A model generated the notes under the pieces. The model was not told the DNA's origin. It saw nothing but the letters and a program-made list of their open reading frames with translations, and ran no database searches. A stretch of 64,000 nt of DNA. It comes from Lentinula raphanica (taxonomy: Eukaryota > Basidiomycota > Agaricomycetes > Agaricales > Omphalotaceae). Every line of letters starts with the position of its first letter. The first letter of the stretch is position 1. The DNA lies in assembly GCA_027919835.1 (NCBI GenBank), contig JANVFP010000044.1:1-64000 (forward strand), read 5' to 3'. The position numbers and the translations under genes were made by a program. Below are positions 1-64,000 of the stretch, in pieces.

Positions 1-1213
1 GACGAGGGTCTGACATTGAAGGGAGAGCGGTAGTGTTGTTCGAGGGGGTTATGTCTAAAGTCTCCTGATCCACAACTGGTGTCTGATTAAGAGAAGCAGC
101 ACTCATAGGAGGTAGATCCCCTGTCCCTCTGGCGAGAGCGGTGAGCAGATAGATTTGTAATTGCTCTGGAAGAGCTTGTATAGCAGGTGAATGGCTCCAA
201 ACAAATGTCAAGCTCGGAATCGCATAAGAGGTAGCATACCGAGGGGAAACAATTGCTGGAGGCTGAGATTGTAGCAGGCCAGAAGCGGGACAAGGTGAGA
301 GGGGGTCAAAGGACTGCGGGAGGCCCAGGATCGCTGACGTTTCTGCGCGTTGTCCATCAGTCGAAGCACTGCCCGCAACTGAGGAAGCATCGCCAAGAGT
401 CAAGAACTGGGAGTGAGGCTGGGTTTCGCGGCTGGGGCTCGTTCTGGTGATTTTGCGTTTTCTCTGTGATCGACTTTGAACGCTTGAAGCGCCAATTTGA
501 CCGGCAGAGGTTGCGACACCTACCGGTCCACAGGTGCGAGTGGTTGTATTATGAACAGGTGCTTTGCTGGCAGAAGAGGGCTTTTTAGATCTTTTCGCAG
601 GCTTTCTTTGGCTACGACGGAAAACTGGCTCTTTCTCAGAGTTATCGTCAATGCGCAAGTCAGCAGCACTAAAAAGATCATCTCGAATAAGGTCCCGAGG
701 ATTTACGGTCGTGATCTCAACTTGAGAGCTAATATCGTTGCGAATTCTCGCAGTCATGTCCGCGTCGAGAATGTCTTCATCAGGAAGTGAACACCATGGA
801 TTAATACGTGGGGCAGCCGTAACAGGCCCGTATGTCGCAGTCCTTGTTTCCTTGTTCAAGACTGTGAAAAGCCAACCCTGTTGTGAAGGAGATCTTCGCG
901 TAATATTCCCAGAAAGAGGTGCAGCCGCTTTATGGTGAACTAGATTGGAGGAATCACGACCATCGTGGACTTCTCTGTGAACTTCCTCGACTTTCTCGAT
1001 AGATATTGTATCGTTCGCGCTTAGTTCGCTGTTATACTTGCTAATGATTGAACAGGTATTCGAATGCTGAATGCCGAGCGACGCGTCGGATAGTTGATTG
1101 GGATTGACGAAGGAAAACGGCGACAGGAGCTCATCTTCCCTAAGCCGCTTCCTAGCACCACGCGCCGAAGGAAGGATTACACGATAAGCCATTCCTGGGA
1201 GGTCAGCCGACAT
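1..1213 (-). CDS. Truncated basic Ser-rich protein of unknown function (5' end present, 3' end beyond window)
   Basis: The minus strand reads without a stop from an ATG at 1213-1211 to the window edge, about 404 codons, so the 3' part lies outside. The product starts MSADLPGMAYRVILPSARGA and has no domain I recognise. It is hydrophilic, with a Lys/Arg-rich segment (RRSQRKPAKRSKKPSS, around residue 205) that looks like a nuclear localisation signal, followed by Ser/Thr/Pro/Gln-rich sequence; a nuclear regulatory protein would fit but is a guess. An extra upstream exon is possible: minus-strand sequence 1535-1292 is open, and a GT..AG intron 1291-1225 joins it in phase to the codons just before this ATG. 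Under that model the start is at 1535. Confidence 0.6.
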   Translation of the reverse strand, partial: MSADLPGMAYRVILPSARGARKRLREDELLSPFSFVNPNQLSDASLGIQHSNTCSIISKYNSELSANDTISIEKVEEVHREVHDGRDSSNLVHHKAAAPLSGNITRRSPSQQGWLFTVLNKETRTATYGPVTAAPRINPWCSLPDEDILDADMTARIRNDISSQVEITTVNPRDLIRDDLFSAADLRIDDNSEKEPVFRRSQRKPAKRSKKPSSASKAPVHNTTTRTCGPVGVATSAGQIGASSVQSRSQRKRKITRTSPSRETQPHSQFLTLGDASSVAGSASTDGQRAETSAILGLPQSFDPLSPCPASGLLQSQPPAIVSPRYATSYAIPSLTFVWSHSPAIQALPEQLQIYLLTALARGTGDLPPMSAASLNQTPVVDQETLDITPSNNTTALPSMSDPR

Positions 1214-1535
1214 TTGTGCAAAGGCTAAGAACCGAACGTGACAGAGAGTTAGAAATTGACATGCAAGGCCAGGTCAAGTGAACGATAGTACCTGTCTTTG
1301 TTATTGGAGTAAAGCTTGTAGATGAGATACTTGCTGCGAGTTTGAGAGAGTAGATGAGTCTTCGATTGTTTTCTTGGCTAAGTTCAAACTCTCCGCGTGA
1401 GGAAATCATAAAATCTATGCCGATTTTTCGGCACGCCTTTCGGGGCGTCGGGGTTCTGAACCGGGTGTCGTGTGCTGTCTCTGCCTTACGATCTCTCTTT
1501 CGCAATTCAAGCACCAATGTATTGAGGATATGCAT

Positions 1536-2845
1536 GAAGACAGATGAAGTGAGTATAACTGCGTGAAAGTTGAGAGTACTATCGCGACGGCGTGATGAGA
1601 AGATTTTGGTATGTTATGAACATCTGTTGAAGGCAGTTTAGGAGTGGACGGAGAAAAAAGATTCTAGGCAACGCATCAATCGAGGCGTTGAGCAGGACAT
1701 ATTGGTAGAGGTGATGGTTGAAGACGAAGTTGTAAAAATTGTTGACACGACCGACGGCTACTGATGAGGTCGAACGTTGCCTGATTTTACACCGCATTTA
1801 GAAATTGTTTCGCATCGCCTACTTATGTACGTCACACTGGGCCGATGAGCCGATGAGGATTAAGAGGAAGGAAGGAAGGAAAGTACACGGCTCCACCAGA
1901 GGTGGAGTCCCACAAGGGAACAGCCGGGCCCAATGCCATATAACTATAAAATTTATAAGAGGGATAAATCGATAAAGTAGGATGAGGTCTACTCGAGGTG
2001 AGACATAATGCATATAAGAGCCCGATGGGTTCCCGACGAACGGGTGATGTCGATGAGATGCCAATCGATGAAAAGCGACAGAATGTAATACATGATTCGC
2101 TGCACGAAAGCATTGGGACCGGCTGTCAACACCCTTGCGGGATCCCACCGTCGATTGTGAATTCCTTCCTTTCTTCCTTGTTTCTGGCGATGTCAATAGA
2201 ATCTCAAGTCTTTTCACTGAAAACACGTTACCTACAGCATGTCATTTCCGGTGACAGGCTATTAGATATTATATATCAATCCCGAAAGGAGCAAGAAAAG
2301 CACTAGGCGAGACGAGGCAAGAATGCAGGACAGGGAAATCGTCAGACAGCCTCGTGTGCAATGTGCAATTCAAGGAGTGTTCACCCTTAGGTTTGGGTCG
2401 AAGGAGGTCGAAGGACCTTCATCATGCATCTAGCCCTGTGTTATATTGACCCTGATGAACGTTCCACGGAGCGTTCCATTCGATCTTGTATTGCATTTTT
2501 TATCGACCAGACTCTTTGTACAGCGCTGATAGTTACAACTAGTAACCTCCACTGTTCGAAGAAGTGGGATGTTTGCGAATCGACCTTGGGCAGTATCATC
2601 GTTACTTGCAACGTGAACTGTGTTAAAAAGTGCCTGGTCTGGTGACATTGAATGATGATTTTTACCGAGAACGCGTTGTGTTTTTCCCCAAGAAGAAAGG
2701 ACATCGCGATAAAGCAACAACGATCAGAAACTCGGTACCGGAGTTATGGCTCACCTTGCCACTAGCCTACACGCTCCTTTGTTCTCAGTTGACGTGCTCT
2801 CGCAATCAAATTCCTGTGTTTTGGATGAGGATAAAAGGGACAGAC
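1536..2845. other. Intergenic stretch, no gene recognised
   Basis: I see no exon chain here that keeps phase across splice sites. Short open frames occur on both strands but show no conserved motif. It holds a purine run near 1865-1885 and a small hairpin (CTCCAC / GTGGAG near 1890-1910). It likely carries the promoter of the left-edge gene and that of the membrane coiled-coil gene at 2846. Confidence 0.4.
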
Positions 2846-3630
2846 ATGATCACTAACTTCACAGTATTTGCGATACTTGTTTCTTCTGCTACTTCAACTG
2901 CAACACACATGGCCTCAGACGCTGATACGGCCGGTTTTTTCAAACGCATATTCTCTCAGTCCTCCTCGGAGCCACTGGATACCCCCGCACCGCGCTGGAC
3001 GCCCCCTGTCAGATATAAGGACACCATAGAAGACTTTAGTGAAGACTTGTCGCTGCTCCTCATTGGCGGCTATTGCGTTGTTATGGCCATCGTTTTCGTC
3101 GTCGTCTTCGTGGTGAGCATCCTCGACTTACGCACGCCTTGGTTTTATACTGACACTGGGGGCCGTTTTGTTTATAGATACCACGAGCTTGTTCGTTGGT
3201 CTACAAGCTTAGCCCATGGGGAAGAGCCCTTGAACGTGAGCGACGAAAAAAAGCCACGGAGCTTGAGCTTGAGCAACGAAAAAAAGCCACGGAGCTTGAG
3301 CTTGAGCAACGAAAAAAAGCCACGGAGCTTGAGCTTGAGCGACGAAAAAGAGACAGGGAGCTTGAGCTCAAGCGACGAGAGGGAGAGATCGATCGCGAGC
3401 TCAAAGAGGCCTCGAAAGCTCGACGGGCTCGGGTTCTTGCCTTGGATGCCGAGATTGGGGTTTGCAAACGACTTCTGGAAATCTTTCGAGGTTCAGTCAC
3501 ATCCCAGGAAGACCGAGTTCTAGAGTTGGAGAAAGAGAAGGAGTCGTTATCTCAGGAAGCTCTCCGTGAGGAACGTGAGGCATTGGACAAGAAGTTGGAC
3601 ATGCGTCGTGTTCTGAATACCGGTGCTTAG
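2846..3630 (+). CDS. Small one-pass membrane protein with cytosolic coiled coil, two exons
   Basis: Exons 2846-3112 and 3178-3630 join through a 65-bp intron (GTGAGC..TTTATAG, branch-like TACTGAC), giving about 239 residues. The intron is supported because it moves the reading from the membrane-protein frame into the charged coiled-coil frame exactly in phase. The N-terminus (MITNFTVFAILVSSATS) looks like a signal peptide. A single hydrophobic helix rich in Val/Ile (about residues 69-89) is followed by basic residues and a long Glu/Lys/Arg coiled coil built on an 11-residue repeat. ATG 2846 was chosen over in-frame ATGs at 2630 and 2825 because it places the signal peptide at the terminus. 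Function is unknown; a membrane-anchored scaffold is possible. Confidence 0.6.
3244..3342 (+). repeat. 33-bp tandem repeat coding for hendecad coiled coil
   Basis: Three nearly identical 33-bp units encode RKKATELELEQ and are followed by degenerate units. An 11-residue period is that of a hendecad coiled coil. The repeat is open in other frames too, which produces spurious long ORFs. Confidence 0.8.
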
Positions 3631-3720
3631 TAGGGGGAGGGGGGCTTCTCGTTGGTCGTAGACAAATGTATATCTAAGAGACGAATCAACCTTTGGGGAC
3701 GTGTTTCATTCTATGGAGAT

Positions 3721-3935
3721 TTGATTAGTTCGAGCGACGAGAGAAAGTCGTGTGTCGTGTTGCTTGACAAGCTTGAAGCCTCGTTGGATGTTGAATTTGG
3801 AGTTTGCGAAAGTCTTCTGGAAACACGTAGTAGATGGGCTGTGAGATCCACGAAAACAGAGTCCGACGTTTGCAGAGTGTTCTCCATGACGAGCGTCGTG
3901 TTGCGACGGACGAGAAATTGCTCTCGATGATCCAA
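3721..3935 (+). pseudogene. Decayed partial duplicate of the coiled-coil exon
   Basis: The stretch resembles the second exon of the preceding gene (compare the segment around 3446-3485 with 3782-3822, both reading like LD.E.GVC..LLE), but the frame is not kept and the hendecad repeats are gone. It looks like an old tandem duplication of the 3' part. No function is expected. Sequence from 3936 to 4407 shows nothing further that I can support. Confidence 0.5.
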
Positions 3936-4407
3936 AAATAGTAGGATCTCATCAGTCATCGCCAAATGTATCTTCCACGAGAAATGGACTACATACCACG
4001 CAACGTGTGCTATCTTGTCATCCTTGACAGTTCAAGCAGTCTGTTCCCGATTCAACCCATGAAAAAGAGTTGGAGGATATCATTGCAATTGACAGCGACG
4101 CTACCAGCGATGTCCTTGAGTTATGATAACAGGAAGAATGGCCGGGAGGACGCCGCGTGCCATTTACTGTTCGTACGAGTGCAAGTGATTCAATGCTTTT
4201 ATCGCTGTACGACGACCATACTCGGCCATGATATAGACACTCTGTTCCTCTCGCCCACTGATACTTGACGAGCGAAGAGCTTGTATAATTGTACTTCTAA
4301 CTGAATTCTACACCAGAGCACTTGCTATAGGACGGCTGAGCTCCGAGATGAAGCAGCGTCGTTAGTGGTGGACAAACGTGTTATGCATAGCAGAAACAGC
4401 ACGATAT

Positions 4408-5510
4408 CTACGTATGCGATTCGGACCTCCTCGCCCGTTTCTCGGCTGATCTTAAACGCTGCTGATACTCTTGTATCTTCTCTTGAGCTTGAGTAGCTGT
4501 TTCCTCCAATGCTAGCTTCTGTAGCGCTTGCTTGCGATACTTCAGGTGGCACCTGATGAAGTCATAAACCACCCAGTCGTCGCGGTAATCTTCGAGGAAG
4601 CTGAACTTGGTGACCGCCTGGAGATACAAGTCAGTGAGATGGCGGATCACATCGATTGTTTGCGTGACTGACCAGTGTTCGTACCTCCTCGACCTTCGAG
4701 CGATCTTGTTTGCTGAGAGGTTTCAAGCAGTCCAGTTTAGTCTCAACGGTCGCATCAATGAACCTCTGATCAAGATTAGTATACACAAACTAGAATACGA
4801 TATCGAATCGTTCGCCATACCTTGACTTTATCGAAACGTGCGATTGACCAATTCAGTGCGTGACGTAAGTTGTATCCCCCTCGACCAGGCCTACCTACTT
4901 CACCGGAAGGTTTGGCGATTTTGCGATCGCTGCCATCATCATCAGCTTCATCATCAACATCATCATCATCATCGTGGGTTTGAGCGCGTATATGATCTTC
5001 TTCATGATTTTCGGGAACGTTCTGTTTTCCGTAATCTACTGGAGAGGCCATTTTTTGAGTAGTACTCAAAACACCGCGAGGACGAGAGGAACGAATCGGC
5101 GTCAAGCTTTGATCGTAGATGGTATATGTCTGGAAAGCTGAACGATTTTGAGAAGAGGAAGAGACAGTGGGAGCGCGTGGAAGTTTCGGAGAAGTGAGTG
5201 TAATGCTGGTAGCGCGACGAAGCTTCGAAGAGGTGGGCATCACACTGGTAGCGCGAGGAAGCTTCAAAGTGGGTCTGGTACTGATAGCGCGAAGAGGCTG
5301 CAAAGAAGTAGGTGTCGGAGTGGCAGGCGAGGAGGATTGAAACCTAGGATCTGGGGACGGTGATCTGTTATTGTATGGGGATGTCCGATGGACCACTCGC
5401 GGTGTTCTCGAAGGCCCAGAAGAATAGAGAATACGACGATCAACAGACTTGGGTGTAGAAGGGGCTGCAAGCAGCTCAACACGGTCGTGACGAGTACTAT
5501 TGCCAGGCAT
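4408..5510 (-). CDS. Ser/Pro-rich protein with acidic tract and conserved-looking C-terminal helical region, three exons
   Basis: Exons (minus) 5510-4821, 4765-4685 and 4617-4408 join through introns of 55 and 67 bp (GTATGG..CAG and GTACGA..CCAG), all in phase, giving about 326 residues. Residues 1-150 are Ser/Pro/Thr-rich with imperfect repeats of a unit like KLPRATS. A run of Asp/Glu (about 182-195) follows. The last 110 residues are well ordered, rich in Trp/Tyr/Phe, and end in a Gln/Glu/Arg helix that may form a coiled coil. I do not recognise the family. The layout suggests a nuclear protein with a disordered N-terminus. Confidence 0.65.
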
Positions 5511-6904
5511 AGCTAGTTGTAGAAAATTAGGGCGGCAAAGTCAGATAGAGAGACGAATGTGTTCTGTTCGAAGATGGGACACAAGCACAGAGAGACGGAT
5601 GTCTTTTTGAAGACGGAGCACAAAGGTACTACGACAAAGACTGCATTTTGCAGAGACGAGCGGCACAACAAGGGGTTGAACAAACGATCATTGTCAATGT
5701 TGAGCTGATTACGAAAATAAGCGCCTTCGGACCACAGGAGAGGGATGGGACCGTCGGTCGTTATCTTGCTAGTCCGATCTCAATTACCCTCGTTTCTCTC
5801 ACTCACCATCACCCTCACTCCATCCTACCTCACCTTGCTTCCAACCTCCGAATTTCGACACTCGGGTTTGAGGACTCGCCCTCAACGTGGACAGTGATGT
5901 AAGGGTATAACCGAAGCATCTGGACAACAAGTTTCCTAAGCCCTTTAGGTAAGTACAAAGAAACAAGACTGGAAAAACTCCGCTGACTTGAACGTTTTTT
6001 TGGAGCTTTTGAGCCACGTCATTCATCACCCTCTCTTGAACTCAAAGAATTATCAATGTTCATTGATTCAATCAACACCAGTCAACACCCCAGTGCTAGG
6101 TCGTCGACAGTTGTTTCGACGATTTCATGCGAAATATTCCGACTCCTCCCACAGGCGGTTAGTATGTATCGATTGCTCCGTCCTTCCGGTATCTGGTACA
6201 GTACTAGCGCAATCAGTAGAAATCATGATGTACTGAAACACCACTTCACCTTCTAGTTGCTTGCAGCTTGAACGCATAATTTGTGCCTTGAGCTTCCACG
6301 CTTAGGAGGCGCGCGGTGGAGAGGTCAGTCTCCATATCATCACTAAGCATTCTCAGGGACAAGTCTGACTCGTTTGACATACTTACTGCACCCTGTCTCA
6401 GCGCGTTCTAAGATAGTCAAAAACTAGCTTCGTACACAACCTCATTGTAATCGCATTTCTTCTGGGCTTTTTCGTTCGGAGCGGTCCTTTGTGCGCGACG
6501 AAGAGTCGAAATCGGATTTGAACCTCATGCACAAAATAATTTCATAGTCTCACCGTGTGTTTTTTTCTTGCAAATTGAGATCATGTAGAACGAAAGACCA
6601 GACCTAGAAGGAAGTGCGACATGGTGTTCAGTTTGAATCAACGAGAAGTAAAATCCCTCAAATTTCTTGTATAACGCAATGGTGGCCATGGTATACTCAA
6701 GCCAACGTTCAACAACAAATCGGACGTTCTATGGCGAGTCTGGAAAATCCCTATCTTGATTGACTTCATCATGCCTCATGTCGGGGCCCAATTAAAACCC
6801 TGAGCCCCGGACAGTCACGACTCTTGGCTTCGAGAAATTCTCTTCTCGTGACCAAAAGAGGATAAAAAAGCAAGCCACTCGGTCATATCCTAGAGAAGGA
6901 TAGT
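5511..6904. other. Intergenic stretch, no gene recognised
   Basis: Open frames here are short, overlap on both strands, and have no splice sites that extend them in phase. It probably contains the promoter of the minus-strand gene ending at 5510 and the upstream region of the small gene at 6966. Confidence 0.4.
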
Positions 6905-6910
6905 TATATA
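6905..6910 (+). promoter_or_regulatory. TATA-like box of the small gene at 6966
   Basis: TATATA lies 56 bp before the ATG at 6966, a reasonable distance for a short-leader fungal gene. Inferred from sequence only. Confidence 0.35.
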
Positions 6911-6965
6911 AGTGGATCAGAACTGGTCCAAATATTGAAAATCCACTGTTACCACTCACCGCACG

Positions 6966-7344
6966 ATGTTCGAGTCTTTTGTTGCATTCTTTGAACGCGA
7001 CCCCACCGCTTCTGAGCCCATGAATCTCATTCTCGAATCCGTATCCGGCGTGATCGAACAGGAGCTTGACCGAATTTTGGTTGGGGTTGTACTGGCTGTG
7101 GCCACTATGATATTGTTTTGGAAGATACAAAAGGTAATGCATCTCAGCATCGACGAGAGTCATTCCAATGGATATTTTCTAGGTTGCGCCGATTCGAACC
7201 CATGACTCGACTACCCCAGAGACACCTGGAACGCCTATCAAAGGTGAGTACTCGAGTATTCACATTTCGACGAGATATAATAATGACTTGTGAATCACAG
7301 AAGAGATGCTCGATGTAGAGCTGGATGCGACGATGCGAGACTGA
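6966..7344 (+). CDS. Small single-pass membrane protein, about 90 residues, three exons
   Basis: Exons 6966-7133, 7183-7243 and 7301-7344 join through introns of 49 bp (GTAATG..TTCTAG) and 57 bp (GTGAGT..CACAG). Phase is kept at both joints and a TGA ends the last exon. The product has an acidic N-terminal 35 residues, one hydrophobic segment (VGVVLAVATMILFW, about residues 39-52), and a short Thr/Pro-rich then acidic tail. No family is recognised. Small intron-rich membrane proteins of this kind are common orphan genes in agaricomycetes. Confidence 0.55.
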
Positions 7345-7690
7345 GGTTCTATTAGGATGACGGAATGTTTGACGAGTACGAATGTGATGCACTGGCGGTA
7401 TACTGAGAATGCTTTGATGTACGCGAAGGTGTTGAGATAATCTACTATTCTTCATCTGGTACATGTTATATAGGTGTTCTGACTTCGACCTGATATTCTG
7501 ATTGAAGTTATGTTCGAAGTACGGGCATTGTTCATCCACCCAATCAGTTATGGGACTCGACCATGAGATCCTCAAGTTGCAGTGCTGAAGGCACTAATCA
7601 TAGTGATATGAGTGAGCAATCTTGTCTAGATACAGAGCAATTACTCACTGATCTGATACTGATAGAGCGCTGCCGCCCATCCAGATATGC

Positions 7691-7921
7691 TCATGAACGT
7701 CAAGACGAACATGGAAAAGTTGTGCGCACGACCGGCGGCGCATAATGAGGGCGCACGCACGCCGATTCTATACTGAAAGTGGAAGTTGATTCACAGAATA
7801 TATGCGGTAGCCCAGTGAGAACCAACTTCTATTCCCGGTGCCAAATCGAAGCGAGTGCAACCTCATCTTGCGCCCGCCGATCGTGTGAACAACTTCCCCA
7901 TCTTCGTAGACGACTTCCACT
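7691..7921. mobile_element. Diverged copy of the palindromic MITE family
   Basis: Two arms of about 100 bp are imperfect reverse complements. Both resemble the arms of the perfect palindrome at 18778-19029; for example GAGGGCGCACG.ACGCCGATT on the left matches the same stretch there. The divergence implies an older copy. No target duplication is clear. Confidence 0.6.
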
Positions 7922-8043
7922 GCATTTCAAAGCGAACTCGATGGTCTAGATGATGCGGGAGGAAACCAATGGAATACATATGCACAGACTCCAGTGTGCA
8001 TTCATGCGAGGCTTGTAATGAAGGAATGACTCAAGGAAGAACG

Positions 8044-8395
8044 ATGGACTTGCAAAAAAATGTATTTACTAGTTGCCCTACGGTTCGCAGCGCAAACATA
8101 ACTTACTTTACAGATTACCGTTGCCATCGAGTCCGTTACGGTGTGTCTTATCCAACGTCACAGACACCAAAAGAATGCCGCGCAATCGACGCAAAGCGAT
8201 GCATCTCCCAGTCCAGGACAGGTATATTGTGCAAATCTTTCGAGCAGGTGACCGAGTACCTGAAAGAACACCCAGCACGAACGACGGAGATAGTATGAAC
8301 ACCAAGTCATGTACCGTCAAGAATCCAAGGAAACGAATACGGAAGAGGATCAGGACGAACCCCCGGCATCGGCAACGCAGGAAGTTGATTGTTGA
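8044..8395 (+). CDS. Possible tiny gene, about 75 residues, three exons
   Basis: ATG 8044 with exons 8044-8061, 8114-8221 and 8294-8395 gives an in-phase chain through introns of 52 bp (GTATTT..TTACAG) and 72 bp (GTATAT..GATAG). The product has a short hydrophobic stretch, a His/Gln/Ser-rich middle and an acidic C-terminus, an organisation like that of the small gene at 6966-7344. The first exon is only six codons and the second intron is longer than usual, so the model is tentative. Confidence 0.3.
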
Positions 8396-8746
8396 TTGGA
8401 GAGACGAGGAGGAAGAGGATGAATTTGAAACTGACAATCAACCCGAACATGACTGCAAATAACACGACATCACTTCGGACATATTGATTCTCACCAGGCA
8501 CTCACACAAACTCCCGGGTGTTGGTGAAGAGGAGCACTCGGGCCACCGCTCAAGTTCAGCTACAGGTCATAGAGAGGTTACGCTTGGAAAGGGGCTTGAT
8601 TTTGCCCTGACGCCTAGACTGAGGGAGAGAGTATGGGAAGCATAATATAGATTTTTATCCTTCCCCCAGGCTAGTCGCACAGTTAAAAAACACGGACGTT
8701 TCGCATATATCGATACGTGTTACCCCAAAGTTTTACATACATACGG
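8396..8746. other. Intergenic stretch, nothing recognised
   Basis: No exon chain or repeat stands out between the tiny gene and the 14-bp satellite. Confidence 0.4.
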
Positions 8747-8841
8747 ACTACATACCCCCGACTACATACCCCCGACTACATACCCCCGACTACATACCCC
8801 CGACTACATACCCCCGACTACATACCCCGAGTACATACCCC
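8747..8841. repeat. 14-bp minisatellite, about six units
   Basis: The unit ACTACATACCCCCG is repeated five times exactly, then once with a 1-bp deletion, then partially. It lies about 230 bp before the start of the giant coiled-coil gene. Confidence 0.9.
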
Positions 8842-9075
8842 ACTTAGCACTCCGTCGACGGAGTCGAAGATAGACCTTCATCTGGATCTATTTGCTAGCG
8901 GTTATAGATATATTTGGAATGGAACTTCGGTCCCGACGAGCGGCTGATGAGCGATCATTGATAAAAAAAACAAGAAAAGACATTGATGCGCGTGTGTTCA
9001 GGTGGTTATCGCGGGCCGGTGCTTTGAACACCTTGTTCACATACATCAAGGATGAAGCGAAGGCTTTCAGCGAAC

Positions 9076-12000
9076 ATGAATATCTCAGATGACGCAGAGC
9101 ATCCGGTACGCGTAGAGTTCAAATCTCAGACGTGTTATTCATGCTAGATACAGAAAGTTCGATTGGTTCCTATCTCGAATCCTACAGTGGCACACACGGT
9201 GAGCTCATAGTAACATTACTACATGCTATAGCTGTTGACGTATCACCTTTATCACCTTTCGTTAGGAGAAGGAGAGGAACATCATCAATGTAAGTGATTG
9301 CACATATCACTTGTATGGTAGTGTACTCACCTGACACACCGACCCATTTCAAGGATCTTGTTCGGACCCTCGCGCAATCAAGGCTCGAAGCACCATCGAT
9401 TGAACAACCTAGTACTTGCGACGACGGAAAAAGCTCGATTCAAACCGACTTCGATACTATCTTGGCTGGCTTGGAACAGCTTAAGCGTGAGTTGGAGGTG
9501 CATCTCAAAGTAATGTTCTGTTCTTCAATGGTCATCGCGCTACTGATACATTCCGATCTCAGAAGCACACGGATATACAACGAGAGCTATACGATCTCCG
9601 TACTGCGAAAGAGGAAAATGAACGTCTCAAAGCCGAAAGTAATGTATCAGATTTAAAAGAAGAAATCCAAGATTTAGATCAGGAGATTCGCGAACTTCAT
9701 GTGGGTGATACTGCTGGAGCTATGACTGGAGGTTGACCTTGCATAGTTGGAGCGAGTGATAACGCGCAGAGAAAAAAGTGAATTGATCGACACGATATCA
9801 TATATGAGTACTTGCACCAGCGTAAGCTCGGTATTTTGCTGATTTCCCTTCCAGTAGAATTAACTTATCTTGCAGAAGGAGAAAGAAAACAGCAAAAAAC
9901 TTGCGAGTGATTTGGAAAAAGCGAAGGTTAGTACACGGAACCGCCCATTCGCCGGTATTCATGACTATGAATCTTCAGTACACAATCGATAAAGATATTC
10001 GTGCAAAGAACACACTCTTACAGCAAAATAAAGGATTAGAGGAAGAGGTGCAGAAGTTATCGGTGAGCAAATTATACACAGGTCTGCTCCGGTACTAACA
10101 GTATGGAAAGGGCGACAAGCAGGCTCTGCAGAACGTCATCAAGATACAAAATGACAGCCTCAAGGCATCGAAAACTCAACAAGAGGCTTTGAATTCTCGC
10201 CTGACAAATTACCAGAAAAGAATCGTGAGTTGATTTATCAATGTCAGTCAGATTAATATCTTCGACGCGTCCTAGCAAAATCAAGCGTCGGACGCGAAAA
10301 AGGGAATACTAGAAAAGGAGACACTTGAAGCTTCTTTGAAAGGTTTGAACACCGAGAAAGTCGAGTTACAGAAAACGTTAAGGGTGAGTCAGAGCTCAGA
10401 CCGTTTAGTTCTATGCATGACGAAATGTCACATTAAGGACAGGGAAGCGACCATCCAAACTCTGCGTGCTAGAGAAAACGTGCTGAAGGTATAATGATAC
10501 TGGCTGATTTGCGCGAATTTTTGGCTAATCTCACGACCAGCTGAAGATTGCCGATATACAAACGCTGCAAAACAAAATACAAGAATTAGAAGGTATCGAA
10601 AGGAGTAACGCCTCGCTCGAATCATCCTTGAAATCGGCTAAAGCGTCAGCAACAAGAAGCTCAGAGGTGGGTGTCGCAATGACTCCCGAATAATTTTCTG
10701 ACCCTCCATTAGGAGCTTGCAGCCCTCAGGGTACAGATAACAGGATTAGAAAACTCGTCGGTAGTTGCTGCCAACGAACTCTTTCTAGCCCGACAGGAAA
10801 TCCAAAAGTTGTATGAGGCAGTTGATCTAGCAAATGTCAGTATCAAAATATGTCCTGTGAATTGAAAACGGTTTAATGTTGTCATTTTTACTGCATTGAA
10901 GGATGGCAAATGCGCAGAAGCTGCAGTAGCAAACAAACTTCGAGAGGTAAAACATTAGAACTTGTCATACCTGTGGCTGATGAAGTTCCATAGGATAACG
11001 CCAAGCTCCGATCAACAATTAAGGTTATGGAGCAGACCAAAAGTCGTCAAAAAGAGGACTTGGAGGGCGCCACAAGCTGTCTCCACTGCGACTCTCACAA
11101 CTTGATGCTGGCGTCTCGTGGGGAAAATATGCAAGCGAAGGACCCTGAAGGCGCTGAAAGCTGTCCGAACTGCGACTCTTACAAAGCCATGCTGGCGTCT
11201 TACGCAGAAAATGTGCAGGTACTAAAAGACACGAAGCTCCATGTCAGTCATCACCGAAGCGACGATTAACCCTCATACTCAAGCACTACTCTTCAGTCAT
11301 TGTCAATCGAGCTCGAGGAACTCAGATCAGCTGCGATGCACATGGAATCTCATCTCAACGCAACAATATGTTCACTGAGACAAGCAAATGAAATGAAAGA
11401 CGCAGAGCTAAAGGTCAGTATATACGAAAGTGATGCATTCAATGGCTTCATTCTTACTCGTTGTTTCGCCGTTCAGTCTAGGTTCATGGAGCTGGAGGGC
11501 CTCAGATCAATGGCAGCCGACTTGGACAATCGTGCCAGTGCAAAGATAAACTTAATGGAATGGCAGCTCAACGAACTCAGCAATTCTCTGGGAATGAAAC
11601 AGCATGAAGTGGAAAATATCTTGGCTCGATTTGTGGTGAGCCGCCATCTTATGAAATTGGCAAAGCTCAATCTTTGTAGGAATTTGAGTTCTTGAAGAAC
11701 CGGGAGCTTGATATCGCACAACAAGCGAAGTTGAATACCGAGAACTCTCTGCAGGAAAGCTCGCGTCAGATGCAAATTCTTCGGGATACGAATGATTGCC
11801 TGCAATCTTCCCTCAATACCGTCCAAACCGCGTTTAATGAGAAGACCCAAGTGCCTGTTCAAGCCTTAGTCAAGGAGCATCTCGAGTTGGTCTGGTCAAA
11901 GGCAGAAGAACGACCGCCGAACATGCTTGATTGTCTAGTAAGTCTCTTCGACTTTGACTGAGTTTTGAATCAACAACCCAGCAGAAAACGGCAACCATTA

Positions 12001-15000
12001 CTACGGGTGAGACGTGCGGATATCAGGAAAAAGGGACACTCATGGGGCAAAATATTGAACGGGAATGTCCACGAGTCGAGGTACTGCAGTATAATGGCGA
12101 ATGTCCAGGAGGAGGTGAGAGAAACGCCAAAGAGAAACGGGTGAATGGTTGAGGTGTGATTAGAGGCATACGAGTGTTGCTAATGTGTCTCTTCAGGTCG
12201 ACTCGGAATGGGTATACTCCAACGGAACATTGGAGTCGAGCGAGACAATGCGAGATGTAGGTATCCAGACAGAGAAAGAGTGCCGAGAGAAAGAATATTG
12301 GAGAACATGGCTGGAGTCTGAGCTATTGAACAATACCTCAAGATCAAAGCCGAAATCTCCAGTGCGTCGTTTTGCCTTTTTCTTGGTCCCACAAAAAGAC
12401 GTACGCACAGTCACTCGCAAACCACCTCTTTGGAGTCGAACACTTAGGCAACAATGTAGAAGAAGAGTCGGAGGTAATGCTATCCCAACCCTCTGTGATA
12501 ACATTGGTGACGCTTATTCCTACTAGGTTACGCTAGCATCAACAAGTCAACGTCGTCAGACGGTGACTGAAGATAATCACAGCAAGGGCAACACTATAGG
12601 CTCCAAGGAAGGAAATGCAGAGCGGGTGAAGTCGCAGGACCTTCAATTGAAAGTCTCGAACTCGGAACGATCACAAGCTCGTCGCTCCCGCTCTATTGGC
12701 TCTACGAGTCTGAGAGTACGTCTGCAGCTAATATCGCCAATAGGTTGCAGCTGATTGTGATGATAAAGGACGATTGTTCAGATGACAAACTTGTACGCTG
12801 GGAAACAGAGGACGCCATGACAAAATTCCACAGTCTTCAGATAGAGGAAGACGAGCAAAAATCTAGACCGGAACCCGAATTAGACTTATTGAAACAAGAG
12901 TTTCGATTCGAGCACGATCTTGAGGTGCCTTTTTCGATCATGTGGGATTGCCATGTCTTCTTCTGACAATGATATAGGAAAATTTCGCCCGCTTGAATAT
13001 TGCACAGGATGACCAAGAAGTTACACAGAATGCACCGTACGTGAACAGATACGAGACAGATCAACTCGAGGTTTTTACTTGCGATTGAATATTTTCAATA
13101 TCAATTCCTGATTCCATGATTACCTAGGAAGATGTTCCCTCGCTCAACTCGCAAACAGAGAACGCGGTCGCGGTCCAAGACTTCGCAATCGAAGACAATG
13201 TTCATGAGAGTCAAATTTCAGAGCCTGTAATTCAGCTCCATGCACGTTACCTCATTCTCTTCGCTGAACTGTCAACTGAATCATTGACACAGGAAGAGAC
13301 TGATAAACTTGCGGTATCTGAGATGGAAATGTCCGGAGTGCTTCATGCTCAGAGATGCGAAATCGATGCGTTGAAACGCGAGTTTCAGGTAAGAACTTCG
13401 AAGTATACTCAATCTTGTCAGGCATAAGAACAATGTACAGGAGCTTTTACAAGCTCGTGAGGACGAAAGATCAGAAGCAATCAAGTGGCGAGAGCTCATC
13501 GAGCCTCCGAGTAGCCGAGATGTAGGCCTCCAAGTATCCATTGTGCCTGTAGAAGATGCAAGCCTGGAGGAGTTCCAAGTACGCAAATCGGACATTCAAC
13601 CTGCTTTTTTCTTATCATAAATCAACCACGTAGGACAAGACCACGAAGCTTACGGCCTTGACTCGAGACGTAGGCCTTCAAGTATCCATTGTGCATGTAG
13701 AAGACGCAAGCCTGGAGGAACTCCAAGTACGCAAATCTGACATTCAACCTGCTTTTCTTTTATCATAAATCGACTACGTAGGACAAGACCGCGAAACTTA
13801 CGGCCTTGACTCGAGACGTAGGCCTTCAAGTATCCATTGCGCCTGTAGAAGATGCAAGCCTGGAGGAACTCCAAGTACGCAAATCTGACATCCAACCTGC
13901 TTTTCTCTTACAACAAATCGACTACATAGGACAAGACCGCGAAACTTACGGCCTTGACTCGAGACGTAGGCCTTCAAGTATCCATTGCGCCTGTAGAAGA
14001 TGCAAGCCTGGAGGAACTCCAAGTACGCAAATCTGACATCCAACCTGCTTTTCTCTTACAATAAATCGACTACGTAGGACAAGACCGCGAAGCTTACGGC
14101 CTTGACTGAGGAACTCTCGGGCATTCGACGCACACTTGGTATGAAAATGATCACAATCATTGTTCTCAAACATTTACTATCGGTCTGCATATCTGTTGTA
14201 TTACCTCTGTCGTCTTATTCATGTTATCTCGAATAGGCTAAGTGTCAAATTCTCCAACATAAAGAAGTGATCCTCGAGCAGACCCGACACGAATTGTTCA
14301 TCATTGAGAGGAAACTTCAAGCCCAACAACCCGAACTTGCAGCGGCTAGACGAGGAATGCTTGAACTGTCTGATCAGAAGTCGGAACTAAAAGCCTCAAT
14401 CCAGATTTTGACGGACGTAAACATTCGAAAAGACTCAGAATTGATTTTATCAAGAGACGAAAAGGCGGTCGCGTACCACCAACTCTATTCGAGAACGTGC
14501 ATAGTGAAAATCCTCAGGGCTGTATATCGGGTGCACACATTCATTGTCTTATCTCAATGCTCGTCCTCATTCAAAACCTCAACAGGCCAAATGTCGAGAG
14601 TGTGGCATTGTTCGTCAGGAGACGGTACGACTGAAGACGACACTGCAAGTCAACGAAGAAAAGTATGGCACTCTGCAAGCCCAGCTTGAAGCAGATCTGA
14701 AGGTGGCCCAAAACCAAAATTCAGAGCTACAACTCGTGCTTGACAATACGAAGAAGGTGCGATAACTATCACTCTTTATGATTCATATGTAACTGGAATC
14801 TAGGCTCATCAAGTTTGCCGGACATTGACAGAGGTATACGTTCCCGTCGATTCACTGATTCCTGCTAATTCCTTCCAAACAATCAAGGCAGCTCGCAAAA
14901 CTCTCGAAAATGAATCTTTTTCCCAGCAAGTTCGAATTCAGAACCTCGAATCGACAATTCTTGCTAAAGATGAAAGTTACACTCAAATGCAAAGTGAACT

Positions 15001-15704
15001 CGAGGTAAAGTCAAACGCTTCATGCTAAGTCGCGCAGGCTAATTAATTTGTAACTGGTAGAATCAAATAGAAACCCTCAAGACAAATCTCGATGACCTTC
15101 GTAACGATCGACAGGAAAGAGTTTCGAAAGTACGTCATGCAAATAATTGGTCGAATCCTTTCCTCTGACTCTATCTCAGAATGTTTATACTGATTTGCAG
15201 AAATCTTATGAGCTTCAAACTGTGCGTTTACTGGAATTGATCATCGAACTCGCGCTTGAATAGTAGGATTAGGTTGCTCTGAAGGAAGCACAGATGAAAA
15301 TATCCAAAGAAGTCGAAGACTCCCTAGACGCACTTGGACAGGCAACTGTAGTGGTAAGCTCCATGTCTCATTGATTCCGTTCCACACCTTATACTCGATA
15401 CACAGGATTCGTCTAATGCTCTCAAGCACAATAGGAAAATAAAAGGTCACAATTCACTATCGAGCGCTACTGCTGTCTTCTCGCAAATGATACACGCAGA
15501 CGAGGTACCGTCGAGTGGTTCCGACAAAGATCCTCGTCAAACTAACGTTAACATGCGCCAGCCCTTGATAAAGCGCAAGTATGCACTGATTCCTAAATCG
15601 AAGGTCTGTTATCGCGCTCTCCTTATCCTGTGCCTGCTGAGATAATATCTTAGATAAAGCAAGAACGAACAACTCCTGAACCAAAAGCTGGACCCAGTGC
15701 CTAG
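9076..15704 (+). CDS. Giant coiled-coil protein, about 1,500 residues in about 40 exons
   Basis: Starting at ATG 9076, the exons I can place begin 9076-9105, 9154-9198, 9266-9289, 9354-9509, 9563-9700, 9747-9821, 9876-9926, 9979-10062 and 10102-10224, and continue to 15654-15704 (TAG). Introns are 35-78 bp, mostly near 52. All joints resolved are phase 0 and exon lengths are multiples of three. The product is a long run of Glu/Lys/Gln/Leu-rich coiled coil. Short CxxC pairs occur near residues 410-460 (SCLHCDS, SCPNCDS) and near 1250 (KCREC), which might bind zinc. A repeated 31-residue exon lies near 1025-1131. The joint between about 14137 and 14237 is unresolved. I do not recognise a family; a cytoskeletal or membrane-tether role is only a possibility. 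Confidence 0.7.
13510..14077 (+). repeat. Tandem 148-bp exon+intron module inside the giant gene
   Basis: Exon starts at 13634, 13782, 13930 and 14078 are spaced exactly 148 bp. Each full unit is a 93-bp exon (31 codons, including RDVGLQVSI and EDASLEELQ) plus a 55-bp intron starting GTACGCAAATC. The exon ending at 13578 carries the same second half, and the exon starting at 14078 only the first third. Units differ by only a few bases, so the amplification is recent. Confidence 0.9.
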
Positions 15705-17061
15705 GAGCCAAATGACGGTGTTGGATGTTTGCATGTATTTTGTCCTTCCTGCCTACAAGGTGCATGATATGTATTGTAATATGTACTCTCTATCATCCCG
15801 GTTACAGATAGACGCGAGGCGATTTCGAGGAGAAGATTTTACCTAGAAAACTCGAGGACGGCTTTAAAGTAGGTAGAGGAGATACGTAGATTGGGTTCGA
15901 GCCTTTTGGACTTTTCTTCGGGGGAGAATAATCTAGTACTTTTCTGCTACGGTACGCTGGCTAAGTACGGTAATCGTGTATAAGGTCCATATGGTAAGAA
16001 AAGTATGAAACATAAGAAATTTTTACTTTTAATGATACTTGCCTGCAGCCTCTGGCAGGTCGATCGTCCGTCCAGGTCCCCAGCTGGTTTTATATCCGGA
16101 GATCCCTCACTGTTCGTACCCTGGATCTTCGGGTACGCTGACGCGTTTCGTGCACAACTGTGTACGGTGCGCGACAGTACCTCAATCGCAATCACTGTCT
16201 TGAATATTTGTGTAATACATAATCAAACACGAGTAGCTGTGGTCTGATCTGTCCAGCTCCGAGTGGCTAGTGTGGACTCGAGACAGGAATTGGTACCAAT
16301 CTTGTCTGTAGCCTGTCATACAAAGCTTCTTCGAGAATCTGCCCAAGTCATTCCAAATGTTCTGGCATACATATCCTTCAAGCGATTGATCTGGTGTACG
16401 CACTTTCCTTTCAGGCCGCTGAGAGGGTTGGCTTCGCGCAGGGGCAAACACTTGTGTCGTGGATATGAACCAGCACTCAACGTCCTAGCTGAAGTCTATA
16501 CTTGCCGTTTTTGATGCCTCTCTGTCCCAATAGCCTCTAATTAAATACTCAACGTAGGTTGGGAAGACAGCGCCAGCATCAAGTTCCTCTACCTATGCTT
16601 GTACTTGTAATCAAAATCAACAACCAATCACTCCGTACATTGAGGTTCAAAGATATGTATGTACGCGTGAATCACTACAGCGTACTCGTAGAAGGAGAGC
16701 GACAGATGAGTAAGGGGATATAGCACTGTCAGAGAAGCTCCTGTCTTCTACTTTAGAGAGACCTTGTCATGTCACTGAGATATTGATCACGCAAGATCGA
16801 AATATATAACACATACTTACGATGGGGATATGTCAATTTTGAATGCTAGCTCGGCATCACAGACAGATTTCTAGCAGTTACAAAGTGTCATTGTTGTCTC
16901 TTCTTCGAAAAACAGTGGACGTAGGAAAGCCTTTCCTCCGAAGTACGAGATATATCATATATACAGTATACACTGACACAGTATGCGATGCGGATGCTAG
17001 GGACAGTATACTTGGTATAGCTAGCGAGATACATCAGTAGTAGAGATATTGCAAGAGAAAC
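15705..17061. other. Intergenic stretch, no gene recognised
   Basis: Several 60-90 codon frames exist on both strands but overlap and lack in-phase splice partners. This is the convergent region between the giant gene (plus) and the RING gene (minus), so it should contain both 3' ends. Confidence 0.4.
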
Positions 17062-17931
17062 TTAGAAGTTATCATCGTTTTCACGCGGGAAAGGAAGAGG
17101 TGTAAGCTTCGTTTTGAACTTCTTGGGCCAGTTCAAACCTTTCTTGACAGGCGCCTCGATTCCAAAAACCTGTCGAAAAGTCTCGACGTCGTCTTTGATA
17201 TGATAGGAGAAGATAGGGGTGAAGCGACCGACCACCACCCGACATTTAGGGCAGTAGGCATTTTGTCTCCTGGCGGCGCGAGTTTTTGCATAGCTTGTGA
17301 TGCAGCTTGCACAATACGCATGGCCGCAGGCAAGACTAGAGGAGATCATATGAGTACGACCGCTCAATTGCATGAACAAAAAAGGCCGACCTTCGAGGAT
17401 CGCTGATTAAGTCGTAGCAGATGATGCAGGTATTGCGTTCTTCCGCGGCGTCACGAAGGAGGGCCAATTGTTCTTTCACCTTCTATAGGATCATCAAATA
17501 TTAGCGTCTGTGCATCGAGCGTTGGTCTAAAGACACACAGCCAGTTCTTCCAATGTCTTGCGGAGATCTTGTTTGATATTTTCGTCTAGGCTGACTACGG
17601 GGGCCTTCGAGACGTATTAGTGACAAAGACAAAGCACGCATGAACTGAGAGGCACCTTCTCTGAACATACAATCTCATCGTCATCGTCACTATCAGAAAT
17701 GTCTATCGCCTCTTTTTCCAAAGCAGATATGTTTGGCGAATGATTGCCTTGGTCGGTACCTGGCAAAAGTTGAGACTTCTCGTCGACTGAAGCAGCTGTA
17801 GTGTTTGAACGGCGATTGCGATTATTGTACTTCGTCCCGTATTTTCTGATCACTTTGGGAGGGGAATACGGGGGATCGTTGGCGGAGCCGCGTGCCCTGG
17901 TGATCGAAGTAGAATTTCCGGCGGTTGGCAT
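17062..17931 (-). CDS. RING-finger protein, probable E3 ubiquitin ligase, four exons
   Basis: Exons (minus) 17931-17656, 17604-17539, 17482-17391 and 17335-17062 join through introns of 51, 56 and 55 bp in phase, giving about 235 residues. A Ser/Arg-rich N-terminus has an acidic tract (SDSDDDDE, near residue 82), then a helical segment. From about residue 133 comes a C3HC4-type RING: CIIC, then CGHAYCASC, then CPKC. RING proteins of this class bring an E2 enzyme to substrates. A basic, proline-containing tail closes the protein. The RING is split by the third intron, which supports the model because both halves read correctly only after splicing. Substrate unknown; the basic disordered N-terminus suggests a nuclear protein. 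Confidence 0.8.
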
Positions 17932-18777
17932 CTGCAAATTTAAAGATCAGAATGGGTGTGGGAGCACAAAGTTAATAGCTTCACGATGATAGGCAACGTT
18001 CGCAACTTGTGATGAATATTGATGGAAAGCTATACTGAAGAAAGGAATGCGAATGAGCAGCGTTTAAGAGAAATCAGAATCGTGACTCACAGTCTAAGAG
18101 AGCTAGAAGAACGTTCACGTTCGAAGACAAGTTGAGGAAAACCCGATGAGTGGCAGGAGGAAAAGAATGTGAGGGGAATCAAAGTACGCACGACATCTTA
18201 TTAAATGGATCAGCTCCGACAAAGGCCCTTTGTGCTCTTTGTGCGTACCGTTCAAAATTTCAAAGTCTGCAGCTACACCATCTGCCCTCATCTGCCCCAT
18301 AGCCAGATTATGGGTGGTTGGAATGTTATGCTAGTGAAGTAGATCGCCGAAGTCTGATCATGATCGCAACGAGTTTTTGATTAAGAGCATGAGCTTTGCG
18401 AAACACTGAACTTGGTGTATAGAACTAAGTAATCAAATCATCGTGTCCTCCCTATCATTCTCCTGCACGGGCGGCGAAAATTGTTGTCATTGTCCATACG
18501 AGTGTGGGTTGTACTGCAAGCGGAAGGAGGTAAACGGAAAGTACGTGTAACTGAATGCAAGACATACACACTATATCCACCGGTCTCCCCAGGGTCTTCC
18601 GAACAAGTACTCTAAGTCCCCTCTGTTCTCCCGTATTCCTCATTGCTTGTTGCACACCCGGGTAGAGGTCGATAACATGCTAGAACAAACCTCATCAGAG
18701 ACCGATGGTAATGACATTACGAAATGTTCTGGTCATAGATAAAACGGCTTGAAACTCACTGGGATGATACCGCGCGA
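17932..18777. other. Upstream region of the RING gene, no other gene recognised
   Basis: A 61-codon minus-strand frame (18300-18115) exists but has no support. The stretch before 17931 may include a 5' leader intron, since TTTGCAG directly precedes the chosen ATG. Confidence 0.35.
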
Positions 18778-19029
18778 CGCTGGAAGCTGGTGGAAGTATG
18801 AAACGAAGATGTGAAAAGTGTTGGACACGACTGCCGGCGCATGATGAGGGCGCACGTACACCGATTTTACACCCAAAGTAGAAGTTGGTTCGCAGCTATT
18901 CTCACATAGCTGCGAACCAACTTCTACTTTGGGTGTAAAATCGGTGTACGTGCGCCCTCATCATGCGCCGGCAGTCGTGTCCAACACTTTTCACATCTTC
19001 GTTTCATACTTCCACTGGCTTCCACCGTT
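18778..19029. mobile_element. Palindromic MITE with perfect 109-bp arms
   Basis: Positions 18790-18898 and 18907-19015 are exact reverse complements, separated by 8 nt. Weaker complementarity extends about 12 bp further on each side. There is no coding capacity. Related copies lie at 7691-7921 (both arms, diverged) and 20612-20720 (one arm). I could not identify a target duplication. Confidence 0.85.
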
Positions 19030-20611
19030 GGATGGGTGGTAGTAAGTAGTGTGATCATGAGGATTATAGAGTAGTCTTCAAGAGAGAAACCAAGCATGCT
19101 CATTGCACCCCACTCTGTGAGTCTTGAGGCCGAATTTTGAACGCGGCTGATAACAGAGCTTTCGTAGATGGACATAGGCATTCAACTCTCCTAACTTTCA
19201 ATGTGTATAAAATACATATACTCGGGCATGCATTTCCTACTTCCCTTCCTCCTAGCTGAAGCTTCTACGGTCCTTGGATTCCTCTAACTTCCACTTTTCG
19301 CTACCGGTTTGCTGCCACATGCCTCGTGTCAATGGAACAAAATTAAGAAGTCAACAAATAAGTATTGGACATCGGACGCTCATCGGACGCTCAACGATGT
19401 TCCGCTCATTGCAGAAAAACTTGATTAAAGGCAAACACACGAAATTCTGCTGTTAGGGCCAACCTCGTCTTGATGTGAAAATCTGGTTTTCGTGTTGTCA
19501 ACATGCCAGCAGGTAAAGGGCAAAAGTCGGCTAGTTTTGGAGATTTTCTGCTTAAGGTAGCACTTGCTACATCTTTCTCAGATATCGACAAGCCTTCGTT
19601 CGAGAAAGAATACGGAAAGCGTATTGTTTCGTCCAGTGTCGCGTATGATCCGATAGCTGCGATGACCATGGGTTCCCTGAGCAATATACCAGGGAAACTG
19701 GCTTTTCCCGTCAACTACAGATTGTTACATCCACCAGATCTTTGAGCGGTTTGGTGGACAAGTTTGCCACTAATTACTCGCATAGCATCTCTAGTCGAAT
19801 CCCTACCTATCCCTACTCTCCATTGGATTTAATTCTACTCGCTTAAATTTGCCTGTTATCACTCAAGGCCTTCACGAACCCACTACAAGGAACGGTGAAA
19901 CCCGCGACCACTGGCCCCTGTCAGAGCTTTCAGCGGATAGTCGTGGTCTGCGATCTGATCACATACACAAAACCCCCAGATGGGTCGAGTTACCGTCGCA
20001 ACGTCTTCGGTGGATTCCAAATGTGCACGTCCGATCGAAGAATTTCTCGATGTGACTTCTCATACTATTCGCTTTATGTCCACGCGATACAAGTCTGCTC
20101 AGTCATCTATTCCTGGCCAAGGCCCTCACCAGACCGAGCATTGTCACTACAACCCATTCGTGACAGAGCTTTCAGTTAGTCGCAGTCATGGTATGCGATA
20201 CTATCATCACACACATAAACCCATTCGGATTGTATCCAACGAACGCATACGCCGCGTTGTCGTCGCAGGATCTTTGGTGGATTTTAGATGTGCTCGTCCA
20301 TTGGGAGGGTTCCTAAATCTCACTTCCCATCATACTTGCTTTGTCTGCAAAGAGTGGCATTCAGCGAGAGGACAGGTGCAGGACTGGGAACCAGCCGACG
20401 TCGATTTCCAAAGTTGGAAGGATCAGAGGTTGTGGTTCCAGAAAGGTGCATCGGTACGATCAATGTAGTGAAATGGACAATGTACTATTGAAGGCGGCTG
20501 GCTATACATGATACTGAATTTCTTGACCATGATCCCATCGTCAGATAGTGTCTAATAGTGTCTAAACATGGTCTTCTAGATCTCCAATCGTCACAAGCTG
20601 TAATCGTAAGT
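19030..20611. other. Intergenic stretch with an old 267-bp tandem duplication
   Basis: Two diverged copies of a ~267-bp segment lie at about 19920-20190 and 20165-20460; for example GTGGATTCCAAATGTGC near 20013 pairs with GTGGATTTTAGATGTGC near 20279. The duplication keeps a frame open across 19980-20468 but I see no motif. A separate 80-codon frame at 19503-19745 (starting MPAGKGQKSASFGDFLLK) with TATAAAA near 19207 could be a small orphan gene. Confidence 0.4.
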
Positions 20612-20720
20612 ACCTGATGTGAACGAACTTCTATTTTAGGTATAAAATCCGTGGTTCGTGCGCCCTAATTGTGCGCCGTCAGTCGTGTGAACAATTTTCA
20701 GCATTTTCCTCTCGACTGTC
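20612..20720. mobile_element. Single arm of the palindromic MITE family
   Basis: The segment matches one arm of the 18778-19029 element (GAAC.AACTTCTA.TTT, then GTGCGCC and GTCAGTCGTGTG) at moderate identity, without its partner arm. It is probably a truncated copy, about 110 bp before the Spt5-like gene. Confidence 0.55.
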
Positions 20721-20830
20721 ATCTCGCCGCTATCTCGCTGCTGGGCGGTAGCAGTACCGTTGAGGAAGTACATAGTCTTCAAACTCTACTCCCATCACAT
20801 CTCAATCATCTAACCCCCACGTCAGGACTG

Positions 20831-23800
20831 ATGAAGAACCAGGTATACACGGAATGGTGCTCAGCGGTGAATTCGGTGCAGAAGCTTACGACAATTAGTT
20901 TATCGATTTAGAAGCTCAAGATAGTGACGAGGAATATTTCAGCGAGCGTGACGATACAGAGTATGACAGCGAGTATAAGGACAAGGTAGACCAGGACGAC
21001 GATCAAGGTATGTCGATGCAAAAATTTTGTACCTTCAATCAACATCATCAACCACCAATGCAATTCCAGCGACCTCAAAGTCATCAAATATCTCTTCCTC
21101 TCCGTCTCGTACTACAAGGTTGAACGCCCTTTTTGAACACATCGAAGCTCGTTATGTCAACGCTGCTGGAGACTTTTCCGCCCCTTCAGATGTGGCCGAA
21201 CAACTTTCGAACCGGGTGTGGTTGCAAGGACAAGATTGGCCTCTCTGGAGAGTTAAATGCACTGTATGTTTCCCTACAGTTTCAAGTGACATTGATTCTC
21301 AGCATCGTGCGTTTAGCCTCGGCAAGAATACTTTCTTGTTTATGAACTTATGATGAGGCAGATCAATCACGAATCCTTGGCGCATGAATTACGAGCAGTG
21401 TTCTATAATCCCCGACACGCTGGATATCTCTACTTAGAGGCCAAGTTCACTGAGTCTGGCATAGCCTCGCTTAGAGAAGTCCTCCGGGAATACTCAGACA
21501 TCAAGCTATCTTCGCTGACCGTAGTTTCCGAAATCGAAATGGGTCGCTGTCTAAATGTCACCTCTAGCAGCGCCGAGCAAGTGTTTGCCCCTGGTCAGTG
21601 GGTTCAAATTAACAAGGGCGTATATCGGGGCGACGTTGGACTGGTAGTTGATGACTATCGTGACGAAGCATCGATGAGGGGCGTACGAGTTATGGTTGTT
21701 CCACGTCTTCACTTCACCGATGAAGACGGGCCTTCCTCCTCCAAACGCAAGCTGCCTTATCGTCCTCCTCCCCAGCTCTTTAATCCTGCAAAATGTGTAC
21801 ATGAACAGCTTATCCGACATAAACAAGAACATGTCTATTCTTATAAGTCTTGGCGGTTCGAGTACGGTCTACAGGTCAAAATTTTCAACCATACCTCCCT
21901 CCGTCCTTCTCGGGCAATTGCGCCCTCCCTCTGTCGTCTTTTCATGGATGCGAAGTCGATGGCGGGTACCAGCCACCTGATTGAGATGTCCTCCATGCCT
22001 CTGCCCTCATTCTGGAGGTTCGAACCTGGGGACCAAGTCATCATTCATTCAGACGACTTCCGGAGATTTGGCAAGGTGTTATCGTTTGTTGACAATGATA
22101 TCCGAAATCCCGCATGCGAGGTTGATGTTGGAGGTGAAACATGCATGGTGCCTGTACGAGATTTGGAGAAGGAGATCATTTTGGGTCATTATATCGAAGT
22201 TGTAGCTGGAGTCCATCTTGGTCGAAAGGGCTTTGTAGTGGGTAAAAGTGACACACTTTTAGGGATCTGCGCTGGCCAAGATTCAACCGGACTAGTGAGT
22301 AAATAATTTCTCTGTATGGCTTTGTCCTTACCACGATTCTGCAGGATTTCCGGGTTCACGTAAATTCGGTGAAACTAACTGTACCTGACTTTTCACATAC
22401 CAAAATTCCTTGGCTCGACGTAGAGGTTACAGTAGAGTCTGGACCCCATGCAGGCTCGACTGGTTCTGTAAAAGACGTTACGGTGACTTCTGCTCGTTCC
22501 CTTGCCATTACTGTCCGTCTCTCTAGCGGGCAGGATTGTGTCGTCGGTTATCATGCTGTCAGGGAGAGACGGTAAGCTGCCTTGATACGTTTTGGATTCA
22601 CTGATGTCTACAGCTAAACCAAACACTTAGGACCAGAAGATTGCTGATGGACCATCAGCCACTCAAACGCCATCAACAGCAATTCAACGTTGAAGTCCCA
22701 TGGAAGGAAGTAGAAGTCATCATACAGTCCGGCCGTTTCGTTAAATGCAACGGCATTGTGAAAAATGTTCGACGCGATTTTCGAGGCGGGCTTTGTCTTT
22801 CGTTGTGGGTTCCCCGTTACAGGTGCTCAATCGACATTGATTATTCCGCTGTCTGTGAAAGATGGTGAGCAATGAAGTGTTTCCATGAAGTCCCAATTTA
22901 TCTTTTTCCTGCAGGACGCATGCACCTTTGCTGACCTATCGCCCTCTGGAGGGTAATCAAATCAGAGAATTTAGTATTTCTTCATCCCTTGAAAGTATGC
23001 GCACAGGGCCTGTTCCGTGGCTTGGCTTCCTTGTGGACTTTGTCAAAGGAGAATACAAAGGCCAATGCGGCGCTGTGAGGGACGTCAATCGTTATAAAGT
23101 CATCCCGTCTCTCCCTGGCAAGCGTAGTGGACTCGTTCTCACTGTGGAACGATATGTTTTTACCGCCAATCCTGCCAGCAAATTTGTCAAGGTGGATTAT
23201 GACGCGGTTAGATTCCAGTACGTGATGCTCTAGTTATTTCTTGTTGATGCTGAGAATTATTCGAAGTTCTCAAAGTCTTTCGGGGGCAAAATACCGTTTA
23301 TGTGATGTTTTCATGCCTACCACCCGACAGTCATTCTACATGCCAGATCACGAGTACCAACGCGAGCACTTCCTTCATGATCATACCTCTCAACCTTCCA
23401 TTGTCGAGTTTCCGTCTACTGATCATGACGGTGATTCTGTCCCATCTACCCCGTTGTGCAATGATTTGGAACAAGAGACTATTTTCTGCGCGGCTTGGGA
23501 CTTGTCAGGTTCAACGCCGGCACCAGACATGCCTACTGCTCAGACACCCCTTTTCGAATCTCGATCACCAGTTCTATGGAGTCCATTTCCATGGACACCA
23601 GCATCTCCCTCACCTCCACCGTTCCGCAGCCCTTCTCCCGAATTTCCGCACCCTGATCATGATCATTGGATTCTCAAGCAAAGCTTGGTTGGAATTCCAA
23701 TCAAGGTCGATATCAGAGGTGGACCCTTAGATACACTCAGCAAAAAAGATGGAATTTTCGTCGAAAGCGTAGCTGGCCAGGACGGTACTATCTATACAGT

Positions 23801-24179
23801 CCATAGACCCACGTCTGCCAAGACCGTCTACGTCCCGGCAGATTCGATCATACCATTTCGAGTACGACCAAAACCTGCGACGGAGAAAGGTTTAATGGTT
23901 GTCGTCAGAAATCATTCCCAGCACATCGGAAAGCTTGTTCGACGAATCCATCACTTCTATGAGAATGAGAAAACCGAGGATAATCACTGTCTCTTGCTGA
24001 TAACGGTTGACCGCTCAGGCCCTAGGGAAGAGAAAGGTCGTGAACACCTAGAAATGCACCCCGACGATCTCGAGTTCGTGAAGGAAACTGCGCAGGAACG
24101 AAAGTGGTCCACAGCACTCTTGCGTGACATCAGGGCCGAGTTTGTGTATAGTTCTGTAGATGTCAGACCTCGCGTGTAA
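20831..24179 (+). CDS. Spt5-like protein with NGN and KOW domains, eight exons
   Basis: Exons 20831-20842, 20899-21007, 21070-21263, 21317-22294, 22345-22571, 22631-22864, 22915-23217 and 23276-24179 keep phase through introns of 50-63 bp, giving about 986 residues. The N-terminus is very acidic (DSDEEYFSERDDTEYDSEY). An NGN-like domain spans about residues 98-185 (WPLWRVKCT, then HAGYLYLEA). KOW-type segments follow near 197 (GQWVQINKGVYRGDVGLVV), 400 (GHYIEVVAGVHLGRKGFVV) and later. The C-terminus is Pro/Ser-rich, not a canonical Spt5 repeat tail. Canonical Spt5 (DSIF) binds RNA polymerase and controls elongation. The divergence here suggests an extra paralogue rather than the essential copy. 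The first exon (four codons) is the least certain part. Confidence 0.75.
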
Positions 24180-24556
24180 ATGGTAGAAGCAGAATTTCCA
24201 TCCGAAATCAGTTTGTATTTTTATCATATCGCGAAATCCATCTCGAGCCGTTCTTATAATGTATTTTGTGTAGCTGTACTAATGCTTTCTTGTATCAATA
24301 TAAGTATTGAAGATGTTAGGACAACAACAGATTTAATGGTCAATGAACCAGCAACTGAGAAATACCAGGTGGTCCGGAATGACTTTAAACTATCACTCCA
24401 TAAAGGAACTTGACTATATCCGCTGAGAGGATTCTTGGTTGATTTAGTTCAATCCATTCATCTCCCCGTCGGCGTAGGTTAGGAATGGCCCGGGTTATCC
24501 AATAACAAAGCTTATTTGGGAACAATAGTGAGCGAGCGTCCGATGGGCGTTCAAGC
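24180..24556. other. 3' flank of the Spt5-like gene, nothing else seen
   Basis: AT-rich, no open exon chain. Likely the 3' end of the Spt5-like gene. Confidence 0.4.
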
Positions 24557-24891
24557 TCAAGGAATATTGGAGAGAGCTAGAGCATAGCCTCCGAGGATAG
24601 CAGAGGATAGTAGAGGTTCGTCTTGATACTGAAAACCTACAGGAATCAACCCGATCCCTACTTCTTCCTGGCAGCAATCATAGATATGCTGCTGGCCGAT
24701 AGTCTTCACGAAGCGCTCACATGAAGATCTTATCTGTTTATATTTATTTGAATCTGGAATAAAGGCACAGGGAACGTGTTTCCAACCTTTGTTCCTTTCC
24801 TTCAACGCTGGACATCGTTGCTGAATGAAAACCGGTATCGAGTGTATCGCGAAAGAATCATCCTTTGAGTCTTTTGTAGTCTGCGCCTTTG
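24557..24891 (-). CDS. Possible exon of an unknown minus-strand gene
   Basis: An open frame of about 110 codons runs from an acceptor-like GCGCAG near 24891 to a stop at 24557. It has a protein-like composition (FIPDSNKYKQIRSSCERF, then GLIPVGFQYQDEPLLSSA). A donor-like site lies upstream, but that DNA also appears to be the promoter of the gene starting at 24997. It may be a remnant. Function unknown. Confidence 0.3.
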
Positions 24892-24996
24892 TAAGTACAC
24901 GTCCTCATCTATAAATATTTCCAGATATCCAATACCTCTCCATCGAACTTCATCCAGTAGCCCCACTATCCACCTCATCCTTCAGCTAATCGTCCA

Positions 24997-26785
24997 ATGT
25001 ATCAACTTCTGTCCACCTTACAGGGGGCCCGAGATGCCGTCATTTCGCTCTCCTTCTCTACACCAACCAAATTTGTTGCAGCCGCAGGTCAGCACCCTTT
25101 GTCAACCGATCAAACGTTCGCTGATCACGTTCCATAGGTTACGGAGGCGTAACGGTTTGGAATCTATCAACGTCAACCGCCGTTTCAATCCCTAGCAATG
25201 TCTATAATCCTCGCAACCCCGGCTACATCTACACTGCCTGTAGCTTTCTACACTTCGAGCAAGCGGATCAGTATATCCTCCTTTTAGGATCACAAGACGG
25301 AATGTTTTCAACTCTCGAGTGGGATGGCGAAGATCATGTATGTGACGTGAACTATCAACACTGAATGAATTTACTGAATATATACGTGCTCAGGTCTTCA
25401 ACCCAGGCTTCCAGATAAAACCTGATGACTCTCGCTATCAGGTCGTATCACTCGATGTCTATCAAACAGAGGTTCCAACCGGAAAGCTGGCCCGCGTCGT
25501 GGTTGCAACTGCTGACAGTCGAATCGCGGTCTATTCACTCTCGTCTTCTTTGGAGGTTAAGAAAATATACGCGATCTCCATAGAAGATTTTTCGCCACTT
25601 GCTGCAAGATTTTGCAGACGGACACGAGACGTGTACGTTTTTGAACAGACCGGTGGAGGAATGTGAGTCTTGTCGATGAGTCCGGTATAGTCGTTTTCCA
25701 ATGCTCTTCTTTCAGTTTGCAACTAGATGATAAGAGTGGTGAAATTAAATCACACCAAAGCTTTGGTCCGGATCCAATGTGAGCCGACCTGCCATCTTCT
25801 TCGATGTCTAATTCTCTGATTTCAATATGCAAGGGGTACTATATGCATGGACGAGTCAAGCAAATATTTCGTCGCATGTACGGGGAAAGCTTTCGAAATG
25901 TTTCGCCTTGACACTATCGAATACGTCAGAACCTTTGACAGCGGTCCTCCTGTAGTTCTTTTCCCCAAAGTGTCGACATTCGCCGAAAACGGGAACATTT
26001 TGGTTGGGGGTACTGATAGCGGGCGTGCAATCGTTTTCGATGTCAGCAGCGGTGCTCAAATGCAGCAACTAGATTATCCCAAAGGTGGATTGGTGCAGCC
26101 TGTAGCTGTGAGCTTGCTTTCCCCTTAAAACTATCTCCTTCTAAACTTTCGCTAGGCATGCACTATCGAAGATGGTTATCTTGTTGCTATCGCCGGTTCT
26201 ACACTTGAACATCCGGCTGACGTGTTGGTATTCAAGCAAGCTCTTATATCGCCAAGTACAGCCAGCAAGGATACCCCTGCTACCTTAAATGTATTCCATC
26301 ATCTTAAACGGAATGGCTCGCTGGGTCATTACTTCCTGTTGACCTTGTGTATCTTGTTGGCAATAAACGGACTCCACTCATTTGTTCTCACTTGTACTCC
26401 TTTGGTGCGTGGATCACTTCTCCACACTACACAACTTCTGTGTATGCTCACATCTTTTCTTGCTTAGGTTCAGTCCTTACTCAAAGAGCCTATGTCCATG
26501 GTGCGACCTCTCGAGTCCATGGGCTCACCCCTTGAGTCCATAGACCGATCCCTCGATTCCACGGCACGTCCCCTCGATTCAATGACACGTCCCCTCGATT
26601 CAATGGCGCGTCCCCTCGATTCTACGGTCGACGATCAAAATATGTTGAAGTATGACGTTCCCGTTCAAGTTAGATACGATACAGGTTTCGAAGCCGTTCA
26701 TTCGACTGGGACTGTCACAGAGTACTCGCGCGCCTCTTCTAGTCCCGAAACTCAACCTGTCTCTGGCGGAGACATGTATGTCTAA
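24997..26785 (+). CDS. WD40-like beta-propeller protein with C-terminal membrane segment, seven exons
   Basis: Exons 24997-25087, 25138-25337, 25394-25662, 25716-25778, 25834-26107, 26156-26404 and 26468-26785 join in phase through introns of 48-63 bp, giving about 487 residues. Repeating blades are visible (YGGVTVWNLS, LLLGSQDGMFSTLEWDG, VVATADSRIAVYS, ILVGGTDSGRAIVFD), typical of a propeller. A hydrophobic helix (HYFLLTLCILLAINGLHSF, about residues 358-376) follows, then a Ser/Pro/Asp-rich tail with a 7-residue repeat RPLDSMx. The propeller would serve as a protein-binding platform, here possibly anchored to a membrane. A TATA-like TATAAATAT sits about 85 bp upstream of the ATG. No closer family assignment is possible. 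Confidence 0.75.
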
Positions 26786-29700
26786 TGCGTCGAGGGTGGA
26801 ATGTTTGGCGGCTCTCAAGTATATTGCATTCTCCTTCTTCCGCCGTTTGAAGGCCAAGTCATTCATGTGTTCCTTTCGCCGACCCTCTCAATCTGTATAT
26901 CCAATAGCCTAATTCTTAATCAGTTTTCTGTTTGTATGTTCAAGTACACTGTACCGAGTTTGTCTCTTCGTGCCAAACAAAACTGACCTTGTTTATCCAC
27001 TGCCCAATCTATAATCAATTCTCCAATGTTTGAACCATATGATCAAGACTGCCCAATGACCTTTCGTTTTCTGATAATCGGACTCCTTCAGTCCTCTGAG
27101 ATGGTAAAGTATGGATAATGATATAGCTACTACAGTGATACATTGCGCTCTGCAGAAAGACTCTTTTGATCGACCTTTTCTGGTCCGGAATGACCTTAAA
27201 CTATAGTGGCTGTAGACGTTGTAGATGTTTTCGACATGGTTGGTCTCACGTTCATCACGCTGGAGTTTCTCCTCGTTCTCATCATCCAGGACCTCCGTCT
27301 GGTCCCCCTCACCATCATGTTGTAGATGTTTTTGACATGATTAGTCTGATCTTCTCGATGTAACTGTCCATGACCTTATGCTTACCACCTTGGACCTCCC
27401 TTGGGTCCCGTTCGTCATGCCGAAGTTCCTCTTCGCCCTCATCATTTAGGACCTGCTCCTGGTCTACCTCACCAACCAGGACCTCCTGGGGTCTTGCATA
27501 CCTCTGTCATCATCATCAACGGATACCGAGATATCACCCTCAGTGCCGCCTCTGTCTCGAAGAACAAAGCCTTTGATACCGAAACAGCTCATCTCTCTAC
27601 TGCCACCATCGTCTCTTGGACTATTCCGGACTGGATTCAGCTGTTCATCTACCATGAAGCATCGTATCAAGGCACACCAAACTCGCTTTTCAGATATCTG
27701 ATATCTCCATGTTGATAAGGCCAAACCCTCCTCCAAATACTCTTCCGAGGGCAAAGCAATTTTGGCCGCGAATACCCCGGTGCTTCAACCTGACGTTGAC
27801 AAAGACGTATTGAAAGTCCACTGAGGCTGTAGGCAAGCAGAGGAGTCCAAGTAGAGATGACACGGAAAGCAGGAACAGCAGTCCTGGCTTGTCTCGCCTT
27901 CGTTGAATGAGTATGTAAATCTGTTGTTCTTCTCCTGCCACGATCTTTCACCTTTTCTTCTCCTAGAATCTATTTGTGCTATCGCTGACAGTAACAATGG
28001 ACAGTATTATATCCTTGGTCTGGTCTCCAAGCTCCGTGGGTCCGATAAGGTAGACAGCTCAACTTTGAGCGCCTCTGGTGCAATTTATGCTTGCTGAACT
28101 CAATCGGTCTCCATGTCACCTCACATTTCCTCGCCATCACGCTAGGGCCAACCTATCAAAAACGGAACTCATACAACCTTACTGTTCGCCAATCCTTCGA
28201 CGACATCGATGCCAATGGTCAATATGGAATTGGGAGGTTTTGGAGATTGAAAGGGGCGTGGGTCGTTAAATTGCACTGATTACGATGGACAATCGCTAGA
28301 GCGGCTGTGAAGAATGATTGCAGTCTTACAAGAAAGGCAGAAACTGCATCTGGATGTTCTAAGGTTGTCGGTTTCCGATACAAGTGCCGTAGAACTTGGT
28401 GCGACTGGTCATAGCCCACTGTCTTGCCCAATGGTTCGTCTTCATGTTTTCCATTTGTGGTGCTAGCTCAGACTGATCTTGTGCAACAGTTTTCAAACTC
28501 TTTCTCAGCGCAACACTGCCAATCCTTTGATGTCGCACTTCCATTTCCCTGCTCGCGATCTCAGATCTCGATCGCGACTTACTGAAAATTGTACACGATA
28601 TTGTATCACTCGATTGTCAGCCACAGCGACCAGGAAACTTCCGGGATCCCCACAATTCCAATCCTTAGTATCTGACGCCGTCCATCATTATGGATACTTC
28701 ACCCAGGCTTTTCCGACAACTGCCCTCCGTTCATGACACTCAAAACTAAAACTGCCGGGCAAGAAAATACCTACTGTTCTTCAAGTGACACAGATGAAGC
28801 TTCCTCTTGCAGGTTTCCTGGTTCTGAGCATGATCAATTTACTCGCATCCCATGTATATCGACATCGCAATCGACTATAGTCTTACTCCTTCCAAGGTTT
28901 TCCGAAATTCGACGCAGACGGTGACGATGGAGGTCGGATGATGGAAAACGGCGAGTGAATGTCTTAATCGCCATTACGACTGGCGGGGTTGATAGATAAG
29001 AGTGTGGCAGAGGTTTCGTTGGATCCCGCACTACCAGAGATTGAGTGCAGATGTATGATTCGAATGCGATAGCTGCTGGGTTGCGTGGGTGACATGTTCA
29101 TGAGCAAGTTCTCTGCAGCATCGGGGCAAAACTATTGCACTTTGTAAGTTATGATAGATTTATCTCGGGAGCGGTCGAGCTACGACAGTGTACCAGATCT
29201 GGATTGAAGAAAAAGCTCTATCCCGAGACTCGTCGTCTTCGGACTTGAATTTGACGAACCTGACGACGATGGAGGCAACGTAGACGACGACGTAGACGAC
29301 GCGAATGAACAGAGCGAAGAACGTGGGTAGGAAGATGAAGAAGAGGGTGACGATGACGATGGAAGAGACACCGCCATTCAGGACCGCTCAAGTATTGGAC
29401 CGGACTGAAGAATCTCAAATTTGAGATGTACACTCGTCGTACGTTTGATACAAGAATTCGGGTCATCAGAAATCTCATGCAAGTTTCTCATGTCGGATGA
29501 CTTTTGCTCAGAAGGGCTACACCCACCAAGTCTGATGAAATCCGCTGGAAGAGGGCGACGCCCAAAACGAAGCGCAGCTATCCTCAGAGAGATAGAGATA
29601 TCATGCAGTTTGAGCAGGTCACGGCGATGTTGCAGCCAGATGTGGTATTTTCTAGTCTTACAAAAGGCAATGTTGGTTTCTTCGGCTTCGGACGATCCTA

Positions 29701-30456
29701 AGAGCTCATGTTTTATAGGACCCTCGCAATCGCCCTCTATCGTTCTTTCCGCGTTTCTTCTGTGTTTTCGACCGTCAGTCCGACACTGGTTCTTCGATTG
29801 ATCAAGTTTTCTGTGCCGGATCTTGGGAAGCGCATAGAAACGATACAAGCATACACTAACAATGTAATCAGGTTGTGACTAAGATATCGAGCCAAGCAAA
29901 ACAGCACATACAGCACTGCCGACAATAATGTAAGGTTGAGACTGGATAACTGTGTTGTGTTTTTGTGGTTATTTCATCGACACCTGAAGGTTGATTCGAG
30001 GGTTTCTGTACTTTGTTGGATGTACGGGTGACGGGTGTGGTAACTTCCTGACGTGAATAGGAAGAGCTTGCGAAAATGCTGTTGGCTAGAAAGTAAAATT
30101 TCTCGTGAGGCTGGGTGGATATTGATTTCAAAAAGGAGAAGGAATTCGATTCCGATCCAAGTTTTGATTTTCCCTCGCCTGTCGCAGCACGTCCTCAAGA
30201 GCCTTCACCTATTCTATCAGATTCGGTGTGGTTAGCTTTGCACAAGCAACTGTCATCGTTGAAAACGTCCGAGTCTGCAATAAACGACGACAAATAATTC
30301 CCATATTGGATCACATCGGCTTCGACACTCTTTTTCCTTCCAGAACGCTCATCGTCAAGTTTTGCCTCATTCTCGAACCTCTTTCTACTGAACATTTTCG
30401 GTCTTCTGATTCCCTCTCCCAACCGCGAAATTCATCGTAATTCCACAACACAAATC
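26786..30456. other. Gene-poor stretch with coding-like debris
   Basis: Fragments look like decayed exons. At 27205-27500 two diverged copies of one segment read like LLVLIIQDLRLVPLTI and VMPKFLFALII, with stops. At 27970-28280 several open pieces are not joined by convincing splice sites. A 156-codon frame on the minus strand (29848-29378) overlaps an open plus frame. I cannot support a functional gene here. The last ~100 bp should hold the promoter of the GIY-YIG gene. Confidence 0.35.
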
Positions 30457-30963
30457 ATGGCAAGGCGATCTCATTGTGTATTGACCGCTGCCTACTCGAC
30501 CCGAAGATCACGCTCGACGTCTCCCGCAGATGGACCGGGATTTTTATATGCTTTCGTCGATAACGGCCAACAGTGGAAGGTTGGCATGTCGAACAACTAC
30601 GATCGACGGAAGGCGGAGTGGAATAGGCAATGCCCTTCCACTAATCGAATTTGGAAGGGGCGTATTGCAGTCGGGAGGAGGCGAAGGGCAGGTAAGTTTA
30701 TTTTCTGCTCATCTGAGTGGGTACTGATCACTAGTTGTTGCCCCAGAGTCATTAGCGCATCTTCTTCTGGAGACCAGGTGCTACGATCGGCCTCGCATCC
30801 ATTGTCCACATTGTATGTTCTCAGTTTCCACTCGAACAGCTCGCAAACCCGTTTGTTTCGAGGTCACAAAACCCATCGCGAAGTATTCATTTTTACTGGA
30901 ACTCAGTCATTCGTATGGAGGTCGATCATTCGTCCGTTGCTTGAAATAGCTGCGAGGGCGTAA
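30457..30963 (+). CDS. GIY-YIG-like protein of the T5orf172/Mug113 type, three exons
   Basis: Exons 30457-30691, 30747-30812 and 30863-30963 join through introns of 55 bp (GTAAGT..CCCCAG) and 50 bp (GTATGT..TTCGAG), giving about 133 residues. The GIY-like strand is GFLYAF and the YIG-like strand is WKVGMS, followed by the Arg-rich helix (NNYDRRKAEW) and the candidate catalytic Glu in RRRAESLAHLLLE. After splicing, CPHC and HKTHREVFIFTG join correctly. The order matches the small fungal GIY-YIG family found in many copies in agaricomycetes; nuclease activity is presumed from the fold, not shown. An unspliced frame is also open, which is misleading. Confidence 0.8.
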   Translation: MARRSHCVLTAAYSTRRSRSTSPADGPGFLYAFVDNGQQWKVGMSNNYDRRKAEWNRQCPSTNRIWKGRIAVGRRRRAGKFIFCSSEWVLITSCCPRVISASSSGDQVLRSASHPLSTLYVLSFHSNSSQTRLFRGHKTHREVFIFTGTQSFVWRSIIRPLLEIAARA

Positions 30964-31105
30964 GGTACGTTCTTTCCCTTCATTTCGAAGATTTTTAACT
31001 GACTCCTTTCATTAGTTACTTGTCAGGCGATGAATAGTAATAATAGGTGTATCAACTCAGTAATGTAGTTTTCTGACCGACCTTCGAACATCAATAAGAG
31101 CACCA

Positions 31106-31327
31106 ATGACACAAGCACCAGAAACCGAAGCGATGTATATCAAGCCCGTAAGATAAGTATGTATTATGATACCCTCTCGTGTCCCCTTGTTAACGCTGCC
31201 CAAGGGCCAACCCAAAGCGAATGTGTTCAGGATCAAACCTCATGCTCAAATAGGAACAGAGCCGGTACGTCCTTTTGCTCCGCTTCCTCGTTTCCGTTGT
31301 TTACATCCAGAACGAGCGACAGTGTAG
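31106..31327 (+). CDS. Possible tiny gene, about 40-54 residues
   Basis: ATG 31106 with exon 31106-31147 and a 57-bp intron (31148-31204) continues in phase to a TAG at 31325-31327. A further intron beginning GTACGT at about 31264 is possible and would give a different short tail. The product is basic and Pro-rich (GQPKANVFRIKPHAQIG). It could be a remnant rather than a gene. Confidence 0.25.
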
Positions 31328-31518
31328 ATACTAGAAATGTCTCCATTCCGCTCAATACGTCCGGTCATACCTGTACCAGTCGAGAAAATGATGAAATTCA
31401 ATTCGACCTTCCATGTCTTCGTGAGCATGATGGATTGTGAATGAACGCGCACGGCGACCGCGTCTGCGCCCGAAGATTGTTGATCTACGCCGATGGTCTC
31501 CTGAACAATGTCCATAGG

Positions 31519-31650
31519 GTACGCATTGAAGTTCCGTTGAGTACGCATTGAAGTTCCGTTGAGTACTCATTGAAGTCCCGTTGAGTACACATTGAAGACC
31601 CATTGGGTACCCACTGAGTACCCACTGAGTACCCACTGAGTACCCATTTT
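31519..31650. repeat. Compound minisatellite, 22-bp then 11-bp units
   Basis: Four 22-bp units of the type GTACGCATTGAAGTTCCGTT are followed by three 11-bp units GTACCCACTGA. The shorter unit appears to derive from half of the longer one. AT-rich sequence without genes follows to about 31957. Confidence 0.85.
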
Positions 31651-31957
31651 AATTTTCACAGACAAAAGATGTTCTTTGTTGCACGAAAAACACAAGGAAA
31701 CTTGATAAGGTTTTTCCCCGAAATTGACTGTAAAATTCTCGGGTTTTTGGCATTGATAAAGACAATCATCATTTAAGTTTATATTTCCGAAATCAAAGAA
31801 TAAGTTTCATGGGCATCTGAAGGTCTTTTGCCTATGGCCCAGATAATCATTTTTCATTATGGTATCGCCTGAAATTCAGCTTGATAATGATAATCTCTTT
31901 CCTTATAAGAATCGGGCAGATAAGATTATCTATTTCTGGATATAAATACCTTGATTA

Positions 31958-34773
31958 TTAATAACTATAATCCTTATTGCTTTTATGATATATATCGCCG
32001 GAATAATATAGGGTCTGCCGTAGTGTCTGAGCTTCTTGTCCGAGGGTGCTCGCTATAGTCGTGCTATAACTAACGAAACGGAAGACGGTCTTCGCGATAT
32101 GGATTCCGCCTACCTTGTTCATACTCAACGGGAGCTGGTTCTTGTCCTGTATATCCGAACCTCGTAAGCTTTTCGCAGAACTATATAGCATTCCCTTGGT
32201 CTGCAACAGAATGATGAGTCAACGCATGCAGTAGTTAGATATAATTTCACCTGCTTGGGCAGCAACTCGAGTTCTTCGACGTTCATTTTATAGCTATCCC
32301 CACTAATATATTCACCTAGATAGTATAGATGTTTTGCGGCACTGGACTGCACGAGTATATGGCCCCTCCAACCCTTGCTAAATTTCACGAGGTCGGAGGA
32401 TTTTGCGCTTGCGCTTTTCGAGACAGTGATCAACGTGTGGTCCCTGGTATTGGAAAGATTGGCGAACAACATTTCTGGACACTTCAGAATATGATAGTTG
32501 ACCGTTTCAGGACTTCCAATGGCCTACAATAGTCTTATGAGCGAAATGTAGTATTCAGGCGTTACTATGACGCTTACTATCAAACACATCGCCCTCACAA
32601 TCTTCTTCATTTGATAAGAAGGCAATTTTGTGCATATCGGCTGCGAGGATGTCACACTGAGGGGCATTTGTGCAAGATTAGGACCTTGAGCTTGAGAGCC
32701 CAACGCAGCCTAAGTAAAGATGAGAGATGTAATCCAATTTGGAGTAAGTCAGATAGTGAAAGAGGTACATACAGGAGCGGCAGAGCTCGTCGAAGTTGAA
32801 GCCACTGCATTGGATGGTACGACATTCGCTGGCTTCGATGCAGGTGTGGGTTTTTTAACCACAGGAGCAGAAGCACCGTTTGAAGTTTTGCCGCTAGACG
32901 GTACCGTGTTCACTAGCTGAGTCGACGTAGGAGTCGGTTTGGTGACTGCAGGAGCAGTAGCAGCATTCGAAGTTCTACTGCTTAGGCTGGATGATACCGT
33001 GTTCGCTGGCTGATCCGACGAAGATGTCGGTTTGGTGACCACGGGAGCAGTAGCAGCATTTGAAGTCTTACTGCTGCTAGATGATACCGTGTTCACTGGC
33101 TGAGTCGACGTAGGTGCCGGTTTGGTGACAACAGGAGCAGGAGTGGCATTCGAAGTCTTCCTGCTGGACTTAGCAGGGGCAGAATCGGTACTCGCAGGTG
33201 CGGGAGTTACCACTCCGCCCTTAGGTTTAGAAGCGACATCAGTGTTACTCTTCGGCACAGGTGTAACCGTTGTTGTTGATACAGCCGAGGTTTTACTTGA
33301 ACTGGAACCAACAGCGCTCGTGCTTTGCGGTACAAGTGTTGCAACTGATATCGAGGAGGAGACCTGAGAAGCCGGTGTCGAATCTAGAGACTGCGGGGAG
33401 GTGATATGTGGTGTCGAGACGTGAGATGTGAGAGTCTCTGTTGGAATCGAGTTGAGGGAAGAGGAAGCGGAGGGTGTAGGAGCGGAATAGGTACGCGAGA
33501 TGATAGAGGGCCCGATGGACTGCGAAGGAGTCGTACTAGTATCAGTGCTTTGAAACTTAGCAGTTGGTTCATTGGTAACACCCGATGACTCCTTGATAGT
33601 GGGCGAAACGAAGGAAGGTTCTTGAGCAAGTGCAAAGCTCGAACCAAGATCGGCACGAGCAGACGTCATAGTTGGGAACGCAGTCGAAACCGTTGCTGTG
33701 GCAGGCAATGATGCTGATGCAGAGCTGATGGAAGCAAACGCGGATCCATTGGGTTGAGTAGCAGTAGCACTTGCATCGGAACTTTGTGAAACTACATTAC
33801 TCATAGCAGGTGTGGACAACGACGGTAGAGACTTTACAAGATCAACTTGTCAGACCGCGCCTAAAGGAAAAGCGAGCAGATCGCAAGACGCACATCACCG
33901 TTTGGCAGGATCGCCGGCCCATCTCGTGTTGAGAGCGCCGGTTCCACGTTTAAATCGACCACTGCGCGAGCGGGAGCATGTGGTGACAGCATACGAGCAG
34001 TTCCTATACTCGACTCTAACATTGAGTCCGCATGAACGAAGCTATAGGTTTCTTCATTTAGTCCCAATGAGTCTGCAGGAGCGGTAATCTGCAGGTCATG
34101 AAAGATATGATATCAGCACAGTAGCTTATGCAGTCAGTAGTTAGATGCCTACTACGTGTCCAGCAGAACGCGTTTCAAATCGAGGTGTACATTCATGCGG
34201 CTCCTCTTCGTCGGCGGATACATCGCTCTAGGAATGTGCAAATACGTGAATACGAATCAACGGCTCACAATAGGATCACTGACGAAAGATGATTCCGTAG
34301 ACGTATCATCCAGAGACTGTGATACGAGATCCGGAGCTGGCTCGGTTACTTGCGGGCTCGGAGTTTCAGGTTGAGATGGAGGTAGTGGTGTCACATCTTC
34401 GGTGCGAAATAAACCTAAAACGGCATGTAGGTCCATGCAGGCAGCTTCAAGTTCGGCTACAGTATCTTCATGCTCAGTGTGCAGTTTTGCGAGATCGGAC
34501 TTCATTGTCATGAACCGGAGCTGCAACTTCGAAGAACTTCTCATGGCATTTTGCACCCGCGTTGTCGAGTCGAAAACGGTATCGAGAGCCGTTGTGTAGA
34601 GATTCTGCGTATGGATGATGTCAACAAAGATTCATGGAAAAGGCTGTGAGGGCAAAATAGAGTGTGATTACCTTGGAATCTTCAAGATCTCTTCGCACTC
34701 TCAGTAATTCTTCGCCCTGTCGACGAACCAATGTGGATACAAAGTCGACATCGGTGGGATCGAAGGTCGACAT
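31958..34773 (-). CDS. Large Ser/Thr/Pro-rich protein with small ordered C-terminal domain, seven exons
   Basis: Exons (minus) 34773-34672, 34604-34269, 34088-33899, 33845-32773, 32709-32578, 32523-32251 and 32200-31958 join in phase, giving about 782 residues. Introns are 50-67 bp except one of 180 bp (34268-34089), which may hide a small exon. The start (MSTFDPTDVDFVSTLVRRQ) leads into a helical segment that may be coiled coil, then about 500 residues of Ser/Thr/Pro/Ala. The last 180 residues are ordered (WRGHILVQSSAAKHLYYLGE) and recall a fungal C-terminal domain of the DUF6697 type, but I am unsure. There is no signal peptide, so it is probably cytosolic or nuclear. Confidence 0.7.
32800..33170 (-). 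repeat. Protein-coding tandem repeat, about 28 residues per unit, four units
   Basis: Within exon four of the S/T/P-rich gene, four units of about 81-90 bp encode variants of KTSNAATAPVVTKPTPTST. They differ at several positions, so the array is older than the exon amplification in the giant gene. Confidence 0.75.
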
Positions 34774-36550
34774 GATTACCTCGGGGCCTTGAGAGCTGAG
34801 ATGCTTGCAGAGAGAGAAGCAAAGTTTATAAGAGCTCCTGTAGGACACGATGTTTCAGTTCGGGAAGAAACATTGCAAGGTAGTGGCACTGACCAACGCA
34901 ACAAAGTAGGACTTGGACGTCTGAATTCGTGGACGCAATGAGGCAAGATCGTATTCTATGAGGAACAGTGCATTGCAGGGAGCAGTTTCGTCTGGCGCAG
35001 TAAACTTTGGAACGTCATGGGTGTTCACAGAAAATTACTAGGCAGTGTGGTCGCCTGGTGTCTGGTTTCGTCTGGTCATTCTGTAGCTTCTTTTCCCAGC
35101 GTCGTCCTTCCCTGTGCAAAGGACAGCAAGTTCTTCTACGCGATATGAATCTGAAGCTTGAAAATCGTGCTTCGAAGCGCTTGTGCCGAGATAGCCACGG
35201 TATCTTAACCAGAGTCTGACCAGTAATCTTATGCTCCTGGCGATGGAAGTCGATGCATGCTGGGCACTATTGAATGAACGACTCAACGACCGCAAGAATA
35301 TAAGATTTTGTGGTGAGAATTACCGGTCATCACCTCAATAATGTTTCATCAACCCGTTGAATCTTGAAGCTTGCTGCCTTGCGTGCTTGTTTCACGCTGA
35401 GTGCGATGTTCATCTAAGTACACTCTCAGCCGCGTCTCGCGAGTTAAGGTCAGTCACTGGATCCTAACTTACTGGCTAAGTTTTGATGAAGGATTGTGGT
35501 GAGGTACAGAGTAGTGAATCTAGTGAAGCATGGATGATAGATTATGATCGCTGCAAGCTTGAAGTTTCTTGAAAACGGTTGATCAACATGTACAAGTCGA
35601 AGGATCCTAAGTTGCCACAATATGATGACTAATTTCGGATCCCCGGCCCGCCAGGCGCTCGAGTCGCGGTTCACGCGCTTCTACGCCTCACCTACTACGG
35701 CCACGACCAGTGTTTCATTTCCAACATGCTAGTGCCAATGCTTTGATTCAGCGGTGACGAGTGAGAGAGGTATACTGGAGCAAAGGGGAAGTAGATGAAG
35801 CAGGAAATGCCTCAACGAACGAAAGTTGGACTGGCAGATCTGTCTTTGTTTTGAGGGCAAAGACTGAAACTGTCCGCCTGGATATCATCACCATGCGCAA
35901 AACTTCAATGCGGATAGAAAAGGCGAAGGCTATGGGTATGACGGACCAGGGCAGAACAGCCTCAGATTGGTTTGTAGCTCGAACCATATGATCATGAACT
36001 TGAACACTAAACTCTTTATGTATGTACAGCCAAGGGGTTCCCACTTCGATAGCATTCCCCGACTCGGGAACTAGTATTACGACGAGATGCCCGAATAAAA
36101 AAACTCCCCAAACGGGACATTCTCTGGTTATTTCAGAACCGCAAACCTTCTAGAGTTAGGTATGACTGGATTTGTTCTCAGTTCGTCTTTGTGAGACCCT
36201 TTGAAGCAGGGCATTCCTGTCACATCAGAAGGGTAGTTTGGGGAGGTGTGAGTTCATTGCTACTAGTATATGTGAGCTAGACTAATTTTGAATCTGAATA
36301 TAGCATCGTGGGCGTTATTAGAGCTAAAGCCATACTCATCGGCTGATATTGAGGCCATACGTCCTTGTTTGTGTATGTGGAAAAGAGAGAATTCCAAATA
36401 TCAGCTCCGTTTCGAGAGTCGCGGTCAGCATCGGATGCAAGATCTATCAACTGTTCATCATTGCACTGGCGCAATGATTAGTCAACCTCGATTGATGTCT
36501 TAAGGCTGGTTGTTTAAAAACGATGGCTGATTCTGACTGCAGTCATTCAA
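34774..36550. other. Intergenic stretch, no gene recognised
   Basis: Contains scattered 60-100 codon frames without consistent splice sites. It lies between the divergently oriented S/T/P-rich gene (minus) and the hydrolase gene (plus), so both promoters should be here. Confidence 0.4.
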
Positions 36551-37938
36551 ATGCCTTTCGTGAGCGTATCATCTTCTACGGGAAAGACAAGGTTCCGATA
36601 CACTATCAGCACGCCTTCTTCCGCATCCGCAGAGGCAATCCAACCTGGTCTTCCTGTTCTTTTCTTTTTTCATGCACTTGCTCTCCACCATGTATTCCAT
36701 AGTGAGTGATTTTTCTCCTGGTCGCAGTAAATTAGTACTAATAACATGCCACTCTTCCCTTGATACCTGGAATTCAGCTCAATTTTCCGATCGAAAGCTG
36801 AGGAAGTTCAATTTGGTTACCTTTGATCTGAGATGGCATGGAGAGACAAAGAGTGACACAGTACCTCCAGTCTATGGTCAGGAAGAGGCAGCAGAGGACG
36901 TTATAGCATTGATAGTGAGTATCCGGATACATCCATTCGAGCCATAGACTGAATCTCTAATCACAAGAATGCATTACAACTCCCTCCATGTCACTTTGTT
37001 GCTCTTGACATGGGTACCACTATCGCATTGCAGATAGCCGTCAAGATACCCGAACAAGTCTTGTCGTTGTTCCTTATGTCTCATATCTGTCTTGATGAAG
37101 TGAGTAAGCCGAAGACTCTTTGATTTTACGACTGTATTCTGACTCTTCCGAGTTGCCCGAAATATTTGAAGGAAGGACCGAGCTCTTTCAACTATACACG
37201 TCTGGCCTACCTGATTCAGACAACGATGTTGCCAATGGATTTGTGCAATATACTTTCAGCAAAGACATGTCAAATCTTGCTTGCGCGTGAGTAGCATCAT
37301 GATCTTCATCATTTACCACAATGATCCATATCCTCTGACTGCGATCACCACTTGTGTTCTCTAGGTTACACTACTCATCCATAGTCACAGATTTGAGCAA
37401 CTGGTCTCCCGAACATCACGACGAATATCGCTTGATATCATATGAATTTTTCCGCATCAGGAAACCCCATTTGCGCGAATCGCTTTCACGAATATCATGT
37501 CCAGTCAAACTTCTTCAAGGAGGTAGAAGTCTGATATACCCACCAAGCTATACGGAGGAGCTTATGAGGAACTTGCGAGAGGCAGGAGTAAACGCAACAA
37601 TGGAGATCATTCCAGATGCTCCTCATTATTTATGTGTCGATTTTGGAAAAGAGTAAGTCTGCATTTCTCTCCATTCGATGCGTGGATATATGTTGAAGGT
37701 TCAACTTCTCAGGGTTAATCCCATGATTCATGATCTTGTGGTTGAAAGTCTGCACAACAGGAATGTTATGGTACCCCCCACCCCAATAGAAACGGTAGTG
37801 TCACCTTGGGACAGGATGCTACGAGATCATGGATGGGACCCAATGAAGAAACATGCCCTAGATGACGACGATCTTGTGATATCATATGTATGTTCATTGG
37901 CCTTGCATGCTGATATCATCGCTCAATCGCACTCATAG
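36551..37938 (+). CDS. Alpha/beta hydrolase fold protein with Asp at the nucleophile position, six exons
   Basis: Exons 36551-36701, 36778-36914, 36968-37099, 37153-37286, 37365-37652 and 37713-37938 join in phase, giving about 355 residues. The fold is visible from the order of motifs: LPVLFFFHALALHH (oxyanion loop region), LVTFDLRWHGET (about residue 75), the nucleophile elbow HFVALDMGTTIALQ (Asp near residue 110), SCPVKLLQGG (strand before the catalytic acid) and PDAPHYLC (catalytic His near 272). Most esterase-like members have Ser in the elbow; Asp is the nucleophile in haloalkane dehalogenases and epoxide hydrolases. The acid position after strand 7 (GGRSLIYP) lacks an obvious Asp, so activity is uncertain. 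Confidence 0.75.
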
Positions 37939-38279
37939 CCAACCAGGGAAAGTTCACTGGAACAGGCAGGGATACATCGAGGTTGGACGAATGAAATGTT
38001 ATGTTCATGGTTATAACTTATGACAAGCTATGTTGGTTATGAAAACTTGATGATAGACGATTATTTAATACACACACATATTGCTATGCACATACTTGGG
38101 ATGGACAAGTCTCAACGAAGTTGAAAAGTATCAATGCGATTTCAAACGAACTGAAGACAAACCTTCGAGCCCTCGATTCAGTGACCCCGCAACTTCCTGA
38201 CCAATTCGACTGAATTCGACCCAACCTTATTCCTATCTCTCTCTCTCTCTCTCCACGTAGATCCAAGAGCCGTCTCACG
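37939..38279. other. Intergenic with CT-rich tract
   Basis: A TC dinucleotide run (about 38236-38253) lies just before the ATG at 38280; such pyrimidine tracts are common near fungal transcription starts. Confidence 0.4.
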
Positions 38280-38555
38280 ATGGGGTCCAGACATCACCCA
38301 CACTTGGCGCCTCGGCCATGGTCAACATTGCACAGTGTCAATGGGCGTTGTTTCACCTGCTACTCTGCGGCTGTTGCTCTTGTGGTAATGACGGTGATAC
38401 TTGAAGTTATGCTCGCGATCGGATACTACGATCATCTCTGCATGCCACACGATGCAATCCCTTCACATCAGCCATCAGCTAGAAGCTCGGACGGAATGAA
38501 ACGAGTTACGATCTGTCTGTACAAGCGCTCGTGGATTTCTTCCAAGGATACATGA
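38280..38555 (+). CDS. Possible small membrane protein, 91 residues
   Basis: An uninterrupted frame from ATG 38280 has one hydrophobic segment (CYSAAVALVVMTVILEVML). It is preceded by a CT-rich stretch like a fungal promoter core. No homologue is recognised; it could be a fragment of a larger membrane protein gene. Confidence 0.3.
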   Translation: MGSRHHPHLAPRPWSTLHSVNGRCFTCYSAAVALVVMTVILEVMLAIGYYDHLCMPHDAIPSHQPSARSSDGMKRVTICLYKRSWISSKDT

Positions 38556-38799
38556 TAGAGATGTGTAACAGTACTTGTTCGTTGAGAGAGCGGTAGGATT
38601 GAATATCGGCGAAAGTGTTCAGGATGTGACTCGCCCACTCATTCATGGGGCTTTATATCATGTATACAGCAGCGCCCGAGTCCGAGTCTCTAGAGAAGTA
38701 TGTTTAGTCCAAACTTGAGGGCCTGGCTGATCACAAAGCATGAGTGATGGCCGAAGGAAGGAGGACCGCGGAGGAAGCGCTAATCCTCTAGAATGTTGG

Positions 38800-39100
38800 C
38801 TCTGACCCATTCTGATCCTCTCGGTACAGGTACTGAAGGACCCGAGAGACGATGCTAGAGGGTTTACGAGCCAAAGGTCTGCAGAGGTAGTAAGACGATC
38901 ACTCTCGGTGAGCTCCAGATTTCTGCACAAGATATGATTCCATGTAGATCGCGATACAATTGTATACACACTCTCGATTCGACTGTTTCGTCCGATTGAC
39001 CTTGTTCCTTTTGTTTCATGAACGGTTGTACTAAGGCTTGAACTGGAATCAGCGTGCATCTTGAAATTAGGATCGAGGAATAAGAACATACTCAATCGAC
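38800..39100. repeat. Dispersed repeat, copy 1 (second copy at 63690-64000)
   Basis: This stretch and 63690-64000 share blocks in the same orientation: TGATCCTCT.GG.ACAGGTAC, then ATGTAGATCGCGATACAA, then CGACTGTTTCGTC, then ACATACTC.ATCGAC. They differ by several indels. It adjoins the 3' end of the MYND gene. Confidence 0.6.
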
Positions 39101-39113
39101 TTCACTCGCACAC

Positions 39114-40292
39114 CTAACCAGACATACATACATCCTTCACCGATCGGGCCAGGAGGGCAAGTTCTTCTTCTTCAGCCTTAGCATCTTCATGTAATTGCTC
39201 AACGTTTACGTTCGATGACTGATACCCAATACTTCGATCAATATCCAGAACTGAAATCGTCCCATTCACCACTCCAGCCAGCACACTCCTCCATCCATCA
39301 AAATGTCTATAACCAGGAATCAACGGATCCTCGAAATCAATCTTGAATGGTCTCATAAAGCTCGTACTCTTCGCTAGATTGAGCGGGTCCTCGATAAACT
39401 GGAAACTCAAGATCGCCCGGCCTGCTCCTCCGTTTGCGCGGATCGCTCGTGATTCTTCGCGTTCTTTCGGAGTGGCGATCATGGCGGTAAGCGGATCGGC
39501 ATCGAGTGGGATGACTTGGCTGGAGAGGATGTAAAAGGGAGATGGGATGGGACCGACGGGTGCTGGGATTCGGTCAGAGTAAGTTGCGAAAATTTGAAGG
39601 ATATTGTGGAGGATGTTGTCGGTTGTGTGGATCCGGAGAGCTTCTGTGGCGGCCCAGGTGAAGATAGTTCTGTATTGCTGTGGAAGGAGGATTACCCGAA
39701 GTTAGGCGCAAAATATTCTTCGACCTGTGGGGACGCGCTGAATACTCACCTCCATCCATCCTGTATAATCGTTCCAATATTGAAAGTCTCTACATCCTCT
39801 CCTTTTATGCCCTGTCCAATCTGCCTTTTGACATTCTTTGCTCTGTAAGAGTTGACGCAACAAGTATTCATGGTTTGGGTCAATATGCAGTTCCAGGGTG
39901 TGATTACAGAAAGGAAAACTAGGAAATCTTTATTGTGTTCTACTCACGCAGTACCTCACATGTTTACACCTCGCGCAAACTTTCATCTTCTTGCCTTCAT
40001 ATCCCGTATCTCGCCTTGGGCATGCTGAATATTGACAAATTTTCACCGGATTCTTTTCCTCAATGGCAATGTTCAAGGTAGGGTCGTATCGATATAAGGC
40101 GGCGTTTGGCATGGCGGAGTAGGTGAGGGATGGATGGAGGAGAGGCTTTGATTCACGCGACTTGATCACATTCTTTCTCTCCAGACAATTTGTAGATGAT
40201 ACGGCGCTTAATATTAGCGCTAAAGCTTCGAAGCCTGGGCGCCTCAAGGGGCATCCGTTACAGCTAAGCGCTGATATGGACTTCCGTATCAT
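39114..40292 (-). CDS. MYND-type zinc finger protein, three exons
   Basis: Exons (minus) 40292-39948, 39842-39750 and 39677-39114 join through introns of 105 bp (GTGAGT..CTTACAG) and 72 bp, giving about 333 residues. The MYND finger is complete only after splicing: CQYSACPRR, then CARCKHVRYC, then SKECQKADWTGHKRRGC (about residues 87-132). MYND fingers bind proline-rich peptides in partner proteins. The C-terminal ~200 residues are ordered (FTWAATEALRIH, AILSFQFIEDP, PGYRHFDGWRSVLAGVVN), a layout seen in the large agaricomycete MYND families. The first 16 codons and the region upstream are duplicated near 62.1 kb. Confidence 0.8.
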
Positions 40293-40589
40293 TTTGCTGA
40301 GCTAAAATTCTCAGGAGCCCTAATTTGAATGAAGTGAAACCCAGTGGCCGAAATGCCGATAGGAACTTCCTGCATTGCGACACCATGTACAATGACTCAA
40401 ATGCATGATATACAGATGTAATGTGTAACTTGCAGAAGTGGGCCATCGCGCAGCGTGCGTGGCATGTACTCGTCCGGAATAGTGACATGGAGGTGCACTA
40501 AACAGTGAGATAGTGATTCTTGTACAGAAGAGTAGGAAAAGTATGTGATTTGAAGTCCCAAGTGCTACCAGCTATCTCCTTAGCAAGCT

Positions 40590-41838
40590 GTAAAAACCTG
40601 GCCCAGACTTGTATTGCAAGAGGTCCTTCGAGACATTGTAAATATTGCTGAAGGTACTTGAACAACACTGCATTAGTTCTTCAAAGGAGGCAATGAGTGC
40701 ACTGCGGCAATCTTTTATAATTGAACTCACAAGTTGGGATTCATCAACTGCTTTCTCTTCTCAGAAGTTGAAGACAGTCAAACGGATATGCTTTCGGAGA
40801 TCATATGCACAACATTCTGCACACTTGACACAAGCACATCAACAAGTTCAAATGGAGTGTCAGAAGACTTGATATTCCTACACAGCACAGTTCTACATGA
40901 ATGGATATGCACGAGAAAGGGAACAACTCATGCACAGATCCCTATTCCAGCAATCAACTATGGATTCTACAGCACCGTGTCTGTGTCCAGTTGTAGATGA
41001 GGGCCAACGATTCATGTCGTGATGTTGTCTCTTCAGGCTCTGTCCATTCAAGTGCACCTCAAATGAGGTACAAGACATGAACACCTTTGTTCAATGTGTG
41101 ATATACCGGCGAACGAACCTTAACATGAGATTGTCAAGATAGGTAGCGCATGTGTCACGGTGCGATCACTTACTGTCAACTGATCATCACTCAACTGTTG
41201 GGTATTGTCTGAAGAGTCCGAGTGAAGACATTCGAAACATACCCAAGCAGACCGCTGCCTTCTGTGGTCTTCTCGGCATTGATGGATGTGTCATATTCCA
41301 TAATGTTAACATCCGACATGCAAGTCAGGCTCAAGAGGACCAGTTGTTCCAGACCGTCGAGCAGCATATTGAACTCTGCATCGGAGGTGGCAGAATGTAT
41401 GTCCGAGGAAGTCCGAGTGAAGACATTCGAAACATACCCAAGCAGACCGCTGCCTTCTGTGGTCTTCTCAGCATTGATGGATGTGTCATATTCCATAATG
41501 TTAACATCCGACATGCAAGTCAGGCTCAAGAGGACCAGTTGTTCCAGACCGTCGAGCAGCATATTGAACTCTGCATCGGAGGTGGCAGAATGTATGTCCG
41601 AGGCAAATCCTTCATTGTTCTTAGATGCCTTGAGAAGGTCTTTCAATGTGAGTAGCAGTTTCCTGTTTACACATTCATTGAGAGGCGCCACCACTGCTTG
41701 TAGCATTGGTTGGAACTGCGGTATATCCATCAGCACAAAATCCAGCCAGTGTAATCATTAACACAATTGTCAATCATGACATTCAAACGACGTACCTTGA
41801 CCGATGTTGCAGCATACTCAAAGAAGGGAAACAGACCA
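40590..41838 (-). CDS. Broken multi-exon gene with internal 195-bp duplication, 5' end cut by a transposon
   Basis: Minus-strand segments look coding: SLLGYV-type repeats between 41736 and 41191, and SSDTPFELVDVLVSSV near 40860-40785, plus a helical piece near 40720-40600. At the 5' side, EYAATSVK (near 41820-41797) can be spliced (GTACGT..CCGCAG) to FQPMLQAVVAP. The open frame then meets the AT-rich TIR element at 41838, so the start of the gene has been lost or displaced. Exact exons are unresolved and function is unknown. The duplicated part is also open on the plus strand, so strand choice rests on codon composition and splice sites. Confidence 0.4.
41216..41605. repeat. Near-perfect 195-bp tandem duplication
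   Basis: 41216-41410 and 41411-41605 appear to differ at a single base (CTTCTCGGC versus CTTCTCAGC). The length is 65 codons, so the duplication preserves frame. Confidence 0.9.
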
Positions 41839-43008
41839 CATCAGCAAAAATGTTCTGTGCTCAGGGCTACCCAACATAGATCTCAAAGAATTTCAGGTTG
41901 CCTGGGGTCTCTAGAGTCTTCAGTGTCTTCAGTGTCTCCTGAGACACCCCCCAAAACCTAAAGCCTTCAGAGTTCCTTGAATGTCTTTCAAAATCTCTGA
42001 ATTTCTTTGGATATCTTTGAAAATCTTTGAAAATCTTTAGAAATCTTTAGAAATCTTTGAATATCTCTGAGAATCTCTGAGAGTCTTCCAGAGATATTTA
42101 GATATCTTTCAAAGATTTTCCAAAGCTCTTTAATAAGTTCAAATGATTCAAAAACTTATTCAATCACTTGTACTTCATCATATGATACTCTATCTATTGC
42201 TCTTATATTGACTATATCTACTAACACCCATATATTATGATATACTGTATTTGAACTTGATAACTATTAATTTCGGAACACATTCTAATTATATGTATCA
42301 AGATTATATGTATCATAATATATTATTACAACCATTATATATGTGTAATGTTAATAAATATCATAGATAACAATGTATATAGTATATGTTATTATAGCTA
42401 TATTCAGATTTTGACCTGGTGAAGTTCTTTTTGATTGTACACAGTCCACGGTGGCAGGTCATGTGACCACCTATATTATTGACAACTGTGAGTTATAATA
42501 GTTTAACTGATATCTACACTGTATTACTACACTATACTATCTTCTAGATATTAAAATGCAATAGTATCTTATTTCATATTTGATATCTCAAATTTCAAAT
42601 TTTTGCAAACACTCAAAGTCTTCAGAGAAGCTCAAATATCTTTCAAAGATGTTCAAAGATATTCAAAGATATTCAAAGATCTTTCAAAGATATTCAGAGA
42701 ACATGAAAAATCTCAAGAAATCTTCAGGATATTGGAAAAAACCTAGGCAGCTCAGAGTATCCAAGCTCTCTAGAGTATCTGAAGAGCTCAGGTTATTCCC
42801 AAAAACCTGGAGCATTTTGGGAATCTCTGAGTTACCTTTGAACAACTCAGAAACAATTCTAAAGAATTTCAAGAAAACCAAATCTTGAGCCCTTTTCCCA
42901 AAGAGTTCTGAGAGTCTAGATACTTTAAACTATTTGAAAGACTTTAGACTTTTGGGGGAATCTCCGGTGTCTTTGAAAGACCCCTGGTCAGGGGTATTTT
43001 TCCTGATG
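41839..43008. mobile_element. AT-rich TIR element, intact copy
   Basis: Begins CATCAGCAAAAAT and ends ATTTTTCCTGATG, 13-bp inverted repeats with one mismatch. Both subterminal regions carry arrays of a motif like ATCTTTGAA in the same orientation relative to the ends, as transposase-binding arrays do. The core is very AT-rich and non-coding. It is a non-autonomous DNA transposon of unknown superfamily. Flanking dinucleotides match (CA and CA), too short to prove a target duplication. Confidence 0.75.
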
Positions 43009-44143
43009 CAGATGACTATATTGGCAAATCTCGCTTCAAGCATTCACTTTTGAACCATTAGTAGATGGTTGGAGAGCACGAGATAATCTAACATACTCGT
43101 TGGACAGTCAATATAACAAGGCTTGATGCACGATGGTTGAAGAAGGTGAAGAGCCGGTGAAGAGCGATGAGAAGAGAAGTGTGGGAAAGCACGGCGCACA
43201 GCCATGAGTCACACGGCTATAGGTAATGTGATTTTCTTCCAATTTGAGCGATAAAAACCCAAAAAGGCGATTTCATCAGCAAAAATGTTCTGTGCTCAGG
43301 GCTACCCAACATAGATCTCAAAGAATTCCAGGTTGCCTGGGGTCTCTAGAGTCTTCAGTGTCTTTGGTGTCTCCTGAGACACCCCCCAAAACCTAAAGCC
43401 TTCAGAGTTCCTTGAATGTCTTTCAAAATCTCTGAATTTCTTTGGATATCTTTGAGAATCTTTGAATATCTTTAGAAATCTTTGAATATCTCTGAGAATC
43501 TCTGAGAGTCTTCCAGAGATATTTAGATATCTTTCAAAGATTTTCCAAAGCTCTTTAATGAGTTCAAATGATTCAAAAACTTATTCAATCACTTTTACTT
43601 CATCATATAATACTCTATCTATTGCTCTTATATTGACTATAGAGTCTACTAACACCCATATATTATGATATAATGTATTTGAACTTGATAACTATTAATT
43701 TCGGAACACATTCTGATTATATGTATCATAATATATTATTACAATCATTATATATGTGTAATGTTAACAAATATAATAGATAACAATGTATATAGTATAT
43801 GTTATTATAGCTATATTCAGATTTTGACCTGGTGAAGTTCTTTTTGATTGTACACAGTCCACGGTGGCAGGTCATGTGACCACCTATATTATTGACAACT
43901 GTGAGTTATAATATTTTAACTGATATCTACACTGTATTACTACACTATACTATCTTCTAGATGTTAAGATGCAATAGTATCTCATTTCATATTCGATATC
44001 TCAAATTTCAAATTTTTGAAAACACTCAAAGTCTTCAGAGAAGCTGAAATATCTTTCAAAGATGTTCAAAGATATTCAAAGATATTCAAAGATCTTTTAA
44101 AGATATTCAGAGAACATGAAAAATCTCAAAAAATCTTCAGGAT

Positions 44144-44533
44144 TGTCGAGCGTAGGGAGGTACCGTGAAGAGCCCCGATCGGAGGGTAAGGCGGTGTCCC
44201 CTCCATATGGACATGGACGCAGATAGTTTTTCCTTTACTATGAAAATTTCTTTCGTTTTAGATATACTTCCGCCCGGCGGGCGTTCTCGTTTCATCGTTA
44301 CCTTTCCTTATTTATAGGTACCTTCGTCTGACTCCTTCCCTCAGTCGTTTGCACTCGTCCGTGCTCGTCTGAGGGTGAGTCGTCTTACTGTACTCTTTAT
44401 ACTCGACTATACTGACCATATTCATATATATCTAGAATACACGCTTACAGTAGTTCTACAGGTAGCTACCAATCTGAGTCGTTTGCACTCGTCCGTGCTC
44501 GTCTGAGGAATACACGCTTACAGTAGTTCTACA
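44144..44533 (+). repeat. 5' LTR of the copia element
   Basis: 390 bp, starting TGTCGAG and ending CTACA. A TATA-like TATTTATA lies near 44309-44316. Within it, a 32-bp block (44343-44374) recurs at 44477-44508, and a 28-bp block (44435-44462) recurs at the LTR end (44508-44535). Confidence 0.9.
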
Positions 44534-44554
44534 GGTTATGGGCCCCGCCCGCTG
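44534..44554 (+). other. Primer binding site complementary to an internal part of initiator tRNA-Met
   Basis: GGTTATGGGCCC directly follows the LTR. Its reverse complement GGGCCCATAACC is the conserved anticodon stem-loop of eukaryotic initiator tRNA-Met. Drosophila copia uses exactly this kind of half-tRNA primer, cut in the anticodon loop. Confidence 0.85.
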
Positions 44555-44608
44555 TTAAACTATCATCAAAAAATATCCCAGAATAACGGCCATAGAAACC
44601 TGAACACC

Positions 44609-47600
44609 ATGTCGAACAACGCATCTATCCCTGCACCAGTGCCGGAGGTCCCTGAAGATCAAAAATTCGATGGGGGCATCCGAATCGCCTGGAAGCCTAT
44701 AGAACGAAAAATAAAAGTGGCTCTGCAAGCCCAAGGTCTCGACGGATACATCGACGGGACCGTGAAGAAACCGGACGAGAAAGGAGAGGCCGGTACGACG
44801 AAAGCCTCGGAAGCTACGCCTGTCTTCTCCGATAAACCAACACTCCCTGAGTGGAGGTTCCGGAATAATCGAACCAAAGGAATTATCGAATCGTTTATCG
44901 CCGACCTACCATCGTTCGTTCCCGAGGTCGACGACCTTGATGCTCACAAACTGTTCGACAAGCTTGTAAACGAGTTCGGACAAAAGGACGACATGCGGAA
45001 GACGCTCTCCATGCGGAGACTGAGAAGCCACATTTTCCGGGAGGATGTTATGAAACATAACAAGGCCCCCCAATTTTTCCTGATTTTCGTCTATTTTTCG
45101 CGGCTTTTCCTAACGAGTTTCCAGCGTTGTAGCCGATGGCCGAACCGTCGCCGAACTGGCGTTTATTCGGCGCTAAACGCATTTTCGCTTCTCGTCTCTC
45201 AACCTCCACCATCATCACCGTCACCTTCGCTCTTTCGACATCTTCTACTCGCTCTCGCTCATTCTGGACGCCAACGGAACGCCAAACCATGATCTAGGAA
45301 AGGACTAGGAATCTAGGGAACATCCGAGGAATGGAGACCGCAAGGAAACGGTCGGCCATTCAAGATACCTTTTGTGCGTAGTCCGTTCGACAGAACGGAT
45401 TACAAGTACTAACCTAGGCCATTAGGAGATGCCAGTAGACGTCGTCCGCTGACATCTCGGGTCCTTTATCCTCATCTTCCTTCAAACTTCCTTCTTTGGC
45501 CGCCCATCTCTTTCTTCCAGAAACCCTCGGTCCCTTTCCTCCTGACATATCATGGCTTTTCCCTGCTTGGTCCAGTCATCATGGTTCCAGAAACCTCGGC
45601 TCCGCTATACCATAAGACGATGACTCGTTTGACGGAGCCTTCAACGCATAATCGGCGTGACGAGAAGACTCCGCTGCTCCCAGTGGAAGGCCGGTTCTGC
45701 CTTTCCTTGTTCCCTCATTCCCATTCGACCCTTCAAGTTCCGGGTGCGTAACGTCGCGACCCTTATACTCTCTGACAGGTCTTTAGAGGTTGCCAAAAGC
45801 GGTGGCTCCGCTCGTTCACCAAAGAATATCCTTTATTCCTAAAGCTAACTACATCCGGCGAGTCATCGCCTCCACGAAGACTCGCCGATACCTCAGTTCC
45901 CTCGGAACCGGTCTCCTAATATCCCCTTTACCGTCGCTATCCTATTTCCATCTAACCATGACGATCTGCTTTCCAGGAACTCCGGGAACCGAAAGCTTTC
46001 AACCCTCCTCCTTCCTGCAGTTCCATGAAGTTCTGCTAGCTTACGCTTTCGTCGTCCGAATATTCGTCGCCCCACGTATGTATCCTCGTCGTTCTCACTA
46101 ATCTTCTTCGCAGTTTCCGGTCGCGGTACCTGGTTCTGGCTTCCGTACTTGTTTCGTCTCCTCTACGCGGAACGGTGGATTTCGTGTGGTGGTATCTCTT
46201 TGCTTATTCCAGTCATTGTGTTCCATGACCGGATCGACGCTATTCACGTCGATTCGAGTCATTTTCATTATATTCAATAAGGACTTTGAGTCCCGGCTCT
46301 CGTCGAGTCAACTCGAGTTCTTCCTTACTCCCGTTGACTCGACTCGCAGCCGACATCCTTTTTATATTGGTTACCTTTTATATCTTACTTACAAAAATAC
46401 CTATAAAAACCCTTGGTACTCGCATGTAATCCCCAGATCGGTTATTCTAGCTATTTGACCACTGTTTCCTCTAACTTTGTCTGAACCTCTCTTCTCTCTC
46501 TTGTCTGACCAAGTCTCATACTAAGGATAGTTCAAGTCCTTCCAAAGTCCCGATTCTCGACGTAAGACATTCTGCTTAGCAGATCTTGCACCGTTTTTCA
46601 GGACGACTAACTCGTAGCCGTCGAACTCAGGTGTATTCGAAGGTTAGAGTGTACGGTCACCTAACATAATAACCGATCTCTTCTGCCCCCAGAATGTCTA
46701 CGCAGACTATCCGGACGGAGACTCGGTCTCAAACTGAACCACAAGCATCACATACTTATCCTCCGGGATACAATAGATCACCAGGGAACCCAGACTCGAA
46801 CCCTGGATTCCTTACTCCGGGACGAATGTTGGGAGGAGAACCCCGACAGGTGCCACCACACATGGTGATGCCGACCCCTCCTAACACCATTGTCCCTAAC
46901 CTAAACCAACCATCTTTGCCAATCCCACCCATATCGGGTGGACCCAGGTGGCAACCACCACCACCACCACCTCCTTTTCTACCGCCACCTCCTCCCCCGA
47001 TCCAATATAACTACACACCACCCTCTGTTGGAATACAACAGTATGCTAATGCTGGTTCACGACGAACTTCAGTAGCATCTCATCAGTCCCAGATGTCGCA
47101 ACCCATGAATCAGGGTAGTGCATATGTGGGACAGATCTATCCTCCCATGGGATCGGGAATGGCTCCACCGACCCCTACTCGTTTTCCAACATTCCCACAG
47201 ATGCCTTCCATCGGGGAACAGTCTGCTTTGCCCAGGGCTATGCAACAAGAGGTTCCGAACCTGAATCCGTTACCTCCGCCACCTAACCCCTGGCCACATA
47301 TCCGAACTCCGGAACAGCAGGCTCAACCCTGGGGAGGTCGAACTCCAGAAACACTAGGAGTATCCACGTTTCAGACCTCTGGGCCACCTGCAAGCCCTGC
47401 ACAAGTCATGTACCCACAGAATACAGTTAGTACACGGAATCTACCCCCATTATCCATGGAACCTACTACGGTACCAGATGTATTAGAGGAAGATACCGTG
47501 AACCTACTGGCCACTCGGTGCAGACGATTAGCCCTTTTGCTAGGATTACGTGATCACCCTGAACGTCCCCGGGAGGACTGGATCAGTTTGATCTCGCAGT

Positions 47601-50600
47601 TGAGGTACAGCGTAGCACCTGGAGAGTATCCAGCCTTCCTGTCAAGGGCATTACGTCATGACTATATCCGTTGGGAATTTGACAAAGTGGTTCGCCAAAT
47701 TTATATGGCCTACCCTGAGCACCACATTCCTATCAAACTCCGTTACAATATTCCTATATCACCGAAATGGAAGCCTGGCATGCCTCGAGCTGGACAGTAT
47801 GTCCAAACAGGTACCATGACTAGTCCTCGGGAGGAAACAATTCCTGAACAACCAGAAGAAACAGAGGAACAGGAATCTCCAGAGGACAATCAGGGGGAAC
47901 AGGAGAAGGAAGAACCTCTGGATGTTCCTCGTACGGTCGCAGAAACTCGAACCGTTACCATACGGGAGCAGCCAGAAACTATTGAGATTGCTACAAATGA
48001 TGGGTCGAAAGATGAGAAATTTGGTGAGGAATCAGACTCAGGAGGCTACTGGGACTGGGATGGGAAGAGTTTCCTGCATACCACTACCATTGAGGGACAA
48101 GAAACAATAGATCGTATTGTGGAAGGAATCCCTCAGGACCCTGGACCCTCCAGTACAACTCATCAACAATCGCCGATATCGCCCATTTCGGTTGAAGGAA
48201 GTTTTGCAGGAAGAATTTCCGCGGAAGAAAAGGGAAAGAGGCCAATGCGACCAGTGGGTCCTAGACCTCCATCCCCTCCCAGAATCTTGCCAACTTTAGG
48301 AACTTCAGTCAATCCCTTTGTTACCCCAGAAATGATGATGGCACCCCAAATGCCATTCCAGAGTACTCCGTATACCAATTCTTGGGGTCATCAGCCTATG
48401 GGCTTATATAATCAGCCTACACCGTACCCCTCTACACCCTGGAATAATATGGCAGATCAAAATTTCATTAATCCAAATACGGTACAATGGAATTCATATG
48501 GTCCTCCACCTATGGGTCCACCCCCACCAACGGGTCCACCTCCACCAATGGGTCCACCTCCACCACCAGGACCACCTCCACCAAATAATCCATGGGGACC
48601 ACCTCCGCCACCACCACCAAATCCTCCCTTTGGACCACCGCTTCCTCCAAACGAGCCTCCCAGGAGACCTTCTGAAAATCCAGCTGGGCCTCCACCACCA
48701 CCTCCTCCACCCCCGGAACCCCCTTTTGGAGATCCTCCGAATGATCCTCCTCCACCAGGAAATAATAGTAATGGTAATAATAATTTCCCACCACCACCAC
48801 CTCCATCGAATCAGGGTTCCAATAGGTCTAGGGGTACACCGGGAGCTCAAGGAAGATTTGGAAACCAAGGTGCTAATTTTGCTCCCTATCCTGTTGATCC
48901 AGGTAGAGCAGAACGAGATGCTATTGCAAGGGAGTCCAAGCTAGAAATTCGGAAACCTGATGTCTTTGATGGAACTAACCGTGAAGCATGGCGTCCCTTC
49001 CTTAGTGATTGCTTCCGGATGTTCACAGCAAAACCAACTCTATATTCTAGCTCGGAATCTCGCGTGCAATATGCAGCTTCCTGGTTTAGTGGTGCAGCAG
49101 CTCGTTATTTCCAGACCTTGGTTGAAAGAGAATCCGAATTGGCTGGGAACTACAACCCTGCATTACATGAATGGAGTGCCTTCGTGCAAGTATTTGGAAG
49201 ACTCTTTGGTCTATATGACGAGAAACTGCAAGCACAATCAAACCTTAGCAATGCTCTCCAGAAATCGGATGAGTCATTTGCTGACTTCATTGTCCGTTTT
49301 GAGGACCAGGCACTTCGGACGGGATACAATGAGGAAGCCCTGCGTTGGCACCTTGTTGATCAGATTCGCTATGATCTGAGAAGCCGCTTGACATTGTTTG
49401 GTCGTATCCCAGATTCCTTCAGTGCAGTGGTGGATCGTCTGTTGGAGTTAGATGGTGCCCGGGAGGTGTTGCGGAATACAGGAACTCAGTATAACAATCC
49501 CAACTATCCTTTTAAAGGAAACCGACCCGGAGGTTACCAGAATAACTTTGCAAACCGAAATGCCAACAATAATCCCTCCACTACTGTTCCTGCTCAGCAA
49601 AAGAAACCTGGTGCTAATACGAATACTATGACTACGAAACCAGTTGTGGGTAAGGTGGCAGTGACCGAGGAACCAAATCAACCCTCTCCTCCCAATCAGA
49701 TCTCTAAGGAGGAACGAGACTATCGAATGGCTAACCGGCTATGCATTCGTTGTGGGAAGAAGGGTCACTTTGGTCGAAACTGCCCCGAACATAGAAATGC
49801 GACTGAAGTTATCCGTGCAGCATGTGTGGGATGTCAATGCTGTGATGACTGCCAACTAGAAGAGGAATTCTTAGGGACAGATCATACCACGACTACTGAA
49901 GAGGATCCCACTGCAGAAGTCGTAACAGATGGGGACTGCACCGCCCATGCTGCCTTCACTGTGGAAGATCAGGGAGATCAGGAAATGCAGTTGCTGTATC
50001 AAATTGATCCAACTGGTGATTCCTGGAATCTAGTAGAGAACTCGGGAAAAGATTAAGCGACTCAGGCCGAGGACTGAGTCAGCTTACAGAGGCCTCGGAA
50101 GCACTCCAAGGAGTTGTCACAGACTCTGGGAGTGGTGCTGCGGTAATCAATTCCCGGAAAACACACTCGTTTATTGTCAAAACTCAGCTCTATGATTCCC
50201 CAAATAGTTCTAATCCCACTCTGATTGATTCCGGAGCTTCCCGCAATTTTGTTGATCAAACAATTGCAAATAAATTTCCTCAAAAAGTAACGTCACTACC
50301 TAAACCCATTCCGCTCACTCTGTTTGATGGCAATGATACATCTGCTGGACATATTACCCATCAAATGGATGCTGTCATCAAATTTGATGATGGGACAGTT
50401 CATACTGAACCCTTACTTGTCACTCGCCTACACCCATCTGCCCGAATTGTTTTGGGTCTACCATGGTTACGCAAGTACAATCCCACCATAGATTGGAAAA
50501 CCATGACCTTGACCTTCGAAGGGCACTCATGCCTTGGTGCAACTGTCATTCCAGATTCCAAAAAGCGAAATCCTTGTTTCAATAAAGTAGAACTCGAGGA

Positions 50601-53600
50601 AGTTGTGGATGAAGAATTTCAGAAACCCAGACTCACTCTTGGGTCAGATGACCCACTTTTACTCCTTGAAAGCGAAATGGCGGAATATTTGTATCAAAAA
50701 ACTCTACTTACCTCGGGAACAAATAAAGGGCAGGAGAAACCACATCAAGATCCTGTCCCTGATACGGAACCCATGGGCCATAATGACTCCTCTCCACCCG
50801 AGGCTTCAATTGATTCTTCCTATCCTCCAAATGGTGAACATACCTCAGACATCCCATGCACAGAGGATACCTCCCCTGAAACACCAAAGCTTAAAGCACC
50901 ATATATTAGCTTAATTGGTGCTGCTCCATTCCAAACCTTAATCCGCCAAGGATGTGAAGCCTATGTCTTACATATCTACCCATCCCGCGAGGAATCTGAG
51001 GTTGTTGGATTAACAGCATCAACAGGAAACACTCCTTCAGAGCCTCGAGTATCTGGTGTTGGTGTGCTGGATGAAACTAATGAAGCCATGAAGAAGCATG
51101 TTCCTGAAGAGTACCACCGATTTGTCAAAGTCTTCTCTGCAGGTGAAGCTCAGAAGTTAGCTGAGCATCGACCCTACGATATCAAAATCGAGACAGAAGA
51201 TAATAAATTACCACCAATCGGTAAACTCTACAACATGTCTGAAACAGAGTTGAAAGCTCTAAAGACATATATTGATGACATGCTAGGGAAGGGATTCATC
51301 CGATCATCCAATTCTCCTATTGGAGCACCAGTACTCTTTGCAAAGAAGAAGGACGGAAGCCTACGCTTGTGTGTGGACTATCGAGCATTAAACCGTTTGA
51401 CTCGAAAGGATCGATATCCTCTGCCTCTGATTGGAAACTTAATTGATCAGCTGCGCAATGCCAAAATCTATTCCAAAATCGACCTCCGGGATGGATACTA
51501 TAACATCCGAGTTGCTGAAGGTCACGAGTGGAAAACAGCTTTTCGCACGCGCTATGGATCCTTCGAGTACATGGTGATGCCATTTGGTTTAACCAATGCA
51601 CCAGCCACATTCCAACATTTCATGAATGATCTGTTCCATGATATGGTCGACATCAGTGTAATCATCTATCTGGATGATATTCTGATCTTCTCCAAGAATG
51701 AAGAAGAACACCGAGTTCACGTGGCTAAAGTACTTCAGCGGCTAGAAGAAAATAATCTTCATGCCAAGCCTGAAAAGTGCGAATTTCATACCACATCCAC
51801 AGAATATCTTGGTGTCATCATCACTCCAGGAGGAATTCGGATGGATCCTACCAAAGTTCAGGTGATCAGAGACTGGCCTGAACCGCAAACCATTAAACAA
51901 CTACAATCCTTTCTAGGATTCGCAAATTTCTACCGACGGTTCATAGACAATTACTCAGGAATCGTGAAACCTCTGACTCGGCTACTAGGGAAGAATGTTC
52001 CATGGATATGGTCAGAAGAATGCCAGAAAGTATTTGATCTATTGAAACAGGCATTCCAAGAAGCACCTATTCTTCAGCACTTCGACCCTGAACTTCCTAT
52101 TGTGGTAGAATCAGATGCATCGGATTATGCAATTGCTGCAATTATCTCCCAAATGAATCCTGTCACTCAGGAGCTGCACCCCATTGCCTTCTTTGCACGT
52201 TCCATGATGCCTGCAGAATTGAATTACGACATCTATGACAAGGAGTTATTGGCAATTGTGGAAGCATTCAAGCAATGGCGGAACTACCTGGAAGGTGCTC
52301 GACACAAGATAGAAGTATACTCAGATCATAACAACTTGCAGTTCTTCACAACCACAAAACAGCTTAGTAGAAGACAAGCAAGGTGGTCGGAGTTTCTGTC
52401 AGGATTTGATTTCACTATCAATTACCGACCAGGTCGGTTAGGTGCTAAACCTGATGCTCTCACCCGACGTCCTGATGTTTACCCCAAGAAATCCTTCCAA
52501 AATGCAGCTAATCAGCATAATGAGCGAATTCTCATCCGTCCTGAGCAACTGCTTGCAAACTTACTCCTTGATGAGGAGTTACAGTTAAACCAAATCCGGG
52601 CAGCCTCGAAGGATGAGTATTGCCTAAAGATGGGGGAAAAAGCTAGGTCTGATGACCCGGGGCCCTTCACACTAGACGGCGATCTCCTATTACGTGATGG
52701 CAAGATTTACGTGCCAAAGGACAATGACTTACGGCTCCAAATACTCCGTGATCACCATGACCACAAACTCAGGGGTCATCCAGGTGTTCACAAGACCATC
52801 CAATTGATTTCTCGGACTTATTTCTGGCCAGGCATTCACCGAGATGTGATCCGATATATTCGATCATGTCATGAGTGCAATCGAACCAAATCAGTCAGGA
52901 ATCGACCATTTGGGTATTTAAAGCCGTTACCCATTGGACAACGTCCTTGGAGTTCCATCTCTATGGACCATATTGTGGGTCTTCCCATGTCCTCTGGTTG
53001 CGATGCCATCCTTGTTGTAGTCTGCCGACTTTCTAAACAGGGCATTTTCATCCCATGTCAAACAACGGACACTGCTTTGGATTTGGCAAAGCACTTTATC
53101 CGTCATGTGTTCTCAAAACATGGGCTGCCTGCTGACATAATATCAGATCGGGGAAGTACATTTATCTCTGCTTTTTGGCAAGCACTATGCTCACTTCTGG
53201 ATATAAAGTCAAATTTGTCCACCGCTTATCATCCAGAAACAGATGGACAAACTGAACGCACGAATCAGACCTTGGAGCAATATCTACGTCTCTTTGTCAA
53301 TTATGACCAAGACGATTGGTACGATATGCTTCCCTTAGCCGAGTTTGTCTACAACAACACACCGAGCATGGCAACAGGTGTATCACCATTTTTTGCTAAC
53401 AAAGGATATCATCCCCGACTATCGATATCACTTGATAGTGTACCAAATCATGCAGCTCACCAAATTGCTAAAGACCTATCACAACTTCATGAATATCTCA
53501 AAGAAGAGATCTCTCATGCAAACTCATCTTCTGAACAACACTATAACACACACCGTCGCGAAACACCAAATTGGCAACCAGGACAGAAAGTCTGGTTAAG

Positions 53601-56600
53601 CACGGAGAATTTACGAATGAAACGACCTTTAAAGAAACTAGATTGGAAACGCTTAGGTCCCTTTGAGATTCTAGCCAAAGTCTCCTCCCATGCCTACAAG
53701 CTCAAGCTACCCCTAGCCTTACAAGGAATTCACGATGTCTTCCATGTGTCCTTGTTAAAGCTCGATATTCCTGATCCATTCCCAGGTCGAAAGCCTCCCC
53801 CGCCACCACCTGTTGAAATCGAAAATGATCAACAACGCTTTGAAGTAGCACAAATAATTGACTCTCGAAAAGTAGGACGAGCTGTCAAGTATTTGGTACG
53901 GTGGAAAGGCTATGGCCCCGAGGATGATACATGGGAGCCCTTATCAAACCTAATAGGAGCCTACGATGCAGTTCAGGAGTACCGCCGAACTCATCCTCGA
54001 AAACCACAGGCGTCCGAGGCTGCCATGAACAAATTGGAGCACGAAACTCAAGAACTTGTGGAATCTCAAGGAAACTTGCTACTAGAAGATCAATGATAAA
54101 TATAGGAATACATTTGATTCAAGGGATACAAGTACAAAAACATTTTTATGGATTTTCTACTATTTCCGGAAGGAGTCTGGCTTTGGCGAAGAAATACAAG
54201 TACAGTTGCCATTACATTGGAGCAGGATTAACACTCAAGGAGACCTAATACCTGCAGAACCTTGTTCTGAGTAACCCCCAGGAGTGGAGTTTCTAGAATT
54301 TCCCTCCAGTTCCATAGGAGAAGGGGAACGAAGATCCTCCTGAGGATAAACGAGGTCATCAGTAGAGTTAGACCAAGCTCTACTGGAGGAGTCAGGAGTG
54401 GGAATCCTGCGACGATTAAGGGTACGGCCTCGGCCTCGGTATCCAAATTGGCGTCGACGGGGAGCAATCGGACCAGCAATGGCTGAAGAGGAGGACGATG
54501 TCGAAGATGCGGAAGAAGACAAAGCGGGACTCGCAGGTTCATGAATAGGAAAAGGTGTAACGGGTACCATACCAGGAACTTGGTATTGGGTGGCCGGATC
54601 AGGCGAAATGCCAGTGGTAGGAATAGGAATCACCCGAGTAGACGGAACGACTCTATGAGGCGACTAGTGAGCATGGGATCAAGAAAAAATAAAAGAAAAC
54701 ACGCACTGAAAAGATGATTGGTCCAACAAATCAGTAACGGAAGGGAAACGTTGACTGATTAAACCCTCCACGAGTTCCTTGTCATCCCGTGTCGTCTCCC
54801 CTACCCCAATCACTGACAGTCGAGCCGAATCGAGGCGAAACCGTTGCAGCTCCATGGCGTAAACAATCTCTTCGATGCGGAGCGATGCCGAGATCATGTT
54901 GTGGTTGTTGGTATGAACTCCAACGTGATGAATACGCTGGATCTCCGCGATGAGGAAACGAAGGTTGTTGTGGATAAGGTTGGAGTAAAGAGGAGATGCG
55001 TCGGCTTGGGACAAGCGATGACCGTATTCTGCAAGACGTACGGAGCGACTGATATGAAAGCCGACCTTGGCTTGGGCAGTCCTCAGAGCTGAAGAAAAAG
55101 CCTCGTTAAGTCTCGGTGCAAAAAGAAAAAAGAGGTGCAGAACATACCTATCAACCTTTGCAGTGCCGCTTTTTCAGCACGCCTGTGTCTCCTCAAAGCC
55201 ACATCCCTTTGATCCATGTAGAACTTGGCACGCTGGCTTTGAAGAACAGCGGTTTCACGTTCATCTGAAATCTCACTGATAAGACTAAAGTTGAGAAGGG
55301 TAAGTATGGGGCCAGGAAGGAAGGAAAATAACACTCACTTGGCTACATGTCGTTCCAAAGACATCTCGCGCTCGGTACGAATGGAACGCTCCACGACCTC
55401 ATCGTACTCCGGAGGTGCGACAGGATCATGGAGTTCAGAGTTGGAATTGGGAACCAGAGAAGGGGAATCCATTAGGAAGTGGAGATAAAACAGAGAAACG
55501 GCCAGCTTTTGTAGTCGACAAACCGATCGTTGGAGTAGGATGGGAAAGGAGTATCGGTCGTTCAATAAGGAAGACGAAGACACAATATTGGGCGCCCACA
55601 TACATTGGTGCTGTCAACGCCACCAAGTCGTCAGCCTACACCATTCTAGGAACCTTGAAGGAGAGGAACGTTTCTTGAAGGGAGGGTAATGTTATGAAAC
55701 ATAACAAGGCCCCCCAATTTTTCCTGATTTTCGTCTATTTTTCGCGGCTTTTCCTAACGAGTTTCCAGCGTTGTAGCCGATGGCCGAACCGTCGCCGAAC
55801 TGGCGTTTATTCGGCGCTAAACGCATTTTCGCTTCTCGTCTCTCAACCTCCACCATCATCACCGTCACCTTCGCTCTTTCGACATCTTCTACTCGCTCTC
55901 GCTCATTCTGGACGCCAACGGAACGCCAAACCATGATCTAGGAAAGGACTAGGAATCTAGGGAACATCCGAGGAATGGAGACCGCAAGGAAACGGTCGGC
56001 CATTCAAGATACCTTTTGTGCGTAGTCCGTTCGACAGAACGGATTACAAGTACTAACCTAGGCCATTAGGAGATGCCAGTAGACGTCGTCCGCTGACATC
56101 TCGGGTCCTTTATCCTCATCTTCCTTCAAACTTCCTTCTTTGGCCGCCCATCTCTTTCTTCCAGAAACCCTCGGTCCCTTTCCTCCTGACATATCATGGC
56201 TTTTCCCTGCTTGGTCCAGTCATCATGGTTCCAGAAACCTCGGCTCCGCTATACCATAAGACGATGACTCGTTTGACGGAGCCTTCAACGCATAATCGGC
56301 GTGACGAGAAGACTCCGCTGCTCCCAGTGGAAGGCCGGTTCTGCCTTTCCTTGTTCCCTCATTCCCATTCGACCCTTCAAGTTCCGGGTGCGTAACGTCG
56401 CGACCCTTATACTCTCTGACAGGTCTTTAGAGGTTGCCAAAAGCGGTGGCTCCGCTCGTTCACCAAAGAATATCCTTTATTCCTAAAGCTAACTACATCC
56501 GGCGAGTCATCGCCTCCACGAAGACTCGCCGATACCTCAGTTCCCTCGGAACCGGTCTCCTAATATCCCCTTTACCGTCGCTATCCTATTTCCATCTAAC

Positions 56601-59600
56601 CATGACGATCTGCTTTCCAGGAACTCCGGGAACCGAAAGCTTTCAACCCTCCTCCTTCCTGCAGTTCCATGAAGTTCTGCTAGCTTACGCTTTCGTCGTC
56701 CGAATATTCGTCGCCCCACGTATGTATCCTCGTCGTTCTCACTAATCTTCTTCGCAGTTTCCGGTCGCGGTACCTGGTTCTGGCTTCCGTACTTGTTTCG
56801 TCTCCTCTACGCGGAACGGTGGATTTCGTGTGGTGGTATCTCTTTGCTTATTCCAGTCATTGTGTTCCATGACCGGATCGACGCTATTCACGTCGATTCG
56901 AGTCATTTTCATTATATTCAATAAGGACTTTGAGTCCCGGCTCTCGTCGAGTCAACTCGAGTTCTTCCTTACTCCCGTTGACTCGACTCGCAGCCGACAT
57001 CCTTTTTATATTGGTTACCTTTTATATCTTACTTACAAAAATACCTATAAAAACCCTTGGTACTCGCATGTAATCCCCAGATCGGTTATTCTAGCTATTT
57101 GACCACTGTTTCCTCTAACTTTGTCTGAACCTCTCTTCTCTCTCTTGTCTGACCAAGTCTCATACTAAGGATAGTTCAAGTCCTTCCAAAGTCCCGATTC
57201 TCGACGTAAGACATTCTGCTTAGCAGATCTTGTACCGTTTTTCAGGACGACTAACTCGTAGCCGTCGAACTCAGGTGTATTCGAAGGTTAGAGTGTACGG
57301 TCACCTAACAGAGGAGGAGACTATAGACGCCTTCTTCAAGACCCTGAGAGACCTCCGAAAGGAGGCTATTGATATGGGGAATGAAGTACCCGATACCGTC
57401 TTCCGAGAGATTATTCTGGCGGCGTTCCCAACAGTCGCGTTCGATACCATTATGCAGAATATAAACGCCAACCTGACGATATTCTCAACGTCGAGTTCCG
57501 TTATTCAGCAGGTGGCGTTCCAGTACTCCAGGTCTACGAACCGTCCAGATGCTGCTATCCCCGGCGATAGACTTCCCCAAGCGAACTCTGTCTCTGTGCT
57601 TGCCTCTCGTATCGAGTCCCTCGAGAAGCACATCTCATCGTCCGCAAACGCCGTTCGTTCTCCCGAAAAGAAGTGTCGGAACTGTCAGAGATCAGGACAT
57701 ATCGCCGAGGACTGCTTCCGAAAAGGAGGGGGTAAGGAGGGTCAGTATCCTTCTTGGTGGAAAGGAAAGAGAGATACGAACACGACATCATCGTCATCAC
57801 ATGCGGCAAACACAGCATCTCTACCTGAAGTCGGGGAACTCACTCAGCACTATGGGTTGACCGCTTCGTACCCAGGGGAGAGTCCTGGGGATGTGTTCGC
57901 CGACACAGGTGCTTCGGATCACTTCTTTAGGGATAGGGGTGATTTCGTATCGTATACTCCTTGTGACCGACAAGCCAAGTCGTCAGAGGCGACGACGCCC
58001 CTTCGTATCGTCGGATTCGGAACTGTGAGGAAAGTGTTCGAAGGTTCGAATGGGACAGTAACTCTCACCTTTGAAAACGCATTCCACACCCCTGATGTGT
58101 CCTATAACCTCGTCTCGATCTCGAGAATGGATAAACTCGGATACCAGGTACTCTTCGGGAATGGAGTCGCAAAGTTCTTCAGTCCAGGTGGGGTACACTT
58201 CCTGACGGGCCATGGCTCCAACGGCCTGTATCGTCTGACCGAAAAGGCAGCTCCTCCTAACGGACTAGTCGCCCGATCCCGTTCCCTGAATCACCCCGCA
58301 GACATGAAGACCTGGCATCGCAGGCTAGGCCACATCGGGATGTCACGATTGCGAATGATGGTCCAGAAAAATCTGGTCGATGGGCTAGAGATTGTTGGGC
58401 CGGTGGACGAAGATCTAGAGAAATGCGATAGTTGCCATCTGGGGAAGGCTAAGAGACGACCATTTGACGCAGTCACAACACGCGAGACCCGCTTACTCGA
58501 GAGGGTTCACGTTGACCTTACGGGACCCATGCGGGTTCGAGCGATGGGGGGATATTACTACTCCATGCCTATCGTTGATGGTCATTCGGCGATGGGTAAG
58601 GATTTCTACCTGGCTAATAAGGAATCGAACACGACCCTTGCAGCGATGAAGTCCTACAAGGCCAGAGCAGAGAATGAGACGGGGGAGAAAATGCTGTACA
58701 TCCGCATAGATGGGGGAAAGGAGTTCGGGAGCGCACTGTGGCGCCAGTGGGCAGACGAAAATGGGATTATCCTAGAGATCGTACCACCTTACTCGTCAGC
58801 AGCGAACGGTGTAGCAGAACGAAAACACGGCATCACCTTTGAACGTGTTCGAACAATTCTCCACGACTCAGGATTGCCTCTCTTCCTCTGGGCCTACGCA
58901 TGTGCCTACATCGTGTATACTGATAACTTGGTCCCGGCTGCCCGCATTGAGTTTCGGATTCCTGCAGAAGTATGGCACAAGCGGAGGATGGACGTTGCAC
59001 ACCTTCGACCCTTTGGATCGTTGGCATGGGGAACAGCTGTGAATGACAAGTCGCCAGGGAAGTTGGATCTTCGTGGATTTAGAGGTCGTCTGGTTGGCTA
59101 TGGATCTGGTCGAGGCACCTACTTGCTGTATACATCGTCGGGCACGGTGGTTCCTAGTAGGGATGCTGATTTCGAAGAACGTATCATGCCTTTGCTGCCT
59201 CCGGCTGGAGAAGAGGGGAGAATAGAGGAGGTCGACGGTTCTTTCTTCCCAGCCGATGCCAGCAACGATGTCGAGAAGTCAGACTCAGCCGATGCCGAGA
59301 AACCGAAAGAGACGACAGCTGACCAGACTGCCGATCACGAGATAGCCGAATTCGAAGTCGATGCCGAAATCAAACCTCCCCAGAGTCAACAACCCCCACT
59401 TCGACGCTCGACCAGGCAGAAAACCCCATCCTCGAAAGCTATACAGACCAACGAATTTCTCTCCAGGGAGGAAGAAGCTAGGAAATCCGGAGCGGAATGG
59501 GCTAAGTCTCGAGTACCAAGAGCAAACTTCGTATCTTTCGCCATGCTGACAACCTTTCTCCCGGACGAAGTGGGTCCTGAATTCAACCTCGCGCTTGCCG

Positions 59601-61186
59601 CCGTAGGCCTACCGATTGTACCCAAATCATACGGAAAGGCGATGGAAGATCCTGATCGTTGGTCACCAGCCATAGAAAAAGAGAAGTTGAGGATGGAGGA
59701 ATTTGGCGTGTTTGGTCCCCTACAGGATCCACCACAAGGAGCTACGATCTTAAACCCTTTGTGGGTCTTTGCTCATAAGGTAGATGGTATGGGACGCATT
59801 GTCGACGAAAAAGCCAGACTCGTTGTAAACGGAGGGAAACAGACCGAGGGAGTTGACTACTTCGAAACCTTTGCGGCGGTCCTTTGATTCGAATCCCTCC
59901 GAATCCTCATTGCGGTATGGGTCACCCTTGGCTACAATATATGGCAAATAGATTTCGCATCAGCATACCTCAACGCAGACCTCAAAGAGGAGATTTTCGT
60001 ACGACCACCCGAAGGTTTTGAAGGGAGAGGTTCAGGCAAGGTGATGAGGCTCAAAAAGTCACTTTACGGGACTATGCAGGCTGGGAGAAATTGGTGGAAA
60101 ACCCTCGATCAGGCCTACGTCGATCTCGGGTATACTCGATCCCAAGCAGACCAGTGTGTGAGGAGCAGAGCCTCGTCTTCAGGGGAGACCATCACGGGGA
60201 CTTACACGGATGATACGCTGGGTGGATCGTCCTCGGCAGAGGAGATGATGAGGGCGAAGCAAGAGTTGGGCGAGAAGTTCAGAGCGAAGGATACCGACAG
60301 CGTTCAGTTTGCGTTGGGGATGCGTCTGGTCCATAATCGAGATGAAGGAAGCGCTACCTTGTCGATGCCAGCGTACTGGGACCAAGTGTTCGCAAGGCAT
60401 GGACTCCAGGACCTTAAGCCGAAGTCAACGCCTCTACCCAATGGGATCGTACTCACTCTAGACCAGAGCCCCAAGACGGAAGAGGACAAGATCTTCATGC
60501 GCGACAAACCCTACTCAGAACTTCTCGGTGCGCTTCAGTTTGGCCAAGGGTCGTGTAGACCCGATATAGCGTACGCCACGAACATGCTATCTAGGTTCCT
60601 TCAGAACCCCGGTCGCGCTCACTGGAATGCTCTCATCCATTTATGCCGATACATCATAGGCACAAAGGACCACGGAATCACCTACCGGCGTCAGGAGAAT
60701 GGACTAGACCCCAAGACCTATTGCGATGCGGATTATGCTACCTGTGTGGATACTCGACGTTCGACTACTGGAGTCGTTACCTTCCTGGCTGGAGGGCCGG
60801 TGTTCTGGATGGCAAAACGTCAGGATGTGGTTGCGCTGTCTACCACCGAAGCTGAGTATATAGCCTATGGGAAGGGAGCGCAGCAAGCACGATGGGTACA
60901 CAACTTCCTGGCTGAGATCGGTCACCCTCCTCCTCTTCCTTCGAATCTTTACGCTGATAATCGTGGTGCGATCGCGATCTCCGAGAATCCCAAATTTCAC
61001 CAGAGGGTCAAGCATATAGATATCCGGTTCCATTACCTTAGGGATCTCGTTGAGAGGGGAGAGATCAAAATCCATTATGTCGAGTCGGAGAACAACGCCG
61101 CAGATATCCTCACGAAAGCCCTCGGTACCACTCTTCATCGTCGTCAGGTTGGGCTGTTAGGACTTAGCCCCTCCAATCGGGACTAG
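44609..61186 (+). CDS. Copia Gag-Pol polyprotein, split by gypsy insertion, one in-frame stop
   Basis: Coding segments 44609-45045 and 57316-61186 are in frame with each other once the gypsy element and one target copy are excluded (1,436 codons). Domains in order: copia-type Gag; CX2CX4HX4C knuckle (CRNCQRSGHIAEDC, about 267-280); aspartic protease (ADTGASDHFF, about 342); integrase zinc motif (WHRRLGHIG..CDSCHLGK) and DDE core (VDLTGP, IDGGKEF, GVAERKH); reverse transcriptase (DFASAYLNADL, YTDD); RNase H (ALSTTEAEYIA). A TGA at 59885-59887 (codon 1003) interrupts the RT where relatives have Arg, consistent with one C-to-T change of CGA. Gypsy insertion and the stop make the copy inactive. 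The TTG-started frame at 57230 running out of the gypsy LTR is not a real start. Confidence 0.9.
45046..46666 (+). repeat. 5' LTR of the gypsy element
   Basis: 1,621 bp, long for this group. It opens with a 17-bp palindrome TGTTATGAAACATAACA and ends TAACA. Short frames inside it are repeated in the 3' LTR and are not genes. Confidence 0.95.
46402..46446 (+). promoter_or_regulatory. Gypsy promoter and predicted RNA start / self-primer
   Basis: TATAAAAA (46402-46409) is followed about 33 bp later by AGATCGGTTATT (46435-46446). That 12-mer is the exact reverse complement of the PBS after the LTR. Transcription starting at or near 46435 would put it at the RNA 5' end, as in Tf1 of fission yeast. 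The 3' LTR equivalent is 57079-57090. Confidence 0.7.
46668..46679 (+). other. Self-complementary primer binding site of the gypsy element
   Basis: AATAACCGATCT begins 1 nt after the 5' LTR and pairs perfectly over 12 nt with 46435-46446. I see no good match to a tRNA 3' end. Self-priming is the known mechanism of the Tf1/sushi group. Confidence 0.7.
46694..50056 (+). CDS. Gypsy Gag with long proline-rich N-terminal region
   Basis: 1,120 residues starting 27 nt after the LTR, much longer than a usual fungal Gag (roughly 300-500). Proline tracts occur near residues 90-115 and 598-730 (runs such as PPPMGPPPPTGPPPPMG). A retrotransposon Gag domain spans about 760-935 (REAWRPFLSDCFRMF..LLELDGAREVL). 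A CX2CX4HX4C zinc knuckle is at about 1016-1029 (CIRCGKKGHFGRNC), followed by an extra Cys cluster (CVGCQCCDDC). Gag forms the particle and binds genomic RNA. The proline-rich extension is unusual and could bind host SH3/WW or profilin-type partners; that is inference. The stop TAA at 50054-50056 lies inside the frameshift signal. Confidence 0.9.
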   Translation: MSTQTIRTETRSQTEPQASHTYPPGYNRSPGNPDSNPGFLTPGRMLGGEPRQVPPHMVMPTPPNTIVPNLNQPSLPIPPISGGPRWQPPPPPPPFLPPPPPPIQYNYTPPSVGIQQYANAGSRRTSVASHQSQMSQPMNQGSAYVGQIYPPMGSGMAPPTPTRFPTFPQMPSIGEQSALPRAMQQEVPNLNPLPPPPNPWPHIRTPEQQAQPWGGRTPETLGVSTFQTSGPPASPAQVMYPQNTVSTRNLPPLSMEPTTVPDVLEEDTVNLLATRCRRLALLLGLRDHPERPREDWISLISQLRYSVAPGEYPAFLSRALRHDYIRWEFDKVVRQIYMAYPEHHIPIKLRYNIPISPKWKPGMPRAGQYVQTGTMTSPREETIPEQPEETEEQESPEDNQGEQEKEEPLDVPRTVAETRTVTIREQPETIEIATNDGSKDEKFGEESDSGGYWDWDGKSFLHTTTIEGQETIDRIVEGIPQDPGPSSTTHQQSPISPISVEGSFAGRISAEEKGKRPMRPVGPRPPSPPRILPTLGTSVNPFVTPEMMMAPQMPFQSTPYTNSWGHQPMGLYNQPTPYPSTPWNNMADQNFINPNTVQWNSYGPPPMGPPPPTGPPPPMGPPPPPGPPPPNNPWGPPPPPPPNPPFGPPLPPNEPPRRPSENPAGPPPPPPPPPEPPFGDPPNDPPPPGNNSNGNNNFPPPPPPSNQGSNRSRGTPGAQGRFGNQGANFAPYPVDPGRAERDAIARESKLEIRKPDVFDGTNREAWRPFLSDCFRMFTAKPTLYSSSESRVQYAASWFSGAAARYFQTLVERESELAGNYNPALHEWSAFVQVFGRLFGLYDEKLQAQSNLSNALQKSDESFADFIVRFEDQALRTGYNEEALRWHLVDQIRYDLRSRLTLFGRIPDSFSAVVDRLLELDGAREVLRNTGTQYNNPNYPFKGNRPGGYQNNFANRNANNNPSTTVPAQQKKPGANTNTMTTKPVVGKVAVTEEPNQPSPPNQISKEERDYRMANRLCIRCGKKGHFGRNCPEHRNATEVIRAACVGCQCCDDCQLEEEFLGTDHTTTTEEDPTAEVVTDGDCTAHAAFTVEDQGDQEMQLLYQIDPTGDSWNLVENSGKD
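50044..50098 (+). promoter_or_regulatory. Programmed -1 frameshift signal between gag and pol
   Basis: Slippery heptamer G GGA AAA at 50044-50050 in the gag frame; spacer 50051-50058 (8 nt, containing the gag stop); stem 1 GACTCAG (50059-50065) with CTGAGTC (50074-50080); stem 2 CCGAGG (50067-50072) with CCTCGG (50093-50098). Loop 1 is 1 nt and loop 3 is 12 nt, textbook H-type pseudoknot geometry. Slippage by -1 enters exactly the pol frame. Confidence 0.85.
50050..54096 (+). CDS. Gypsy Pol (protease, RT, RNase H, integrase, chromodomain)
   Basis: The pol frame is open from 50020 to 54096 and is entered by -1 slippage at 50050, giving about 1,348 Pol residues. Aspartic protease: LIDSGASRNFVD, at residue ~60, upstream of the first Met at 50365, so that Met cannot be the natural start. 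Reverse transcriptase: YLDD at ~540. RNase H: VESDASDYAI, ~685. Integrase: HHCC zinc motif (HHDHKLRGHPG..CHECNRTK), core Asp in SMDHIVG, Asp in ISDRG, Glu in TDGQTERTNQ. C-terminal chromodomain: KYLVRWKGYGPEDDTWEP, ~1278-1295. Chromodomains of this class direct insertion toward marked chromatin. No stop or frameshift is visible, so Pol looks functional. Confidence 0.95.
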   Translation, partial: RLSDSGRGLSQLTEASEALQGVVTDSGSGAAVINSRKTHSFIVKTQLYDSPNSSNPTLIDSGASRNFVDQTIANKFPQKVTSLPKPIPLTLFDGNDTSAGHITHQMDAVIKFDDGTVHTEPLLVTRLHPSARIVLGLPWLRKYNPTIDWKTMTLTFEGHSCLGATVIPDSKKRNPCFNKVELEEVVDEEFQKPRLTLGSDDPLLLLESEMAEYLYQKTLLTSGTNKGQEKPHQDPVPDTEPMGHNDSSPPEASIDSSYPPNGEHTSDIPCTEDTSPETPKLKAPYISLIGAAPFQTLIRQGCEAYVLHIYPSREESEVVGLTASTGNTPSEPRVSGVGVLDETNEAMKKHVPEEYHRFVKVFSAGEAQKLAEHRPYDIKIETEDNKLPPIGKLYNMSETELKALKTYIDDMLGKGFIRSSNSPIGAPVLFAKKKDGSLRLCVDYRALNRLTRKDRYPLPLIGNLIDQLRNAKIYSKIDLRDGYYNIRVAEGHEWKTAFRTRYGSFEYMVMPFGLTNAPATFQHFMNDLFHDMVDISVIIYLDDILIFSKNEEEHRVHVAKVLQRLEENNLHAKPEKCEFHTTSTEYLGVIITPGGIRMDPTKVQVIRDWPEPQTIKQLQSFLGFANFYRRFIDNYSGIVKPLTRLLGKNVPWIWSEECQKVFDLLKQAFQEAPILQHFDPELPIVVESDASDYAIAAIISQMNPVTQELHPIAFFARSMMPAELNYDIYDKELLAIVEAFKQWRNYLEGARHKIEVYSDHNNLQFFTTTKQLSRRQARWSEFLSGFDFTINYRPGRLGAKPDALTRRPDVYPKKSFQNAANQHNERILIRPEQLLANLLLDEELQLNQIRAASKDEYCLKMGEKARSDDPGPFTLDGDLLLRDGKIYVPKDNDLRLQILRDHHDHKLRGHPGVHKTIQLISRTYFWPGIHRDVIRYIRSCHECNRTKSVRNRPFGYLKPLPIGQRPWSSISMDHIVGLPMSSGCDAILVVVCRLSKQGIFIPCQTTDTALDLAKHFIRHVFSKHGLPADIISDRGSTFISAFWQALCSLLDIKSNLSTAYHPETDGQTERTNQTLEQYLRLFVNYDQDDWYDMLPLAEFVYNNTPSMATGVSPFFANKGYHPRLSISLDSVPNHAAHQIAKDLSQLHEYLKEEISHANSSSEQHYNTHRRETPNWQPGQKVWLSTENLRMKRPLKKLDWKRLGPFEILAKVSSHAYKLKLPLALQGIHDVFHVSLLKLDIPDPFPGRKPPPPPPVEIENDQQRFEVAQIIDSRKVGRAVKYLVRWKGYGPEDDTWEPLSNLIGAYDAVQEYRRTHPRKPQASEAAMNKLEHETQELVESQGNLLLEDQ
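54235..55472 (-). CDS. Four-exon antisense gene inside the gypsy element, about 356 residues
   Basis: Exons (minus) 55472-55339, 55284-55148, 55088-54707 and 54652-54235 join through introns of 54, 59 and 54 bp (GTGAGT..TTTAG, GTATGT..TTCAG, GTGCGT..CATAG). Phase is kept and the total is exactly 357 codons with a final TGA. The product starts MDSPSLVPNSNSELHDPVAP, has a Glu/Arg-rich helical centre (ERETAVLQSQRAKF, then RHRRAEKAALQRL), an ordered helical region in exon 3, a Ser/Pro-rich stretch, and an Arg/Gly-rich basic patch (RRRQFGYRGRGRTLNRRR) that could bind nucleic acid. It sits between pol and the 3' LTR, opposite to them. The third acceptor has an alternative at about 54663. No homologue is recognised. 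Confidence 0.7.
55677..55689 (+). other. Polypurine tract of the gypsy element
   Basis: GAAGGGAGGGTAA directly precedes the 3' LTR and would prime plus-strand synthesis. Confidence 0.7.
55690..57310 (+). repeat. 3' LTR of the gypsy element
   Basis: 1,621 bp, aligned with the 5' LTR at a constant offset of 10,644. One difference is visible (T 57233 for C 46589). Confidence 0.95.
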
Positions 61187-61191
61187 GGGAG
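61181..61191 (+). other. Polypurine tract of the copia element
   Basis: The purine-rich GACTAGGGGAG overlaps the end of the polyprotein stop codon and abuts the 3' LTR. Confidence 0.65.
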
Positions 61192-61581
61192 TGTCGAGCG
61201 TAGGGAGGTACCGTGAAGAGCCCCGATCGGAGGGTAAGGCGGTGTCCCCTCCATATGGACATGGACGCAGATAGTTTTTCCTTTACTATGAAAATTTCTT
61301 TCGTTTTAGATATACTTCCGCCCGGCGGGCGTTCTCGTTTCATCGTTACCTTTCCTTATTTATAGGTACCTTCGTCTGACTCCTTCCCTCAGTCGTTTGC
61401 ACTCGTCCGTGCTCGTCTGAGGGTGAGTCGTCTTACTGTACTCTTTATACTCGACTATACTGACCATATTCATATATATCTAGAATACACGCTTACAGTA
61501 GTTCTACAGGTAGCTACCAATCTGAGTCGTTTGCACTCGTCCGTGCTCGTCTGAGGAATACACGCTTACAGTAGTTCTACA
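61192..61581 (+). repeat. 3' LTR of the copia element
   Basis: 390 bp, apparently identical to 44144-44533, followed by the AGGAT target copy. Confidence 0.95.
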
Positions 61582-62072
61582 AGGATATTGGAAAAAACCT
61601 AGGCAGCTCAGAGTATCCAAGCTCTCTAGAGTATCTGAAGAGCTCAGGTTATTCCCAAAAACCTGGAGCATTTTGGGGATCTCTGAGTTACCTTTGAATA
61701 ACTCAGAAACAATTCTAAAGAATTTCAAGGAAACCAAATTTTGAGCCCTTTTCCCAAAGAGTTCTGAGAGTCTAGATACTTTAAACTATTTGAAAGACTT
61801 TAGACTTTTGGGGGAATCTCTGGTGTCTTTGAAAGACCTCTGGTCAGGGGTATTTTTCCTGATGTTTTAATTTTACTTTGACAGATTTCCCACGCCAAAT
61901 GGGCTATAGGACGATTCCTTCATTTCATTCCGGACTCGTAATTTTGTACATTCTTCTGAGGTTTTGCTATGACCGACTCTTTTCTCTGCACTCTGAAGCC
62001 ATTCGTACATTGCGAGGGCAAAGCCGTGTAAGGCTACAGTAGAATTTGATGACTGATGGTTTTTGGAACGCC

Positions 62073-62210
62073 TCAGCCATGAGAGCGGCATTCGGCCACT
62101 GGGGTTCACTTCGTCCAAATTAGGGCTCCTGAGAATTTTAGCTCAGCAAAATGATACGGAAGTCCATATCAGCGCTTAGCTGTAACGGATGCCCCTTGGG
62201 GCGCCTGAAC
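62073..62210 (+). pseudogene. Fragment duplicating the promoter and first codons of the MYND gene
   Basis: This segment is the reverse complement of about 40226-40360 with few changes. It begins upstream of an ATG (62152) and reads MIRKSISALSCNGCPL before diverging. The rest of the MYND gene is absent, so it is a truncated, dead copy on the opposite strand. Confidence 0.75.
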
Positions 62211-62329
62211 CCAACTCCAGCTTAACCTAGCTTCCAGCAAACCTCAACCTGCCTTACTACTCGATCATAACGGATTGCCAGGCATTGTCTTCCTGATTTC
62301 TTCACGCGAAGCTTTTGAAACGGACTTCA

Positions 62330-63290
62330 CACTAGGGGCGGAGCTCAATTTTATGAGTCGGGAAATTTTGAGTAAAAAATATTATATAATGGCGGGAAAT
62401 TATTCCCAATGACCTTCCCAAAATAGTACACATTACCTGCAAGAGATAGATTCTTTCCCTTCAATGAAAAGTGCCATTTTACAGCTTGAATATTATCTGA
62501 TTTCTCATCCATTTTTGGTAGTCTTTCACATTATACAAAGCCATTCTTTCCCATTATACAAAAATAATCTTTTTCATCATACATGAATGGTCTTTCACTG
62601 TAGATAATGATAATCTTTCGCCCAAAAAGTTTCCTATCTATCCCGCCCGTAATTCATCTGATTTTATGAGGAGAAAGTAAATGCCCGCTTTTTTTAGGTG
62701 CTGGTATATGTAAGCAGCTCCAGCGCTTGACTGGTCATAATGAGTTGGGTCATTATCTCCCACAAGTGAAGGGTAAAGAAGAACAAGGGCAAGTCTCAAG
62801 TGTCAAAGAGCAACAACTGAGCAAGATCATAGATGTACGATGATCCAGGTGAAGTATTTGACGGGTTAAGCTGACAGTATGTTGTGCTCAATTAGGTGCT
62901 GGAGCTGCTTACATATACCAGCGCCTAAAAAAGCGGGCATTTACTTTCTCCTCGTAAAACCAGATGAATTACGGGCGGGATAAATAGGAAACTTTTTGGG
63001 CAAAAGATTATCATTATCTACAGTGAAAGACCATTCATGTATAATGAAAAAGATTATTTTTGTATAATGGGAAAGAATGGCTTTGTATAATGTGAAAGAC
63101 TACCAAAAATGGATGAAAAATCAGATAATATTCAAGCCGTAAAACGGCACTTTTCATTGAAGGGAAAGAATCTATATCTTGCAGGTAATGTGTACTATTT
63201 TGGGAAGGTCATTGGGAATAATTTCCCGCCGTTATATAATATTTTTATTCAAAATTTCCCGACTCGTAAAATTAAGCTCCGCCCCTAGTG
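62330..63290. mobile_element. Fold-back CACTA-like element with ~395-bp inverted repeats
   Basis: Starts CACTAGGGGCGGAGC and ends GCTCCGCCCCTAGTG. Arms 62330-62725 and 62898-63290 are reverse complements at high but imperfect identity. The loop is about 172 bp and non-coding. A 3-bp target duplication TCA flanks it (62327-62329 and 63291-63293), as expected for the CACTA/EnSpm superfamily. It is non-autonomous. Confidence 0.85.
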
Positions 63291-63689
63291 TCAGCCGAGA
63301 ATATGTGTGTCCAAAACTGCTCCCCTTTCGGAGTTTGACCAGGTTCGATCTCTTTTGCGGTTGAATTGGCGCAGACTCTGCTGATCAGGACTCATCCGGT
63401 GTACTAAGTAGATGTGCAGCCTGATGGTTATTCTAAATCGCACCATGCAGAGCAAGTCTTGGCCACCTCGTTTCCAGTGTCACCGATCTGAAGTTATGCT
63501 CTCTATTCTCGAAGATGACGATGTAGGTGTTGAAAAACATTATTTCTTGAAAAGCATTTCTTGGTCAAAGTCGATGTTGATGACAGCTCTGCAACTGGAT
63601 TCCATCAGAATCCCCTAGCAATCTCACGGCAACCCCTCCTCGATGGTCTGTGGTGAGTCCCAGTCGATGGAGAGGAAGGTTTGAATCGA

Positions 63690-64000
63690 ATTCAAAGGCT
63701 GACCTGCTCTGATCCTCTTGGAACAGGTACTGAAACAGAGGGTTTGCAAATTGCGAGTAACAAGGTTTGCAGGAAATATTGCTCTTTGAACGGTTCATAC
63801 AGTTCTGAGCTACAGATTTTGCAAATGATATGGTCCAATGTAGATCGCGATACAACTATGTACATGTTCGCGACTCGACTGTTTCGTCTCAGTTTCGTCT
63901 TGACCTGCAGCAATAGTTTCTCCTTTTGACTGCAGAAACAATATTCATCAGCGTTCATGTTGAAGATTGGACTGGGGAACTCAGGACATACTCGATCGAC
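63690..64000. repeat. Dispersed repeat, copy 2
   Basis: Related to 38800-39100 in the same orientation (see that entry). It runs to the window edge. Sequence 63294-63690 before it holds only short frames I cannot support. Confidence 0.6.

Follow-up and report, generated by a model that had tools for sequence, protein, structure and literature searches.

A predicted antisense gene with three introns between pol and the 3′ LTR of a Ty3/Gypsy chromodomain element in Lentinula raphanica

Antisense genes have been described in several groups of LTR elements. In plants, Ty3/Gypsy elements including Grande (gene23), RIRE2, Retand (TRP28) and PvRetro13 carry an antisense coding region, termed aORF-3R, between pol and the 3′ LTR; it is present in most copies, its sequence is conserved, and a promoter of its own is reported for Grande (PMC7264820, PMC11963269). 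The word 'intron' does not occur in the main text of either of these papers. Among fungi, the Boty element of Botrytis cinerea, with a chromodomain gag-pol, carries the antisense gene brtn (PMC7264820, PMC4227169, PMC8365987), and a transcript resembling BRTN is described from Monilinia (PMC5987419). HTLV, also an LTR element, has spliced antisense genes for small regulators at its 3′ end, namely HBZ and APH-2/3/4 (PMC10186651). Finally, LTR elements of bdelloid rotifers contain ORF3 genes that are expressed from spliced messages (PMC5408684).

We analysed a stretch of 64,000 nucleotides from the mushroom Lentinula raphanica (contig JANVFP010000044.1, positions 1 to 64,000), hereafter the window, which very probably contains an element-borne antisense protein gene with three spliceosomal introns, and not a passenger. 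Like aORF-3R, the window gene is on the opposite strand between the pol stop codon and the 3′ LTR, but the aORF-3R elements are from plants, Retand belongs to a non-chromovirus lineage, and the TRP28 domain (PF04195) is absent from the window product at Pfam E ≤ 0.1. With brtn, compared here by its published description only, it shares the antisense orientation, the fungal host and the chromodomain element, although Botrytis is an ascomycete. The likeness to HBZ is that of an antisense gene with introns at the 3′ end of an LTR element, the window case being known from DNA structure; however, HBZ is described as a bZIP factor of animal retroviruses that is transcribed from the 3′ LTR, and a Pfam scan gave no bZIP match in the window product. 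The rotifer ORF3 genes are likewise extra genes of LTR elements, but PMC5408684, in its accessible portion, does not describe them as antisense. An earlier reading of the window, made from the sequence only, knew of no spliced antisense gene described in a fungal chromodomain element. An antisense gene in such an element is known (brtn), whereas no multi-intron antisense gene under selection in a fungal or mushroom LTR element was found in the open-licence literature, as represented mostly by titles and the beginnings of abstracts. Antisense genes of LTR elements are thus known already, and, as far as that literature shows, the multi-intron one in a mushroom clade is new.

Host element and gene structure

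The gene lies in a single Ty3/Gypsy chromodomain element (45046-57310) with inverted LTR ends and a 5-bp target duplication (Table 1). The LTR pair, the target duplication and the pol domain order ending in a chromodomain are features of a Ty3/Gypsy chromovirus. In the Pfam scan, pol contains RVT_1 (327-486), RT_RNaseH (574-681), Integrase_H2C2 (786-843), rve (879-957, a match under the cut-off) and Chromo (1159-1208). The gag ORF gave Retrotrans_gag and CCHC knuckle matches, both under the curated cut-off. No aspartic protease was found upstream of RT, as neither the gag nor the pol ORF has a Pfam protease match at E ≤ 0.1. The two LTRs differ at one position in 1621 bp, which indicates a young insertion.

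Table 1. Features of the element and of its antisense gene, in window positions.
Feature	Position	Strand	Basis
Target-site duplication GAGGA, left copy	45041..45045	.	flanking sequence
5′ LTR, TGTTA...TAACA, 1621 bp	45046..46666	+	single mismatch vs 3′ LTR, at 46589
gag ORF, 1120 aa	46694..50056	+	ORF list and Pfam scan
pol ORF, 1243 aa: RT, RNase H, integrase, chromodomain	50365..54096	+	ORF list and Pfam scan
Exon 4: disordered C-terminal part, RGRGR patch, DDLVYP, GYSEQGSAGIRSP; stop codon ends at 54235	54235..54652	-	translation, alignment, model
Intron 3, 54 bp, GTGCGT..TAG	54653..54706	-	same place in C4, C7, C14 and C9 copies
Exon 3: helical middle part, dN/dS 0.027 vs C4	54707..55088	-	copy comparison, model
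Intron 2, 59 bp, GTATGT..CAG	55089..55147	-	same place in C4, C7 and C9 copies
Exon 2: long-helix part, dN/dS 0.042 vs C4	55148..55284	-	copy comparison, model
Intron 1, 54 bp, GTGAGT..TAG	55285..55338	-	same place in C4 and C7 copies
Exon 1: start codon, PPEY motif	55339..55472	-	spliced translation, motif search
Candidate antisense promoter	55473..55689	-	consensus words only
3′ LTR	55690..57310	+	LTR pair comparison
Target-site duplication GAGGA, right copy	57311..57315	.	flanking sequence

To the right of the element, after the target duplication, an ORF that resembles Copia pol resumes (57311-59887; named by eye from its translation). This continuation, also judged by eye, suggests that the Gypsy element probably sits inside a Copia element. 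The window also contains several copies of a repeat about 0.9-1.2 kb long (41839-43008, 43274-44143 and 61582-61864), which is found at two other loci too (L005 4356-5490 and L012 2196-2953).

The antisense gene runs from 55472 to 54235 on the minus strand, between the end of pol at 54096 and the start of the 3′ LTR at 55690. Its four exons, of 134, 137, 382 and 418 nt, sum to 1071 nt, which encode 356 residues and a stop codon. The gene is tail to tail with pol, and 138 bp separate the two frames. The earlier claim of four minus-strand exons giving 357 codons, with three introns of 54-59 bp, proved exact to the base, and its placement between pol and the 3′ LTR of a gypsy element agrees with the coordinates and with the position kept in related elements.

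The window copy has candidate promoter words upstream of its start codon: counted from the ATG, TACAAA is at -41 and CCAAT at both -119 and -136. A second copy of the gene (C4, see below) has TATAAA at -39 and only CAAT, so that a TATA-like word is found in both intact copies; none of the words TACAAA, TATAAA and CCAAT was found upstream of the copy at C7.

Introns in the coding regions of retrotransposons are expected to be lost, since splicing of the genomic RNA would erase them. The packaged RNA, however, is the sense strand, in which the introns of an antisense gene are not introns and pass through reverse transcription uncut. The antisense orientation of the gene thus explains how its introns survive in a retrotransposon.

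Could the exon model itself be an artefact, that is, a chance open frame stitched together from convenient GT..AG sites? Within the ranges tried, with introns of 40-110 bp, 266 three-intron combinations keep the frame open in the window sequence. A single sequence is therefore insufficient as proof of the model, and it is the comparison of copies that supplies this proof.

Copies in the genome and purifying selection on the protein

A DNA search of the genome (49 Mb, 75 contigs) located copies at three places. A protein search of the same genome gave 16 matches, 15 of which lie at five places (C44, which is the window, C4, C7, C9 and C14), while the last is a weak match on C31 (E 0.78). Four of the five places adjoin a matching pol, and the fifth is a fragment at C9 beside another repeat. 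At the DNA level, the C4 and window copies are 87% identical, and C4 also encodes 356 residues and a stop codon. Its introns, of 52, 58 and 54 bp, are at the same three places as those of the window gene and retain GT and AG. The C7 copy has all three introns in place, but its exon 1 frame is disrupted and exon 3 contains a disturbed stretch. The C14 copy has lost its 5′ half, where unrelated sequence is found instead, and keeps intron 3. The C9 fragment is about 0.7 kb long, is joined on one side to another repeat, and keeps introns 2 and 3. None of these four copies has lost an intron in any part that is still preserved, which fits the earlier proposal that the introns escape removal by lying antisense to the genomic RNA.

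In the C14 copy (L006, about 4790-5400), the replacing sequence is full of near-repeats of a palindromic word, GGGTAGCTACCC. The 0.9-1.2 kb repeat of the window splits the 5′ LTR at C4 and also borders the C9 fragment.

The coding regions of the window and C4 copies have 137 differences, with 24, 18 and 95 at codon positions 1, 2 and 3, respectively (chi-square p = 3.6e-18). By the Nei-Gojobori method, these correspond to 94.5 synonymous and 42.5 non-synonymous changes. The comparison between copies that the sequence-only reading had proposed thus gave an overall dN/dS of 0.115, which indicates purifying selection; pol of the same pair has a dN/dS of 0.039. The selection is uneven along the gene. 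In codons 1-45, dS is saturated and dN is 0.247 (21.5 non-synonymous changes), so exon 1 is poorly conserved. The ratio is 0.042 in codons 46-90, 0.027 in codons 91-217 (exon 3), 0.174 in codons 218-300 and 0.546 in the last 57 codons (301-357), a value based on eight changes only. Introns 1, 2 and 3 are 53%, 91% and 80% identical between the two copies. As the LTR pair of the C4 element, whose 5′ LTR is split, has 3 differences in the 1466 bp compared, both insertions are young, and selection acted during rounds of transposition. DNA comparison thus shows a gene structure common to several elements and, between the two intact copies, purifying selection on the encoded protein.

These results leave a negligible probability for the chance frame. 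The conserved intron places, the bias towards third codon positions and a 99% identical NCBI gene model (see below) all contradict it, and in our view the copy comparison refutes it.

They also make it very improbable that the antisense transcript itself is what matters, and not the protein. Such a transcript would overlap the 3′ end of the sense RNA and act through double-stranded RNA or by interfering with sense transcription, as proposed for plant elements in PMC7264820, and the tail-to-tail arrangement, with so short a distance between the frames, means that read-through would give double-stranded RNA. However, selection acts on the amino acids, with 95 of the 137 differences at third positions, and intron 1 has diverged to 53% identity although the protein is preserved in exons 2 and 3.

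The protein gene that we favour does not seem to be strictly needed in every copy. Three of the five copies in the genome (C7, C14 and C9) are broken, so the gene was not retained by every element that moved, and their frames count against such a need. Related elements with a broken frame, which the sequence-only reading had named as evidence against itself, therefore exist, while the C4 copy is intact and under selection.

The same slot in pol relatives and the mosaic 3′ part

A search with pol, in which 48 of 496 candidates were scored, listed 49 matches, and the best 30 were taken as loci. We set apart the loci of the window kind (L023, L024, L025 and L035) and read the 26 other relatives over 1500 bases after the pol match. 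One of them, L038, was left out because its pol match stops at residue 617 of 948, and the 25 usable relatives have 51-70% pol identity. An antisense stop-free frame of 199-329 codons follows pol in 24 of these 25 (drawn from the best 30 loci of the 49 matches); these frames run from stop to stop and are not gene models. None of the 24 overlaps the pol frame, and 23 of them exceed in length every sense frame after pol, the exception being L046 with a sense frame of 267 codons. In the remaining relative, L043, the longest antisense frame has 72 codons. Among 15 chosen pairs of antisense frames, dN/dS was 0.094-0.352 in 14, which indicates purifying selection in these pairs, and the last pair differs by a single synonymous change only. 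Nearly all relatives examined, then, have long antisense frames in the interval that separates pol from the 3′ LTR, whereas in the window's own kind the frame is broken at three of five places. In three more distant elements (44-46% pol identity), no antisense frame of more than 150 codons was found; one of these, C30, gives no clean test, as another pol starts about 550 bp on.

The window gene is thus kept in place in related elements, a point that the sequence-only reading had proposed to check. An antisense gene in this slot is not unique to the window element, as the relatives carry antisense frames there too.

The proteins predicted from this slot differ between groups of relatives. In relatives with 64-70% pol identity, the antisense frame encodes a long coiled-coil protein, with short introns where these were read (L026, L027, L029 and L031), and all seven of its protein matches are annotated at NCBI in L. 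raphanica. Relatives with 51-52% pol identity (L040-L042 and L044-L052) have a different antisense frame of 199-236 codons. In the two of these that were inspected, L040 and L041, a CxxC..C..CxxC..C pattern is combined with an acidic tail. Six pairs within this group that have more than one change gave dN/dS values of 0.096-0.157. The Cys-rich protein matches Zn_clus at an E of 0.25 only, and 'zinc-cluster-like' is a name by resemblance.

We claim homology of the window family to neither of these two kinds; for the coiled-coil family, a profile comparison of very thin alignments gave a probability of 0.1 percent (E 0.52). The motifs DLxYP and PPxY, which are common to these two families, are leads only.

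The 3′ part of the element has a history that is partly separate from that of pol. In 150-bp windows, the window and C4 elements are 93-100% identical in pol, whereas identity is 63-97% for the antisense gene and 57-95% for the LTR. Both of these parts thus diverge where pol does not. Against C7, pol is 72-87% identical, and after pol only 54233-54417 (67%), 54815-54880 (76%), 57152-57310 (70%) and a 30-bp LTR match align. Faster change of the 3′ part may account for this. Against C14 (L006), identity is 95-99% up to about 53550 and then falls to 91, 89, 84, 81 and 66%, and no match to the LTR of the window element was found in L006. This sharp fall appears better explained by a template switch. 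Because identity in C14 pol falls stepwise (window 50923-54375 against L006), recombination probably occurred ahead of the end of pol that encodes the chromodomain.

It is somewhat probable that the interval between pol and the 3′ LTR in this mushroom chromodomain Gypsy clade is a strand-protected niche that houses multi-intron genes of at least three protein types: a helical protein with PPxY and RGRGR, a long coiled coil ending in DLxYP, and a Cys-rich zinc-cluster-like protein. A wider proposal, which we make tentatively and consider rather unlikely as a whole, adds that gene and LTR move as one 3′ cassette and are joined by recombination to pols that are nearly identical, so that each lineage would have an antisense regulator matched to its own LTR; what argues for gene and LTR travelling together is only that both diverge where pol does not.

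The protein product and its possible role

The product corresponds to an NCBI gene model, FB446DRAFT_710107 (P0001), of 356 aa, to which it is 99% identical over 100% of its length; this model is a prediction by others and not a transcript. A single-sequence search of the protein database found eight proteins and an alignment search nine, with about 8000 candidates sharing most words scored each time. Eight further L. raphanica proteins (P0002-P0009) are 46-62% identical to the product, and no homologue was found outside L. raphanica among the best word-sharing candidates that were scored (8/8 and 9/9 matches).

This distribution bears on whether the gene is a cellular one that was transduced or inserted antisense, with its introns, and is carried as cargo. 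The sequence-only reading had allowed for such a captured host gene. Short introns of 52-59 bp are compatible with that origin, an insertion at the DNA level would bring introns along, and the ultimate source of the gene may still be a host gene. However, the idea of cargo found no support: neither the genome search nor the protein search, all of whose matches among the roughly 8000 candidates scored are from L. raphanica, yielded an intact host homologue outside LTRs, none of the five places in the genome is a free-standing intact copy, and purifying selection together with a slot that is filled in most relatives favours a function for the element. We therefore regard cargo as improbable, and a resident gene of the element as the much better reading. 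Our high confidence applies to the presence of an element-borne antisense protein gene, known here from DNA alone, and not to its role.

Several short motifs recur in the nine proteins P0001-P0009. PPxY is found near the N-terminus of five (P0001-P0004 and P0007), RGRGR in seven and DDLVYP in five, with EDLVYP in P0004-P0006. The C-terminal peptide STPxGYSEQGSAGIRS is almost invariant in the eight proteins that extend to it, and as the window, C7 and C14 copies encode it with different synonymous codons, it is preserved as protein. No Pfam family was found in the product at E ≤ 0.1, including no envelope family. An AlphaFold2 model from eight sequences has low confidence (mean pLDDT 56), with a helix at 34-118, further helices to about 202 and a disordered remainder. 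A model of this quality is too poor for a fold match to be expected, and none was found in PDB at E ≤ 0.001.

Another protein, P0016 (FB446DRAFT_794190), has two tandem N-terminal parts that resemble the C45-type antisense product, each with PPPY, and is probably two gene models joined.

How would such a gene work? Antisense transcription may be driven by a promoter of the gene's own within 55473-55689 or by the LTR acting in reverse; the mRNA would have its 5′ end a short distance upstream of 55472 and its 3′ end within or close to the 138 bp that precede the pol stop, and the host would splice it. The product, with PPxY near its start, a long helix, a helical middle part, a disordered RGRGR tail and a near-fixed C-terminal peptide, might oligomerise and bind nucleic acid or Gag. 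It could then tune the element's own expression or particle assembly, as the antisense regulators of deltaretroviruses do and as is proposed for plant aORF-3R. Because the antisense gene could be on at times when the sense promoter is silent, the role we would put first, although with less than even confidence, is control of sense expression or of silencing; a regulator of its own LTR would resemble HBZ and what is suggested for plant aORF-3R. A capacity of the product to bind RNA or DNA, suggested by the RGRGR patch, is a guess.

Our second choice, held more doubtfully, is a partner of Gag or RNA. PPxY motifs bind WW domains of the Nedd4/Rsp5 type, and in this version PPxY would call a Nedd4/Rsp5-type ligase. 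An envelope-like or Gag-assembly protein, with PPxY as a late-domain-like motif, is possible but seems somewhat less likely than a nuclear regulator. PPxY is found in five of the nine proteins and also in P0016, which is of a different antisense family; gag itself contains PPGY, and RGRGR is present in seven of the nine. On the other hand, so short a motif as PPxY may arise by chance in proline-rich sequence, and the lack of any Pfam match, and thus of any to an envelope family, speaks against an envelope-like protein.

Whichever role applies to the resident gene, it gives a fungal case in which to approach the open question of the function of antisense genes in LTR elements, and the plant review PMC7264820 calls for antisense and spliced transcripts to be searched for. 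Recently moved elements have retained three introns here, for which the antisense strand is the simple reason, so that the window gene is a natural test of strand-protected introns. Moreover, it would explain why L. raphanica annotations contain a group of orphan 'hypothetical proteins'.
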